This document shows positions 1 through 51,646 of a stretch of DNA of 51,646 nucleotides, piece by piece (the first letter of the stretch is position 1; each line of letters begins with the position of its first letter). A program made the position numbers and the translations under genes. Origin of the DNA: Bacteroidales bacterium (GTDB taxonomy: Bacteria; Bacteroidota; Bacteroidia; Bacteroidales; UBA932); the NCBI GenBank assembly GCA_015060385.1, contig SUYO01000010.1, forward strand, positions 1 through 51,646, written 5' to 3'. Under the pieces are notes generated by a model. That model was not told where the DNA came from and ran no database searches. It saw only the letters and a program-made list of their open reading frames with translations.

Positions 1-130
1 GTTGTTTGATATAAGCAAAGCACAGCGTATCGGTGCGGTGGTAATGTCGCTAAATCGTTACCAACAGCTTTTGACCTCTTTATTGACCTCTGTCACTCAA
101 ATAGATACGATTTTCTTTATTATCCTTCGG

Positions 131-138
131 CAAAGATA
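131..138 (-). promoter_or_regulatory. Bacteroidota -7 promoter box (gene off left edge)
   Basis: The plus-strand sequence CAAAGATA reads TATCTTTG on the minus strand and matches the TAnnTTTG -7 consensus. No clear -33 TTTG lies about 20 bases upstream. It points out of the window to the left. Confidence 0.4.
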
Positions 139-236
139 CGAAATCTTACGGAAAATGAATTGGTTGTTTTTTTCGTTTGTTCTGTTTTTTATCAAATTAT
201 TTTCCGAGCGAATATGATTCGTCTTAAATAAAATAA

Positions 237-278
237 AAACACCCAACTTTACATTCTTGGGTGTAAAATTGGGTGTTT
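237..278 (-). terminator. Rho-independent terminator after tRNA-Ser
   Basis: AAACACCCAA at 237-246 pairs perfectly with TTGGGTGTTT at 269-278. On the minus strand the hairpin is followed by a T-rich run (TTTATTTTATTT). It lies 34 bases past the 3' end of tRNA-Ser and is in the right orientation to end that transcript. Confidence 0.65.
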
Positions 279-311
279 GTTTTATAATTTGCTGATTTTC
301 AGCGTTTATTG

Positions 312-396
312 CGGAGAGAGAGGGATTCGAACCCCCGGACCCGTTAAGATCAACGGTTTTCAAGACCGCCGCATTCGACCACTCTGCCATCTCTCC
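312..396 (-). tRNA. tRNA-Ser (anticodon UGA)
   Basis: The minus strand folds as a class II tRNA of 85 nt. The acceptor 5' strand GGAGAGA pairs with TCTCTCC, followed by discriminator G. The T arm contains TTCGAAT flanked by GGGGG and CCCTC. The anticodon stem-loop CGGTCTTGAAAACCG has anticodon TGA, and a long variable arm follows, as expected for serine tRNAs. The terminal CCA is not encoded; the genome continues CAA. It reads UCN serine codons. A promoter lies at 424-454 and a terminator at 237-278, so this is a single-gene transcript. Confidence 0.95.
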
Positions 397-423
397 AATA
401 TTGTTCCCTTCTGAAAGGGAATG

Positions 424-454
424 CAAAGGTACGAATAAAATCGAAACCTGCAAA
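424..454 (-). promoter_or_regulatory. promoter of tRNA-Ser
   Basis: On the minus strand TACCTTTG (424-431) matches the TAnnTTTG -7 box, and TTTG (451-454) lies 19 bases upstream as a -33 box. This is the best two-box promoter in the window. The predicted transcription start is about 20-25 bases before the mature tRNA. Confidence 0.75.
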
Positions 455-478
455 TAATTTTCAATATTTTTGCAAAAA

Positions 479-525
479 GATCCTCACGTCGGACCTCCGG
501 TCCTCCTCAGGATGACATCCTGAGG
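479..525 (-). repeat. interspersed hairpin repeat, copy A, acting as lspA terminator
   Basis: The core GATCCTCACGTCGG...GGATGAC spans 479-516. It is extended by ATCCTGAGG (517-525), which makes a perfect 9-bp hairpin CCTCAGGAT/ATCCTGAGG on the minus strand. An inner GGACC/GGTCC stem follows, and then CTTTTT. The element starts directly after the lspA stop codon and has the structure of a terminator. Related copies lie at 1545, 8665, 20796, 20825, 30337, 40370 and 40407. Confidence 0.8.
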
Positions 526-1101
526 TTATTCCTTTGCAAAAAACTTGTACTGGAACAGGAGCAGGTAAATCGCTCCGCAGGTCACGCAGCTGTCAGCGAA
601 GTTGAAGACAGCTCCGAAGAAGACCCTCGGGTATTCCATCCAAGGAAGCTTGTATTCGAACAGCGGGAAGTAGAACATATCCACTACCTGTCCGAACATG
701 AAGGCGAACGGAGCGCCCGGCATTACCGTCTCCGGCCATATGAGACCGTAGATGAAACAGTCAATGATGTTGCCGAAGGCACCTGCCGTAATCATAGTAA
801 GACCTATCAGGACGCCGGTAGGAGTCTCCTTGGCCTTGGCCAGCTTGCCGATCCACCACACGAGTCCTCCGAAAAGGATTATGCGGAAGACCGAGAGCAG
901 GACCTTGCCCCAGACTCCCCCGAAAGCCATTCCGAAGGCCATTCCCTTGTTCAGGACGAAATGGAGCTTGAACCAGTCGCCTATCACGTCGATGGTCTCT
1001 CCAAGGTCCATGTTCGTCTTGACCAGAAGCTTTATGATCTGGTCAAGAACGACTAAAACTGCGCCAAGTATGAAAAGTCTTGTCCCTTTTGAGATCTTCA
1101 T
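526..1101 (-). CDS. lspA: lipoprotein signal peptidase (signal peptidase II)
   Basis: This inner-membrane aspartyl protease removes signal peptides from diacylglyceryl-modified prolipoproteins. The 191-residue protein has several hydrophobic helices and the family motifs: NKGMAFG at 51-57, GNIID at 110-114 with catalytic Asp114, and FNFAD at 166-170 with catalytic Asp170. It is slightly longer than the E. coli enzyme (about 164 residues), which is common in Bacteroidota. The start codon lies 5 bases downstream of the stop codon of the DksA-like gene, so the two are probably co-transcribed, possibly with ileS. A repeat-type terminator follows directly. At least one substrate candidate, the lipoprotein at 6224-7363, is in this window. 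Confidence 0.95.
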   Translation of the reverse strand: MKISKGTRLFILGAVLVVLDQIIKLLVKTNMDLGETIDVIGDWFKLHFVLNKGMAFGMAFGGVWGKVLLSVFRIILFGGLVWWIGKLAKAKETPTGVLIGLTMITAGAFGNIIDCFIYGLIWPETVMPGAPFAFMFGQVVDMFYFPLFEYKLPWMEYPRVFFGAVFNFADSCVTCGAIYLLLFQYKFFAKE

Positions 1102-1106
1102 AAGGA

Positions 1107-1517
1107 CTACTTGTTCTTGTTCATCATCTCCTTTGCCTCAACGGTAAGGGTTGCATGAGGAACGAGGCGGAGCCTCTCCTTAGGGATGAGCTTGCCAGTC
1201 ACGCGGCATACGCCATAGGTCTTGTTCTCGATCCTGATGAGCGCTGCCTCAAGGTTCTGGATGAACTTGTACTGACGCTGAGCAAGCGCACCTGCCTCCT
1301 CCTTTGAAAGAGCGGTAGCACCCTCTTCCATCACCTTGAAGGTAGGAGATGTATCCTCGATGTCATTGCTTGATCCGTGTGTCACTACATCACGGAGAAT
1401 CTTGTATTCCTTCTTTGCGTTTTCAAGCATTTCAAGAATGATGGCCTTGAACTCCTGGAGCTCTTCATCACTGTAACGAACCTTAAACTCAGGTGTGTTC
1501 TTCATTTCTTCTGCCAT
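1107..1517 (-). CDS. DksA/TraR-family transcription factor
   Basis: The 136-residue protein has an N-terminal helical (coiled-coil) part and a C-terminal region aligning with the DksA/TraR zinc finger (about 98-130: YGVCRVTGKLIPKERL). Proteins of this type bind in the RNA polymerase secondary channel and tune transcription, for example of rRNA genes. Only one cysteine (Cys104) remains of the usual four-Cys C4 site, so it probably does not bind zinc by that site; degenerate fingers occur in this family. It sits between ileS and lspA on the same strand, with repeat copy B separating it from ileS. The family is clear, but whether it does the work of classical DksA is inferred. Confidence 0.85.
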   Translation of the reverse strand: MAEEMKNTPEFKVRYSDEELQEFKAIILEMLENAKKEYKILRDVVTHGSSNDIEDTSPTFKVMEEGATALSKEEAGALAQRQYKFIQNLEAALIRIENKTYGVCRVTGKLIPKERLRLVPHATLTVEAKEMMNKNK

Positions 1518-1544
1518 AATCGTATAGTTTTTATAATTGTATTA

Positions 1545-1582
1545 GATCCTCACGTCGGGCCTACGGCCCTCCTCAGGATGAC
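1545..1582 (-). repeat. interspersed hairpin repeat, copy B
   Basis: Starts GATCCTCACGTCGGGCC and ends GGATGAC. The inner stem is GGGCC/GGCCC where copy A has GGACC/GGTCC, so both sides of the stem changed together. It lies between the ileS stop and the DksA-like start. On the minus strand it is followed by CTAATACAATT, a poor T-run, so read-through into the next gene is likely. Confidence 0.75.
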
Positions 1583-1585
1583 AAA

Positions 1586-4500
1586 CTAACGTTTAGTCAC
1601 CATTATCCTGATGGATGCGTCGTTCCACTCGACCTCAGGAGCATCGCCAGCCTCCGCAAGAGGGGCGGCTTCAACCGAAAGCGCGAGTGTCTGGGCACCC
1701 ACATAGCCGGCAAAGTTTGCAAGAGAAGCGGCGATCTCCTCACCGTCCTCACCATCAGCATATATCTTGACGTCTACCTTGTCTGTAACATCGAATCCGC
1801 TGCTCTTTCTGAGGTTCTGGATTCTGTTGATGAGCTCTCGTGCCACACCTTCCTGCTTCAGGGCCTCTGTTATCGTGATGTCGAGAGCGATTGTCATCGC
1901 TCCCTCGGTAGTCACGAGCCAGCCCGGCATGTCCTCGGAAGAGATTTCGTAATCTCCTGCATTGAGGGTGACATCTCCGGTCGGGAGGTTCAAAACATAT
2001 CCCGTGCCAGAAGCCTCCGATGTCTGGATGGCGTTGATGACCTCCTGCGAGAGGGTTCCGAACGCTGCGGCGATCTCCTTCATCTGCTTTCCGTAGATCT
2101 TTCCGAGAGTCTTGAAGTTAGGCTTGATCTTCTTTGTGATCAGACCTGTCGTGTCAGAGATGAACTCTGCCTCCTTCACATTCACCTCGCTGAGAATGAG
2201 TTCCTTGACGAGTTCAAGCTGCTCCTTCACCCTTGGATCGAGCACAGGGATGATGATCTTCGAGAGCGGCTTGCGGACGTTGATCTCAGCCTTGCGGCGG
2301 AGTGCGAGGACCATCGATGTAGCCCTCTGGGCAAGAGCCATACGCTCCTCGAGGTCCTTGTCGACGACTGTCTCGTCGTATGCAGGCATAGCCACGTAAT
2401 GAACCGAATCCGCTCCCTCCACGAGGTCTGTATAGAGACGGTCCATAAAGAACGGCGCTATAGGAGCCGCGAGCTTCGACACAGCAACGAGCACCTGATA
2501 GAGGGTCTGGTAAGCTGAAAGCTTGTCAGCATCCATCTCTCCTCCCCAGAATCTCTTTCTGCCGAGACGCACGTACCAGTTGCTGACGTGGTCGCAGACG
2601 AAGTCCTGGATAAGACGGCCTGCAGAGGTGATGTCATAGTCCTCATATGCTGCAGTCACATCCTTCACGAGGGTGTTGAGCAGCGAGATGATCCATCTGT
2701 CGATCTCAGGACGCTCGGAAACAGGCACTGCCTCCGAAGCCGGATCGAAGCCGTCGATGTTCGCATAAAGCGCGAAGAACGAATATGTGTTATAGAGTGT
2801 TCCGAAGAATTTGCGGCGTACCTCGTCCACGCCTCCTACGTCGAAGCGGAGGTTATCCCATGGCTGGGCGTTCGTGAGCATGTACCACCTGAGGGCGTCG
2901 GCACCGTATGTATCGAGAGCCCAGAAAGGATCGACCGCATTGCCGAGTCGCTTGCTCATCTTGTTGCCGTCCTTGTCGAGTACGAGACCGTTCGAGATCA
3001 CGCGTCTGAACGCGCATTTGTCGCTGACCATGGTGTTGATCGCATGGAGGGTGTAGAACCATCCGCGGGTCTGGTCCACGCCTTCGGCGATGAAGTCCGC
3101 AGTGATGCCGAACTTGTCGGAACCGAGGTTGCGAAGACCTTCCTGTGCATATGGCATGGCACCCGAATCGAACCATACGTCGATAAGGTCGAGCTCGCGC
3201 ACCATCTTCTTTCCGCTGTCTGAAACGAGGAAGATGTTGTCCACATACGGACGGTGGATATCGATCTTGTCGTAATTTTCCTTTGACATATCAGCAGGAT
3301 CGAAGCCTTTCGCAGCAAACGGATTCTCAGTCATCACGCCCGCAGCGACAGCCTTGTCGATCTCGGCATAAAGCTCAGCGATCGAGCCGATGCACTTGGC
3401 TTCCTTGCCGTCCTCGGTCTGCCAGATAGGGAGCGGCGTGCCCCAGTAACGGCTTCTCGAAAGGTTCCAGTCCTGGATATTCTCGAGCCATTTTCCGAAA
3501 CGGCCTGTACCTGTAGACTCAGGCTTCCACATGATCTGCTCGTTGAGCTCCATCATCCTTTCGCGGACAGCTGTAGTCCTGATGAACCATGAGTTCAGAG
3601 GATAATAGAGGACAGGCTTGTCGGTACGCCAGCAGTGAGGATAGTTGTGGGTATGCTTCTCGATGCGGAAAGCCTTGTTCTGCTGCTTGAGCATCACGCA
3701 GATGTCCACATCAAGGGTAGGAGCGTCCTCAGGGAGTTCAGGGTCGTATGCGTTCTTCACATAACGTCCCGCCCACTCCGCATATTCAGGAGACATGTTC
3801 GCAGCCGCATATTCCGGATCGAGGTCCTCGACACGGAAGAAACGTCCGCGGAGGTCCACCTGTGCCTGAAGGTCGCCGTTGCGGTCCACGACCTGAAGGC
3901 CGGGAACGCCTGCGAGTCTCGCAACCTTGGCGTCGTCCGCACCGAAGGTAGGAGCGATATGAACTATACCTGTACCGTCTTCTGTCGTCACATAGTCGCC
4001 CGGGATCACGCGGAATGCGCCCTCGCCAGGGTTGAACCAAGGGATGAGCTGCTCGTAGCTGATGCCCACGAGGTCAGTTCCCTTGAGTGTGCCGTCGAGC
4101 ACTGTGAACTCCTGCTTCTTAGGGTTGAAATGTGCGCCTACGAGAGCCTGTGCAACGATGTAGAGCGCAGGTTCGCCGGTGTATGGGTTGGATGAAACGA
4201 CACGTACATAGTCGATGTTCGGTCCCACACAGAGAGCAGTGTTTGAAGGAAGGGTCCAAGGAGTCGTCGTCCATGCAAGGATGTATGCAGGAACGCCCTC
4301 GCTGAAGAGGAACTCCGACTTATCGTCACGGATCACCTTGAACTGAGCCACTGCAGTTGTGTCCTTCACGTCACGGTAGCAGCCAGGCTGGTTGAGCTCA
4401 TGCGTACTCAGACCTGTACCTGCAGCCGGCGAGTATGGCTGGATAGACTTTCCCTTGTAGAGAAGGCCCTTGTCATATATCTTCTTGAGGAGGTACCAGA

Positions 4501-4975
4501 GGGTCTCGATGTAGCGGTTATCGTAGGTGATGTAAGGGTCGTTCATATCCACCCAGTAACCTACGCGCTCGGTCATGTTCACCCACTCTGCAGTGTACTT
4601 CATGACTTCCTTTCGGCAGGCATCGTTATACTCCTCTACGCTGATCTTAGTACCGATGTCCTCCTTTGTTATGCCGAGCATCTTCTCGACGCCGAGCTCC
4701 ACCGGAAGACCGTGGGTATCCCATCCTGCCTTTCTGTTCACCTTGTATCCGCTCTGGGTCTTGTAGCGGCAGATGGCATCCTTGATAGAGCGGGCCATCA
4801 CATGGTGGATGCCCGGCATACCGTTGGCTGAAGGCGGACCCTCGAAGAAAATGAATTCAGGGGCACCTTCTCTCAGCTCAAGCGACTTTTCAAACGCATG
4901 GTTCTTCTTCCATCTGTCCAGCACCTCATTGCCTGTCGCAACGAGGTCAAGACCTTTATATTCTCTAAATTTCAT
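1586..4975 (-). CDS. ileS: isoleucyl-tRNA synthetase (type 2)
   Basis: This class I synthetase charges tRNA-Ile in the cytoplasm. The 1129-residue protein shows the HIGH-type signature as GIHH at 55-58, following PPSANG, and the KMSKR loop at 672-676 (DGNKMSKRLGNAVDP). Between them lies the CP1 editing domain, and an anticodon-binding region with conserved tryptophans follows (YDITSAGRLIQDF, NWYVRLGRKRFW). The length and the lack of a C-terminal Cys-rich zinc finger fit the type 2 (eukaryote-like) IleS, which in other bacteria is often less sensitive to mupirocin; sensitivity here is not shown. A -7 box at 5034-5041 gives a leader of about 50 nt. Confidence 0.97.
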   Translation of the reverse strand: MKFREYKGLDLVATGNEVLDRWKKNHAFEKSLELREGAPEFIFFEGPPSANGMPGIHHVMARSIKDAICRYKTQSGYKVNRKAGWDTHGLPVELGVEKMLGITKEDIGTKISVEEYNDACRKEVMKYTAEWVNMTERVGYWVDMNDPYITYDNRYIETLWYLLKKIYDKGLLYKGKSIQPYSPAAGTGLSTHELNQPGCYRDVKDTTAVAQFKVIRDDKSEFLFSEGVPAYILAWTTTPWTLPSNTALCVGPNIDYVRVVSSNPYTGEPALYIVAQALVGAHFNPKKQEFTVLDGTLKGTDLVGISYEQLIPWFNPGEGAFRVIPGDYVTTEDGTGIVHIAPTFGADDAKVARLAGVPGLQVVDRNGDLQAQVDLRGRFFRVEDLDPEYAAANMSPEYAEWAGRYVKNAYDPELPEDAPTLDVDICVMLKQQNKAFRIEKHTHNYPHCWRTDKPVLYYPLNSWFIRTTAVRERMMELNEQIMWKPESTGTGRFGKWLENIQDWNLSRSRYWGTPLPIWQTEDGKEAKCIGSIAELYAEIDKAVAAGVMTENPFAAKGFDPADMSKENYDKIDIHRPYVDNIFLVSDSGKKMVRELDLIDVWFDSGAMPYAQEGLRNLGSDKFGITADFIAEGVDQTRGWFYTLHAINTMVSDKCAFRRVISNGLVLDKDGNKMSKRLGNAVDPFWALDTYGADALRWYMLTNAQPWDNLRFDVGGVDEVRRKFFGTLYNTYSFFALYANIDGFDPASEAVPVSERPEIDRWIISLLNTLVKDVTAAYEDYDITSAGRLIQDFVCDHVSNWYVRLGRKRFWGGEMDADKLSAYQTLYQVLVAVSKLAAPIAPFFMDRLYTDLVEGADSVHYVAMPAYDETVVDKDLEERMALAQRATSMVLALRRKAEINVRKPLSKIIIPVLDPRVKEQLELVKELILSEVNVKEAEFISDTTGLITKKIKPNFKTLGKIYGKQMKEIAAAFGTLSQEVINAIQTSEASGTGYVLNLPTGDVTLNAGDYEISSEDMPGWLVTTEGAMTIALDITITEALKQEGVARELINRIQNLRKSSGFDVTDKVDVKIYADGEDGEEIAASLANFAGYVGAQTLALSVEAAPLAEAGDAPEVEWNDASIRIMVTKR

Positions 4976-4992
4976 AAATAAAATTTATTACC

Positions 4993-5000
4993 TATTTTTG
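4993..5000 (+). promoter_or_regulatory. -7 box for the cvpA-like gene and tsaB
   Basis: TATTTTTG matches TAnnTTTG and lies 58 bases before the cvpA-like ATG. It is divergent from the ileS -7 box at 5034-5041, and the two overlap in the 83-base gap. Confidence 0.5.
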
Positions 5001-5033
5001 CATTCTGAAATCCCGTCGGGGAATATTAATCCG

Positions 5034-5041
5034 CAAATATA
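5034..5041 (-). promoter_or_regulatory. -7 box for ileS
   Basis: CAAATATA on the plus strand reads TATATTTG on the minus strand, matching TAnnTTTG. It lies about 60 bases upstream of the ileS ATG. No clear -33 element is visible. Confidence 0.5.
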
Positions 5042-5058
5042 GGTATTTTAAGGCAATT

Positions 5059-5556
5059 ATGAACATCTTGGATATCATTCTTTTGGTCTGTTTTGTTCCT
5101 GCCATCTTCCAAGGCATCAGGAAGGGGTTCATAGCACAGGCCGTTTCCATAATATCGATAGTTCTGGGCATCTGGGCGTCAGCTCGTTTCGCCAATATCG
5201 TAAGTTCATGGATAGCTCAGTACATAACCGCCTCGGAACAGGTACTGAAGGTCGTGGCCTTCGCCCTGATCCTCGTTCTGGTGTTCCTCGTCCTCGCGGC
5301 TTTGGGAAAGATGCTGGAAGGAATGTTCAAGCTGGTCATGCTGGGATGGCTGAACAAGCTCCTCGGCGTAATCTTCGCCCTTCTGAAGACGGGACTCATA
5401 GTAGGACTCGTGATCATTGCATTCAGCTCCCTGAACGACAACTTCAGGTTCGTGCAGGAATCCGTGCTGAACGAATCCGTGCTTTATCCTCCTCTGAAGA
5501 AGCTCGCTTTCGAGGTGTTCCCGTATCTGAAGGACATGCTGACCTTAGTAAAGTAA
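5059..5556 (+). CDS. CvpA family membrane protein
   Basis: The 165-residue integral membrane protein has about four hydrophobic helices: roughly residues 2-20, 22-45, 60-85 and 95-120. The N-terminus MNILDIILLV followed by a GxxxGF-like turn (GIRKGFIAQ) is typical of CvpA. E. coli CvpA is needed for colicin V production, and wider work links the family to envelope homeostasis; the molecular activity is not established. The gene starts 58 bases after a -7 box and ends 4 bases before tsaB, so the two form a two-gene operon. Confidence 0.85.
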   Translation: MNILDIILLVCFVPAIFQGIRKGFIAQAVSIISIVLGIWASARFANIVSSWIAQYITASEQVLKVVAFALILVLVFLVLAALGKMLEGMFKLVMLGWLNKLLGVIFALLKTGLIVGLVIIAFSSLNDNFRFVQESVLNESVLYPPLKKLAFEVFPYLKDMLTLVK

Positions 5557-5560
5557 TCTC

Positions 5561-6232
5561 ATGGAAAGAATCATACTCATAGAAACATCGACCGCCCTCT
5601 GCTCGGTTGCCCTCGCCGAGGACGGAGCGATCGTCGACTATCGCGAAAGTTCGGCACCGAAGGCTCATGCCTCCCTTACAGCCGTATTCATACAGGACAT
5701 GCTGTCGGAACGCGGACTTTCGCCCGCAGACTGCGACGCGGTATGCGTCAGCATGGGTCCGGGATCATATACAGGCCTGCGTGTAGGCGTATCCACTGCC
5801 AAGGGCATCTGCTTCGGAGCCCGCAAGCCTCTGATTGCCGTCGGCACCCTCGACACCCTTGTGGCCCAGGCCGATTCCGACGCCCGTTTCATCATCCCGA
5901 TGGTCGACGCCCGCAGGATGGAGGTCTATACAGCGGTATTTGAAAACGGTACCCAGCTGACAGAGACGGCTCCGATGATAATCGACGAAAACAGCTTTGC
6001 AGAGTATCTGGAGCAGGGCCCATGCCTCTTTATCGGAGACGGAGCCGGCAAATGCGCCGATGTCATAAGACACCCGAACGCAAGCTTCTGCCAGTGCAAC
6101 CCTAAGGCCTCGTCCATGCTCTCCCCTGCCCTTGAAGCCTATAAAGAAAAACGATTCGAAGACGTTGCGTACTTCGAACCGTTCTATCTTAAGGAATTCG
6201 TTGCTACAGTCAGCAAGAAGAAGCTATTTTAG
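5561..6232 (+). CDS. tsaB: tRNA threonylcarbamoyladenosine synthesis protein TsaB
   Basis: TsaB is the non-catalytic ASKHA-fold partner of TsaD in making t6A37 on ANN-decoding tRNAs. The 223-residue protein begins with the typical IILIETSTALCSVAL strand-loop and has GPGSYTGLRVGVSTAKG near residues 66-82. It lies 4 bases after the cvpA-like gene. Its 3' end overlaps the convergent gene at 6224 by 9 bases: the TAG of each gene lies inside the last codons of the other, so no terminator can sit between them. Confidence 0.95.
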   Translation: MERIILIETSTALCSVALAEDGAIVDYRESSAPKAHASLTAVFIQDMLSERGLSPADCDAVCVSMGPGSYTGLRVGVSTAKGICFGARKPLIAVGTLDTLVAQADSDARFIIPMVDARRMEVYTAVFENGTQLTETAPMIIDENSFAEYLEQGPCLFIGDGAGKCADVIRHPNASFCQCNPKASSMLSPALEAYKEKRFEDVAYFEPFYLKEFVATVSKKKLF

Positions 6233-7363
6233 GAGCTGCTCGATGCGCTTGCGGAAAGCCTTCTCCGTTACCATGTCTCCGTCTACAAGCTCGCCGTCAG
6301 CGATGACGAAGGCTGCAGGAACGGATGAGATGTTGTAGAGAAGAGCGTATGGAGAAGCCGAGCCACGTGAATCACATACATTGATCCAAGGAAGCTTCTG
6401 CTCCTTCACCACCCTTGCCCACAATGCCTTGTCAGGGTCGAGTGCCACCTGATAGATCTCAAAACCCTTCTTGTGGTAGTCCTCATAGATGTTCTTGAGA
6501 AAATCGAGGTTGAACATCTTCTGTCCGGCATCCGAAGGATTCCAGAAGAAGATCAGGGTAACCTTTGCATCGACATCGCTGAGCTTCACCTTGCTGGCAT
6601 TCACGTCAGGAAGTTCGATGTCAGGATATCCTATGGCCTCTGCCGAGTTCAGGCGTGCCTCAAGTTCCAAGAGGTTCTGACGTCTCTTGGCCTCATTCCT
6701 GAGAGCCTTTACATATTTCGACTCAGGATATACTGTCTCGAGAGAGTCGGATATAGCTGCGAAATGGATGGCATCAGTAGACTGCGAGAACACAGGAAGA
6801 TCAGATCCGAAATTCTGGAAGAATACCGGAACCACAGTAAGCGACCTGCTGTTCTCCATCACATACCTGACGCTGTTTCTGTAATAGTTCACATACTCCT
6901 GACCGATCTGCCTTCTGATGTCATCAAGTTCCTTTCCTTCCGCTGTAAGAGCACGATCCGAAAGAGAACTGAGCTTTACAAGCGCGTCTGCATAGGTCTT
7001 CTCTACCTGAGCAAGCTTCGCAGACTCCTCAGAGCCTTCCACAGAGTAGTTTCCGAGGGTATCAGCAGTAACTTTCACCTTGTCACCTGCCTCAAGAAGA
7101 AGGGATGCTACCTTTGAGTCCTTGTAGAACACATAGATGAACTCAGGCTGGCCTTCCGCGATCTCAGCCTTGTATGAGAAACGGCCTGCAGCATCTGTCT
7201 TCACAGTGTCGAGCACCTCATAATAGTTTACATTGAGGAGCTTCACCACCACCTCTGAAGAAGGAACATCGGAGAGTGTTCCCTCGATGCTTGCGTTGCC
7301 TGAACATGCTGCTGCAGCTACCATGACCGCAGCCAACACGATGATCTTACTGAATCTTGACAT
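6224..7363 (-). CDS. DUF4369/TlpA-like lipoprotein without CXXC
   Basis: The 379-residue protein has a lipoprotein signal: a hydrophobic stretch from about residue 7 and a lipobox AAAAC with Cys20. An N-terminal beta-rich DUF4369-like domain follows (about 25-125), then a helical linker and a C-terminal thioredoxin-fold domain (about 245-379). Family members are usually periplasmic thiol-disulfide reductases carrying WCxxC. Here that site reads FFWNPSDAGQ (272-281) with no cysteine, although the cis-Pro loop SSVPA (346-350) is kept. Besides Cys20 the only cysteine is Cys330. It is therefore probably not a redox enzyme; a binding or structural role is inferred. The start overlaps the HIT gene by 17 bases. 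Confidence 0.85.
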   Translation of the reverse strand: MSRFSKIIVLAAVMVAAAACSGNASIEGTLSDVPSSEVVVKLLNVNYYEVLDTVKTDAAGRFSYKAEIAEGQPEFIYVFYKDSKVASLLLEAGDKVKVTADTLGNYSVEGSEESAKLAQVEKTYADALVKLSSLSDRALTAEGKELDDIRRQIGQEYVNYYRNSVRYVMENSRSLTVVPVFFQNFGSDLPVFSQSTDAIHFAAISDSLETVYPESKYVKALRNEAKRRQNLLELEARLNSAEAIGYPDIELPDVNASKVKLSDVDAKVTLIFFWNPSDAGQKMFNLDFLKNIYEDYHKKGFEIYQVALDPDKALWARVVKEQKLPWINVCDSRGSASPYALLYNISSVPAAFVIADGELVDGDMVTEKAFRKRIEQLLK

Positions 7364-7754
7364 ATTCGTTATAGATTGATGTTGCTATCTCAGCGAATTC
7401 CTCCTGAGAGAGCTCGAGTTTCTTTTTTCTGAAATCCATGTCGCCTTCAGTCTGAAGGGGAACAAGGTGGATGTGGGTGTGTGGTACCTCCATACCGAGG
7501 ACTGCGACACCCACTCTCTGGCAAGGCACGGCTGCCTTGACCGCCTGGGCTACCTTTCTTGCAAAAGCGCAGAGCCCCATGTAGGTCTTCTCATCGAGGT
7601 TGAAGATGTAGTCATCCTCCACATTCTTTGGGATCACGAGGGTGTGACCCTTGGCCATCGGAGCGATGTCGAGGAACGCGTAGTATTCCTCGTTCTCAGC
7701 CACCTTGTAGGATGGGATCTCGCCCTTGGCTATCTTAGTGAAAATCGTTGACAT
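7347..7754 (-). CDS. HIT family protein (histidine triad nucleotide hydrolase)
   Basis: The 135-residue protein carries the histidine triad HTHIHLVPL with His92, His94 and His96, and the N-terminal Hint-like FTKIAKGEIPSYK. HINT proteins hydrolyse nucleoside phosphoramidates and aminoacyl-adenylates; the exact substrate is not predictable from sequence. It follows greA with a 2-base gap and overlaps the downstream lipoprotein gene by 17 bases, so all three are translationally close in one operon. Confidence 0.93.
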   Translation of the reverse strand: MSTIFTKIAKGEIPSYKVAENEEYYAFLDIAPMAKGHTLVIPKNVEDDYIFNLDEKTYMGLCAFARKVAQAVKAAVPCQRVGVAVLGMEVPHTHIHLVPLQTEGDMDFRKKKLELSQEEFAEIATSIYNEYVKIQ

Positions 7755-7756
7755 AA

Positions 7757-8224
7757 CTATAATGTAATATCCAATATTTCAAATTTGATGATGCCGGCAG
7801 GAACCTTTGCCTCTACCACCTCACCTACCTTGTGACCCATGAGAGCCTGTCCGATAGGAGTCTGTGCGGCGAGCTTACCAGCCATGAAGTCAGCCTCATT
7901 CTCACCTACGAGAGTGAAGTTCATCACCTGGTTAGTATTGAGATTCTTAACCTTCACCTTGTTGAGCATCTGAACCTTCTCAGTTCCGATCTGAGACTCG
8001 TCGATCACACGAGCATTCGCAACAAGATTCTGAAGCTTCGAAATGTTCAGCTCGAGGAGTCCCTGAGCCTCCCTTGCCGCCTCGTATTCCGCATTCTCGG
8101 AAAGGTCGCCCTTATCCCTTGCCTCCGCAATGGCAGCAGAGATTACAGGACGCTGAGCGATCGCTTCGGCAAGTTCCTTCTTTAGTTTGTCAAGACCTTC
8201 CTGGGTCATGTACTGTAGTGCCAT
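7757..8224 (-). CDS. greA: transcription elongation factor GreA
   Basis: GreA rescues backtracked RNA polymerase by stimulating transcript cleavage through the secondary channel. The 155-residue protein has the N-terminal coiled coil with tip motif RDKGDLSENAEYEAA (36-50), including the acidic residues Asp40 and Glu43, and a C-terminal FKBP-like domain ending in TPIGQALMGHKVGEVV. Length matches E. coli GreA (158). It lies 23 bases after the small membrane protein gene and 2 bases before the HIT gene. Confidence 0.97.
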   Translation of the reverse strand: MALQYMTQEGLDKLKKELAEAIAQRPVISAAIAEARDKGDLSENAEYEAAREAQGLLELNISKLQNLVANARVIDESQIGTEKVQMLNKVKVKNLNTNQVMNFTLVGENEADFMAGKLAAQTPIGQALMGHKVGEVVEAKVPAGIIKFEILDITL

Positions 8225-8247
8225 AAATATTGTCTTTAATTATGTTA

Positions 8248-8646
8248 TTATTCCGTAAATTTCGGTTTCATTATCTCGGAATATATCACGAGCTTCTTCG
8301 GGTCTATCTTTTCACCCTTTCTTTCAGGAGTCTCCTCCAGGAGCATAGGCTTGGACACCGGCTTTGCCACCGGTTTCACGACTGCAGGTCTGACGACCGG
8401 CGGAGTCACGACCTGCACCGGCTCGAAGACCGGTTCGGGCTCCACGGCCTCTTCCTCTCCAAGGACTTCCTCCTTCGCCTCTTCCAAGGCTTCAAGTATC
8501 CATCCCTTGACATCAAGGTCTCCTTCTGAATCTTTATCAGAAGCAACAGGAGCGGCCGTCTTCTTTCCGGATTTCTCCAGTCTGTTTCCGACGACCTTCA
8601 GAATGACTGCGCCGAGGGCAATCAGCAAACCTATGATTTCTTCCAT
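8248..8646 (-). CDS. small single-pass membrane protein, Pro/Val-rich
   Basis: I do not recognise a named family. The 132-residue protein starts with a hydrophobic segment (MEEIIGLLIALGAVILKVVG, 1-20) likely to be a membrane anchor. A basic stretch follows, then an acidic region (about 38-68) and a Pro/Val/Lys-rich low-complexity part (about 70-105) with repeated PV and KPV units. The last 25 residues are charged and look folded (PKKLVIYSEIMKPKFTE). The layout suggests an anchored linker protein, cytoplasmic side unknown. It lies between ribF and greA, with repeat copy C just upstream of its start. Confidence 0.6.
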   Translation of the reverse strand: MEEIIGLLIALGAVILKVVGNRLEKSGKKTAAPVASDKDSEGDLDVKGWILEALEEAKEEVLGEEEAVEPEPVFEPVQVVTPPVVRPAVVKPVAKPVSKPMLLEETPERKGEKIDPKKLVIYSEIMKPKFTE

Positions 8647-8664
8647 AGTATAAATTTTTTATGA

Positions 8665-8702
8665 GATCCTCACGTCGGACCTCCGGTCCTCCTCAGGATG
8701 AC
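8665..8702 (-). repeat. interspersed hairpin repeat, copy C, plus a decayed copy
   Basis: Positions 8665-8702 are identical to the core of copy A. Directly after it, 8703-8735 holds a degenerate second copy (AATCC...TTTCCGGTCCTCC...GGATT) in which the outer AATCC/GGATT and inner AGGA/TCCT pairings survive. The ribF stop codon (8732-8734) lies at the edge of the second copy. Confidence 0.75.
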
Positions 8703-8731
8703 AATCCGAGGATTTCCGGTCCTCCTTTGGA

Positions 8732-9610
8732 TTACATCAGGTCCAGACAGGCATCCCTGTCATTTTCCAGCTGGATCTTCAGCTTCTCGAGGGACTCGAA
8801 CCGGACCTCATCCCTTATCTTTGAAAGGAAGGATATCCTGATGTCCAGTCCGTATATATCCTCATCGAATCCGAAGATATTGGTTTCTATCGTACGGGCA
8901 TTGCCGGAAGAGACGGTCGGTCTGTGTCCTATGTTGCACATTCCGTACAGCTGTCTCCCCACTGTCTCTACCCTTACGAAATACACTCCGTTGCCCGGAA
9001 CAAGTTTCAGGGGTTCGTAAAGCTGCATGTTCGCTGTAGGAAATCCGAGAGTCCTTCCTATCCTGTTGCCTGCAACGACAACGCCGTGGAGGGAATACTC
9101 ATATCCCAGCATTGCAGCCGCTCCCTGCACATCTCCCGCCTCAAGCCGGTTACGGATCTTTGTGGAGCTGACCGCATAGCCCTGCTCCGAAGGCACCGCG
9201 TCCGTCCTTATGACCTCGAGTCCGAGGTCAGCGGCCGTCCGCGCGACCTGATCCGAATCCTTTGCGTCGCTGCCGATCCTGTTGTCATAGCCAAGCAGAA
9301 CCGTCTTCGCGCCGTATCTTTCCATGATCAGCCGAAGATATTCCTCGGTAGTCATGGCGCTGAAGTCCTTCGTGAAACGGAGCACCTCAACATGGTCCAC
9401 ACCCAGAGAATGAAGGATATCCTTCTTTTCCTGTAGAGTGGTAAGGAGCCTCAGCATGCGAGCCTCCTTTTGCAGTACGTTACGGGGATGTGGCCAGAAC
9501 GTAATGACCATGCTTTCATCCCCACGTACCGCAGCAGCCTTGACCAGCTGCTCTATTACATGACGGTGTCCGACGTGGACACCGTCGAAAAATCCAGTTG
9601 CTACAACCAT
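8732..9610 (-). CDS. ribF: bifunctional riboflavin kinase / FAD synthetase
   Basis: RibF phosphorylates riboflavin to FMN and adenylylates FMN to FAD. The 292-residue protein has an N-terminal nucleotidyltransferase domain with the HxGH signature FFDGVHVGH (7-15) and SSTKIRNRL (148-156), then a C-terminal flavokinase domain with GRTLGFPTANMQL (185-197, GxPTAN). It is about 15-20 residues shorter at the N-terminus than E. coli RibF because it begins immediately before the first core strand. The start lies inside the end of the GT3-GT35 gene (10-base overlap), so translation is probably coupled. The FMN it makes would serve RnfD and RnfG among others. Confidence 0.95.
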   Translation of the reverse strand: MVVATGFFDGVHVGHRHVIEQLVKAAAVRGDESMVITFWPHPRNVLQKEARMLRLLTTLQEKKDILHSLGVDHVEVLRFTKDFSAMTTEEYLRLIMERYGAKTVLLGYDNRIGSDAKDSDQVARTAADLGLEVIRTDAVPSEQGYAVSSTKIRNRLEAGDVQGAAAMLGYEYSLHGVVVAGNRIGRTLGFPTANMQLYEPLKLVPGNGVYFVRVETVGRQLYGMCNIGHRPTVSSGNARTIETNIFGFDEDIYGLDIRISFLSKIRDEVRFESLEKLKIQLENDRDACLDLM

Positions 9611-12600
9611 CTTACAAGTTCAAAGTCCTGTCTGTGAGGGAGATCCGCGTTCTTGGCGTAGATTCTTCCAGCCACCTGATAGAGACCTGAACGGTCAGGG
9701 TTGATTGTTGCCACATACTTGGCTGTACCGTCAGCAGACTCTACCGGAGTGAAGTCGTATCTCTCCTGGATGTGGAGCTTGCCCTTCTTGTCTGTAGTTG
9801 CGAAGAGTACCTCTACTCCGATTTCCTCAGGCTTGAGGTCACCGATATTGAGGACAACCTCTGCCTTGAGCTCTGTTCCGATTGCAAGACCGTCGCTGTT
9901 GCTGTCAGGCATTACTGCAGACACAACCTCGACATTCTTCCACTCGCGACGAAGATTCTTCTTCCAAGCAGCGATTTCGCGAGCCTTCGCGAAGTCGTCG
10001 GCGATCATGGTCTCGTATCTTGCAGACTGCGGATCATAGTACTGGTTGATGTAGTCAGTGAGCATGCGGTTGGTAGTGAAGTTGCATGCAACCTGAGCCA
10101 CACAGTTCTTGATGATCTCGATCCAGTCTGAAGAGCGGCCTGTAGAAAGGCTCTTGTTGTAGAATGTAGGAGCGATCTCGTTCTCGATGATGTTGTAGAT
10201 GGTAGCTGCATCGAGCTCGTCCTGGTAGTTCTGGTCGTCGTATGTACGCTCCATAGGGAGTGCCCAGCCGGCGCCCTTCTTGTAACCCTCTACCCACCAT
10301 CCGTCGAGTACAGAGAAATGCATCACACCGTTCATCGCAGCCTTCTCGCCTGATGTACCTGAAGCCTCGAGAGGACGGGTAGGGTTGTTCATCCATACGT
10401 CCACACCCTGTACGAGATACTTGGCAACAGTGATGTCGTAGTTAGGAACGAATACGATCTTACCGATGAAGCGTGGCTGCTTTGAGATGTCCACGATCAT
10501 CTTGATGAGATCCTGACCAGCCTTGTCTGCCGGGTGAGCCTTACCTGCGAAGAGGAACTGTACAGGCTGCTTAGGATCGTTCACGATCTCTGCAAGTCTG
10601 TCGAGGTCACGGAAAAGGAGGTGCGCTCTCTTGTATGTTGCGAAACGACGTGCGAAACCGATTGTAAGGACATCGTCACGGAGGTTCTCCTTGATAGTAA
10701 CCACCTGCTTAGGAGAGTAGTGGCTTGCGGCTGCAGGATCTGAGAGTCTTCTCTTCACCTCGTCGATGAGCTTCTTGCGGAGACCTGTACGGATGTTCCA
10801 TACCTCCTCGTCTGATACCTTATATATACCGTCGAAGCAAGACTTGTCGTAGTGGTGTGTCTTGAACTCTTCGCCGAATACCTTTGCATGTACTTCCTTC
10901 CACTCAGGTGCTGTCCATGTAGGATAGTGTACACCGTTGGTAACGTAGCTTACGTGAAGCTCCTCAGGGAGGTAGCCTGGCCACATGTGGCCGAGGATGT
11001 CACGGCTCACCTCGCCGTGGAGCCATGAAACTCCGTTCACCTCCTGGGAGATGTTTGCCGCGAGGATGGACATCGAGAACTTCTCGTTCACGTCAGCACC
11101 GTTGTTCTTTCCGAGACCCATCATTGTCTCCCAGTCGATCTTGAGACGCTGAGGATAGTGGCCGATGTACTTGCGGAGCATTCCTTCGTCGAATGCGTCG
11201 TGTCCTGCAGGTACAGGAGTATGTGTAGTGAAGAGTGAAGATGCCCTTACAACTTCGAGAGCCTCCTGGAACTCGAGGTTCTGCTCTGCGATGAGCTCGC
11301 GAAGACGCTCGAGACCGATGAATGCCGCATGACCCTCGTTGCAGTGGTAAACCTGCGGATTGAAGCCGAGCTTGCGGAGGGCGCGGATACCGCCGACACC
11401 GAGAAGGAGCTCCTGCTTGAGACGGTTCTCCCAGTCGCCTCCGTAGAGGTTGTATGTGATGGACCTGTCCTCAGGAAGGTTCTCAGGGATGTCCGTATCG
11501 AGGAGGTAGAGCTCTGTACGGCCTACATCCACTCTCCAGAGGCGTGCATTGAGGTTACGGCCAGGGAAGGCAACGCTGATGGTAACCCAGTTGCCGTTCT
11601 CGTCACGTACTGGAGATGCAGGAATCTTGTTGAAGTCCTGTGCAACGTCCTCTGCAACCTGCTCTCCCTGGGCCGTAAGCTTCTGGTTGAAGTAGCCGAA
11701 ACGGTAGAGAAGTCCGATAGCGACGAGGTTAGTGTTCATGTCTGATGTCTCCTTGATGTAGTCACCGGCAAGGATACCGAGACCGCCTGAGTACACCTTG
11801 AGGGATGTGTCAAGACCGTACTCCATGCAGAAGTATGCTACAGAAGGGTTTGTGCGCTCTGCCTTGAGAGCCATGTATGTATTGAACTCCTCCATAACGA
11901 CCTTGAGGTCAGCAAGGAACTTGGTGTCCTTCTCGAGCTTCTGATATCTCTTGAGGCTTACCTTGTCAAGCATCGCGATAGGGTTCTGTCCTGATGCCTC
12001 CCATGCTTCAGGGTCAATTGATGCAAAGAGGTTCTTTGCAGATTCGTTCCAGCACCACCAGAGGTTCTTGGAAAGTATTTCGAGATCTTTAAGGCTTTCC
12101 GGAAGGTGACGTGTAACGATAACGCTGTTCCAGGTAGGCTGATTTACTTCAAATTTTCTGTACTCCATAGATTTATTGTTCCTGGTCGCAGGGAATGATC
12201 CCATGACCTCTATTAATTTTTCTAATGACTTTGAATATGCTTCCTTATAATATACGATGTTGTTCTCCCAGAGGGCTATTTCAGAAACATCCTTTGCATT
12301 CTGCATATATTTCTTCCTGCTGTCCTTTCTGAGGGATGCGATCTCCACGATGCGCTCCACGACTCCGTCCACTACTTCATGGTAGTTCGAGTCGCTTCTG
12401 TCAAGCACTGTGATGCCAGGATGCTTCTTTCCGTAATATGTACGCACCCAGAGGCCGAAGCCGGCGAGGGTCGTGGTCAGGGTAGGAACCCTGAACGCGA
12501 GGCTCTCGAGCGGAGTATAGCCCCATGGTTCGTAATATGAAGGGAAGAGCGTAAGGTCAAGACCTGACAGGAGGTCGTAGTAGCTCATGTTGAAGATGCC

Positions 12601-13839
12601 GTCATTGCCGTTGAGATATGAAGGGACGAAATATACCTTCACCTTGTCTCCGATGGCGTTGTTGAGGGCAAGGTCGTTCAGTCTCCTTGTGACATTGTCG
12701 TACTCAGGGTTCATCAGATAGTGCGATGTCCTGGTCACATAGGTCGAACCGTTTCCAGCAAGCTTTGCGACAAGCTGCCTGTCCGGACCGTTATGTCCCG
12801 AAGGGATCATGATGAATGCATGTACCTGCTTGCCCTTATATTCCGAGCGGTTGAGCTTGTCGAGAGCGTCGATGAATACGTCGATACCCTTGTTCTTCCA
12901 CTCGTAACGGCCTCCGATGCCGACAAGTACAGCATTGTCAGGTATGTTTTCACCGCTCATGGCAGATGCAACCTCTACGAGCTTCATCCTTGCGGCCTCA
13001 CGAAGCTGTTCATACTCCTCGTCGGTAGGAGGAGTGAAGCTTGGCTCGAATCCGTTAGGAGTAACGACATCCACAGCCCTTCCAAGGAACTGGCGGCACT
13101 CCTGTGCAGTGATGTCGCTTACTGTCGTAAAGATGTCGCTGTTCTGGGCGGCCTTCTTTTCGAGAGAATGTCTGGCAACAACATTGAACCTTCTTGCCAT
13201 GTCATCGGCATTGTAGTTCATGATGCCGTCATAAAGAGGCAGGTTGTTGCCGGCGATGCATCTTCCGATGACTGTAGCATGGGTCGTGAAGACCGTTGCG
13301 ACAGGGACCTTCACGGACTTCAGATAGAGAAGTCCTGTTCCGGTCATCCACTCGTGGAACTGAGCCACGACCTTGTCGGAAGAGTCCAAGTTGAATCTGT
13401 AGAAGCTTTCGATCACCCTACCTGCGGCATAGCCGAAGAGGGCTGATTCTCTGTAATCCCAGTTTCCTGTCAGGGAATCCACTCCGAATTCCTTCCAGAA
13501 ACGGGTGAGAATCTCGTTCTGGTGTGTAAGGAACTGCTTGAAATCCACAAGGATGGCAGTCGGCTTACCAGGCACGTTCCACCTACCTATGCGGACTCTC
13601 AGTCCTTCTTCAGCAGCCTTGAGTCTCCAAGCCCTGTACAGAGCTGCGTCCTCAATGAAATCAGGGTTGCTGTCTGTGTCCATCCACACATCAGGCCCCA
13701 CCATGATGTGGTGCCTTTTGTACTCACTCTTGAGATAAAGGGACTTGGTAGCGACAACCGTATAGATGCCGCCGACCTTATTACACACTTCCCAACTAAC
13801 TTCAAACAGATAATCCGGTTTGATAAATTCTGTTTTCAT
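9601..13839 (-). CDS. fused glycogen synthase (GT3) / alpha-glucan phosphorylase (GT35)
   Basis: This 1412-residue protein joins two opposing activities. Residues 1 to about 550 are a GT3, eukaryote-like glycogen synthase: EVSWEVCNKVGGIYTVV (13-29) and the C-terminal EPWGYTPLESLAFRVPT loop with the two donor-site glutamates. GT3 enzymes normally use UDP-glucose. From about 575 there is a DUF3417-type leader (LSKNLWWCWN), then a short maltodextrin-phosphorylase-like GT35 domain, with the PLP lysine motif EASGTSGEKAAMNG (Lys1166). An internal ATG (residue 558) lies at the domain boundary and could allow separate expression. The fusion is known in Bacteroides relatives. It follows the GH57 gene after a 101-base gap containing a hairpin (13865-13898). 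Confidence 0.93.
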   Translation of the reverse strand: MKTEFIKPDYLFEVSWEVCNKVGGIYTVVATKSLYLKSEYKRHHIMVGPDVWMDTDSNPDFIEDAALYRAWRLKAAEEGLRVRIGRWNVPGKPTAILVDFKQFLTHQNEILTRFWKEFGVDSLTGNWDYRESALFGYAAGRVIESFYRFNLDSSDKVVAQFHEWMTGTGLLYLKSVKVPVATVFTTHATVIGRCIAGNNLPLYDGIMNYNADDMARRFNVVARHSLEKKAAQNSDIFTTVSDITAQECRQFLGRAVDVVTPNGFEPSFTPPTDEEYEQLREAARMKLVEVASAMSGENIPDNAVLVGIGGRYEWKNKGIDVFIDALDKLNRSEYKGKQVHAFIMIPSGHNGPDRQLVAKLAGNGSTYVTRTSHYLMNPEYDNVTRRLNDLALNNAIGDKVKVYFVPSYLNGNDGIFNMSYYDLLSGLDLTLFPSYYEPWGYTPLESLAFRVPTLTTTLAGFGLWVRTYYGKKHPGITVLDRSDSNYHEVVDGVVERIVEIASLRKDSRKKYMQNAKDVSEIALWENNIVYYKEAYSKSLEKLIEVMGSFPATRNNKSMEYRKFEVNQPTWNSVIVTRHLPESLKDLEILSKNLWWCWNESAKNLFASIDPEAWEASGQNPIAMLDKVSLKRYQKLEKDTKFLADLKVVMEEFNTYMALKAERTNPSVAYFCMEYGLDTSLKVYSGGLGILAGDYIKETSDMNTNLVAIGLLYRFGYFNQKLTAQGEQVAEDVAQDFNKIPASPVRDENGNWVTISVAFPGRNLNARLWRVDVGRTELYLLDTDIPENLPEDRSITYNLYGGDWENRLKQELLLGVGGIRALRKLGFNPQVYHCNEGHAAFIGLERLRELIAEQNLEFQEALEVVRASSLFTTHTPVPAGHDAFDEGMLRKYIGHYPQRLKIDWETMMGLGKNNGADVNEKFSMSILAANISQEVNGVSWLHGEVSRDILGHMWPGYLPEELHVSYVTNGVHYPTWTAPEWKEVHAKVFGEEFKTHHYDKSCFDGIYKVSDEEVWNIRTGLRKKLIDEVKRRLSDPAAASHYSPKQVVTIKENLRDDVLTIGFARRFATYKRAHLLFRDLDRLAEIVNDPKQPVQFLFAGKAHPADKAGQDLIKMIVDISKQPRFIGKIVFVPNYDITVAKYLVQGVDVWMNNPTRPLEASGTSGEKAAMNGVMHFSVLDGWWVEGYKKGAGWALPMERTYDDQNYQDELDAATIYNIIENEIAPTFYNKSLSTGRSSDWIEIIKNCVAQVACNFTTNRMLTDYINQYYDPQSARYETMIADDFAKAREIAAWKKNLRREWKNVEVVSAVMPDSNSDGLAIGTELKAEVVLNIGDLKPEEIGVEVLFATTDKKGKLHIQERYDFTPVESADGTAKYVATINPDRSGLYQVAGRIYAKNADLPHRQDFELVRWL

Positions 13840-13864
13840 CTGTTATTGACAAATTATTTATTTG

Positions 13865-13898
13865 CCCCGGCCGGGACCTTGTCAGGTTCCGTCCGGGG
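13865..13898 (-). terminator. intercistronic hairpin upstream of the GT3-GT35 gene
   Basis: CCCCGGCCGGGACC (13865-13878) pairs with GGTTCCGTCCGGGG (13885-13898) at 12 of 14 positions around a 6-base loop. On the minus strand it is followed by CAAATAAATAATTTG, itself a small inverted repeat. It could be a partial terminator, an RNA-stability stem or a processing site between the GH57 and GT3-GT35 cistrons. Confidence 0.55.
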
Positions 13899-13940
13899 AC
13901 ATAAAAGTTTCGGATATTATCCTGCTGACTGTGTCAGCTC

Positions 13941-15260
13941 TTATTTCTTAGCCGTCTTCTTAGGCGCCGCCTTCTTGGCAGGTGCCTTCTTGGCTGCCGG
14001 TTTCTTTGCAGCTACCTTCTTTGCAGGAGCCTTTACCGGCTTTGCGGGTGCAAAGTTAACATCTGAAACGGAAATTGCATCATCAACACGCAAAATAAAA
14101 TCACTAAGCACGTTCATATAGTTGATAAACGCCTCATATGGAGTATCATACGGGTTGAAATATTTATGCACTGCTCCGTCCGAGAAGAACTTGGTACACA
14201 TATAATAGAAGTGGTCGCTCTCCTGGAGGTGGCCGAAATCTGACCAGAGTGCCTCGTCATTGAGGAGGGCAAGCTTCTCTGCCTGGTCGTTGAGCTTGTT
14301 GAAAGCGTCGTTCTGGAGCTCGTTTCCGAGCCATGCTGTAACGTCACGCTCCTCGTCTGCCCATGAGATAGGGTCCATCACGTCAAGCTCAGCAACCGGA
14401 CGGTGCTTCTTTGTCGCCTGCGACGGAGTCACGAACTCGAACTCGCCGTCATTGAGGACAACCTCAGGGAAGAACTTCATGAAGTCGAAGATTCCGCTGG
14501 CAGCCTTCTGGTGCTCGCCGAATGTCTCATAATCCATGAAAAGGTTCACGATGTCGTCGTTCTGAGCCGCAGTCTTGATCCATGAGAGATACTTCTCGCC
14601 TGTAAGAGGCCACTCGGACCATCCTCTGTCAGAGAAACGGAATGCGATATCGTCGCTGAGGCTTGAGTTCTTGAGCAGGAGCTTGAGGTTCTTTGCCTGG
14701 GCGCAGCTGTATACGAAGTTAGGGCTCTTCCATCCGAGGACGTGCTTTGCACCTTCTGTAAGCATGGTCTTGAAGCCCATGTCGTATACCATCTCTCCGA
14801 TAGCGTCAGAGTAGATGAGCTCCGTGTTTCTGAAAGCCTTAGGAGTCACTCCGAAGTAGTGCTCGATCGCCTCCTTGTGCTTGAGCACCTGGTTCTTGAA
14901 CTCGATAGGAGAAGCAAGGGATGCAAGCGAATGGTAATAGGTCTCCGAAAGGAACTCCACGCTTCCTGTCTGAGCGAGCTTGCGGAAGCTTTCGATCACT
15001 TCAGGAGCATATCTGTCGAACTGCTCGAGGACAGAACCCGAGATGGAGAAGGCAACCTTGAAGGCACCCTTGTTTGCCTCGATGAGCTCGAGAAGGAGGG
15101 CATTCATAGGAAGGTAGCACTTCTGGGCTACTCTGCGAAGGATTGTCCTGTTTGCGAAATCGTCATAGTAATGGGAATCCTTTCCGATGTCAAAGAATCT
15201 GTATAGTCTCAATCTGTTTGGCTGATGTACCTGAAAATACAGACAAATACTCTTTTTCAT
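13941..15260 (-). CDS. GH57 alpha-amylase-like glucanase with Lys/Ala-rich tail
   Basis: The 439-residue protein has the five-region GH57 pattern: region 1 VHQP (11-14), region 2 GSVEFLSETYYH, region 3 FRNTELIYSD with predicted nucleophile Glu147, and region 4 FMDYETFGEH with predicted acid Asp243. GH57 members hydrolyse or transfer alpha-1,4-glucans, so cytoplasmic glycogen is the likely substrate. There is no signal peptide. The last 35 residues (405-439) contain only Ala, Lys, Pro, Val and Thr, with 14 lysines in AKK/APAKK units as in histone H1-like tails. It follows the GT4 gene after 18 bases. The trio of debranching enzyme, GT4 and GH57 is a recurring Bacteroidales arrangement. Confidence 0.92.
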   Translation of the reverse strand: MKKSICLYFQVHQPNRLRLYRFFDIGKDSHYYDDFANRTILRRVAQKCYLPMNALLLELIEANKGAFKVAFSISGSVLEQFDRYAPEVIESFRKLAQTGSVEFLSETYYHSLASLASPIEFKNQVLKHKEAIEHYFGVTPKAFRNTELIYSDAIGEMVYDMGFKTMLTEGAKHVLGWKSPNFVYSCAQAKNLKLLLKNSSLSDDIAFRFSDRGWSEWPLTGEKYLSWIKTAAQNDDIVNLFMDYETFGEHQKAASGIFDFMKFFPEVVLNDGEFEFVTPSQATKKHRPVAELDVMDPISWADEERDVTAWLGNELQNDAFNKLNDQAEKLALLNDEALWSDFGHLQESDHFYYMCTKFFSDGAVHKYFNPYDTPYEAFINYMNVLSDFILRVDDAISVSDVNFAPAKPVKAPAKKVAAKKPAAKKAPAKKAAPKKTAKK

Positions 15261-15278
15261 GATTATATGGTTTTATTT

Positions 15279-16574
15279 TTATTTCTTGTCAATTACTTCC
15301 TGATAAATACCCTTGATCTTGGCTGCAACATCGTTCCACTTGATGCTGTTCACCTCGTCGTAACCGCAACGTGCAGCAAGCTGCGAGATTGCAGGATACT
15401 GGAGGAGGCCGTAGATTGCGTCAGACATCGCGTCAACATCCCAGAAGTCCACCTTGAGGGCGTACTTGAGGATCTCGGCGCAGCCTGACTGCTTTGAAAT
15501 GATCGAAGGAACATTTGTCTGCATTGCCTCAAGAGGCGAGATTCCGAAAGGCTCCGAAATCGAAGGCATCACGTATACGTCGGAAAGGGCGAACATCTTG
15601 TGTACCTCCTTTCCGCGGAGGAAGCCTGTGAAGTGGAATCTGTCGGAGATGCCGAGACGTGCGACGTGGCGGATACATCTGTTGAGCATGTCACCGCTTC
15701 CGGCCATCACGAACCTTACGTTGTTGCATCTCTTGAGTACCTTTGCAGCAGCCTCTATGAAATACTCAGGTCCCTTCTGGTATGTCACACGGCCGAGGAA
15801 GGTAACCACCTTCTCCTTCACATTCCTCTCGACTTCGAGCTTTTCGCGGCCTGTGAAGTCCACCGCATTGTGGACAGCCACCACCTTCTCCGGCTCGATG
15901 CCGTAACGGTTGATGCAGATGTTTCTTGTAAGCTCGCTCACAGCCATCACCTTGTCTGCCGCCATCATACCCTTGGTCTCAAGGTCTACAACTCGTGTAT
16001 CTACCTGGTCGTCGCTTGCACGGTCGTATGATGTGGCATGCATGTGGACCACGAGAGGCTTGCCGGTAAGCTGCTTTGCAGCGATACCTGCAAGGTATGT
16101 GAGCCAGTCATGTGCATGGATGACATCGAACTGGTCCTTGTACTGCATTGCGATCGTAGCTCCGACCATCGCATAGCGCGCAACCTCCTCCATGAGGTTT
16201 GCACCGTACTTGCCTGAGAACTTGTACTTCTGGCCGTACTGCACGCGGAAGCCCTTGATCTGTCTCTTGCGCTCCTCCTCGACCATAGTGGTGAAGTCGC
16301 GGGGATCCACATATGGAACCATGTTTGTGCCGATGTGCACGAACTGAACCTTACCGAGGAATTCGTCGACAGTCTCGCTGACCGTGTCGATCGCAACATC
16401 GCTGGCGTTGATGATCTTCACCGCACTCTCGTCCTCGTCTCCCGAAGCCGAAGGCATCACGAAAAGAACATCCACATCGTTATAGGCAAGACCTTTGGTC
16501 ATACCGTAGCAGGCTGTTCCAAGTCCACCTGCAATATGAGGAGGGAACTCCCATCCGAACATCAGAACTCTCAT
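15279..16574 (-). CDS. GT4 glycosyltransferase (glycogen/starch synthase-like)
   Basis: The 431-residue cytoplasmic GT-B enzyme opens with MRVLMFGWEFPPHIAGGLG, the synthase-type acceptor/donor loop (GGLG). It has the donor-binding E(x7)E pattern in SISEPFGISPLEAM and the inner motif FDVIHAHDWLT. Homologues in Bacteroidales sit between a debranching enzyme and a GH57 amylase, exactly as here, and are annotated as glycogen synthases or 1,4-glucan transferases; which sugar donor is used is not shown. It may prime or elongate glycogen alongside the GT3 enzyme. The gap to the GDE gene is 12 bases. Confidence 0.88.
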   Translation of the reverse strand: MRVLMFGWEFPPHIAGGLGTACYGMTKGLAYNDVDVLFVMPSASGDEDESAVKIINASDVAIDTVSETVDEFLGKVQFVHIGTNMVPYVDPRDFTTMVEEERKRQIKGFRVQYGQKYKFSGKYGANLMEEVARYAMVGATIAMQYKDQFDVIHAHDWLTYLAGIAAKQLTGKPLVVHMHATSYDRASDDQVDTRVVDLETKGMMAADKVMAVSELTRNICINRYGIEPEKVVAVHNAVDFTGREKLEVERNVKEKVVTFLGRVTYQKGPEYFIEAAAKVLKRCNNVRFVMAGSGDMLNRCIRHVARLGISDRFHFTGFLRGKEVHKMFALSDVYVMPSISEPFGISPLEAMQTNVPSIISKQSGCAEILKYALKVDFWDVDAMSDAIYGLLQYPAISQLAARCGYDEVNSIKWNDVAAKIKGIYQEVIDKK

Positions 16575-16586
16575 TTCCTTTCCTCC

Positions 16587-18518
16587 TTATTTTTTATACT
16601 GGTCCATGATATATGCTATGCGAAGAAGAGCTGCCGTACTCATCGCAGACGAGATGGCTCCGTGCGGCTCGTGAGGAGGGTCTCCGTCATAAAGCTCGGA
16701 GAATGCGCCCACGCCGTGCTTGCTGATGTCTTCGAAGAAGCCCTCAACAAGGTATTTTGCCCTTCCGTAGAATGTTTCGCCCATCATCCTGAAGCAGAGG
16801 TCGATGTAAGGTGCGAGGAGAACCGGGAACGCGCAGCCCTGGTGGTATGCGAGGTCGCGGTCGATCTGCGATCCTTCATATACGCCCCTATAGTTCTCGT
16901 TTCTTGGAGAAAGCGACCTGAGGCCTCTCTTAGTGACGAGCTCGTCGTTGATTGTCATCACGACCTCCGAAATCACCTCGTCGTCCACAGGACAGTACTC
17001 GAGGTAGATCGGGAAGAGGATGTTAGGCCTTACAGCCTGGTCAACAGGACCGTTGCCCACGTAATCCACGAGATAACCCCACTCAGGTCTCCAGAACATA
17101 GGCTGGAAGTTCTCCTTCACGAGGTCGCGGACAGGAGACCAGCGCTCCACGAAGGTGCTCTTCTTAGGTCCGTACTTGTTCTCCATGTCGATGGCAAAGC
17201 AGAGGGCGTTGTACCAGAATGCGTTTGTCTCGACCTGGTAGCCGGCTCTTTCGGTTACAGGTCTGCCGTATACATATGCGTTCATCCATGAAAGCGCAAC
17301 GCCGTCCATCTGTGCCCAGAGGAGACCGTTAGGATGCATTGTAACCTCGCGGCGCTGACCCGGAGCATAGCTCTCGATGATGCCCTTGAGGACTTCGCTG
17401 TACTTCTTCCATATCTGCCTTTCCTTTCCGCTGAAACGGATGTACTGCTGGAGGGTCTCGGTCAGTCTGAGAGGTGCCTCCACCTGTGTAGTCCTGCGGT
17501 AAAGTCTCTCCTGCTCCTCCGAGATGAGGGTGTCGAGGATCTTCTCGAACTCGTCGCAGTCTCCGTTTGCAAAGAGGGTGAGGCCAGGGAGCGAAACGAT
17601 CGTCTCGCGCAGAAGGCCTGTCTCAAGCCATGAGAAACCGGCGTTGATGCGCGCCTTGTCGCCCTGATGTACCTTGAACATCTCAGCATTGTTCCTGAGC
17701 AGGTCATAGTATGTCTCTGACTCAGGAGTCTTCTTGAGGATGTCGGTGAACTTCCTCTTGAGTCCCTTAGGATTGATCTCGCTTACAGAAGCTGAGAAAA
17801 CCACTGAATCACCCGGCTTCATCTCCAGGGTGAAGGTTCCCGGAACGAGAAGGTCTTCCCTGCAGTCGAATCCGCGGCGGTACTCGTCAGAGTAGGTCAC
17901 TCCGCTGTACCAGTACGGCTGATGCTTGTATGCTGCCTTGGTCGAAAGCTGGAGGTTAAGGTCAGGGAAGCCGTTGTACATTCTGAAGGAAACACCGCCG
18001 TCAACCTCGTCGTAGCCTGTGTAGGCCTCAGGATTCTGGTTGGTCAGGCTGTGGATGCTTCTGAACGCAAGGAAAGGCTTGAGTACGAGGGAAACCTTTG
18101 AAGGGGCTGCCTGAAGCTCGTACTTGATGAGGACCTGATCGTTGTCCGGAACCATCATGATGGTCTTGGTGAAGAGGATGCCTCCTACCTTGTAGACTAC
18201 TGTAGGCACGGGATCGGCATCGAAGTCGACGATGTACTTATGTCCTCTCGGCTCATAAGTGTCACCGTAGCAGTGGATACCGAGGTTGAACTGCTTGCCT
18301 CCGAGAATGAGACTCTCGTCCAGGGATGAAAGCAGCATGTACTTTCCGCCACCCAGCTCGTCAACAGGGACGGCGAGCAGTCCGTGATAGCGTCTCGTAT
18401 TGCAGGTCACGATCGACGTGTTGCAGTACGCGCCTGTCTCGTTTGCGACGATGAGCTCGCGCTTAAGCGAGTACTCAAGGTTGACAAGCTCGGACTTGTT
18501 GAATTTAAGAAAAGCCAT
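16587..18518 (-). CDS. glycogen debranching enzyme (amylo-alpha-1,6-glucosidase, GH133)
   Basis: The 643-residue protein has a bacterial/archaeal GDE N-terminal beta domain (about 1-270; NETGAYCNTSIVTCNTRRYHGLL near 26-48, a hallmark) and a C-terminal (alpha/alpha)6 catalytic domain (about 290-640). The latter shows family sequences such as LFANGDCDEFEKIL, GLLWAQMDGVALSWMNAY and EVTMHPNG. It would remove alpha-1,6 branch stubs from glycogen in the cytoplasm. It lies downstream of glgB (30-base gap) and upstream of GT4 in the glycogen run. An AT-only 16-base palindrome (AAATTTTATAAAATTT) lies in the gap to glgB. Confidence 0.93.
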   Translation of the reverse strand: MAFLKFNKSELVNLEYSLKRELIVANETGAYCNTSIVTCNTRRYHGLLAVPVDELGGGKYMLLSSLDESLILGGKQFNLGIHCYGDTYEPRGHKYIVDFDADPVPTVVYKVGGILFTKTIMMVPDNDQVLIKYELQAAPSKVSLVLKPFLAFRSIHSLTNQNPEAYTGYDEVDGGVSFRMYNGFPDLNLQLSTKAAYKHQPYWYSGVTYSDEYRRGFDCREDLLVPGTFTLEMKPGDSVVFSASVSEINPKGLKRKFTDILKKTPESETYYDLLRNNAEMFKVHQGDKARINAGFSWLETGLLRETIVSLPGLTLFANGDCDEFEKILDTLISEEQERLYRRTTQVEAPLRLTETLQQYIRFSGKERQIWKKYSEVLKGIIESYAPGQRREVTMHPNGLLWAQMDGVALSWMNAYVYGRPVTERAGYQVETNAFWYNALCFAIDMENKYGPKKSTFVERWSPVRDLVKENFQPMFWRPEWGYLVDYVGNGPVDQAVRPNILFPIYLEYCPVDDEVISEVVMTINDELVTKRGLRSLSPRNENYRGVYEGSQIDRDLAYHQGCAFPVLLAPYIDLCFRMMGETFYGRAKYLVEGFFEDISKHGVGAFSELYDGDPPHEPHGAISSAMSTAALLRIAYIMDQYKK

Positions 18519-18548
18519 ATATGTCTGTTTAAATTTTATAAAATTTCA

Positions 18549-20564
18549 TCAGTCAATCTTCTTCAGCACTATAGCCGTGCGGCTAGGCAGATAGAGATAC
18601 AGGGTTTCGTCGTATTTGCCGTTTCCGTTCTCGCTTCGCTGCGACACACTGAAATGCGCCTCCCCAGTCTTTATCCTGGAGAAGCCGTCAAATTCGTTTT
18701 CGTCCGTATTAAGTACCGACTCGTATTTTCCTGCCGGTGCGGCGAAGCCGTAATCGGCAAAAGAGTTGGTGGGGTTGAAATTGAGCGCAAAGATACAATT
18801 TTTTCTTTTGAAAATGAGTATCTTTTTCTCTTCATCCTGCACAAAAAGTTCAGGTTTTTCGTCAAGTATGCCTTCCTGCTGCGCCAGATGCACCATAGCC
18901 TTGTCGAAATTACGCAGATACCTGTATCTCAGGTAGTCAGGCTCGGCGAGGGACCACTGCCTCCTGGCGTGCTTGTACGACCAGCCGTTTCCCTCGCGAG
19001 GGAAGTCGATCCACTCCGGATGTCCGAATTCGTTTCCCATGAAGGTAAGGTATCCGTTGCCGCATGTGGCCATGGTCACGAGTCTGATCATCTTGTGGAG
19101 GGCCATTCCCCTGTCGACGATGTCCGACTGCGAATCCTTGTTCATCGAGAAGTACATCTCCTTGTCCATGAGGCGGAAGGCGATCGTCTTGTCACCCACC
19201 ATCGCCTGGTCGTGGCACTCCGCATAGCTGATGGTCTTCTCATCCTCACGCTTGTTGGTGAGCTGCCACCATATCTCGCCGACACTCCACTGGTCGTCCG
19301 AGAGTTCCTTGATCCATTTGATCCAGTTGTCGGCCACTCCCATGCTCATACGGAAGTCGAAGCCCACTCCTCCCTGCTCCAGCGGAGCCGCAAGTCCTGC
19401 CATTCCGCTGACGTCCTCGGCAATCGTGAAGGCATCCTCGTTCATTTCGTGGATAAGGATGTTCGCAAGGGCAAGATATGCTATCGCGTTGTCGTCCACA
19501 CCCTGATTGAAGTAGTTGTCATAGCCCACGAAAGCCTTCTCGAGACCGTGGTCCCAGTAAAGCATGCTGGTCACTCCGTCGAAACGGAAGCCGTCGATAT
19601 GGTATTCCTCCATCCAGTACTTGCAGTTCGAAAGGAGAAAGTATTTCGTCTCATCCTTGCCATAGTCGAAGCAGCGCGAGCCCCATGCAGGGTGGTGGCC
19701 CTGCCAGCCGTCGTAGAAGTAAAGGGTCTCCTTGCCGTCGAAGTTTCCGAGTCCTTCAGCCTCATTGTCGACAGAATGCGAATGGACTATATCCATGACC
19801 ACGGCTATTCCGAGACCATGGGCCTCGTCCACGAGAGCCTTGAATTCCTCCGGCGTACCGAAACGCGAGCTGAGGGCGAAGAAGTTTGCGACCTGATAGC
19901 CGAACGAACCGTAGTAAGGGTGTTCCTGAAGGGCCATGATCTGGAGAGTGTCGTATCCGAGCTCAGCCACCTTCGGAAGCACGTTCGTGCGGAACTCCTC
20001 GAAAGTGCCGACCTTCTCCTCCTCTGCCGCCATACCGATGTGGCACTCGTAGATCATAGGATGCGGGCGCTTGCCAGGCCTGGCGTTCTTCCACTCATAC
20101 GGAACCGGGTCCCATACCTGGGCGCAGAAAGTCTTGGTCACAGGGTCCTGTACGGCCCTTGTCACATATGCAGGAAGTCTTTCGGCACCGCCTCCCTTCC
20201 ACTCGATGTAGAGCTTGTAGAGCATTCCGTGGTCGAGGAACATCGACGGAAGGACGATCTCCCAGTTTCCGCCGCCCAGAGGCTTCATCGCATAAGCCTC
20301 GGTCCTCTTCCAGTTGTTGAACTCGCCGACAAGATATATCTTGGTGGCGTTCGGAGCCCACTCGCGGAAAATCCAGTTGCCCTTGTCGTCGCGGTGCATT
20401 CCGTAGTATACATGGTTGTTCATGCCCTTGCTCAGAGATCCGTCGACCGACATCCTCTCCTTGAGGTCCATTATCATCTTATGTCTGCGGTCGATCACCT
20501 CCTTGTACGGCACAAGCCACTTGTCGTGGTCATAAATCATTTTCTGCTTCTTTTTCGCGCACAT
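18549..20564 (-). CDS. glgB: 1,4-alpha-glucan branching enzyme (GH13_8)
   Basis: The 671-residue enzyme makes the alpha-1,6 branches of glycogen. A CBM48-type N-terminal domain (about 60-150, IFREWAPNATKIYLVGEFN) precedes the TIM barrel. Catalytic residues are visible: nucleophile Asp329 in DGFRFDG (324-330) and acid Glu383 in TIAEDVSG, with the DIVHSHS loop (258-264). Length and the AEEEKVGTFEEF region resemble the eukaryote-like GH13_8 subgroup rather than E. coli GlgB, in keeping with the GT3 synthase. It is the first glycogen gene after xseB (35-base gap), so transcription may come from the xseA promoter or an unseen one. Confidence 0.96.
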   Translation of the reverse strand: MCAKKKQKMIYDHDKWLVPYKEVIDRRHKMIMDLKERMSVDGSLSKGMNNHVYYGMHRDDKGNWIFREWAPNATKIYLVGEFNNWKRTEAYAMKPLGGGNWEIVLPSMFLDHGMLYKLYIEWKGGGAERLPAYVTRAVQDPVTKTFCAQVWDPVPYEWKNARPGKRPHPMIYECHIGMAAEEEKVGTFEEFRTNVLPKVAELGYDTLQIMALQEHPYYGSFGYQVANFFALSSRFGTPEEFKALVDEAHGLGIAVVMDIVHSHSVDNEAEGLGNFDGKETLYFYDGWQGHHPAWGSRCFDYGKDETKYFLLSNCKYWMEEYHIDGFRFDGVTSMLYWDHGLEKAFVGYDNYFNQGVDDNAIAYLALANILIHEMNEDAFTIAEDVSGMAGLAAPLEQGGVGFDFRMSMGVADNWIKWIKELSDDQWSVGEIWWQLTNKREDEKTISYAECHDQAMVGDKTIAFRLMDKEMYFSMNKDSQSDIVDRGMALHKMIRLVTMATCGNGYLTFMGNEFGHPEWIDFPREGNGWSYKHARRQWSLAEPDYLRYRYLRNFDKAMVHLAQQEGILDEKPELFVQDEEKKILIFKRKNCIFALNFNPTNSFADYGFAAPAGKYESVLNTDENEFDGFSRIKTGEAHFSVSQRSENGNGKYDETLYLYLPSRTAIVLKKID

Positions 20565-20599
20565 ATGTCGTTTGTTTTTAACAGTTCATAAGGATTCGT

Positions 20600-20788
20600 T
20601 CAGGACAGCAGGGAATCCACCTTGGCGCGGGCACCGCGGAGGTAGGCACGGCAAGCTTCGATCAGCTCCTCCGACCTTCTGATGTACCTGTCTATGTCAT
20701 CTATACCCGTCTGCGGGTCCTCTACCTTTGCCGCGATGGATTCGAGTTCCTCAACGGCCTTCGTATAATCGAATTCTTCCATACTCAT
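20600..20788 (-). CDS. xseB: exodeoxyribonuclease VII small subunit
   Basis: XseB is the small helical subunit of ExoVII, which degrades single-stranded DNA. From the ATG at 20788 the protein is 62 residues, with the family pattern FDYTKAVEELESIAAKVED and a second helix of the ELIEACRAYL type. The frame stays open 22 codons upstream, but those codons lie in the interspersed repeat (MPRRSAPRNDRR...) and are not conserved sequence, so the start at 20788 (or 20782) is preferred. XseA lies directly upstream. Confidence 0.9.
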   Translation of the reverse strand: MSMEEFDYTKAVEELESIAAKVEDPQTGIDDIDRYIRRSEELIEACRAYLRGARAKVDSLLS

Positions 20789-20795
20789 TCCATAA

Positions 20796-20820
20796 GATCC
20801 CCGATCAGGCCGGGGATGAC
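20796..20820. repeat. interspersed hairpin repeat, copy D (short variant)
   Basis: GATCCCCGATCAGGCCGGGG followed by ATGAC is a shortened variant with ATCCCC/GGGGAT as its stem. It lies just 5' of the xseB start and next to copy E, which is in the opposite orientation. Confidence 0.65.
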
Positions 20821-20824
20821 GTCT

Positions 20825-20858
20825 GTCATTGCGAGGAGCGGAGCGACGTGGCAATCTC
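20825..20858 (-). repeat. interspersed hairpin repeat, copy E, encoding the XseA C-terminus
   Basis: The minus strand reads GAGATTGCCACGTCGC...CGCAATGAC, with ATTGC/GCAAT replacing the ATCCT/AGGAT outer stem of other copies. The last ten codons of xseA and its TGA lie inside the element. Confidence 0.8.
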
Positions 20859-21956
20859 CTCTACAGTACACTTCAACGTTCCGTCGGCAAACATCACCGA
20901 CACCTTGTCACCCTTCCGCCGGCCGTCGGCACCCTTCATCACACGGCCGTCACCGTCGAGGGCCAGGGTATATCCGCGCTCGAGGATCCTGCGCGGGTCA
21001 GCCCCCTTTATCCTTGCCTGAAGCACGTTCAGAGCAGATTCCATCAGGGCAAGGCGGTTGTTGAACGCCACCCTTACGCGGGTCATGTATGAAGAAAGCC
21101 TTGCATCCTCGTCCTCATAGATCGAGAGGAAGAAGTCCGCAAGGGCAGTCGGGGTCTTTACATATTCATAGGCTACCATGTCGGCCACATGGTGGTCCTG
21201 GTCATGGCCGATGGCCGTGAGCACCGGCAGCGGGAACTGCGCGATGACTGCGGCCAGGCCGTAGTCATCGAAGCAGGCAAGGTCGAGTTTCGCACCGCCT
21301 CCGCGAAGGATGAGGACGGCATCATATGTACCGTCATCCTCCATGACCGCGTCCATGGCCGCTATTATCGAAGCCGGACAGCCCGCGCCCTGCATCAGGG
21401 CCGGGAAAAGGGTCGTCTCGAACCTGAAGCCATAGGGATTCTCATGCAGATGGCGCATGAAGTCACGGTAGCCTGCGGCATCTTCCGCCGAGACGACGGC
21501 GAGGCGGTAAGGAAGGGCCGGAAGGGCGAGGGAGGACTGAAGGTCCATGAGTCCTTCGGCCTGGAGACGTGCGATGGTCTTCTGTCTTTCGAGCTCCCGC
21601 ACTCCGACCGAATAGTCCGGATCTATGTCGCTTATGACCAGCGAAAGACCGTAGAGCTCGCTGTAGCTGACCTGAACCTCGACCAGCACGACCATTCCGG
21701 GCGATATCGGAGAGCCTGTGACAGACTCGAAGTAAGGAGCTATGAATCTGTACTTTGAACTCCAGATGACAGCGTTGCTCTTGGCCAGAAGCCCGTCATC
21801 CCCGCTCTGGGACAGCTCCAGATAACAATGGCCTCCGTTACGTGCCTTTACGGCACTCACTTCGGCCCTGATCCATATTCGTTTCGGAAAAAGACATTCT
21901 ATCCCCTTCTTCAGCTTCTGCTGCAGATCGAAAAGGTCAAATATTTCTTTTTCCAT
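20826..21956 (-). CDS. xseA: exodeoxyribonuclease VII large subunit
   Basis: XseA is the catalytic subunit of ExoVII. The 376-residue protein has an N-terminal OB fold (about 20-115, RIWIRAEVSAVKA) and the ExoVII catalytic domain with LILRGGGAKLDL and AIGHDQDHHVADMVA. It is shorter than E. coli XseA (456); the loss is in the C-terminal coiled-coil region. Its last residues EIATSLRSSQ are encoded by repeat copy E, suggesting that insertion of the element replaced or capped the original C-terminus. A -7 box at 21978-21985 is 22 bases upstream, back to back with the engB promoter. Confidence 0.93.
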   Translation of the reverse strand: MEKEIFDLFDLQQKLKKGIECLFPKRIWIRAEVSAVKARNGGHCYLELSQSGDDGLLAKSNAVIWSSKYRFIAPYFESVTGSPISPGMVVLVEVQVSYSELYGLSLVISDIDPDYSVGVRELERQKTIARLQAEGLMDLQSSLALPALPYRLAVVSAEDAAGYRDFMRHLHENPYGFRFETTLFPALMQGAGCPASIIAAMDAVMEDDGTYDAVLILRGGGAKLDLACFDDYGLAAVIAQFPLPVLTAIGHDQDHHVADMVAYEYVKTPTALADFFLSIYEDEDARLSSYMTRVRVAFNNRLALMESALNVLQARIKGADPRRILERGYTLALDGDGRVMKGADGRRKGDKVSVMFADGTLKCTVEEIATSLRSSQ

Positions 21957-21977
21957 ACGCTTTTCTCAATATTGCAA

Positions 21978-21985
21978 CAAATTTA
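21978..21985 (-). promoter_or_regulatory. -7 box for xseA
   Basis: CAAATTTA reads TAAATTTG on the minus strand and lies 22 bases before the xseA ATG. It may be the main promoter for xseA-xseB and the glycogen genes downstream. Confidence 0.55.
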
Positions 21986-22006
21986 GGAAAAAATCTTGAA
22001 TTTTCA

Positions 22007-22014
22007 TATCTTTG
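22007..22014 (+). promoter_or_regulatory. -7 box for engB
   Basis: TATCTTTG matches TAnnTTTG and lies 26 bases before the engB ATG. A weak TTTAGG at 21982-21987 takes the -33 position and overlaps the xseA -7 box. Confidence 0.6.
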
Positions 22015-22040
22015 TGCGCGTTTTAAGGACCTGACAGTTT

Positions 22041-22652
22041 ATGAAGATCACAGAAGCACTTTTTTCGGGCAGCAGCACGAGAATCTCCGAGAAGCCGAAG
22101 CAGAAGTTTCCTGAATTCGCCTTCATCGGAAGGTCCAATGTAGGAAAGTCTTCCCTGATCAACATGCTCTGCAACAACAAGAAACTGGCAATGACATCCA
22201 GCAAGCCGGGCAAGACAAGGCTCGTGAACCACTTCCTGATCAACAGGGAGTGGTATCTCGTGGACCTTCCGGGCTATGGATACGCAAAGATTTCGGCCAC
22301 AGGAAAGCAGAAGCTGGAACAGGTCATCCGAAACTATCTGAACTTCTCCGAAGAGATGGTGATGCTCTTCGTTCTGATTGATTCAAGACATGATATCGGA
22401 CAGGTGGACATGGACTTCCTGTTCGAGCTGGGTCAGAGCCAGATTCCTTTCGCGATCATCTTTACCAAGGGTGACAAGATGGGGCCGGTAGCCCTCGAGA
22501 AGCAGACCGACAGGATGAAGAGTCAGATACTTGAGCATTGGGAGGAACTCCCGCCGACCTTCGTAAGCTCGTCGGAGACGGGACTCGGAAGAGAAGAAAT
22601 ACTCGGTTACATCGAGACTGTGCTCGAGACATTGAAGACAGAACAGCAATAG
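22041..22652 (+). CDS. engB: ribosome biogenesis GTP-binding protein YsxC/EngB
   Basis: This essential GTPase of the TrmE-Era-EngA-YihA group helps assemble the 50S subunit. The 203-residue protein has G1 GRSNVGKSS (30-38), G3 DLPGYG (75-80) with the following YAK, and G4 TKGDK. Length is normal for the family. It heads a plus-strand run with prs (21-base gap), the small Cys-rich protein and der, another ribosome-assembly GTPase. Confidence 0.96.
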   Translation: MKITEALFSGSSTRISEKPKQKFPEFAFIGRSNVGKSSLINMLCNNKKLAMTSSKPGKTRLVNHFLINREWYLVDLPGYGYAKISATGKQKLEQVIRNYLNFSEEMVMLFVLIDSRHDIGQVDMDFLFELGQSQIPFAIIFTKGDKMGPVALEKQTDRMKSQILEHWEELPPTFVSSSETGLGREEILGYIETVLETLKTEQQ

Positions 22653-22673
22653 ACCTTAAACCCTCAAGATAAG

Positions 22674-23630
22674 ATGCAACACGAACACGAACACAAACTC
22701 AAGCTTTTCACCTGCAAGGCTTCCAAAGATTTCGCACTGAAAGTGGCTCACGCCCTCAACATCCGGATAGGTAGTTCAGACGTGCTTACCTTCAGCGACG
22801 GCGAGTTTCAGCCATCATACAATGAAAGCGTGCGAGGAGCGACTGTATTCATCATCCAGTCGACACCTCCTCCGACAGACAACCTTTTCGAGCTTCTCCT
22901 GATGATCGATGCTGCCAAGAGAGCGTCAGCCCACAAGGTGATTGCCGTGATGCCTTATTTCGGATGGGCAAGGCAGGACCGCAAGGACAAGCCAAGGGTT
23001 TCGATCGGAGCAAAGCTTGTTGCAAACATGCTCCATGCCGCAGGATGTGACCGTGTGATGACATGCGACCTCCACGCAGACCAGATCCAGGGATTCTTCG
23101 ATGTTCCTGTGGACCATATCTACGCAAGCGCTGTGTTCCTCCCTTACATCAAGGGTCTCAATCTCGAGAACCTCGCCATCGCAGCACCTGACATGGGCGG
23201 TGCGAAGAGGGCGAACGCATATGCAAGATACCTCGAGTGCCCTGTCATCATCTGCCACAAGTCCCGTGAAAGAGCGAATGTAGTGGGTTCGATAACAGCC
23301 ATCGGAGACGTTGCCGGAAAGGACATCGTGATCGTTGACGACATGGTGGACACTGCAGGTACTCTTGCAAAGGCCGCAAACGTACTGAAGGAGATGGGTG
23401 CCAAGAGCGTGCGTGCCTGTGCGACACATGCCGTGTTCTCAGGTCCTGCTTATGACAGGATTTCAGAGTCCGCCCTTGAGGAGGTTATCGTATCCGACAC
23501 CCTTCCTTTGAATCAGGACCCTGCAAAGGACAAGAGCAAGATCACTGTCCTCACAATGACTGAAATGTTCGCAAGCATCATCAGCAAGGTCTACAACTAC
23601 GAGGAGATCAGCTCAAGCTTCATCAACTAA
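22674..23630 (+). CDS. prs: ribose-phosphate pyrophosphokinase (PRPP synthetase)
   Basis: Prs makes PRPP from ribose 5-phosphate and ATP for nucleotide, histidine and tryptophan synthesis. The 318-residue protein is a class I enzyme with the metal site CDLHADQIQGFF, the regulatory flexible loop region GWARQDRKDKPR, and the PRPP-binding loop VDDMVDTAGTL. The N-terminus has an unusual MQHEHEHKLK stretch before the first core strand. It lies between engB and the small membrane gene with short gaps. Confidence 0.97.
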   Translation: MQHEHEHKLKLFTCKASKDFALKVAHALNIRIGSSDVLTFSDGEFQPSYNESVRGATVFIIQSTPPPTDNLFELLLMIDAAKRASAHKVIAVMPYFGWARQDRKDKPRVSIGAKLVANMLHAAGCDRVMTCDLHADQIQGFFDVPVDHIYASAVFLPYIKGLNLENLAIAAPDMGGAKRANAYARYLECPVIICHKSRERANVVGSITAIGDVAGKDIVIVDDMVDTAGTLAKAANVLKEMGAKSVRACATHAVFSGPAYDRISESALEEVIVSDTLPLNQDPAKDKSKITVLTMTEMFASIISKVYNYEEISSSFIN

Positions 23631-23635
23631 GAGAT

Positions 23636-23890
23636 ATGGAACTGCTTCTGGCTGCACTGGTTCTTGTGGGGCTCTGCGTATTCGGGCTCTGCTTCAACAT
23701 CATCTTCAGGAAGGACGGAAAGTTTCCTGAGACGGAGATAGAGAACAACAAGGAGATGCGTAAGAGAGGCATCAAGTGCGCCAAGGAGGAAGAAATAAAA
23801 CTTTGGGGCAAGAAGGACAAGGACGGCAACCCGGTCGCATGCGACGAAGGCGGATGTGGAAGCTGTTCCAGCTCCCACATCTGTGGGTGA
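23636..23890 (+). CDS. small membrane protein with C-terminal cysteine cluster
   Basis: This 84-residue protein has one N-terminal transmembrane segment (about 2-22), then FRKDGKFPETEIENNKEMRK, a lone Cys in GIKCAKEEE (48), and a terminal cluster CDEGGCGSCSS plus a final Cys. From memory, similar short proteins occur in many Bacteroidota; I know no function. The six cysteines apart from the membrane ones suggest metal or Fe-S binding, or a redox role, on one face of the inner membrane. It starts 5 bases after prs, so it is in that operon. Confidence 0.75.
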   Translation: MELLLAALVLVGLCVFGLCFNIIFRKDGKFPETEIENNKEMRKRGIKCAKEEEIKLWGKKDKDGNPVACDEGGCGSCSSSHICG

Positions 23891-23903
23891 TCTTAACCCC
23901 CTG

Positions 23904-24029
23904 CCCCCTATTAGGGGGATTTCGGCCCTACCCGGGCCGGTCGTCGCTCCGCGACGGTTAACCTACCACTGATTGTGGGCAGTACGAATTCGATCCCGGA
24001 TAGGGATGTGCAACTATCGCCGAGAGGCG
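23904..24029. repeat. array of six short hairpins before der
   Basis: The 161-base gap holds six stem-loops in a row: CCCCC/GGGGG (23904-23918), CGGCCC/GGGCCG (23923-23939), CGTCGC/GCGACG (23942-23956), CCAC/GTGG (23966-23978), ATCCC/GGGAT (23993-24007) and CGCC/GGCG (24018-24029). The last is followed by GGATTTTATTAAATT, so it could terminate transcription. No reading frame in it looks like protein. Confidence 0.6.
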
Positions 24030-24051
24030 GGATTTTATTAAATTACAGATT

Positions 24052-25359
24052 ATGAGTTTATTAGCAATCGTAGGACGCCCTAATGTGGGCAAGTCCACTC
24101 TTTTCAACCGCCTTGTCGGAATGAGACAGGCGATCGTAGACGAAACAGCCGGTGTTACCCGCGACAGGCACTATGGAAGGTGCGAGTGGTGCGGTACGGA
24201 ATTCTCCGTTGTAGATACCGGCGGATACACATCGAATTCAGACGACATCTTTGAGGAGGAGATCCGCAAGCAGGTGGTTCTCGCCATAGAGGAGGCCCAT
24301 GTGGTACTCTTCATGGTGGAGGCAGGTACCGGCATCACCGACTATGACGAGGAAATCGCAGACCTTCTCCGCCGCAGCGGCAAGCCTGTAGTCCTTGCAG
24401 TGAACAAGATCGACTCCGGAGAGAAGATGTATGATGCCTTCCAGTTCTATTCGCTGGGACTCGGAGAGGTATACAGCATATCAGCCGCCAACGGAGGCGG
24501 TACAGGCGACCTTCTTGACGCAATCGTGAAGGAGCTTCCTGCAGAGGACCCCGACACCGACGAGCATCCTGAGCTTCCGCACTTCACCATCGTCGGAAAG
24601 CCTAACGTGGGCAAATCGTCCCTGACTAACGCCCTCCTCGGAAAGGAAAGGAACATCGTGACCCCTATCGCCGGTACGACACGCGATTCGATAGCGACCC
24701 TCTACAACAAGTTCGGTCACGAGTTCATGCTCGTGGATACAGCCGGCATGCGAAAGAAGACCAAGGTCCATGAGGATCTCGAGTTCTACTCGGTAATGAG
24801 GTCGATCCGTGCCATCGAACATTCTGACGTCTGCATCCTGATGGTGGATGCCCAGACAGGAATCGAGTCTCAGGACATGGCGATCTTCAACCTCATCCAG
24901 AGAAACAAGAAGGGCTGTGTCGTGGTTGTCAACAAGTGGGACACGATCGAGAAGGACAGCAATACGATGAAGGAGTACACCCAGGCCATCAAGGAACGTC
25001 TCGCACCTTTCAATGACCTTCCTATAATCTTCACATCGGTAATCAACAAGCAGAGGATCATGGATGTGCTTGATGCGGCATCCCATGTGTACGACAACTA
25101 TTCGCGCAAGATCCCGACCTCGCAGCTCAACGACGTGATGCTCCCTGAGATCGAGAACTATCCGCCGCCGGCATGGAAGGGAAAGTACATCAAGATCAAG
25201 TATGTGACCCAGCTCCCTACGAGGTCTCCTTCGTTCGCATTCTTCTGCAACCTTCCGCAGTATATCCGCGAACCGTACCGCAGATTCCTGGAGAACAAGC
25301 TCCGTACCCACTTCGACTTCCTCGGATGTCCGGTGCATGTCTTCCTCCGCCAGAAATAA
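24052..25359 (+). CDS. der: ribosome-associated GTPase Der (EngA)
   Basis: Der has two tandem GTPase domains and a KH-like C-terminal domain and acts in 50S assembly. In this 435-residue protein the first domain has GRPNVGKST (8-16), DTGGY and NKID, and the second has GKPNVGKSS (about 181-189), DTAGMRKK and NKWD. The KH-like domain is about 355-435 ([16 protein letters not shown]). It is separated from the upstream genes by the hairpin array, and two further hairpins follow its stop. Confidence 0.97.
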
Positions 25360-25378
25360 GCAGTTGTCCCGCACGTTG

Positions 25379-25458
25379 CTGCCAGATGACGCTGGCAGAT
25401 GTATATGATGCAGGTAATGCAGATCAGACGGGCCGCCTCCTTTTTGGAGAGCGGCCCG
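25379..25458. terminator. two strong hairpins between convergent der and GNAT genes
   Basis: CTGCCAG (25379-25385) pairs with CTGGCAG (25392-25398). CGGGCCGCCTCC (25429-25440) pairs with GGAG-A-GCGGCCCG (25446-25458) around TTTTT, a 12-bp stem with one bulged A. Neither has a strong T-run, but the position between convergent genes suggests bidirectional termination. Confidence 0.6.
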
Positions 25459-25536
25459 CTACTGAACTATAACCCTATTAACAACTAAACTAACCTTGTC
25501 CCTTCCTTTTGCAAACGGCATGCCATTCTTCGGCTG

Positions 25537-25791
25537 TCAGCGGTTTTCATTGAGCCAGGTACGGGCGTAGGGACAGGTGGCCTGACATGAATAGCCTTCT
25601 TCCTGGCAGTAGCGATAGGCAGCCTCGACAAGCAAGGCTGCAATTCCCCTTCCTCTGAGTTCCTTGGGGACAAAGGTATGGATGATGTCAAGGATCTTTC
25701 CTCTGATCACATATGTAAGGTAGGCGGTATAGCCTCCTGTCTGTATTTCGAAGCGTCTGTGCTCCTCGTCGTGTACTGTCTTCGGGTTCAT
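25537..25791 (-). CDS. small GNAT-family N-acetyltransferase (YjdJ-type)
   Basis: The 84-residue protein matches the short single-domain GNAT group: TYVIRGKILDIIHTFVPKELRGRGIA, including the acetyl-CoA loop ELRGRGIAALL, then AYRYCQEEGYSCQATCPYA. A frame starting three codons earlier would use TTG, so the ATG at 25791 is preferred. These proteins are about half the usual GNAT length and have no assigned substrate. It lies 68 bases downstream of the membrane-protein gene on the same strand. Confidence 0.82.
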   Translation of the reverse strand: MNPKTVHDEEHRRFEIQTGGYTAYLTYVIRGKILDIIHTFVPKELRGRGIAALLVEAAYRYCQEEGYSCQATCPYARTWLNENR

Positions 25792-25859
25792 ATCATGCAA
25801 ATGTTACCGGAGAAGATCATCCTTCTCCGTCAGAACGGCGGATATCAAAAGAAATGCCG

Positions 25860-26870
25860 TTAGCGGCGGAGAGATTCGTATGCGTATGAACCGAGACCGA
25901 AGAGGATCTGTGTGATGGCCTGCGATGTGTGGGAGAGGGTCGCATAGATGATGCCCATCTCCATCGGGATGCCGTAGACTGCTGAAAGGGCGAGGCTGAT
26001 GATGAAGTGGAAGGCACCTATGCCGCCGGGAACAGGAACGGCGAAGCCCAGGCCGCCGACCAACGAGAGGAAGAGGGCGTCGATGAGGTCAAGTCCTTCG
26101 AGGAAGGGAGCCGCCCACATTGTCGATGCCGCCATGAGCCAGTACATTACCCAGATGAAGGCGGTGTATGCGAAGAAAAGCCATTTGCGTTCCATGCGGA
26201 GACAGCTTGAGAAGCCCTGGACGAGACCGCGGAATATGCCCCAGACCTTGCTGCAGAAGTCATTGGAGCTGCGGTAACGCCAGAGAGCGAAGAGACCTGC
26301 CGAACCGGCGATGACCAGGACAGCGACGATCCACCATATGCTGAATTCCAGACGCGAGGCCATCGGGGTCCATATCTGTTCGACGAAGAAGCCACCGAAA
26401 CGGCTGAAGCCGCCGAACACGACGATGGCAAGCATCAGAAGCATCACGAGAAGTTCCCAGCCGCGCTCAAGCACGACGGTACCGAGCACCTTGTCGTAGG
26501 TGGCTTTCCTGTGGTCCGGACGCGAAGGGTCGACAGGAGCCGAGCGGCGGGTTATGACTCCGCAACGGATGAACTCGCCGATGCGTGGAAAGAGGAAGTT
26601 CGAGATGTTTCCTATGTTGATGCCGTTGAAGGTCGTGATGCGGGTGATGCTGTCGTCGATGGGGAGGAGGAGCTGGCGCCAGCGGACGGCTCTGAGCCAG
26701 AAGGCGAAGGAGCCGGCAGCCATGGACAGGAGGATGAACTCCCACCGGCATGACTTGAGCTGAGTCCAGAACTCCGCCCATTCGACCTCGCGGAAAGAGA
26801 CCCACAGAAGCAGGGCCGCAAGAGCTGCTGAGGCAAGATATTTCAGTGTCTTCTTTATATTGTCTTTCAT
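25860..26870 (-). CDS. LPG synthase TM-region (UPF0104) family membrane protein
   Basis: The 336-residue protein has about seven to eight hydrophobic helices and family landmarks: SFREVEWAEFWTQLKS near the N-terminus, RAVRWRQLLLP, and the C-terminal GGLGFAVPVPGGIGAFHFI. This domain is the flippase-like half of MprF; stand-alone members in Bacteroidota are called flippase-like or LPG_synthase_TM proteins, and the lipid they move is usually unknown. The frame is open to 26909, but that start is TTG and the added residues are basic, so ATG at 26870 is chosen. A -7 box lies at 26947-26954. Confidence 0.87.
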   Translation of the reverse strand: MKDNIKKTLKYLASAALAALLLWVSFREVEWAEFWTQLKSCRWEFILLSMAAGSFAFWLRAVRWRQLLLPIDDSITRITTFNGINIGNISNFLFPRIGEFIRCGVITRRSAPVDPSRPDHRKATYDKVLGTVVLERGWELLVMLLMLAIVVFGGFSRFGGFFVEQIWTPMASRLEFSIWWIVAVLVIAGSAGLFALWRYRSSNDFCSKVWGIFRGLVQGFSSCLRMERKWLFFAYTAFIWVMYWLMAASTMWAAPFLEGLDLIDALFLSLVGGLGFAVPVPGGIGAFHFIISLALSAVYGIPMEMGIIYATLSHTSQAITQILFGLGSYAYESLRR

Positions 26871-26946
26871 TCTGTTGTAAAGCTTGGCACGTCGTTTTGC
26901 CACCGGCAATGACGTATGTTGTTCGTCCGGTATGACATACGGACTG

Positions 26947-26954
26947 CAAAAATA
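26947..26954 (-). promoter_or_regulatory. -7 box for the UPF0104 membrane protein
   Basis: CAAAAATA reads TATTTTTG on the minus strand. It is divergent from the PfkB -7 box 13 bases away. Confidence 0.45.
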
Positions 26955-26967
26955 TCCAAAAGTTTGC

Positions 26968-26975
26968 TAACTTTG
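26968..26975 (+). promoter_or_regulatory. -7 box for the PfkB kinase gene
   Basis: TAACTTTG matches TAnnTTTG and lies 26 bases before the ATG at 27002, giving a leader of about 20 nt. Confidence 0.6.
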
Positions 26976-27001
26976 TATGTTTAACTGCAAAAAGAACAGA
27001 T

Positions 27002-28012
27002 ATGGCGTCTATTTTAGGCATCGGAAACGCATTGACGGACATTCTCGCCGTACTTCCGGATGATACTTTCCTTAAGGAATTCCACCTGCCGAAGGGCAGC
27101 ATGCAGCATGTCGACATGGAGACTGGAGACAAGATATGGAGGACCCTCAAGCCTATGGGGGTACAGCTTGTGGCCGGAGGATCTGCAGCCAATGCCATCA
27201 CGGGCACGGCTATCTTCGGAATGGAATCCGGATTCATCGGAAAGGTGGGTGACGACGACCTGGGCCACCTCTTCAAGAGCGACCAGGCGCAGTATGGCAT
27301 CAAGTCCATGCTGCTCAAGGGTGTAAATTCATCAGGACGTGCGATGGTGTTCATCACGGCTCCGAATGCAGAAAGGACATTTGCAGTCTACCTGGGAGCC
27401 GCGCTTGAGCTGGTTCCCGAGGACCTCAAGCCAGAGTATTTCGAAGGTTACGACTACTTCCACATAGAAGGGTATCTGGTACAGAACCAGGCTACCATCC
27501 GTCGTGCGGTCGAACTTGCGAAGGCTGCCGGCTGCATCATCTCCCTTGACATGGCCTCATATAATGTGGTCGAATCGAACTACGCCTTCCTCCACGACAT
27601 CGTGGAGAACTACGTGGACATCGTGTTCGCCAATGAGACCGAAGCCAAGGCATTCACCGGAAAGGAGCCCCGCGAGGCCCTCGACGAGATCGCGAACAGC
27701 TGCGACATCGCAGTTGTGAAGGTCGGAAAGGACGGTTCGATGGTCAGGAAGGGCGACGAATACCATTTCATCGAAGCATGGCCGGCGACACCGATCGACG
27801 CGACAGGCGCAGGCGACACATATGCAGCAGGCTTCCTTTATGCCCATTCTCTCGGAATGCCGCTTAAGGTATGCGGAGAAGTAGGTTCGATAATTGCGGC
27901 CAAGGTGGTGGAAGTCGTGGGAACCAAGATCGACATTCCGCGCTGGAAGGCCGCAAAGAAGGAAATCCGCGAACTCATAAACGCTAATACACCCGAGACA
28001 TGTACGGACTGA
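27002..28012 (+). CDS. PfkB-family carbohydrate kinase, adenosine-kinase-like
   Basis: The 336-residue cytoplasmic kinase has the PfkB signature 1 region LVAGGSAANAITGTA (56-70) and signature 2 DATGAGDTYAAGF (266-278) with catalytic Asp272. The overall pattern (MASILGIGNALTDIL, SMQHVD) is that of the Bacteroidota adenosine-kinase/ribokinase group; the substrate is inferred. Its 3' end overlaps the next gene by 13 bases, so it heads a coupled operon with DUF6913, DUF368 and a barrel protein. Confidence 0.9.
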   Translation: MASILGIGNALTDILAVLPDDTFLKEFHLPKGSMQHVDMETGDKIWRTLKPMGVQLVAGGSAANAITGTAIFGMESGFIGKVGDDDLGHLFKSDQAQYGIKSMLLKGVNSSGRAMVFITAPNAERTFAVYLGAALELVPEDLKPEYFEGYDYFHIEGYLVQNQATIRRAVELAKAAGCIISLDMASYNVVESNYAFLHDIVENYVDIVFANETEAKAFTGKEPREALDEIANSCDIAVVKVGKDGSMVRKGDEYHFIEAWPATPIDATGAGDTYAAGFLYAHSLGMPLKVCGEVGSIIAAKVVEVVGTKIDIPRWKAAKKEIRELINANTPETCTD

Positions 28013-28542
28013 TAAGGGACTTTGTCCGCAGAAAAAGGCTTAAGAAATATGCCAGCGGCATCGAGACCGGGCTTGTGCCTCTCGCAGGGGGCTCGGTGGT
28101 CAATGTGCTCATCGATGTCGAGGAGCCGGGCTTTGACGATCTCAAGGAGGATATCCTCGTCTGGGGAAGGAAGAATCCGGGAATTAAGGTGAACATCTAT
28201 TTCATCGACTTCCGTCGACTCGGCAAGGACGAGCTGCTGCTCACAAGCATCACCAACACGATCCTCCGGAAGGAACTCGACTGGGTCGGAATGCCCGACC
28301 TCGGAAAGATCGCTCCTCTTGTCGAGGAAAAGAGCGATGTGCTGATATCCATGGCGGACAGGCACGACTTCCCTGTCGACTTCATCATCAGATGTACAAA
28401 GGCACGATTCAAGATCGGAAGACACAAGTACGAAGGCCATCCGTTCGACATGGTCCTCAAGGGAGGAGAGACGGCGGATCTGCGTTCAGATGCAAGACAG
28501 ATCTTTGCAGCAATAACTGAATTCTTAACGAAAATCAAGTAA
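28000..28542 (+). CDS. DUF6913 family protein
   Basis: This 180-residue soluble protein starts with a basic helix (FVRRKRLKKYASG) and then a mixed alpha/beta domain (NVLIDVEEPGFDDLKEDI, KVNIYFIDFRRLGKDELL, VDFIIRCTKARFKIGRH). I recognise it as the conserved Bacteroidota family named DUF6913, with no known function. It overlaps the PfkB gene by 13 bases and its TAA runs into the ATG of the DUF368 gene, so translation of all three is probably coupled. Confidence 0.75.
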   Translation: MYGLIRDFVRRKRLKKYASGIETGLVPLAGGSVVNVLIDVEEPGFDDLKEDILVWGRKNPGIKVNIYFIDFRRLGKDELLLTSITNTILRKELDWVGMPDLGKIAPLVEEKSDVLISMADRHDFPVDFIIRCTKARFKIGRHKYEGHPFDMVLKGGETADLRSDARQIFAAITEFLTKIK

Positions 28543-29513
28543 TGAGAACATTCAAAGACTACCTGATGGTTGGCGTCAAAGGCGCGTGCATGGGCGCGGC
28601 CGACGTGATTCCGGGAGTTTCCGGAGGCACCATCGCCTTCATCACAGGAATATATGACGAATTCGTAGGATCCATCGCCCGCATCGATGCGGAAGCGGTA
28701 CGCATGCTGTTCAAGGGTCGCATACGCGACTTCTGGGGCCATATCAACGGCTGGTTCCTTCTTTCTGTAGTGGCAGGTATCGGAGTGAGCGTGGTGTCCC
28801 TTGCAGGACTCATGCAGATGCTTCTGAACAACCATCCCATCCAGACATGGGCGTTCTTCTTCGGCCTGATCGTGGCATCGTCAATCTTCATTCTGCGTGG
28901 CATTTCAGGCTGGAAGGTCCGTGAAGGAGTGCTGCTTGCACTGGGAGTCGTGCTGGGAATCGTTGTCTGCACACTCTCCCCTACCCAGACCCCTGAAGCA
29001 TTGTGGTTCATCTTCCTGAGCGGCTCGATAGCTATCTGTGCGATGATCCTTCCGGGCATTTCAGGAAGCTTCATCCTTCTTATCCTCGGAAAGTACGAAT
29101 ACATCATGGGCTGCATCTCAGGACTGGTTTCAGGAGAAGATTTCCTTCAGAACCTTGCCGTCATGGCTGTGTTCCTTGTAGGAGCCGTTGTCGGCATCCT
29201 CGGATTCTCGAAGCTCCTCCACTGGCTTCTCGCACGCTGGAACAAGGAGACCCTTATAGTGCTGGCCGGCTTCATCATCGGCTCACTGGTAAAGGTATGG
29301 CCATGGAGCAACGCTGAGGCCATCGTCGGCTCGCAGAACCCTGAACTGGCGCTGATGGCAGAGACTCTCCCTGCAGGCCTTCCTGAGGAAATCGTATCGC
29401 AGTACATGGCTTCAGCCGACCTTCATATCTGGGGAGCCGTGCTGTTTGCAGTCATAGGATTCAGCCTTGTCACCGGTATCGAGGTGATCGGAAAGATGAA
29501 GAAGAAGAATTAA
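28542..29513 (+). CDS. DUF368 membrane protein (PopT-type C55-P transporter candidate)
   Basis: The 323-residue protein has eight or more hydrophobic helices. It carries two inverted-like DUF368 signatures, GAADVIPGVSGGTIAFITGIYDEF (near 17-40) and ICAMILPGISGSFILLILGKYEY (near 165-187). Members of this family (PopT) have been shown to recycle undecaprenyl phosphate across the inner membrane for wall and surface-polymer synthesis; this assignment by family is inferred here. The start overlaps the DUF6913 stop by one base, and the barrel protein follows after 15 bases. Confidence 0.9.
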   Translation: MRTFKDYLMVGVKGACMGAADVIPGVSGGTIAFITGIYDEFVGSIARIDAEAVRMLFKGRIRDFWGHINGWFLLSVVAGIGVSVVSLAGLMQMLLNNHPIQTWAFFFGLIVASSIFILRGISGWKVREGVLLALGVVLGIVVCTLSPTQTPEALWFIFLSGSIAICAMILPGISGSFILLILGKYEYIMGCISGLVSGEDFLQNLAVMAVFLVGAVVGILGFSKLLHWLLARWNKETLIVLAGFIIGSLVKVWPWSNAEAIVGSQNPELALMAETLPAGLPEEIVSQYMASADLHIWGAVLFAVIGFSLVTGIEVIGKMKKKN

Positions 29514-29528
29514 AAGGGAAATATATAT

Positions 29529-30107
29529 ATGAAAAGGATATTATTGACTGTCACAGCCTTGCTCATGACGATGGGTATGACTTTCTCACAGCCGAAGTCG
29601 GTGGGTATCAGGGGAGGATACACCGGACTGAATGTGAATTACCAGCATTTCCTGGTAGGAATAAACTTTATAGAAGCTGACTTGGGTACGGATTTCGGAT
29701 ACAACGCCAACGGAAACGTCGGAGTAAAGGCAAGCGGCACATACAACTTCGTATGGGCACGCCCGGCCTGGACAGACAAGGGCACATGGGCCCTGTATGC
29801 CGGACCTGGCATATCCCTGGGATGGGTTGACGACCAGGTGCCATATAAGGTTTATGACGTGATATATCCGTATTATGACAACGGCTTCATGATGGCATTG
29901 AACGCCCAGGTCGGAATAGAGTACAACTTTCCTTTCCCTCTCCAGATTTCCCTTGACCTGAGACCTGAGGTCGGCTTCCATATAAATGACGGAAGATTCC
30001 GTATCCCTAACACTGACAATGTAGTCAGATATGAAAAGAAGATAGGATTCTATGACAACGGCCTGAACGGCCTCTTCCCTACCCTCTCGATACGCTATCG
30101 CTTTTAA
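29529..30107 (+). CDS. outer-membrane beta-barrel protein
   Basis: The 192-residue protein has a Sec signal peptide (MKRILLTVTALLMTMGMTFS, cleavage near 20-21 before QPKS). Amphipathic strands rich in Gly and aromatic residues follow (SVGIRGGYTGLNVNYQHF, LYAGPGISLGWVDD), and it ends in TLSIRYRF with a terminal Phe, typical of OMPs folded by the BAM complex. This fits a small eight-stranded barrel (OmpX/OmpW-like). The ligand or role is unknown. It is the last gene of the PfkB-DUF6913-DUF368 run. Confidence 0.82.
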   Translation: MKRILLTVTALLMTMGMTFSQPKSVGIRGGYTGLNVNYQHFLVGINFIEADLGTDFGYNANGNVGVKASGTYNFVWARPAWTDKGTWALYAGPGISLGWVDDQVPYKVYDVIYPYYDNGFMMALNAQVGIEYNFPFPLQISLDLRPEVGFHINDGRFRIPNTDNVVRYEKKIGFYDNGLNGLFPTLSIRYRF

Positions 30108-30122
30108 AGCCTGAAATATCTT

Positions 30123-30317
30123 CTAAGGATTCATCAGGTCGACATTGACGAAACCGTTGATCTCCTGCATGAGCTCGACAGAAGCAAGGGCCTTGCGACG
30201 GATTTCATCCGTCGCATCGGCTGCGGCTGCGGCTTCGCGATAAAGATTTATCGCTTCGCCGAAGCGGTTGTTACGTCTCAGTTCTTCAGCGTGTTCCAAT
30301 AACTCTTTTGCTGTCAT
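30123..30317 (-). CDS. small TPR-like protein
   Basis: The 64-residue protein is two helices of TPR type (TAKELLEHAEELRRNNRFGEA, INLYREAAAAADATDE) followed by a C-terminal EINGFVNVDLMNP. Short proteins ending in a similar asparagine/proline-rich tail are common in Bacteroidota; function unknown. It lies after the rnfA terminator, so it may have its own promoter, but I see no clear -7 box. Confidence 0.7.
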   Translation of the reverse strand: MTAKELLEHAEELRRNNRFGEAINLYREAAAAADATDEIRRKALASVELMQEINGFVNVDLMNP

Positions 30318-30336
30318 GATACTGTTCGATTAATAA

Positions 30337-30358
30337 AGATTGCCACGTCATTCTGAGG
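30337..30358 (-). repeat. interspersed hairpin repeat, copy H (fragment)
   Basis: GATTGCCACGTCATTCTGAGG matches the left half of the family, combining the ATTGCCACGTC start of copy E with a CTGAGG end. It lies in the gap between rnfA and the small TPR gene. Confidence 0.5.
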
Positions 30359-30401
30359 CTTTTGCAGCGAGCAGCCTGCGGCAGCAGGACCAGTTAAACA
30401 G

Positions 30402-30433
30402 AAGACGGAGCCACCAATTGGAAACTCCGTCTT
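30402..30433 (-). terminator. hairpin terminator after rnfA
   Basis: AAGACGGAG (30402-30410) pairs perfectly with CTCCGTCTT (30425-30433) around a 14-base loop, 20 bases past the rnfA stop. On the minus strand it is followed by CTGTTTAAC, a weak T-run. Confidence 0.6.
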
Positions 30434-30452
30434 TAATCCGATTCTTATGAAT

Positions 30453-31052
30453 TTAAACCAGTCCTGAGAATCCCATGAAGGCCATCGCAAGGATACCAGC
30501 GGTAACAAGAGCGATAGGAACACCCTTGAAAGCCTTAGGAACCTCGTTGAGGGCAAGCTGCTCGCGGAGACCTGCGAAGAGCACCATCGCAAGACCGAAA
30601 CCGAGGGATGTAGCGAAAGCGTATACGGTAGCCTCTCCGAGGTTGAACATTCCGTCGGCAGCAGCTGCGAACGGAGATGACTTCTGGACTACTGTAAGAG
30701 CTACACCGAGAACGGCACAGTTGGTTGTAATCAGCGGAAGGAAGATACCCAGGGAAGCATACAGCGCAGGGCTGATCTTCTTGAGGACGATCTCCACCAT
30801 CTGCACGAGGGCTGCAATCACAAGGATGAACGAGATGGTCTGAAGGAACTCAAGTCCGAACTTCACCAGAAGCGAGTTCAACAGATAGGTCACTACAGTT
30901 GCAAGCGTGATCACGAAACATACCGCCATCGACATGCCGGTAGCCGTGCTGAGCTTGTTGGATACGCCGAGGAAAGGACATACACCAAGGAACTGTGACA
31001 GCAGGATATTGTTTACGAATATCGCTGAAATGATGATAAGTATATATTCCAT
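30453..31052 (-). CDS. rnfA: Rnf complex subunit RnfA (RsxA)
   Basis: RnfA is one of the two homologous six-helix membrane subunits of the ferredoxin:NAD+ oxidoreductase (Rnf), which couples electron transfer to ion movement. The 199-residue protein has the family opening FVNNILLSQFLGVCPFLGVS and the NCAVLGVAL motif, with the cysteines (Cys25, Cys111) thought to hold a membrane [2Fe-2S] cluster with RnfE. It is the last gene of the rnfBCDGEA order, 2 bases after rnfE. Confidence 0.96.
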   Translation of the reverse strand: MEYILIIISAIFVNNILLSQFLGVCPFLGVSNKLSTATGMSMAVCFVITLATVVTYLLNSLLVKFGLEFLQTISFILVIAALVQMVEIVLKKISPALYASLGIFLPLITTNCAVLGVALTVVQKSSPFAAAADGMFNLGEATVYAFATSLGFGLAMVLFAGLREQLALNEVPKAFKGVPIALVTAGILAMAFMGFSGLV

Positions 31053-31054
31053 AA

Positions 31055-31660
31055 TTACTCAGCCTTTTTAGATGTTAACTTTCTGAAGATCACGATAAGG
31101 TATCCGAGTGCAAGGAAGGCTCCCGGAGCAAGCACGAATGCAAGGATTCCGTCGCCCTCGATGAACTTGAAGCCGAATGCAGAACCGCTTCCGAGAATCT
31201 CGCGCACCAGACCGAGGACGGTAAGTGAGCATGTGAATCCGAGTCCGATACCGATACCGTCAAGAGCCGAATCACCTACGCTGTTCTTGTTTGCAAACGC
31301 CTCTGCACGTCCGAGGACGATACAGTTCACCACGATGAGCGGGATGAAGAGACCGAGGGTCTCGTAGATATCCGGAACATACGCCTGCATCACGAACTGG
31401 AGAAGGGTCACGAAAGTCGCGATCACAACAATGTATGAAGGGATACGGACCTTGTCAGGAATATATGCTGCGATTGCAGAAATCACGATATTTGAGAGAA
31501 TGAGAACGAAAGTAGTTGCAAGTCCCATGCTCATACCGTTGATGGCCGATGTGGTTGTAGCCAGTGTAGGACACATACCCAGGAGAAGTACGAAGGTAGG
31601 GTTCTCCTTGATCAGACCTTTAGTTATAAGTTGAAATTTTCCCATGATCTGTTCCTCCAT
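31055..31660 (-). CDS. rnfE: Rnf complex subunit RnfE (RsxE)
   Basis: RnfE is the inverted homologue of RnfA. The 201-residue protein has about six helices and the motifs ENPTFVLLLGMCPTLATT and VVNCIVLGRAEAFA with Cys27 and Cys113. Its stop lies 2 bases before rnfA and its ATG overlaps the rnfG stop by one base, so the subunits are translated together. Confidence 0.96.
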   Translation of the reverse strand: MEEQIMGKFQLITKGLIKENPTFVLLLGMCPTLATTTSAINGMSMGLATTFVLILSNIVISAIAAYIPDKVRIPSYIVVIATFVTLLQFVMQAYVPDIYETLGLFIPLIVVNCIVLGRAEAFANKNSVGDSALDGIGIGLGFTCSLTVLGLVREILGSGSAFGFKFIEGDGILAFVLAPGAFLALGYLIVIFRKLTSKKAE

Positions 31661-32241
31661 TAATTAAGCGGCATAGGGGTCTTGCCGATAGTCTCGAATA
31701 CCTTGACAGCCAGCGCAAGACCGTCTGCATATGCACGGGATGTGATTGTAGAAGCGGTGATGGCGTCAACATCTCCTCCGTCCTTTCTTACGGCCAGTTT
31801 CCTTGCAGAAGGATCCCAGCCCTTGAACTGATCTGAGAATGCAGGCTCGACGCACTTGGCACCAAGACCCGGAGTCTCTGCCTGGGAAAGAACCTTGGTG
31901 TTGCAGATCACGCCCTTGGCATCAAAGCCTACCTTGATCACTACAGGACCGCCGAAGCCTACAGGGGCAACGTTGATGGCACAGCCAACTGTATTGCCCT
32001 GCTGGTCATATGCAAGGTTGTATGTGTATGAAGCGCCTTCGAAATCCACTGTCCTTTCCTCCTCGATGGTCACTGCACCCGCGGGAAGAACCTCCATGAT
32101 CGCAGCTTCGTTCTTGGCCTTTGCTGCAGCGTCGATAGGCTCCTTTGTAAGAGCGTACACGCCTGCAAGAAGAGAAGAACATACGATGCAGATCGCGAAG
32201 AGACATACAGTCATGTTCTTGAATGATGATTTTACTGCCAT
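31660..32241 (-). CDS. rnfG: Rnf complex subunit RnfG (RsxG)
   Basis: RnfG is a single-pass subunit with a periplasmic FMN covalently held by threonine. The 193-residue protein has a membrane anchor (about 9-31) and the flavinylation motif TASTIT (162-167), aligned to SGATxT, with predicted FMN site Thr165. A separate flavin transferase (ApbE) would be needed; none is in this window. It is 3 bases downstream of rnfD. Confidence 0.95.
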   Translation of the reverse strand: MAVKSSFKNMTVCLFAICIVCSSLLAGVYALTKEPIDAAAKAKNEAAIMEVLPAGAVTIEEERTVDFEGASYTYNLAYDQQGNTVGCAINVAPVGFGGPVVIKVGFDAKGVICNTKVLSQAETPGLGAKCVEPAFSDQFKGWDPSARKLAVRKDGGDVDAITASTITSRAYADGLALAVKVFETIGKTPMPLN

Positions 32242-32244
32242 AGC

Positions 32245-33210
32245 CTATGCCCTCCCGTACTTTTTAGCGTGGAACCACTTGTTGAGGAGAGGAACCACAG
32301 AGTTCATGATAAGGATAGCGAATGACACGCCCTCCGGATATGCACCGAAGTAACGGATCAGCATTGTGATCAGACCGATACCGATACCGAAGACCACGCC
32401 ACCCATATTGCTCATAGGAGAAGTCACATAGTCGGTAGCCATGAAGATGGATCCGAGAAGGAGACCTCCGGTAAGAAGGTTGAATATAGGGTCTGTATAC
32501 TCAGCAGGGTTGATCAGCCAGAAGATTCCTGAGAACACGGCTACGGTCGCAAGGATCGAAAGGGTGATGTATGGACGGATCACCTTGCGGGCGAGCAGGT
32601 AGATGAAACCTGCGATGAGCGCAAGGGCTGAAAGCTCGCCGGCAGAACCGCCTATGTTCATGAAAAGCATGTCCATATAGTCGAGTCCCTCGATTGCAGC
32701 TACGCCGCCTTCCTTGGCAACGCCGAGGGCAGTTGCTCCCGAGAAGCCGTCAATACCGCCTCCGATGAAGCCCTGAGGCCTTGTCCAGTCTGTCATATAT
32801 GTAGGGAATGAGATCAGAAGGAACACTCGACCCACGATTGCAGGGTTGAAGAGGTTCTGACCAAGTCCTCCGAAAGTCATCTTCGCAACGCCGATGGCAA
32901 CGACTGCACCGATGAAGACAACCCACCAAGGTGTGGTTGCAGGGAGGTTGAGGGCAAGAAGAACACCTGTGACCACAGCAGACCAGTCACATACCGTGCA
33001 CGGCTTCTTCAGCAGATATTTAGTGATAAGGAACTCCAGCAGCACGCATGAAGCCACGCTCACACCCAGCACGAGGAGTTCCGACCATCCGTAGAAGAGG
33101 ACGGAAACCACCACTGCAGGAAGCAGAGCGATCACAACGTCACGCATCAAAGACTTCGTAGAGGTCTTTGTATGAAGATGCGGCGACGGTGAAACCAAAA
33201 GTTTTTCCAT
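32245..33210 (-). CDS. rnfD: Rnf complex subunit RnfD (RsxD)
   Basis: The 321-residue polytopic membrane subunit carries the second covalent FMN: the motif GFSGATALG has predicted flavin-bound Thr160. Other family sequence includes NLFNPAIVGRVFLL and MATDYVTSPMSNMGGVVFGIG. It is separated from rnfC by a 114-base gap, the only real gap inside the rnf set, holding a long inverted repeat (33260-33324). Confidence 0.96.
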   Translation of the reverse strand: MEKLLVSPSPHLHTKTSTKSLMRDVVIALLPAVVVSVLFYGWSELLVLGVSVASCVLLEFLITKYLLKKPCTVCDWSAVVTGVLLALNLPATTPWWVVFIGAVVAIGVAKMTFGGLGQNLFNPAIVGRVFLLISFPTYMTDWTRPQGFIGGGIDGFSGATALGVAKEGGVAAIEGLDYMDMLFMNIGGSAGELSALALIAGFIYLLARKVIRPYITLSILATVAVFSGIFWLINPAEYTDPIFNLLTGGLLLGSIFMATDYVTSPMSNMGGVVFGIGIGLITMLIRYFGAYPEGVSFAILIMNSVVPLLNKWFHAKKYGRA

Positions 33211-33259
33211 TATTTTGCTTTTTTAAGTAATCGATTTAAGTGTGTCGTACTTGTTGGAG

Positions 33260-33324
33260 CAAAGACCTTTGATTTCCGGAAGCATTTCCCTTATTTTTCG
33301 GCTTCCGGAGATTAAAGGGCTTTG
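33260..33324 (-). repeat. 24-bp inverted repeat between rnfC and rnfD
   Basis: CAAAGACCTTTGATTTCCGG followed by AAGC (33260-33283) pairs with 33301-33324 at 21 of 24 positions around a 17-base AT-rich loop. On the transcript it begins at the base after the rnfC stop codon. Each arm also contains its own small palindromes (CAAAG/CTTTG and TTCCGGAA). No T-run follows, so it looks more like an mRNA-stabilising or processing stem than a terminator. Confidence 0.75.
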
Positions 33325-34686
33325 CTACTTCGCCGAACGACCGCGTATAATCCTGATGACATCGCCTTTTGCAAGACGGATGATGTCAAGAAGAGGAATG
33401 TTTGCAGGACAGCTGTAAAGGCAGCATCCGCACTCGATGCAATCCTGTATGGCATTCTCCTCGAGTTCGTCCATCATGTTGTTGCGTGCATACTTGTTCA
33501 GAAGGAAAGGCTCAAGACCCATAGGGCAGGCCTCCGCACATTTGCCGCAGCGGATACATGCAGACTCCACTCCACGTACCGTCTGCTCCGCAGTCAGGTA
33601 GAGGAGGGATGAAGAACCCTTCACTGTAGTCGCATCAAGGTTTGCGATCGCCTTACCCATCATAGGACCGCCGCTGATGATCTTGGCTGCCTGCTCCGGA
33701 ACGCCGCCCGCAACCTCCGCCACATATGAAAGCGGCATACCGATACGGAACTTGTAGTTGTGCTGTTTCTCCATAGGGAGGCAGTCGCCTGTGATCGTCA
33801 TCACATTGGTGACCAGAGGCATGTTCTTCTGGACAGCCTCATATACAGCGAGGGATGTAGCCACATTCTGAACCACTGCTCCCACATCGATAGGAAGTCC
33901 CATCGACTTCACCTGACGGCCCATCACAGCGTCGATAAGCTGTTTCTCACCGCCCTGCGGATATTTCTTCTTGAGGGTCATCACAGAGATGCCGTCATAA
34001 CCCTTTGCTGTCTTCTGGAGCTCTGCAACAGCAGCTGACATAGCTGCGATGGCCTCAGGCTTGTTCTCCTCGATGCCGATCACAGCCGGACATCCGCCGA
34101 GAACCTGCTTCATGATCGCCGCACCTACCACGATCTCCTTGCTTCTCTCGAGCATGATGCGGTAGTCGGAAGTAAGATAAGGCTCGCACTCAGCTCCGTT
34201 AAGGATGAGGCAGTCAGCCTTCTTGCCCGGAGGAGGGCAAAGCTTCACATGCGCAGGGAAGGTCGCGCCACCGAGACCTACCACACCATTGAGCTTGATC
34301 TTCTCGAGAATCGCCTTGTTGTCCTCAGGTATCTCCGTAACGAGGGTATCTGAAAGATCGATACCTTCCGCCCACTCGTCACCTTCCACATCGATCTCGA
34401 TATGGGTCATATTGTTTCCGGCGAGGTCCTTGCGAGGTCCTACAGACTTCACTGTACCTGAAACCGATGAGTGTACATAAGCTGAAATGAATCCCGCAGG
34501 CTCCGCGATCACCTGACCAGCCTTCACCTGGTCACCCGCCTTTACGATCGGGGTCGCAGGGGCACCCAGGTGCTGGGCTACTGAAATGAACACCTTCGAA
34601 GGAACAGGCAGGACCTCGATCTTGCAGTCCTTGGAGATCTTGCTGTCGTTCGGGTGGATACCACCTATTGAAAATGTCTTCATCAT
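33325..34686 (-). CDS. rnfC: Rnf complex subunit RnfC (RsxC)
   Basis: RnfC is the cytoplasmic NADH- and FMN-binding subunit. The 453-residue protein has the NuoF-like domain with GLGGATFPAHVKL (NAD/FMN region) and two [4Fe-4S] motifs near the C-terminus, CIRCGKCAEACP and CIECGCCLYSCP. It starts 3 bases after rnfB and ends at the long inverted repeat. The protein lacks the long Ala/Lys tail of E. coli RsxC, like other Bacteroidota forms. Confidence 0.96.
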   Translation of the reverse strand: MMKTFSIGGIHPNDSKISKDCKIEVLPVPSKVFISVAQHLGAPATPIVKAGDQVKAGQVIAEPAGFISAYVHSSVSGTVKSVGPRKDLAGNNMTHIEIDVEGDEWAEGIDLSDTLVTEIPEDNKAILEKIKLNGVVGLGGATFPAHVKLCPPPGKKADCLILNGAECEPYLTSDYRIMLERSKEIVVGAAIMKQVLGGCPAVIGIEENKPEAIAAMSAAVAELQKTAKGYDGISVMTLKKKYPQGGEKQLIDAVMGRQVKSMGLPIDVGAVVQNVATSLAVYEAVQKNMPLVTNVMTITGDCLPMEKQHNYKFRIGMPLSYVAEVAGGVPEQAAKIISGGPMMGKAIANLDATTVKGSSSLLYLTAEQTVRGVESACIRCGKCAEACPMGLEPFLLNKYARNNMMDELEENAIQDCIECGCCLYSCPANIPLLDIIRLAKGDVIRIIRGRSAK

Positions 34687-34689
34687 ATC

Positions 34690-35592
34690 CTATTCCTCCT
34701 TCTTTACTGTTTCAGCCGCAGGAACTTCTGCCGGCTTCGGTGCCGGTGCAGCCTCTGGCTTAGGTTTGACAACCGGGAAGTTCACCGCATGGATCGCTCC
34801 CGTAGGACATTCTGCCACACATTTCTTGCAGAGCTTGCACTTTGTGAAGTCGATGTATGCTACATTGTTCTCCACAGTGATGGCCTCGAAAGGACATACC
34901 TTCGCACACTTGCCGCAGCCGATGCAGGCAGCCTTGCAGGCCTTGCGTGCAACAGCACCCTTGTCCTTGTTCACGCATGAAACGAAGACGCGCATGTTCC
35001 TTCTTCCCTTGTTGCGGAGCTCGATGATGTTCTTAGGACATGCCTTCACACAGGCACCGCAGGCGGTACACTTCTCCTCGTCCACTACAGGAAGGCCTGT
35101 TGCGGGATCCATCGAGATAGCACCGAACTGACATGCAGCGACGCAGTCACCGCAGCCGAGACATCCGAAAGAACAGCCTGTGTCACCGCTGTAAAGCGAC
35201 GCCTTGACACGGCAGGACTGATAGCCGCCGTACTCGTTGGTACGAGGGCGGTTTTCACAAGAACCGTTGCAGCGTACAACAGCGACCTGAGGTTCCTTGG
35301 CGGCAACCTCGACCCCGAGTACGGCGGCAACCTTCTGCATACCGTCGTTTCCACCTACAGGACAGAAGCATTTGTCCAGTTCAGGCAACGACTCAACACA
35401 GAACTGCGCGAATGCGCGACAGCCGGCCTGTCCGCAACCTCCGCAGTTTGCACCAGGCAATACCTTTTCCACCTCGTCGATCCTCGGGTCTTCCTCCACC
35501 TTGAACTTTTCAGCCACGATGTAGAGGACCACCGCCAGAACCGCACCGAGAACGGTAAGGATTGCAATAGTCCAGATAATAGTAGTTGTCAT
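34690..35592 (-). CDS. rnfB: Rnf complex ferredoxin-type subunit RnfB (RsxB)
   Basis: RnfB takes electrons from ferredoxin into the complex. The 300-residue protein has an N-terminal membrane helix (about 5-28), the DUF/Fe-S domain with GANCGGCGQAGC, then four ferredoxin-type motifs including CTACGACVKACP, CIGCGKCAKVCP and CKLCKKCVAECP. It ends in a Pro/Ala/Lys-rich tail (about 275-300). It is longer than E. coli RsxB (192), which has fewer cluster motifs. It starts 34 bases after rseC. Confidence 0.96.
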   Translation of the reverse strand: MTTTIIWTIAILTVLGAVLAVVLYIVAEKFKVEEDPRIDEVEKVLPGANCGGCGQAGCRAFAQFCVESLPELDKCFCPVGGNDGMQKVAAVLGVEVAAKEPQVAVVRCNGSCENRPRTNEYGGYQSCRVKASLYSGDTGCSFGCLGCGDCVAACQFGAISMDPATGLPVVDEEKCTACGACVKACPKNIIELRNKGRRNMRVFVSCVNKDKGAVARKACKAACIGCGKCAKVCPFEAITVENNVAYIDFTKCKLCKKCVAECPTGAIHAVNFPVVKPKPEAAPAPKPAEVPAAETVKKEE

Positions 35593-35626
35593 TATAATTG
35601 ATGGTTAAATTTAGTTGTTCTTGAGA

Positions 35627-36043
35627 TCAGGCTATATAAAACACAAACTCGTTTGACAATCTGTCCCTGAAAAGCCAGATGCCAAAGTAATATAAAGCCA
35701 CACCTGCTATCGACACGAGTCCCAGCATGAGCTCGTTTGCGATAACGGGGGACAAAGATAATATTAAAATCATTAAAACAGCCAACGGAATCACATAAGA
35801 TATCCACACTGCCTTAAGTCCCATGGTCATTTTCGTCAGTACCTGGACCTCATCGCCCACCTTATGGTCAGCATACGGGTCAGTCGGTACCATTATGACC
35901 TTCTCTTCCTCCTCGGACATGCCGCACAGACCCTTTGCGTGGCATGCCGAACATGCAGACGAAACGATTATCTGCACGGTAGTGAAATCCGGAGTGATCT
36001 CCAGTATCTTTCCGGAATGTCTTATCTCGTTTTTCTTTGCCAT
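35627..36043 (-). CDS. rseC: SoxR-reducing/RseC family protein
   Basis: RseC (RsxC-associated) proteins are small membrane proteins; E. coli RseC works with the Rsx complex to keep SoxR reduced. From the ATG at 36043 the protein has 138 residues with a Cys-rich N-terminal part CSACHAKGLC (31-40, three Cys) and two C-terminal helices (about 80-125). An upstream in-frame start would overlap the end of the DUF3108 gene and add unconserved residues. The DUF3108 stop lies 7 bases before this start. Its position directly before rnfB supports a function with Rnf. Confidence 0.88.
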   Translation of the reverse strand: MAKKNEIRHSGKILEITPDFTTVQIIVSSACSACHAKGLCGMSEEEEKVIMVPTDPYADHKVGDEVQVLTKMTMGLKAVWISYVIPLAVLMILILSLSPVIANELMLGLVSIAGVALYYFGIWLFRDRLSNEFVFYIA

Positions 36044-36050
36044 AACTCTT

Positions 36051-36926
36051 TTATCTTTTCTGTTCCACCAGAGAGGTGAACTTATGTTTAAGCCCTTCAT
36101 ATCCGCTTAATCTTCCGGCCGCAGCTCCCACAAGCAGAGGAGCTTCAAAATACACAGGAAGCCTGTTATCGTCGTCGGTCACCCAAATCATCATATCCTC
36201 TTCGCCCTTGAAGACCTCGCCAGCAATAAGTCTGGCTGCAAACTTGATCGTATTGACCGTACCCAGCCCCTTCACCTTTATGGTTTCTCTTCCATATAGA
36301 ATGAAATACACATTTATGACCTCGTCGTCAATCGCAAAAGTCATCGGATACTTCTTTCCCGGCTCCACGATGTCCATGTCCATGTTCCTGGCAAAGAAGA
36401 AAAGAGCCGGAAGGTCGTATGTACATGGAGTCAGAGGAAGTTCCATCGACTTCTGCCCCAGCTTCGATGTGTAGACATCCGCAGCTATGTAGGTCTGAGG
36501 ACCATCCCACATGTACATATAGGTATTGCGGGCCTCGTAGCCTCCCTCATACGTATCCCTGGTGAACTTCAGCGGCCGCAGTCCTTCCCTGGTGAAGACC
36601 GAAGTGAAGTTCTCCCTGACCTTGAAGAACACGTCGAAGAACCTCTTGGTCTTTCCGGCAGCGGTACACTTGAACGCCTTCTGACCGTTGAAGGTAAGGG
36701 AATCCAGGGTCACGGTCGCGGTCCCCACATCCGTATTTATCCTTCCCCACCTGTAATGGAGGATGAAATCCATCCTTTCACCGTCATGAAAGGCAAGTTC
36801 CTCTTCGGAAACCGTCCTCACAGGGACACAGGCGGTGCCTTTTAAATCAGCATTCTCCTGTGCATGGGACGGCAGAGCCATCATACATGTACACAGGAGA
36901 ACGATCATATGAATCATAATCCTCAT
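36051..36926 (-). CDS. DUF3108 secreted protein
   Basis: The 291-residue protein starts with a signal peptide (MRIMIHMIVLLCTCMMALPSHA) followed by mature QENADL. The rest is a single beta-rich domain with FHDGERMDFILHYRWGRIN, VFFKVREN and MIWVTDDDNRLPVYFEAPL, the pattern of DUF3108. It is probably periplasmic and may be linked to outer-membrane or envelope assembly; function is not established. The first ATG of the frame (36944) overlaps dnaB and would put a polar segment before the signal peptide, so 36926 is preferred, 4 bases after the dnaB stop. Confidence 0.83.
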   Translation of the reverse strand: MRIMIHMIVLLCTCMMALPSHAQENADLKGTACVPVRTVSEEELAFHDGERMDFILHYRWGRINTDVGTATVTLDSLTFNGQKAFKCTAAGKTKRFFDVFFKVRENFTSVFTREGLRPLKFTRDTYEGGYEARNTYMYMWDGPQTYIAADVYTSKLGQKSMELPLTPCTYDLPALFFFARNMDMDIVEPGKKYPMTFAIDDEVINVYFILYGRETIKVKGLGTVNTIKFAARLIAGEVFKGEEDMMIWVTDDDNRLPVYFEAPLLVGAAAGRLSGYEGLKHKFTSLVEQKR

Positions 36927-36930
36927 CGGA

Positions 36931-38427
36931 TCACATGAAGTCATTGTTCATTCCGAAATCATTTCCGGGCTGGTCCGGTCCGAACGGAGGGATGTCGTCG
37001 TTCATCGCAGATGCGTACGACATTCCGTCGATCTGGTTCACAAGGCTTTCCGACTCGTCCACGAAGCGGACCTCCTCGGCACGGAAGCGCATGTCCAGAT
37101 CGGCGATCGCACCGTTTCTGTGCTTGGCGATGATGATCTGTGTTCTTCCCACATCATCCGGATTGTCAGAAAGTCCCTGATAGTCATATCGGTGGATAAA
37201 GATCACCATATCAGCATCCTGCTCGATCGAACCGGACTCTCGAAGGTCGCTCAGCTGAGGACGCCTGTTGCTTCCCTGACGGTTCTCGGACTGACGGGAA
37301 AGCTGCGAAAGGGCTATGATAGGGACGTTCATCTCCTTTGCCGTCGCCTTCAGCGTACGCGAGATCGCCGCAACCTCCTGCTCACGCATTCCGCGGAGTT
37401 CTGCAGGTCCCTGCATCAGCTGCAGGTAGTCGACCACTATCAGACGCACACCCTTCTGCTTCACGAGCTTCTTTACCTTGGAACGGAACTCCATGACAGG
37501 AAGCGACGGAGTGTCATCTATATATATAGGTGCCTTGGCAAGACGCTTGAGCTGTATGTCAAGCTGTTCCCACTCCCAGTTCTCGAGCTTCACACCACCC
37601 TTGATCTTGTCTGCGCTGAGCCTTGTCTCCGATACCATCATACGCTTCACAAGCTGGATGGCAGGCATTTCAAGCGAGAAGAAGGCCACAGGCATGTTAT
37701 GGTCTACGGCAGCATTTCTGGCAATGTTGAGCACGAAGGCTGTCTTACCCACGGAAGGACGGGCTGCAAGGATGATCAGGTCGGAAGGCTGCCAGCCCAG
37801 GGTAAGCTTGTCCATAGAGGCGAAACCTGAAGGAACGCCGCTGAGTCCCGACGTGTTCTGCAGGCGCTGGATATCGTCAAGGGCATCGTTGATCACCTTT
37901 CCGATCTCCTGCACATCCTTCTTCACATTGTTCTGGATAGCCGCAAAGACCTTGGTCTGGGCCATGTCGATAAGGTCATCGACATTGGTAGCCTCGTCAT
38001 ACGAGGACTTCAGAATATCATAGGAGGCGGTAATCAGTTCCCTCTGGATGCACTTCTGCTTCAGAATCCTGATATAGTACTCGATATGCGCTGCAGCACC
38101 GATCTTCTGCGAGAGCTGCACAAGCGCCACCGTTCCTCCGACGATCTCAAGATTGCCGGCCGCCTTCAGCTTCTGGGTTACGGACAGAAGGTCAAGGGCC
38201 ACGTGCTCGTTGGTAAGCGAGCGCATGGCCTCGAATATCATCCTGTGCTTCTCGCTGTAGAAACAGTTCGGCGTAAGCTCATCCATGGCTTCGTCGATAC
38301 AGTTCGGTTCTATCAGCATTGCACCGAGGACTGCCTCTTCAACATCAAGAGCTTGAGGCGGTCTGTTACCCATCTCAAGCCCAAGTGTATCCAGATTTAC
38401 ATTCTTTTTCTTCCTCTCACCAGCCAT
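36931..38427 (-). CDS. dnaB: replicative DNA helicase DnaB
   Basis: DnaB is the hexameric 5'-3' helicase of the replication fork. The 498-residue protein has the N-terminal helical domain (about 20-125, QALDVEEAVLGAMLIEPN) and the RecA-like C-terminal domain with Walker A ARPSVGKTAF, Walker B LIVVDYLQLM and the SQLSRQSENR loop. No intein interrupts the usual insertion sites. It is 8 bases after the zinc-ribbon gene and 4 bases before DUF3108. Confidence 0.97.
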   Translation of the reverse strand: MAGERKKKNVNLDTLGLEMGNRPPQALDVEEAVLGAMLIEPNCIDEAMDELTPNCFYSEKHRMIFEAMRSLTNEHVALDLLSVTQKLKAAGNLEIVGGTVALVQLSQKIGAAAHIEYYIRILKQKCIQRELITASYDILKSSYDEATNVDDLIDMAQTKVFAAIQNNVKKDVQEIGKVINDALDDIQRLQNTSGLSGVPSGFASMDKLTLGWQPSDLIILAARPSVGKTAFVLNIARNAAVDHNMPVAFFSLEMPAIQLVKRMMVSETRLSADKIKGGVKLENWEWEQLDIQLKRLAKAPIYIDDTPSLPVMEFRSKVKKLVKQKGVRLIVVDYLQLMQGPAELRGMREQEVAAISRTLKATAKEMNVPIIALSQLSRQSENRQGSNRRPQLSDLRESGSIEQDADMVIFIHRYDYQGLSDNPDDVGRTQIIIAKHRNGAIADLDMRFRAEEVRFVDESESLVNQIDGMSYASAMNDDIPPFGPDQPGNDFGMNNDFM

Positions 38428-38435
38428 TGGTCAGA

Positions 38436-39245
38436 TTATTCGAAATCAGGGTTTACAAGAATTCTTCCGCAGTATTCGCAGATGATCATCTTTCTGTTTG
38501 ATGCAATATCGATAAGTCTCTGCGGAGGGATGCTGTTGAAGCAGCCGCCGCAAGAGTCGCCGTTGAATACGGAAACGACTGCGAGCTGGTTGTTGCTGCT
38601 CTGACGGATGTGCTCGTATGCGCTCATTGTCCTGGCGTCGATCTTGGCAGCACATGCATCTCTGTCTGCACGGAGAGCCTCCTCTTCCTTCGCGGTAGAC
38701 TCGACGATCGTAGAGAGTTCCTCCTTCTTTGCCTTGAGGTCGTCGTTTCTGACAGCGATCTTCTCCTTCACGATCTCAAGCTCGTTCTTCTTGTCGAAGA
38801 TACGCTCCTTGGTCTCCGCGATGTTCTTCTCCGCAATCTGCCTGAGAAGGTCAACATTCTCGATCTCCTTGTTCAGAGAGTCGAACTCACGGCTGTTGGC
38901 AACCTTGTCGAGCTGGCTCTTGTACTTCTCTATCTGATCGTTGCACTCTGTGATGTTGATCTTGTTCTCGTTGATCGACCTTGTATACTCCTCGATGAGT
39001 TCCTGGACACGGACAGCCTTTGCCTTGAGGTCGGCGATCTCGTTCTCGAGGTTCTCCACCTCCATAGGAAGCTCACCTCTGAGCTGGAGGATCTTGTCGA
39101 TGGCTGTGTCAGCCTGCTGGAGCACATAGAGGGTCTTAAGTTTCTCACCTACACTGAGATCCGAATCCGCAAAGCTCTTCTGAATCGATACGAAGGTTTC
39201 TCTCTGGTCAATCGGAGTCTCGATTTTCTTTGTCTTTTTAGCCAT
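38436..39245 (-). CDS. C4-type zinc-ribbon coiled-coil protein
   Basis: The 269-residue protein is mainly a long coiled coil (about 30-215, many Glu/Lys/Ile heptads) ending in a zinc ribbon with four Cys: Cys232, Cys235, Cys256 and Cys259 (CGGCFNS...CEYCG). The family is widespread (often annotated as a Zn-ribbon protein, possibly RNA- or DNA-binding), but its role is unknown. A -7 box (39301-39308) inside the end of the upstream Nif3-like gene gives a leader of about 50 nt, so the zinc-ribbon and dnaB genes have a promoter of their own. Confidence 0.85.
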   Translation of the reverse strand: MAKKTKKIETPIDQRETFVSIQKSFADSDLSVGEKLKTLYVLQQADTAIDKILQLRGELPMEVENLENEIADLKAKAVRVQELIEEYTRSINENKINITECNDQIEKYKSQLDKVANSREFDSLNKEIENVDLLRQIAEKNIAETKERIFDKKNELEIVKEKIAVRNDDLKAKKEELSTIVESTAKEEEALRADRDACAAKIDARTMSAYEHIRQSSNNQLAVVSVFNGDSCGGCFNSIPPQRLIDIASNRKMIICEYCGRILVNPDFE

Positions 39246-39250
39246 ATCGC

Positions 39251-40033
39251 TTAAAAATAAAATATCGGGTTACTATATATATTCTGAGTAATGCGAACTG
39301 CAAAGGTAGGAAAATTTTTCCTTAACAATGAAAATAAAATGTCAACTATCTCTATTTCACTTTCATAATGTCCTATATCCATGACCATGAACCCTTCACG
39401 GGTGAAGAAGTTATGGTAGGAGATGTCCCCGCTGATGTAGAGCTGCGCCCCTGAGGCCATGGCCGCCTTGATTAGCGAACCGCCCGAACCGCCGCACATC
39501 GCCACGCGGCTTATCTTTCCTTCCAGAGGACGGGACGTACGCATGGACCTGAGGGAAAACCTTTCCTTCACGAGAGCCACCGCCTCCTCGGACGACACCG
39601 GCACCGGCAGGTCCCCGACCACGCCGAGCCCCGTACCCTCGCCGTCCTCGTCGAGGATCGTGACATTCTCAAGGCCCAGCCTTGCCGCCATGGCCCCGCT
39701 TACACCGGCGATGACCTTGTCCGCACTCGTATGGGCCGCATAGACGCTTATCCCCGCCTTTATCGCCTTGATCACCGCAGCACCGGTCTGATCCTCCGGA
39801 GAAATCTTCTTCAGCCCCGAAAATATCAGAGGATGGTGGGTCACGATCATGTCCGCACCACAGGCAACCGCCTCATCTACAAGCTCTTCCGTACAGTCCA
39901 GCCCGAGCAGCACAGAAGTCACCGGAGCCTCAGGCGAGCCCACGCACAGGCCGCTGTTGTCCCAGCCTTCCTGGATCGAGAGAGGTGCGAACTCCTCGAT
40001 CACCCTGGTCACATCCTTTACCTTATATTCCAT
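39251..40033 (-). CDS. Nif3-like dinuclear metal centre protein
   Basis: The 260-residue protein matches the short YbgI form. Metal ligands visible are His66-His67 (VTHHPL), His101, Asp105 (AHTSADK) and His222 plus Glu226 (GHYESE). These proteins form hexamers with a di-metal site; GTP cyclohydrolase-like activity has been proposed for some, but the role is unknown. Compared with many Bacteroidota homologues of about 360 residues, the central PII-like insert is missing. Its ATG overlaps the MerR stop (TAATG), and its last codons overlap the promoter of the next gene. Confidence 0.9.
   Translation of the reverse strand: MEYKVKDVTRVIEEFAPLSIQEGWDNSGLCVGSPEAPVTSVLLGLDCTEELVDEAVACGADMIVTHHPLIFSGLKKISPEDQTGAAVIKAIKAGISVYAAHTSADKVIAGVSGAMAARLGLENVTILDEDGEGTGLGVVGDLPVPVSSEEAVALVKERFSLRSMRTSRPLEGKISRVAMCGGSGGSLIKAAMASGAQLYISGDISYHNFFTREGFMVMDIGHYESEIEIVDILFSLLRKNFPTFAVRITQNIYSNPIFYF
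39301..39308 (-). promoter_or_regulatory. -7 box inside nif3-like gene, for the zinc-ribbon/dnaB genes
   Basis: CAAAGGTA reads TACCTTTG on the minus strand, the same octamer as the tRNA promoter. A TTG lies 17 bases upstream (39326-39328). It is 55 bases before the zinc-ribbon gene. Confidence 0.6.
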
Positions 40034-40350
40034 TACAGATCTTCCTTGATTTCGGCAAGCTGCTGACGGATGCTCCTGAGAGATTCGAGCACGCGTGCCT
40101 TGTTGATCACATCCTTCCTGTCGCCCTTGAGCCTCTTGGCAGCTCCTTCCAGGGTCAGTCCCTCGACCTTCACAAGCAGGTGGATATGCTTGAAGGTCTC
40201 CACATCTTCCTTGGTGAAGAGACGGTTGCCCTTGGCATTCCTCTGCGGTCTGATGAACTTCGGGAACTCGTTGGCCCAGAAGCGTACGAGAGAGGTGCTC
40301 TCTCCCAGAATCGTGGCGACTTCGCCGATGGTGTACAGATACTTTTCCAT
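40033..40350 (-). CDS. MerR-family transcriptional regulator
   Basis: The 105-residue protein is a MerR DNA-binding head (YTIGEVATILGESTSLVRFW, 5-24, winged helix-turn-helix) followed by a short helix (HIHLLVKVEGLTLEGAAKRL) without an effector-binding domain. The short form is common in Bacteroidota. The frame is open ten codons upstream, but those codons are in repeat DNA, so the ATG at 40350 is chosen. It starts a tight run with the Nif3-like gene; targets are unknown. Confidence 0.88.
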   Translation of the reverse strand: MEKYLYTIGEVATILGESTSLVRFWANEFPKFIRPQRNAKGNRLFTKEDVETFKHIHLLVKVEGLTLEGAAKRLKGDRKDVINKARVLESLRSIRQQLAEIKEDL

Positions 40351-40369
40351 AATTCTTTCCTTTTTCGGG

Positions 40370-40403
40370 GAGATCCCCACGTCGCTTCGCTCATTCGATT
40401 TTC
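40370..40403 (-). repeat. interspersed hairpin repeat, copy F (partial)
   Basis: GAGATCCCCACGTCGCTTCG, then CTCATTCGA: matches copy G up to CTC and then diverges. It is directly followed by copy G. Confidence 0.7.
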
Positions 40404-40406
40404 GAG

Positions 40407-40440
40407 GAGATCCCCACGTCGCTTCGCTCCTCGGGATGAC
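40407..40440 (-). repeat. interspersed hairpin repeat, copy G
   Basis: GAGATCCCCACGTCGCTTCG continuing to CTCCTCGGGATGAC. The outer stem is ATCCC/GGGAT, replacing ATCCT/AGGAT of copies A-C on both sides. It lies between the MerR gene and the second M23 gene. A perfect GATTGC/GCAATC hairpin follows at 40441-40455. Confidence 0.8.
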
Positions 40441-40456
40441 GATTGCCCTGCAATCG

Positions 40457-41407
40457 TCAATCCATTGACTGACCGGTCGTTACGGACATGACCAGCATGT
40501 TCACGTATTCCTCCGGCGTCACGGACGCGAACAGATGGTTCATCGGGTCGAGGACCACCGTATCCCTGACCACCTCGTAGTGGAGGTGCGGGGCGAACGA
40601 GTTTCCCGACACGCCGACATATCCGATGCGCGTACCACGATTTATCTTCCTTCCCTTGCGGACCTCGATGTCGGCCAGATGGGCATAGCGGGTAACATAG
40701 CCGTTGCCATGGTCGATCTCCACCACATTGCCGAGTCCCTTCCTCGAACGTGTCACGTTCTTCACGACACCATCTGCCGCAGCATACACCGGCTCGCCGG
40801 AAGGCGCGATCATGTCAAGACCGTTGTGCTGGACCGGAACCTTGTAGAAAGGGTTGATCCTGCTGCCGATGGAAGCACCCGTCTGGGCGAACGAATAATT
40901 CCTGAGAGGATTGGTCATAGGAGGCAGCACATAATCCTCCGAACCGATGATCTCCATTATCTTCCTGAAGTTCTCCTCGACCTTGTCGGCACTTTTCGCG
41001 ACATTATCAAGTCTTGCCGCCGAATGGAGCACGATATCCTGGTCCGGAATCGAGTCATAGCCGGCAAGAAAGTCGATGGACGTCAGAGGTTCCACATCCG
41101 GGGCAGAGGTATTGAATATCTCCTCGTAGATCGCGTCATCCCGTACCTTGAGGCCTTCCACCACATCCGAAAGCAGTTCCTCCTTGCGCTGGAGCTCGGG
41201 ATACTGTCTTTCATACATCCTGTTCTCACGTCTGAGAGCCTTCTCCTCGTCGGTACTGAACACCAGGGCAAAAATAACATAATACAGGACGGCCATGGAT
41301 ACGGAAGCGACAAAAAACATCAGTATCCTGCGTATGACCGCCCACACTGATGTCTTCTTCTTCCTGAACCTTATGTCGTCCTTGTCGAATATGTAGTTGC
41401 TGCTCAT
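40457..41407 (-). CDS. M23-family metallopeptidase (membrane-anchored)
   Basis: The 316-residue protein has a short cytoplasmic basic head, a transmembrane helix (about 26-50), a coiled-coil stretch (about 52-100) and a C-terminal LytM/M23 domain. Zinc ligands are His194 and Asp198 (HNGLD) and His276 (PHLHYE, 273-278). Such proteins cleave peptidoglycan cross-links or act as scaffolds in wall remodelling; all M23 ligands are present, so catalysis is possible. It overlaps the preceding paralogue by 4 bases (ATGA), so the pair is coupled. Confidence 0.93.
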   Translation of the reverse strand: MSSNYIFDKDDIRFRKKKTSVWAVIRRILMFFVASVSMAVLYYVIFALVFSTDEEKALRRENRMYERQYPELQRKEELLSDVVEGLKVRDDAIYEEIFNTSAPDVEPLTSIDFLAGYDSIPDQDIVLHSAARLDNVAKSADKVEENFRKIMEIIGSEDYVLPPMTNPLRNYSFAQTGASIGSRINPFYKVPVQHNGLDMIAPSGEPVYAAADGVVKNVTRSRKGLGNVVEIDHGNGYVTRYAHLADIEVRKGRKINRGTRIGYVGVSGNSFAPHLHYEVVRDTVVLDPMNHLFASVTPEEYVNMLVMSVTTGQSMD

Positions 41408-42426
41408 GAACGTGGCTTCACTTTGTTCCTGTGCGAAGGATGAAGGGTAAGCTTCTCCGACATGTCTGCTGTATTCTGCACCATCGTCGCGTACTCTTCA
41501 GGAGAGATGGTCAGGTCGTAGTAGTTGCTCGGATTGACCGGACTGCCTCTGTAGATCACCTCATAATGGAGATGCGGACCCGTAGACTTGCCTGAGTTGC
41601 CGCTCTCGCCTATGCACTCTCCCCTCTTCACCTTCATGCCTTCGACCACTCCGATGGTCTTCAGATGGGCATATCTTGTCTTGTATCCGAAGCCGTGGTC
41701 TATTATCACCTGATTTCCGTATCCGAAGAATTCGAAGCTCACCTTCTCGATCACACCGTCTCCCGTCGAATAGACCGGATTGCCCGGAGGCATGGCAAAG
41801 TCCACGCCGTTGTGGCGGGCGGTCCTTCCGTAGACAGGGTCGGTCCTGTAGCCGAAGCCGCTGGAAAGACGGTAGGTGCCGCGTTCAGGGTTGATCGGCG
41901 GAATCGCAGGGATGCATGAGGCCATGTCGCCGGCCCTCTTCGAAAGCTGGGCCACCTCGTCGAACGACTTGCTCTGGACATATGTCTTCTTCGTCAGGAT
42001 GTCCATGCGGACGGTCGTGCTCTTGAGCAGACCTTCGTGGTCCAGACCGTCGAGATGCGAATACCTGTTCACACCGCCGAAGCCTGCATTGCGGACCTCC
42101 GCAGGGATTTCATGCATACCGAAGATGGACCTGTATATGTCGTCGTCCCTCATCTGGAGGGCGGTAAGAGCGTCATCGTATGTATCGAGCTTCCTGTTCA
42201 GGACTTCCATCCTTGAACTCCACTCGGCATTCTGCTTCTTCAGCAGGGCCGTCTTTGGAAGTTCGAGTCCGAAGACTGAGGTGTACAGCCAGAAGTAGAG
42301 CACCGCGAGACACAGGCTCACGGCAAAGATGGTCACAGATTTCGCTATCTGGGACCTTCTGGAACGCTTCTGCACCTCGTACATCAGCGTTCTCGGGTTG
42401 AAAACGTACTTTTTACTTTTGGACAT
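41404..42426 (-). CDS. M23-family metallopeptidase, paralogue of the next gene
   Basis: The 340-residue protein has the same layout: basic head, transmembrane helix (about 28-50), coiled-coil region and C-terminal M23 domain with His205 and Asp209 (HNGVD) and His287 (PHLHYE, 284-289). Both paralogues share RDD(A/D)IY..IF (89-98 and 93-102), which shows a tandem duplication. The gene starts about 8 bases after a -7 box (42434-42441), so the leader is very short. It is the first gene of the long minus-strand run that includes dnaB and rnf. Confidence 0.93.
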   Translation of the reverse strand: MSKSKKYVFNPRTLMYEVQKRSRRSQIAKSVTIFAVSLCLAVLYFWLYTSVFGLELPKTALLKKQNAEWSSRMEVLNRKLDTYDDALTALQMRDDDIYRSIFGMHEIPAEVRNAGFGGVNRYSHLDGLDHEGLLKSTTVRMDILTKKTYVQSKSFDEVAQLSKRAGDMASCIPAIPPINPERGTYRLSSGFGYRTDPVYGRTARHNGVDFAMPPGNPVYSTGDGVIEKVSFEFFGYGNQVIIDHGFGYKTRYAHLKTIGVVEGMKVKRGECIGESGNSGKSTGPHLHYEVIYRGSPVNPSNYYDLTISPEEYATMVQNTADMSEKLTLHPSHRNKVKPRS

Positions 42427-42433
42427 ACGGGCG

Positions 42434-42441
42434 CAAATATA
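42434..42441 (-). promoter_or_regulatory. -7 box for the tandem M23 genes
   Basis: CAAATATA reads TATATTTG on the minus strand and ends 7 bases before the ATG at 42426, so the transcript would have almost no leader. Confidence 0.5.
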
Positions 42442-42524
42442 GACAAAATCTGCTATTCTTCTATAAAAAATATTATTTTTTAATCAAAGTGCGGCTTGAG
42501 GTGGATTTTTACGGAATTAATACG

Positions 42525-42532
42525 TAAATTTG
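42525..42532 (+). promoter_or_regulatory. -7 box for alaS
   Basis: TAAATTTG matches TAnnTTTG and lies 20 bases before the alaS ATG. Confidence 0.55.
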
Positions 42533-42552
42533 CAAGTTCTAATTTACAAGAT

Positions 42553-45168
42553 ATGACTTCAAAAGAGATCAGGAAAGCATTTCTGGACTTCTTCGCTTCG
42601 AAGGGCCACCAGATCGTGCCATCGGCACCAATGGTCGTGAAGAACGACCCGACACTCATGTTCACCAATGCCGGCATGAATCAGTTCAAGGACTGGTTCC
42701 TCGGCAACAGCCCTGCAAAGTGGAAGAGGGTTGCGGACAGCCAGAAGTGTCTTCGCGTGAGCGGAAAGCACAACGACCTCGAAGAGGTAGGTCGCGACAC
42801 ATACCACCATACAATGTTCGAGATGCTCGGAAACTGGAGCTTCGGAGACTATTTCAAGAACGAGGCGATCGACTGGGCATGGGAGCTCCTTACAGACGTC
42901 TACAAGCTCGACAAGGACAGGCTCTACGCTACAGTGTTCGAGGGCTCTGAGGCAGACGGCACACAGCTCGACACCGAGGCGATGGAAGCATGGAAGAGGC
43001 ATCTTCCTGAGGACCGCATCCTCCTCGGAAACAAGAAGGACAACTTCTGGGAAATGGGCGATACAGGTCCGTGCGGCCCATGTTCGGAGATACATATCGA
43101 CCTGCGCGACGACGAGGAAAGGGCTGCCGTACCGGGAGCTGCCCTAGTGAACAAGGACCACCCTCTCGTGATCGAGATCTGGAACAACGTGTTCATGCAG
43201 TACAACCGCAAGGCAAGCGGCGAGCTCGAGCTTCTTCCCAACAAGAATGTGGATACAGGAATGGGATTCGAGCGTCTCTGCATGGCTCTCCAGGGCAAGA
43301 AGTCAAACTACGACACCGACGTGTTCACAGGCATGATCGCAAAGATCGAGGAACTTTCGGGACATAAGTACGGCAACACCACAGAGGAAGATGTGGCCAT
43401 GCGAGTGATCGCCGACCACATCCGCGCCATCAGCTTCTCCATCGCTGACGGCCAGCTTCCTTCAAACGTGAAGGCAGGATATGTGATCCGCCGAATCCTC
43501 CGCCGTGCAGTGCGCTACGGCTATACCTTCCTCGGATTCAACGAGCCTTTCATCTGCCGTCTCGTGCAGCAGCTCGTGGACGACATGGGCGAGTTCTACC
43601 CGGAGATCGTGAAGCAGCAGACCCTGATCGAGCGCGTGATCAAGGAAGAGGAGATGGCTTTCCTCCGCACTCTTGACAGAGGCATCCGCCTGATGGACAA
43701 CATCATGGCGAAATCAGCAGAGACAAAGGTGATTTCAGGAGAGGACGCATTCGTGCTCTACGACACCTTCGGCTTCCCTATCGACCTTTCTGAGCTCATC
43801 GCTTCGGAGAAGGGATACACCATCGACCTCGAGGGCTTCCAGGTAGAGCTCCAGAAGCAGAAGGACAGGGCACGCAACGCCACTGCCATCGAGTCGGGAG
43901 ACTGGGTCGAGTTCACCCATTGCGACAACATCGAGTTCCTCGGATACGATTTCACCGAACTCGAGGGCGTACAGCTCACACGCCACCGCACTGTCAAGGC
44001 AAAGAACAAGACAATGTACCAGCTCGTGTTCGAGCGTACACCGTTCTATGCGGAGATGGGCGGACAGGTAGGAGATACCGGTTACATCCTTTCGGAGAGC
44101 GGCGAGAAGATCAACATCGTGAACACCATCAAGGAGAACAATCTTACCATCCATGTTGCAGAGCGCATCCCTGCCGACTGCACCGAGAGCTTCAGCCTCC
44201 ATGTGGATGCAGAGAGAAGAATCCAGATCGAGAACAACCATACAGCTACCCACCTCCTCCACCAGGCTCTCCGCGAGATCCTCGGAACACATGTGGAGCA
44301 GAAGGGTTCATATGTAAGCGACAAGTCATTCCGTTTCGACTTCTCGCACTTCGAGAAGCTCAACGACGAGCAGATCAAGCTTGTGGAGAACCGCGTGAAC
44401 GAGCTCATCAGGGCAAACCATCCTCTTGACGAGAACCGCAACGCTACCATGGAACAGGCTCAGGAAATGGGTGCGATGGCCCTCTTCGGAGAGAAGTACG
44501 GCGACAAGGTGCGTGTCGTGAAGTTCGGTCAGTCATGCGAGCTCTGCGGCGGTACACATGCATCTGCAACAGGTCGTATCGGTTTCTTCAGACTTGTTTC
44601 AGAGTCAGCGATCGCTGCCGGAGTACGCCGAATCGAGGCTGTTACAGGAGTTCATGCAGAGGCTCTCGTAGACGAGATGGCGGCTACGATCCGTGCAGCC
44701 AAGGCTTTCTTCAACAATGTTCCTGACCTTGCCGGAGCAATCCGCAAGATGGTCGAGGAGAACGAGGCGTTCAAGAAGCAGATGGAGGAGATCGCAAAGG
44801 AGAAGACTCTTGCCCTCAAGGGTCAGCTCAAGGAGATGGCGAAGGTAGCCGGCGGCATCAGCCTTGTAACAATTGATGCTCCGATGGATCCTGTGATGCT
44901 GAAGAATGCGGCATTCATGCTCCAGAAGGAGACTGAGAAGTTCGCCATTGCGGCAGCTTTCGAGGCTGCAGGCAAGCCGCAGCTTCTGATGATGTATTCG
45001 GAGGACCTCGTGAAGGCAGGAAAGAATGCCGGCGCGGACGTCCGTGAGGCAGCGAAGCTGATCATGGGCGGAGGCGGCGGACAGCCGGGCCTTGCGACAG
45101 CAGGCGGAAAGAACACAGACGGTCTTTCAGCCGCTCTCGCAAAGCTGACGGAGCTCGCCACCTGCTGA
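42553..45168 (+). CDS. alaS: alanyl-tRNA synthetase
   Basis: AlaS charges tRNA-Ala and edits mis-charged Ser and Gly. The 871-residue protein has the class II core with motif 2 region [20 protein letters not shown] and the KEEEMAF connection, the editing-domain motif [13 protein letters not shown] and the zinc-type CGGTHA motif ([14 protein letters not shown]). A C-terminal Gly-rich [15 protein letters not shown] (C-Ala domain) ends it. The frame extends 19 codons upstream, past the -7 box, but translation should begin at 42553. Two competing hairpins lie in the gap after it. Confidence 0.97.
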
Positions 45169-45197
45169 CAGTCGGATAGGTAACGTATATTAAGGAT

Positions 45198-45268
45198 GTG
45201 CGGTGGGTAAATGTTTCGCAAGCCGCACACACCTTCGAACTATCACGAACATTGAACTTGCGAAACAT
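45198..45268 (+). promoter_or_regulatory. competing hairpins in the leader of the LptF/G-Fmt gene
   Basis: TGTGCGG (45197-45203) can pair with CCGCACA (45223-45229), holding 19 bases in the loop. Alternatively ATGTTTCGCAAG (45211-45222) pairs perfectly with CTTGCGAAACAT (45257-45268). The first stem's loop contains the second stem's 5' arm, so both cannot form easily at once. The 3' arm of the second ends 8 bases before the start codon. Confidence 0.5.
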
Positions 45269-45276
45269 GAGCATAG

Positions 45277-47739
45277 ATGAAGAAGTTAGACCAGTTCATA
45301 TTGAAGTCGTTCATAGGACCGTTCATAGCGATCCTTCTGGTCGTCGTCTTCATCCTCATGATGCAGTTCCTCTGGCTCTACATCGACGAACTCGTCGGAA
45401 AGGGACTGAGCTTCAAGATCATAATGGAATTCCTGGGCTGGGGATGCATCACCATGCTTCCCCTGTCCCTTCCTCTCTCTACCCTGCTCTCCTCAATGAT
45501 GACCCTCGGTCAGCTCGGAGAGAACAACGAACTTCTCGCGATCAAGGCAGCCGGAATCTCGCTCCAGAGGATGTTCATCCCTCTGGCGATCGCCTGTCTT
45601 GCAATCAGCGTCGGAGCCTTCTTCATTTCAAATGACCTCATTCCGGTGGCATACAACAAGATCTACCAGCTCCGAGCCGACATCGGCAAGACCAAGGGTG
45701 AGATCAAGATTCCGGCGAAGACGTTCTACAACGGAATCGACGGATACATGCTCCGCGTCGAGGAGAGAAATGACGAGACCGGCATGATGCACGGAGTCAT
45801 GGTCTATGACCATACGGACAACAAGGGAAACACCCGTCTGACTCTGGCGGATTCCGCGACCATGAGCATATCGAAGGACAAGTCCTACCTTTCATTTGTC
45901 CTGTACAACGGATCGAACTACGAAGAGACCAACAACAGGAAGTACCGTGACACGACACTCCAGCTTCAGAAGATCGACTTCCGCAAGCAGGAACTGATCA
46001 TCCCGCTGGAGAACTATGCATTCCAGAAATCGGATTCCAGCAGGTTCAGCGACCAGGTCAAGTCGATGAACCTGGAGCAGCTCCACGAGAGCGAGGACTC
46101 GATCGGAAAGCTGAACTCGCAGGGAAAGATGAGGAACATGGAGTCGCTTGCCAAGTCAAGGACCCTGAGATACAACTCCCAGCTTGACACGGCATCGAAG
46201 ATAGTCAGGACGACTCCTTTCGTAAGGGAGGACCTCAACAAATGGAAGGAGATCGACAGGGAGATCGATGCGGTCCAGAGCGCAATCAACAACGCTGAGA
46301 GCCTCCAGCAGACCCTGAATTCATATTCGAGGGAAAGATACCACCACACATACACCCTCAGGCTCATCGACATCGAAGTATACAAGAAGTTCGCACTTGC
46401 GATTGCCTGCTTCATATTCTTCTTCATCGGCGCACCTTTGGGAGCGATCATCAGAAAAGGAGGACTCGGAGCATCTGCCATCATCTCCGTACTCTTCTTC
46501 GTGGCTTATTATGTGATCGACATCGCTGGAACCAAACTGGCGCGAGACGGAGCGGTCGGACCTTTCATCGGCGTCTTCTTCTCAAGCTACGTCCTGTTCC
46601 CTACCGGACTCTTCCTTTCATGGAAGGCAATCAATGACTCCACATTCTTCAACATGGATACCATCAAGATGGGATTCAGGAAAATAAAGACCAAGATAAT
46701 GGACAAGTTCAGGAAGACAAGAATCGTCTACATGGGTACGCCGGAATTTGCGGTTGCTCCTCTTGACGAACTCATACGGAACGGCTACAACATCGTGGGT
46801 GTGGTCACAGTGGCCGACAAGGCCAGCGGCCGCGGACTCAAGGTGAACGAAAGCGCCGTGAAGAAATATGCAGTCGAACACAACATCCCTGTCCTCCAGC
46901 CCCTCTCGCTCAAGGATCCGGAGTTCCTTGACGCGCTCAGGGCATGGAAGGCTGACCTGTTTGTGGTCGTGGCGTTCCGGATGCTGCCTAAGGTGGTATG
47001 GGAGATGCCTAAGCTCGGAACCTTCAACCTCCACGCAGCCCTCCTCCCTCAGTACAGAGGCGCGGCCCCTATCAACTGGGCCGTGATAAACGGTGACAGG
47101 ACCACGGGTGTGACGACATTCATGATCGACGACGGTATGGACACCGGAGGAATCATGTACCGCTATGATTGCCGCATCGGACCGGACGAAACGGTGGGAG
47201 AAGTCCACGACAAGCTCATGGAACTCGGATCGAAGCTCGTCGTCAATACTGTAGAGGCTATTACGGAGAACAATGTCGAGCTGCGAGTGCAGAGAAGTTT
47301 CATCCAGGGATCGGAGATCCTCAGACCTGCTCCGAAGCTTACCCGCGAGCTCTGCCACATAGACTGGAACGGAAAGACAAAGGACATCTACAACCTCATC
47401 AGAGGTCTCAGTCCTTATCCTGCCGCATTCACAGAGCTGACCAGGGACGAGAAGGTCCTGCAGATGAAGATATACAGAAGCGTGAAGGTCGAGGGAGAGG
47501 AATATGTTTCGATGCTCGCTTCATGCGGACTTGCAGAGGCCGAGCCGGGAACAGTCCTTTCCGACGGAAAGACCTTCCTTGCAGTGGCGACTGCGGACGG
47601 AGCAATCTCGGTTACGGAGCTCCAGCTTGCAGGCAAGAAGAAGATGGATGTAAAGAGCTTCCTCATAGGATTCAGGGAGCCTCAGACATACGGAACAAGC
47701 AAAGGTACCTCATCACAAGTGACAGGAAAGCATGCATAA
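45277..47739 (+). CDS. LptF/LptG permease fused to methionyl-tRNA formyltransferase
   Basis: One 820-residue frame covers two unrelated proteins. Residues 1 to about 465 are a LptF/LptG-type permease: helices near 12-34, 50-75 and 98-118, a periplasmic domain (about 120-365) and helices near 371-393, 405-425 and 430-455. LptF/G work with LptB to pull LPS from the inner membrane. Residues 475-820 are methionyl-tRNA formyltransferase: IVYMGTPEFAVAPL, then Asn584 and His586 (FNLHAALLPQYRGAAPI) and Asp622 (GMDTGG), the catalytic triad. No stop or frameshift separates them. An in-frame ATG at 46699 (Met475) looks like a normal Fmt start, so internal initiation is possible. The Fmt part would sit in the cytoplasm. 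Confidence 0.92.
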   Translation: MKKLDQFILKSFIGPFIAILLVVVFILMMQFLWLYIDELVGKGLSFKIIMEFLGWGCITMLPLSLPLSTLLSSMMTLGQLGENNELLAIKAAGISLQRMFIPLAIACLAISVGAFFISNDLIPVAYNKIYQLRADIGKTKGEIKIPAKTFYNGIDGYMLRVEERNDETGMMHGVMVYDHTDNKGNTRLTLADSATMSISKDKSYLSFVLYNGSNYEETNNRKYRDTTLQLQKIDFRKQELIIPLENYAFQKSDSSRFSDQVKSMNLEQLHESEDSIGKLNSQGKMRNMESLAKSRTLRYNSQLDTASKIVRTTPFVREDLNKWKEIDREIDAVQSAINNAESLQQTLNSYSRERYHHTYTLRLIDIEVYKKFALAIACFIFFFIGAPLGAIIRKGGLGASAIISVLFFVAYYVIDIAGTKLARDGAVGPFIGVFFSSYVLFPTGLFLSWKAINDSTFFNMDTIKMGFRKIKTKIMDKFRKTRIVYMGTPEFAVAPLDELIRNGYNIVGVVTVADKASGRGLKVNESAVKKYAVEHNIPVLQPLSLKDPEFLDALRAWKADLFVVVAFRMLPKVVWEMPKLGTFNLHAALLPQYRGAAPINWAVINGDRTTGVTTFMIDDGMDTGGIMYRYDCRIGPDETVGEVHDKLMELGSKLVVNTVEAITENNVELRVQRSFIQGSEILRPAPKLTRELCHIDWNGKTKDIYNLIRGLSPYPAAFTELTRDEKVLQMKIYRSVKVEGEEYVSMLASCGLAEAEPGTVLSDGKTFLAVATADGAISVTELQLAGKKKMDVKSFLIGFREPQTYGTSKGTSSQVTGKHA

Positions 47740-48397
47740 GACGGTCGTCATAATATGCGACGGAAGATTTCCGAAGTCGGAGTATCCGCGCTACCTCATC
47801 CGCACGGCGGACTTCATCATCTGCTGCGACGGAGCCCTGCAGAAGTTCCTGCGCGCCAGCGTGTCGGTCTTCGGCGAGAAAAGGCTGCCGGACGTGGTGG
47901 TCGGAGACATGGACTCGCTGTCGCCTTCCCTTCGCAGAAGGCACAGCGACATAATTGTCCAGATCGACGAACAGGAGCACAACGACCAGACGAAGGCCTT
48001 CAGATGGGCACTTGAAAATGTTCCGGGAATATCACAGATATACATCCTGGGTGCGACGGGCGAACGCGAGGACCATACTATAGGAAACGTCTCGCTCCTG
48101 ATGGAATACGCGAGGACGTACGACCTCGAAGAAATGGGCATCGGTGTCGAGATGATCTCGGACCATGCGACCATCTTCGCGGCGACCGACACGTTCGAGA
48201 TGGACTGCGGCGAGGGAAGAAGGGTGTCGATATTCAGCCCGGACAACAGCCTGAGGATAAGGTCCGAAGGGCTGGAATGGCCCACAGACGACGTTGTGTT
48301 CGACAACTGGTGGAAGGCAACGCTCAACAGGGCGACGCAGGACCACGTCAGACTGGAATTCAGTCACAGGTCCATTGCTTTGATAATGATGGATTAA
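47732..48397 (+). CDS. thiN: thiamine pyrophosphokinase
   Basis: The 221-residue cytoplasmic enzyme makes thiamine diphosphate from thiamine and ATP. Motifs are complete: VVVGDMDS (55-62), EHNDQTKA (82-89) and GATGEREDHTIGN (107-119). It overlaps the end of the LptF/G-Fmt gene by 8 bases, so it is probably translated from the same transcript. The product is the cofactor of the 2-keto acid enzymes needed in branched-chain amino acid pathways, some of which follow; this link is inference. Confidence 0.92.
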   Translation: MHKTVVIICDGRFPKSEYPRYLIRTADFIICCDGALQKFLRASVSVFGEKRLPDVVVGDMDSLSPSLRRRHSDIIVQIDEQEHNDQTKAFRWALENVPGISQIYILGATGEREDHTIGNVSLLMEYARTYDLEEMGIGVEMISDHATIFAATDTFEMDCGEGRRVSIFSPDNSLRIRSEGLEWPTDDVVFDNWWKATLNRATQDHVRLEFSHRSIALIMMD

Positions 48398-48443
48398 TCA
48401 AAAGAAAACTTACGGATTATTAGGAATTCAGCGATTTTAATTA

Positions 48444-48451
48444 TATTTTTG
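48444..48451 (+). promoter_or_regulatory. -7 box for ilvA, almost touching its ATG
   Basis: TATTTTTG matches TAnnTTTG and ends 4 bases before the ilvA ATG, so the transcript would start at or next to the start codon. Confidence 0.55.
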
Positions 48452-48455
48452 ACGC

Positions 48456-49715
48456 ATGAACACTAAACAGTACTTTCCTACGACCGAGGCAATTGACCAT
48501 GCTGCCACTGTGCTTTCGGAGATTCTTGAACCTACGCCGTTCATGAAGAACAACAATCTCTCCGACATCTATGATGCCGAGGTATACCTGAAAAGAGAAG
48601 ACCTCCAGATGGTGAGGTCATACAAGATCAGGGGTGCATACAACAAGATCCGTTCGCTTTCAGCGGAATCGCTGGAGAACGGCATCGTCTGTGCCAGCGC
48701 CGGCAACCATGCACAGGGAGTCGCATTCTCCTGCAGCAAGCTCAAGATCATGGGTTCCATCTTCATGCCAGTGACGACTCCTAAGCAGAAGATCGAGCAG
48801 GTAAGGATGTTCGGCAGGGAATTCATCGACATCGTCCTGACCGGTGACACCTTCGATGCCGCAAACTCTGCTGCGATCGCTTATGCAGAGGAAAATGGAA
48901 AGACCTTCATTCCGCCGTTCGATGATCCTAAGGTGATGGAAGGCCAGGGAACTATCGGAAAGGAGATCCTCAGCCAGACTCCGGGCAAGCTCGACTATAT
49001 CTTCGTCCCTATCGGAGGAGGCGGACTTGCATCAGGACTCGGTTCATACATCAAGGCTATGTCTCCTGAGACAAAGATCATCGGAGTGGAGCCGGGCGGT
49101 GCGCCTTGCATGAAGGCTGCCATCGAGAACGGAGGTCCGATAGAGCTTGACGAGATCGACAAGTTCGTCGACGGTGCGGCAGTGAAGAAGGCCGGAGCAA
49201 AGACATATGAAGTGTGCAGGGAAGTCCTTGACGACATCGTGATCGTACCGGAGGGTGCGGTATGTACGATGATCATCCAGATGTACAACAAGAGCGCCAT
49301 CGTAGTGGAGCCTGCAGGAGCTCTTGCGACTGCAGCACTGAGGTTCTATGCCGACAAGATCAAGGGCAAGAGGGTGGCATGTATCGTCAGCGGAAGCAAC
49401 AACGACATCACCAGAATGGAGGAGATCCGCGAGAAGTCCCTTCTCTACGAAGGTCTCAAGCACTACTTCATCATCACCTTCCCTCAGAAGTCAGGAGCTG
49501 TCGTTTCCTTCATCAACAACGTGATCGGGCCTTCCGACGACCTTGTGCTCATCCAGTACATGAAGAAGACCAACAAGAATTTCGGTCCTGCCCTCATCGG
49601 TATCGAGCTGGCGGCAAAGGAAGACTTTGAACCGCTGATGAAAAGAATGGAGACCCATGGGGTCCAGTATGAATACATAAACGAGAATAACCAATTATTT
49701 GAAATACTAATCTGA
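48456..49715 (+). CDS. ilvA: threonine ammonia-lyase (threonine dehydratase)
   Basis: IlvA deaminates threonine to 2-oxobutanoate, the first step to isoleucine. The 419-residue protein has the PLP lysine motif RSYKIRGAYN (Lys57), the Gly-rich phosphate loop PIGGGGLASGL, and a C-terminal ACT-like domain (about 335-419, FIITFPQKSGAVVSF), which suggests feedback control, though the length is less than E. coli IlvA (514). Its only visible -7 box ends 4 bases before the ATG, a leaderless-mRNA candidate. ilvE follows after 7 bases. Confidence 0.95.
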   Translation: MNTKQYFPTTEAIDHAATVLSEILEPTPFMKNNNLSDIYDAEVYLKREDLQMVRSYKIRGAYNKIRSLSAESLENGIVCASAGNHAQGVAFSCSKLKIMGSIFMPVTTPKQKIEQVRMFGREFIDIVLTGDTFDAANSAAIAYAEENGKTFIPPFDDPKVMEGQGTIGKEILSQTPGKLDYIFVPIGGGGLASGLGSYIKAMSPETKIIGVEPGGAPCMKAAIENGGPIELDEIDKFVDGAAVKKAGAKTYEVCREVLDDIVIVPEGAVCTMIIQMYNKSAIVVEPAGALATAALRFYADKIKGKRVACIVSGSNNDITRMEEIREKSLLYEGLKHYFIITFPQKSGAVVSFINNVIGPSDDLVLIQYMKKTNKNFGPALIGIELAAKEDFEPLMKRMETHGVQYEYINENNQLFEILI

Positions 49716-49722
49716 TATAATC

Positions 49723-50757
49723 ATGGCAAACATCGACTGGAGCAAACTTACATTTTCCTACACCAAGACAAACACTATCCTCAGTACAACTTTCAGGAAC
49801 GGCGAATGGAGCCCTGTAGAAAGCCTTACCGACGACTACATGAAGGTAAGCACATACTGCGGTGCCTTCCACTATGCGATCGAATGCTTCGAAGGTCTCA
49901 AGGCCTTCCGCGGCAAGGACGGACGCATCAGACTGTTCAGACCGGAGGAAAATGCAAAGCGTCTCATCAGGTCTGCCAAGTACCTTGGAATCGAGGCACC
50001 TAGCGTAGAGATGTTTGTCGATATGTGCAAGAGGGTCGTTCTCGAGAACATCGACTACCTCCCTCCATACGAGGAGGCAGGTGCATCACTCTACCTTCGT
50101 CCTACCCTTATTGGAACCAACCCTCAGCTGGGAGTGCAGTCTTCAAAGGAAAGCACATTCATGATGCTCTGCTCTCCTGTAGGAGCATACGTAGGAGGTG
50201 CGCTTGATGCAGTAGACGTAGTGATCGCAAGAAACTATGACAGAGCAGCACCTAACGGATCGGGCGCCTTCAAGGTGGGTGGCAACTATGCATGTTCACT
50301 CTACTCCCTCAATGTAGCCCACGAGCAGGGATACAAGGCTGTCCTTTACCTCGATCCTGCGACAAAGACCTATATCGACGAGTTCAACTCATCAAACTTC
50401 TTCGCGATCAAGGGCAACACCTACATCACCCCTAAGTCTGACTCGATCCTTCCGTCCATCACCAACATGTCTCTCGAGACAGTTGCGGCACACCTCGGAA
50501 TGGAAGTTGAGAGAAGACCTGTACCGGTTGATGAGCTCAGCACCTTCGAGGAAGTCGGCGAGTGCGGTACAGCTGTAGTGATCACTCCTGTACACAAGCT
50601 TGTGGACAAGCCATTCCTCGAGTCTGACCAGGAGACCGTCTACACCTACGGTGACGGCCAGTGCGGTCCTAAGTCCCTCAAGCTCTACAACTACATCAAG
50701 GCCATCCAGCGCGGCGAGACCGAAGACGTCTTCGGCTGGAATGTCTTTGTGGACTGA
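49723..50757 (+). CDS. ilvE: branched-chain amino acid aminotransferase
   Basis: IlvE transfers amino groups in the last step of Val, Leu and Ile synthesis. The 344-residue protein is the longer, eukaryote-like type (class IV fold), with the PLP lysine in GSGAFKVGGNYACS (Lys184) and GAFHYAIECFEGLKAFRG (47-64) in the substrate pocket. It is the second gene after ilvA (7-base gap), and a strong terminator follows. Confidence 0.96.
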   Translation: MANIDWSKLTFSYTKTNTILSTTFRNGEWSPVESLTDDYMKVSTYCGAFHYAIECFEGLKAFRGKDGRIRLFRPEENAKRLIRSAKYLGIEAPSVEMFVDMCKRVVLENIDYLPPYEEAGASLYLRPTLIGTNPQLGVQSSKESTFMMLCSPVGAYVGGALDAVDVVIARNYDRAAPNGSGAFKVGGNYACSLYSLNVAHEQGYKAVLYLDPATKTYIDEFNSSNFFAIKGNTYITPKSDSILPSITNMSLETVAAHLGMEVERRPVPVDELSTFEEVGECGTAVVITPVHKLVDKPFLESDQETVYTYGDGQCGPKSLKLYNYIKAIQRGETEDVFGWNVFVD

Positions 50758-50774
50758 TTCGCGCCAGAAATCAA

Positions 50775-50812
50775 GTGATGCTGCAAGATATGATCATTTC
50801 TTGCAGCATCAC
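50775..50812 (+). terminator. perfect 14-bp hairpin terminator after ilvE
   Basis: GTGATGCTGCAAGA (50775-50788) pairs perfectly with TCTTGCAGCATCAC (50799-50812) around a 10-base loop and is followed by TATTTTA. It ends the ilvA-ilvE transcript. A second, weaker hairpin, GGAAGC/GCTTTC with a TCTTTTT tail, follows at about 50840-50863. Confidence 0.75.
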
Positions 50813-50877
50813 TATTTTACAGCCCCTCACCGCCAAAGGGAAGCACGAGGCTTTCTCTTTTTACTGACTGTCAGGAG

Positions 50878-51489
50878 TTATATGTCACGCTGAAGCGTAA
50901 GGGTCTGGAGTAGAGACTTGTCGGCAGCGATGAGGCTGTTCATGTCCATATGGGTACATACTTCCTCCTTGAGGAAACGGGATGTGGATGCTGTGTCCGC
51001 AGGGTCCCAAGTAAGAAGGATGACATGGGTCTTGAGAGCCTTCAGCTTCTTGGCAAGCATCTCATGGTCAGCATCTCCACTGATCAGGACCACGAAGTCG
51101 AAGTCCCTGAAAAGTGTCAGCTCGTATGTATCGAGAGCAAACCATGTATCCACACCCTTCTCTATCACTCCTCCCTTAGGGTTGGTGCGAAGGTGCTTAT
51201 AATGGAAGATGACATCGTTCTCTATAAGCATGTCCTCGAACTTGCGTTCGTTGTAAAGAAGATTCCTAGACTTTGCGTCATCAGCCCTGTAACGTCCCCT
51301 ATAGTAATGGGACTCCGTAACATACAGACGATTCCTCTCAAGACCGTTGTCCTGGGCGATCTTCCTGCATATGAAGCTAAGCAGGGCCTTGAGGTTGACT
51401 TCCCTCTTCCCTGCAAAACCCTCGTTTATCTTTGCATAATATCCACCGTCAATGAATACTCCGATGGAAAGATTTTCTAGGTGTGGCAT
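50878..51489 (-). CDS. NYN domain (LabA/DUF88-like) protein
   Basis: The 203-residue protein is a PIN-like NYN domain: VFIDGGYYAK with Asp14 early, DTWFALDTYEL and VVLISGDADHEMLAKKLKAL in the middle, and SRFLKEEVCTHMDM near the end. The conserved Asp residues suggest Mg-dependent ribonuclease activity, but LabA-type proteins also have unknown roles. It is convergent with ilvE. A weak -7-like TAACTTTA (minus strand, 51512-51519) lies upstream. Confidence 0.85.
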   Translation of the reverse strand: MPHLENLSIGVFIDGGYYAKINEGFAGKREVNLKALLSFICRKIAQDNGLERNRLYVTESHYYRGRYRADDAKSRNLLYNERKFEDMLIENDVIFHYKHLRTNPKGGVIEKGVDTWFALDTYELTLFRDFDFVVLISGDADHEMLAKKLKALKTHVILLTWDPADTASTSRFLKEEVCTHMDMNSLIAADKSLLQTLTLQRDI

Positions 51490-51522
51490 AGGGCATATCT
51501 TTATTAAAGTCTAAAGTTAGGT

Positions 51523-51646
51523 CATTAGTGTCCGGTAAAAATTTATAAAAGTTCTTTGAAAATATTGAATGTTAGGTAGTTACAGAGGTTTTTGGAGCGC
51601 GCCGATTTGAAATTATCTTTGCCAGACTAACGTAGAATGGCATATG
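51523..51646 (+). other. right-edge region, possible insertion-sequence end and gene start
   Basis: After the NYN gene the sequence holds an AT-rich stretch with GTGTCCGGTAAAAATTTATA, then the -7 box TATCTTTG (51614-51621) and ATG at 51637 (ATG GCA TAT ...), running off the window. The layout resembles the left end of an IS element, but no terminal repeat partner or transposase sequence is inside the window, so this is only a suggestion. Confidence 0.3.
51614..51621 (+). promoter_or_regulatory. -7 box for the gene running off the right edge
   Basis: TATCTTTG, identical to the engB -7 box, lies 15 bases before an ATG at 51637. Confidence 0.5.

Follow-up and report, generated by a model that had tools for sequence, protein, structure and literature searches.

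The window, by which we mean the whole stretch of 51,646 nucleotides of Bacteroidales DNA analyzed here, contains a gene that encodes an LptF-like permease and a predicted methionyl-tRNA formyltransferase (Fmt) in one frame, and this fusion is real and conserved. The gene lies on the forward strand at 45277..47739 and reads as 820 codons from ATG to TAA; the open frame is accompanied by matches to Pfam and NCBIfam models, and the uninterrupted frame proposed in a preliminary description of this DNA was thus borne out. The product is probably a two-function protein in which Fmt would be held on the cytoplasmic face of the inner membrane, and it carries the only Fmt match in the window's genome, which is 75% complete.

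The homologue search returned 7909 of 8000 scored candidates at an E-value of 1e-3 or better; the domain check covered the 120 matches listed (83–98% identity), and all three Pfam domains were present in every one of them (120/120). In the window's genus, a single frame of 791–862 codons spans both domains in 33 of 37 genomes. The remaining four comprise two with pieces only, near a contig start (G004 and G010), one without a match to the fusion (G014), and G025, where the gene is in two frames with the break in the permease part. This last case (G025:C269, L213) may be an error or a real break. More distantly, the fused frame is maintained down to 45–47% identity to the window's protein. Relatives with the same domain pair had been sought as a check on the preliminary description: close relatives are also fused, and the outcome in which all of them carry two separate genes did not appear.

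The sample names of the 80 nearest public records refer mostly to gut contents. Four of the listed homologues have an NCBI protein name, which in all four is methionyl-tRNA formyltransferase only; used alone, this name hides a permease. The preliminary description knew of no described LptF/G-Fmt protein, and, going by titles and abstract openings, no paper listed from the open-licence literature in PubMed Central seems to deal with such a protein.

The two halves of the protein

The C-terminal half is predicted to be a methionyl-tRNA formyltransferase from its scores, its catalytic triad, a conserved loop and its C-terminal domain. Formyl_trans_N (PF00551) matches at 46720..47250 on the + strand (residues 482–658; 124.8 bits), a region that includes the triad and Arg519, and Formyl_trans_C (PF02911) matches at 47335..47673, also on the + strand (residues 687–799; 76.7 bits, cut-off 21.1). 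The equivalog model for fmt, TIGR00460, gives 235.3 bits, which is above its cut-off of 201.5. The residues named as the triad in the preliminary description, N584, H586, and D622, lie in register with the Escherichia coli enzyme (1fmt), and neither they nor R519 vary in 48 aligned fusions, 47 of which are at 45–88% identity to the window's protein. The catalytic roles of the Asn, His, and Asp are known from work on E. coli Fmt. The loop G518 R519 G520 is likewise invariant in the 48 fusions and is aligned with the GRG of 1fmt; we take Arg519 to be the counterpart of Arg42 in the tRNA-binding loop of E. coli Fmt. Identity as a sugar formyltransferase or as ArnA was rejected by the scores (137.3 for the ArnA model NF005998, against a cut-off of 777), with fmt clearly ahead.

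A separate fmt was also sought in related genomes. In the family sample, TIGR00460 matches every fused genome at one place only (E ≤ 1e-25), with no second Fmt, and these single-Fmt genomes include 18 relatives from the genus at 97–100% completeness. No second, free Fmt was found in G000, the window's own genome (75% complete). G241 has two TIGR00460 places, both of which run from base 2 of a contig and cover mostly different parts of Fmt. Separately, one assembly (SUG854) holds two distinct Fmt loci, L043 and L055, at 81% and 73% identity to that of the window, which may reflect a mixed bin or a duplication.

The N-terminal half matches the LptF/LptG permease domain (PF03739) at 45295..46626 on the + strand (residues 7–450; 239.9 bits, cut-off 27.9). 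The match covers positions 2–353 of the 353 in the profile and is therefore full length; with the Fmt domains at residues 482–799, it bears out the earlier claim of a complete permease joined to a complete Fmt. Predicted membrane helices are present, with a beta jelly-roll and a helical insert (approximately residues 250–360) between helices 3 and 4. The scores against the LptF equivalog model TIGR04407 (157.3 bits) and the LptG model (100.9 bits) are below the respective cut-offs of 230 and 240, and we call this half LptF-like, rather than an LptF equivalog, because the curated cut-off is not reached.

Candidate partners are encoded elsewhere in the same genomes. G000 has a second PF03739 gene of 367 codons, for which the LptG model scores higher than the LptF model, with both scores below their cut-offs. 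LptB is matched at 2.6e-109 in G000 and is present in seven of the eight fused genomes searched, the one exception being 85% complete. All eight have a match to peptide deformylase; G000 has three such matches (C19, C11, and C22), and the seven other fused genomes have one or two each.

Distribution, gene neighborhood and number of joinings

A search of 199 genomes of the family found an Fmt match in 184, and frames were read in 183 of these (G216 was left out): 75 were fused, two more were fused but cut by a contig end, 102 were separate, and four were partial, one of which (G235) adjoins a contig end. In seven genera every whole frame read is fused, with cut frames counted as fused: g1 (19/19), g27 (1/1), g29 (1/1), g30 (17/17), g39 (16/17, with one partial), g40 (18/18), and g41 (3/3). 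Two genera are mixed, namely g26, with one fused and two separate, and g47, with one fused, one separate, and one partial.

Beyond the family, the whole protein was used as a query at E ≤ 1e-120. All 10 of the known fusions tried, which extend to 47% identity, are recovered at this threshold; three of four unfused controls also pass it, via the LptF part alone, and are separable by the span matched. With two candidates taken per genome, the fusion was not matched in 387 genomes from other families of the order, and among 395 genomes across the phylum it was matched in the window's own genome only. A search of 247 genomes of the class gave no further full-length match among the matches listed. 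One candidate from another family, G050 (frame 821), was rejected as a fusion, since two in-frame stops lie between its genes, which are separate.

In the 64 loci that were fetched, the two genes are fused in 22, abutting or overlapping in 28, and more than 1 kb apart in six, and lptF is absent from the stretch in eight. Of the 28 adjacent unfused pairs, 25 have fmt and lptF in different reading frames. In G083 and G103, for example, there is an 8-base overlap between the stop of lptF, which is read in another frame, and the probable start of fmt; G119, which has the same genus code as G083, is fused and has a tail of nearly equal length. Among the six other families fetched, the genes are adjacent in G050, four have lptF approximately 3.6 kb before fmt (a non-random sample, picked for having both genes on one contig), and one is without lptF. 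In three of those four (f24, f8, and f22), lptF and fmt are separated by two glycosyltransferase-like genes and a RibBA-like gene, as confirmed by Pfam for f24 and judged by eye for f8 and f22. Two further loci, L166 and L167 (from g31 and g32), have a ribBA-like gene, judged by eye, directly before fmt and an lptF-like match farther upstream, an order that partly resembles that of the other families.

In the window, the gene upstream of the fusion is alaS (42496..45168, + strand; PF01411, 660.8 bits), and the next gene downstream encodes a thiamine pyrophosphokinase (47732..48397, + strand; PF04263), whose first 8 bases, starting with its ATG, are shared with the end of the fusion. Within the stretch fetched for each locus, the AlaS C-terminus has a match in 21 of 22 fused and 20 of 34 separate loci, and thiamine pyrophosphokinase has one in 17 and 16 of them, respectively; these counts concern presence in the stretch, gene order being known for the window alone. 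Farther out in the window, both on the − strand, tandem peptidase M23 genes with a 4-base overlap (40457–42426) lie just before alaS, on the strand opposite to it, and an NYN-domain protein (50878–51489) is encoded downstream of an aminotransferase gene.

A tree was built from LptF and Fmt together, with 51 rows (50 of the 64 fetched loci and the window) and 777 columns; of the 14 loci left out, six have more than 1 kb between the two genes and eight lack lptF in the stretch. It contains four changes between the adjacent and the fused state, at least three of which are forced by well-supported branches (bootstrap range 3–5), a count of changes of state that does not separate gain from loss. 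The four fused groups are G119 of g47; g27, g29, g39, and g40; g1 and g41; and G061 of g26 together with g30. A single clade of all fusions is rejected (AU p = 1.64e-5), so that a single origin would need several later splits. Such a history, with one gain and then several splits, may have taken place; the only outgroup row, G050, is unfused, which favors gains, although it stands on a long branch. Since the tree was built from the same two proteins, it also leaves room for transfer of the locus. As far as sequence comparison can tell, joining likely happened at least three separate times. The preliminary description had offered the loss of a stop codon between neighbors as an alternative to tethering of Fmt at the inner membrane. 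This was right in kind; however, the change is fixed and is found more than once on the tree, and its starting point was a pair of abutting or overlapping genes, mostly in different frames, as described above.

Whether the joining was of any use to the cell is a separate matter. Both halves could work as before with no gain from tethering, an explanation that is compatible with a two-function protein and whose chances we place just short of even. Since 28 unfused pairs already abut or overlap, a small insertion or deletion can suffice to fuse the genes, and genera of one family live with either state, two of them being mixed. However, the tree requires no fewer than three changes of state, and the seven uniformly fused genera (three of them with 1–3 genomes) have kept the joined frame. 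Repetition and retention favor a use for tethering, whereas the ease of fusion favors tolerance. The stronger proposal, one of convergent evolution in which selection repeatedly tied the sole Fmt to the LPS-export machine and thereby coupled translation initiation and envelope growth both in space and in amount, is tentative and somewhat on the unlikely side.

The linker and possible internal starts

The two halves are joined by a basic linker (46630..46719, + strand, residues 452–481; 8 K+R and 3 D+E) that corresponds to the LptF tail plus the Fmt N-terminus of unfused relatives. In a structure model (pTM 0.47), in which the linker is among the least certain parts, residues 460–478 are predicted as a helix at low confidence. 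Linker sequence and length vary between lineages. Among close sequences, its pN/pS over residues 452–480 is 0.34, which is under 1; the permease (0.21) and Fmt (0.16) have lower values, whereas the permease insert (0.37) and the C-terminal tail (0.32) have similar ones, so that constraint on the linker is not above that on the insert or the tail. These values, which come from 24 sequences (the window and 23 others, after 75 were dropped, 60 for indels or divergence and 15 for being short), are rough, as synonymous change is near saturation.

The preliminary description had also suggested that Fmt is made from an internal ATG at 46699. This in-frame codon, Met475 (46699..46701, + strand), is indeed at the position given and would start an Fmt of 346 residues; it lies seven codons upstream of the Fmt core, a position comparable to the start site in many unfused Fmts. 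The long protein could act mainly as a permease, with free Fmt arising by internal initiation at Met475 or at a nearby codon and the fused form mattering little, an alternative that we regard as unlikely overall. Of 24 close sequences (the window counted), 23 retain Met475, as do 69 of 97 of the genus set; however, it is missing in the other 28, and none of 20 fusions from other genera has an ATG at this position. Met475 therefore cannot be a general source of Fmt; what stands of the suggestion is that, in the window's subclade, a separate Fmt could begin there.

Other start codons broaden the alternative without making it universal. An ATG, GTG, or TTG stands no more than 12 codons ahead of Fmt in 84 of 97 sequences from the genus set and in 9 of 20 fusions from other genera; when the limit is widened to 30 codons, the counts are 95 and 17, respectively (L164 and L211, in which the motif was not found, are left out of these counts). 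No such codon occurs within 30 codons in 2 of 97 and in 3 of 20. The latter three are from G074 (100% complete), G094 (98%), and G062 (85%), each with one Fmt match; the former two are L080 and L093, known from loci alone. In the four sub-windows within residues 457–480, synonymous change is low (3rd–13th percentile), which may point to internal initiation but is due in part to lysine codons and is suggestive only. In G074, with no start in 30 codons and one Fmt, the source of Fmt would have to be the attached form or a product cut from it, barring an unusual start, and the attached form is likely the working enzyme there.

Cleavage itself is the next alternative: the protein could be a polyprotein whose linker is cut by proteolysis to give a normal permease and a soluble Fmt. 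The linker does hold the only stretch of the model with a pLDDT below 50 (residues 457–464), and it varies between lineages, as noted above. However, no common cleavage motif is apparent in the linkers by eye, and their changes are under some constraint; we regard this explanation as decidedly improbable. Finally, an assembly or sequencing error that removed a stop codon, to which the window's origin in a fragmented, 75%-complete genome might have pointed, can be dismissed because the 120 listed homologues and 33 of 37 genus genomes carry the same arrangement, as do loci from many separate records; the stop or frameshift that such an error would have hidden did not appear.

Proposed mechanism and comparison with known systems

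For the two-function protein that we favor, the following history is proposed. The genes lptF and fmt would first have become neighbors; an overlap of their ends, read in different frames, would then have arisen, after which small indels would have brought both into one frame. The overlapping pairs, together with the likeness between the tails of G119 and G083, make this route from nearness through overlap to a shared frame a likely one. In the resulting protein, the permease half would join LptB2FG. Known LptF/G proteins have their C-terminus in the cytoplasm; by analogy, that of the permease half would also be cytoplasmic, which would place Fmt at the inner membrane. The further suggestion in the preliminary description, of a position near sites of membrane-protein synthesis, drew no support from the present results. 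Fmt would be active while attached, via a short, basic, and probably helical linker presumably derived from the old LptF tail, and in the window's subclade some free Fmt may also come from Met475. Tethering is proposed here from the known topology of these permeases, and any benefit that it may bring is likewise a proposal.

If the fused form works in this way, the formylated start tRNA of these bacteria would arise at the inner membrane, as the product of a component of the LPS pump. Two questions could then be put to a natural case: does translation initiation depend on an Fmt that diffuses freely, and are protein synthesis and envelope export matched in amount? The unfused sisters provide paired genomes for comparison, two of these cases sharing a genus code.

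Fmt as known from E. coli (1fmt and 2fmt) is soluble and free, whereas here it forms the C-terminal part of a permease-like membrane protein. Similarly, the fusion differs from the LptF and LptG permeases of known LptB2FG complexes (5l75, 6mhu, and 8frl) in bearing an enzyme at its C-terminus. Its permease half is approximately 90 residues longer than the Pfam profile, and similarly long lptF genes, of approximately 480–500 codons, occur in many unfused relatives. ArnA and other formyltransferase fusions likewise contain Formyl_trans domains inside a longer chain; ArnA acts in lipid A modification, and we know of no permease in it. The closest comparison is with the unfused lptF–fmt pairs of sister genera (G083, G089, and G103). 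In these, lptF likewise lies directly before fmt, abutting or overlapping it, and alaS and thiamine pyrophosphokinase are found in the fetched stretch of many, as in the window. The unfused pairs differ in having two frames with a stop between them, and these are different reading frames in nearly all cases (25/28).
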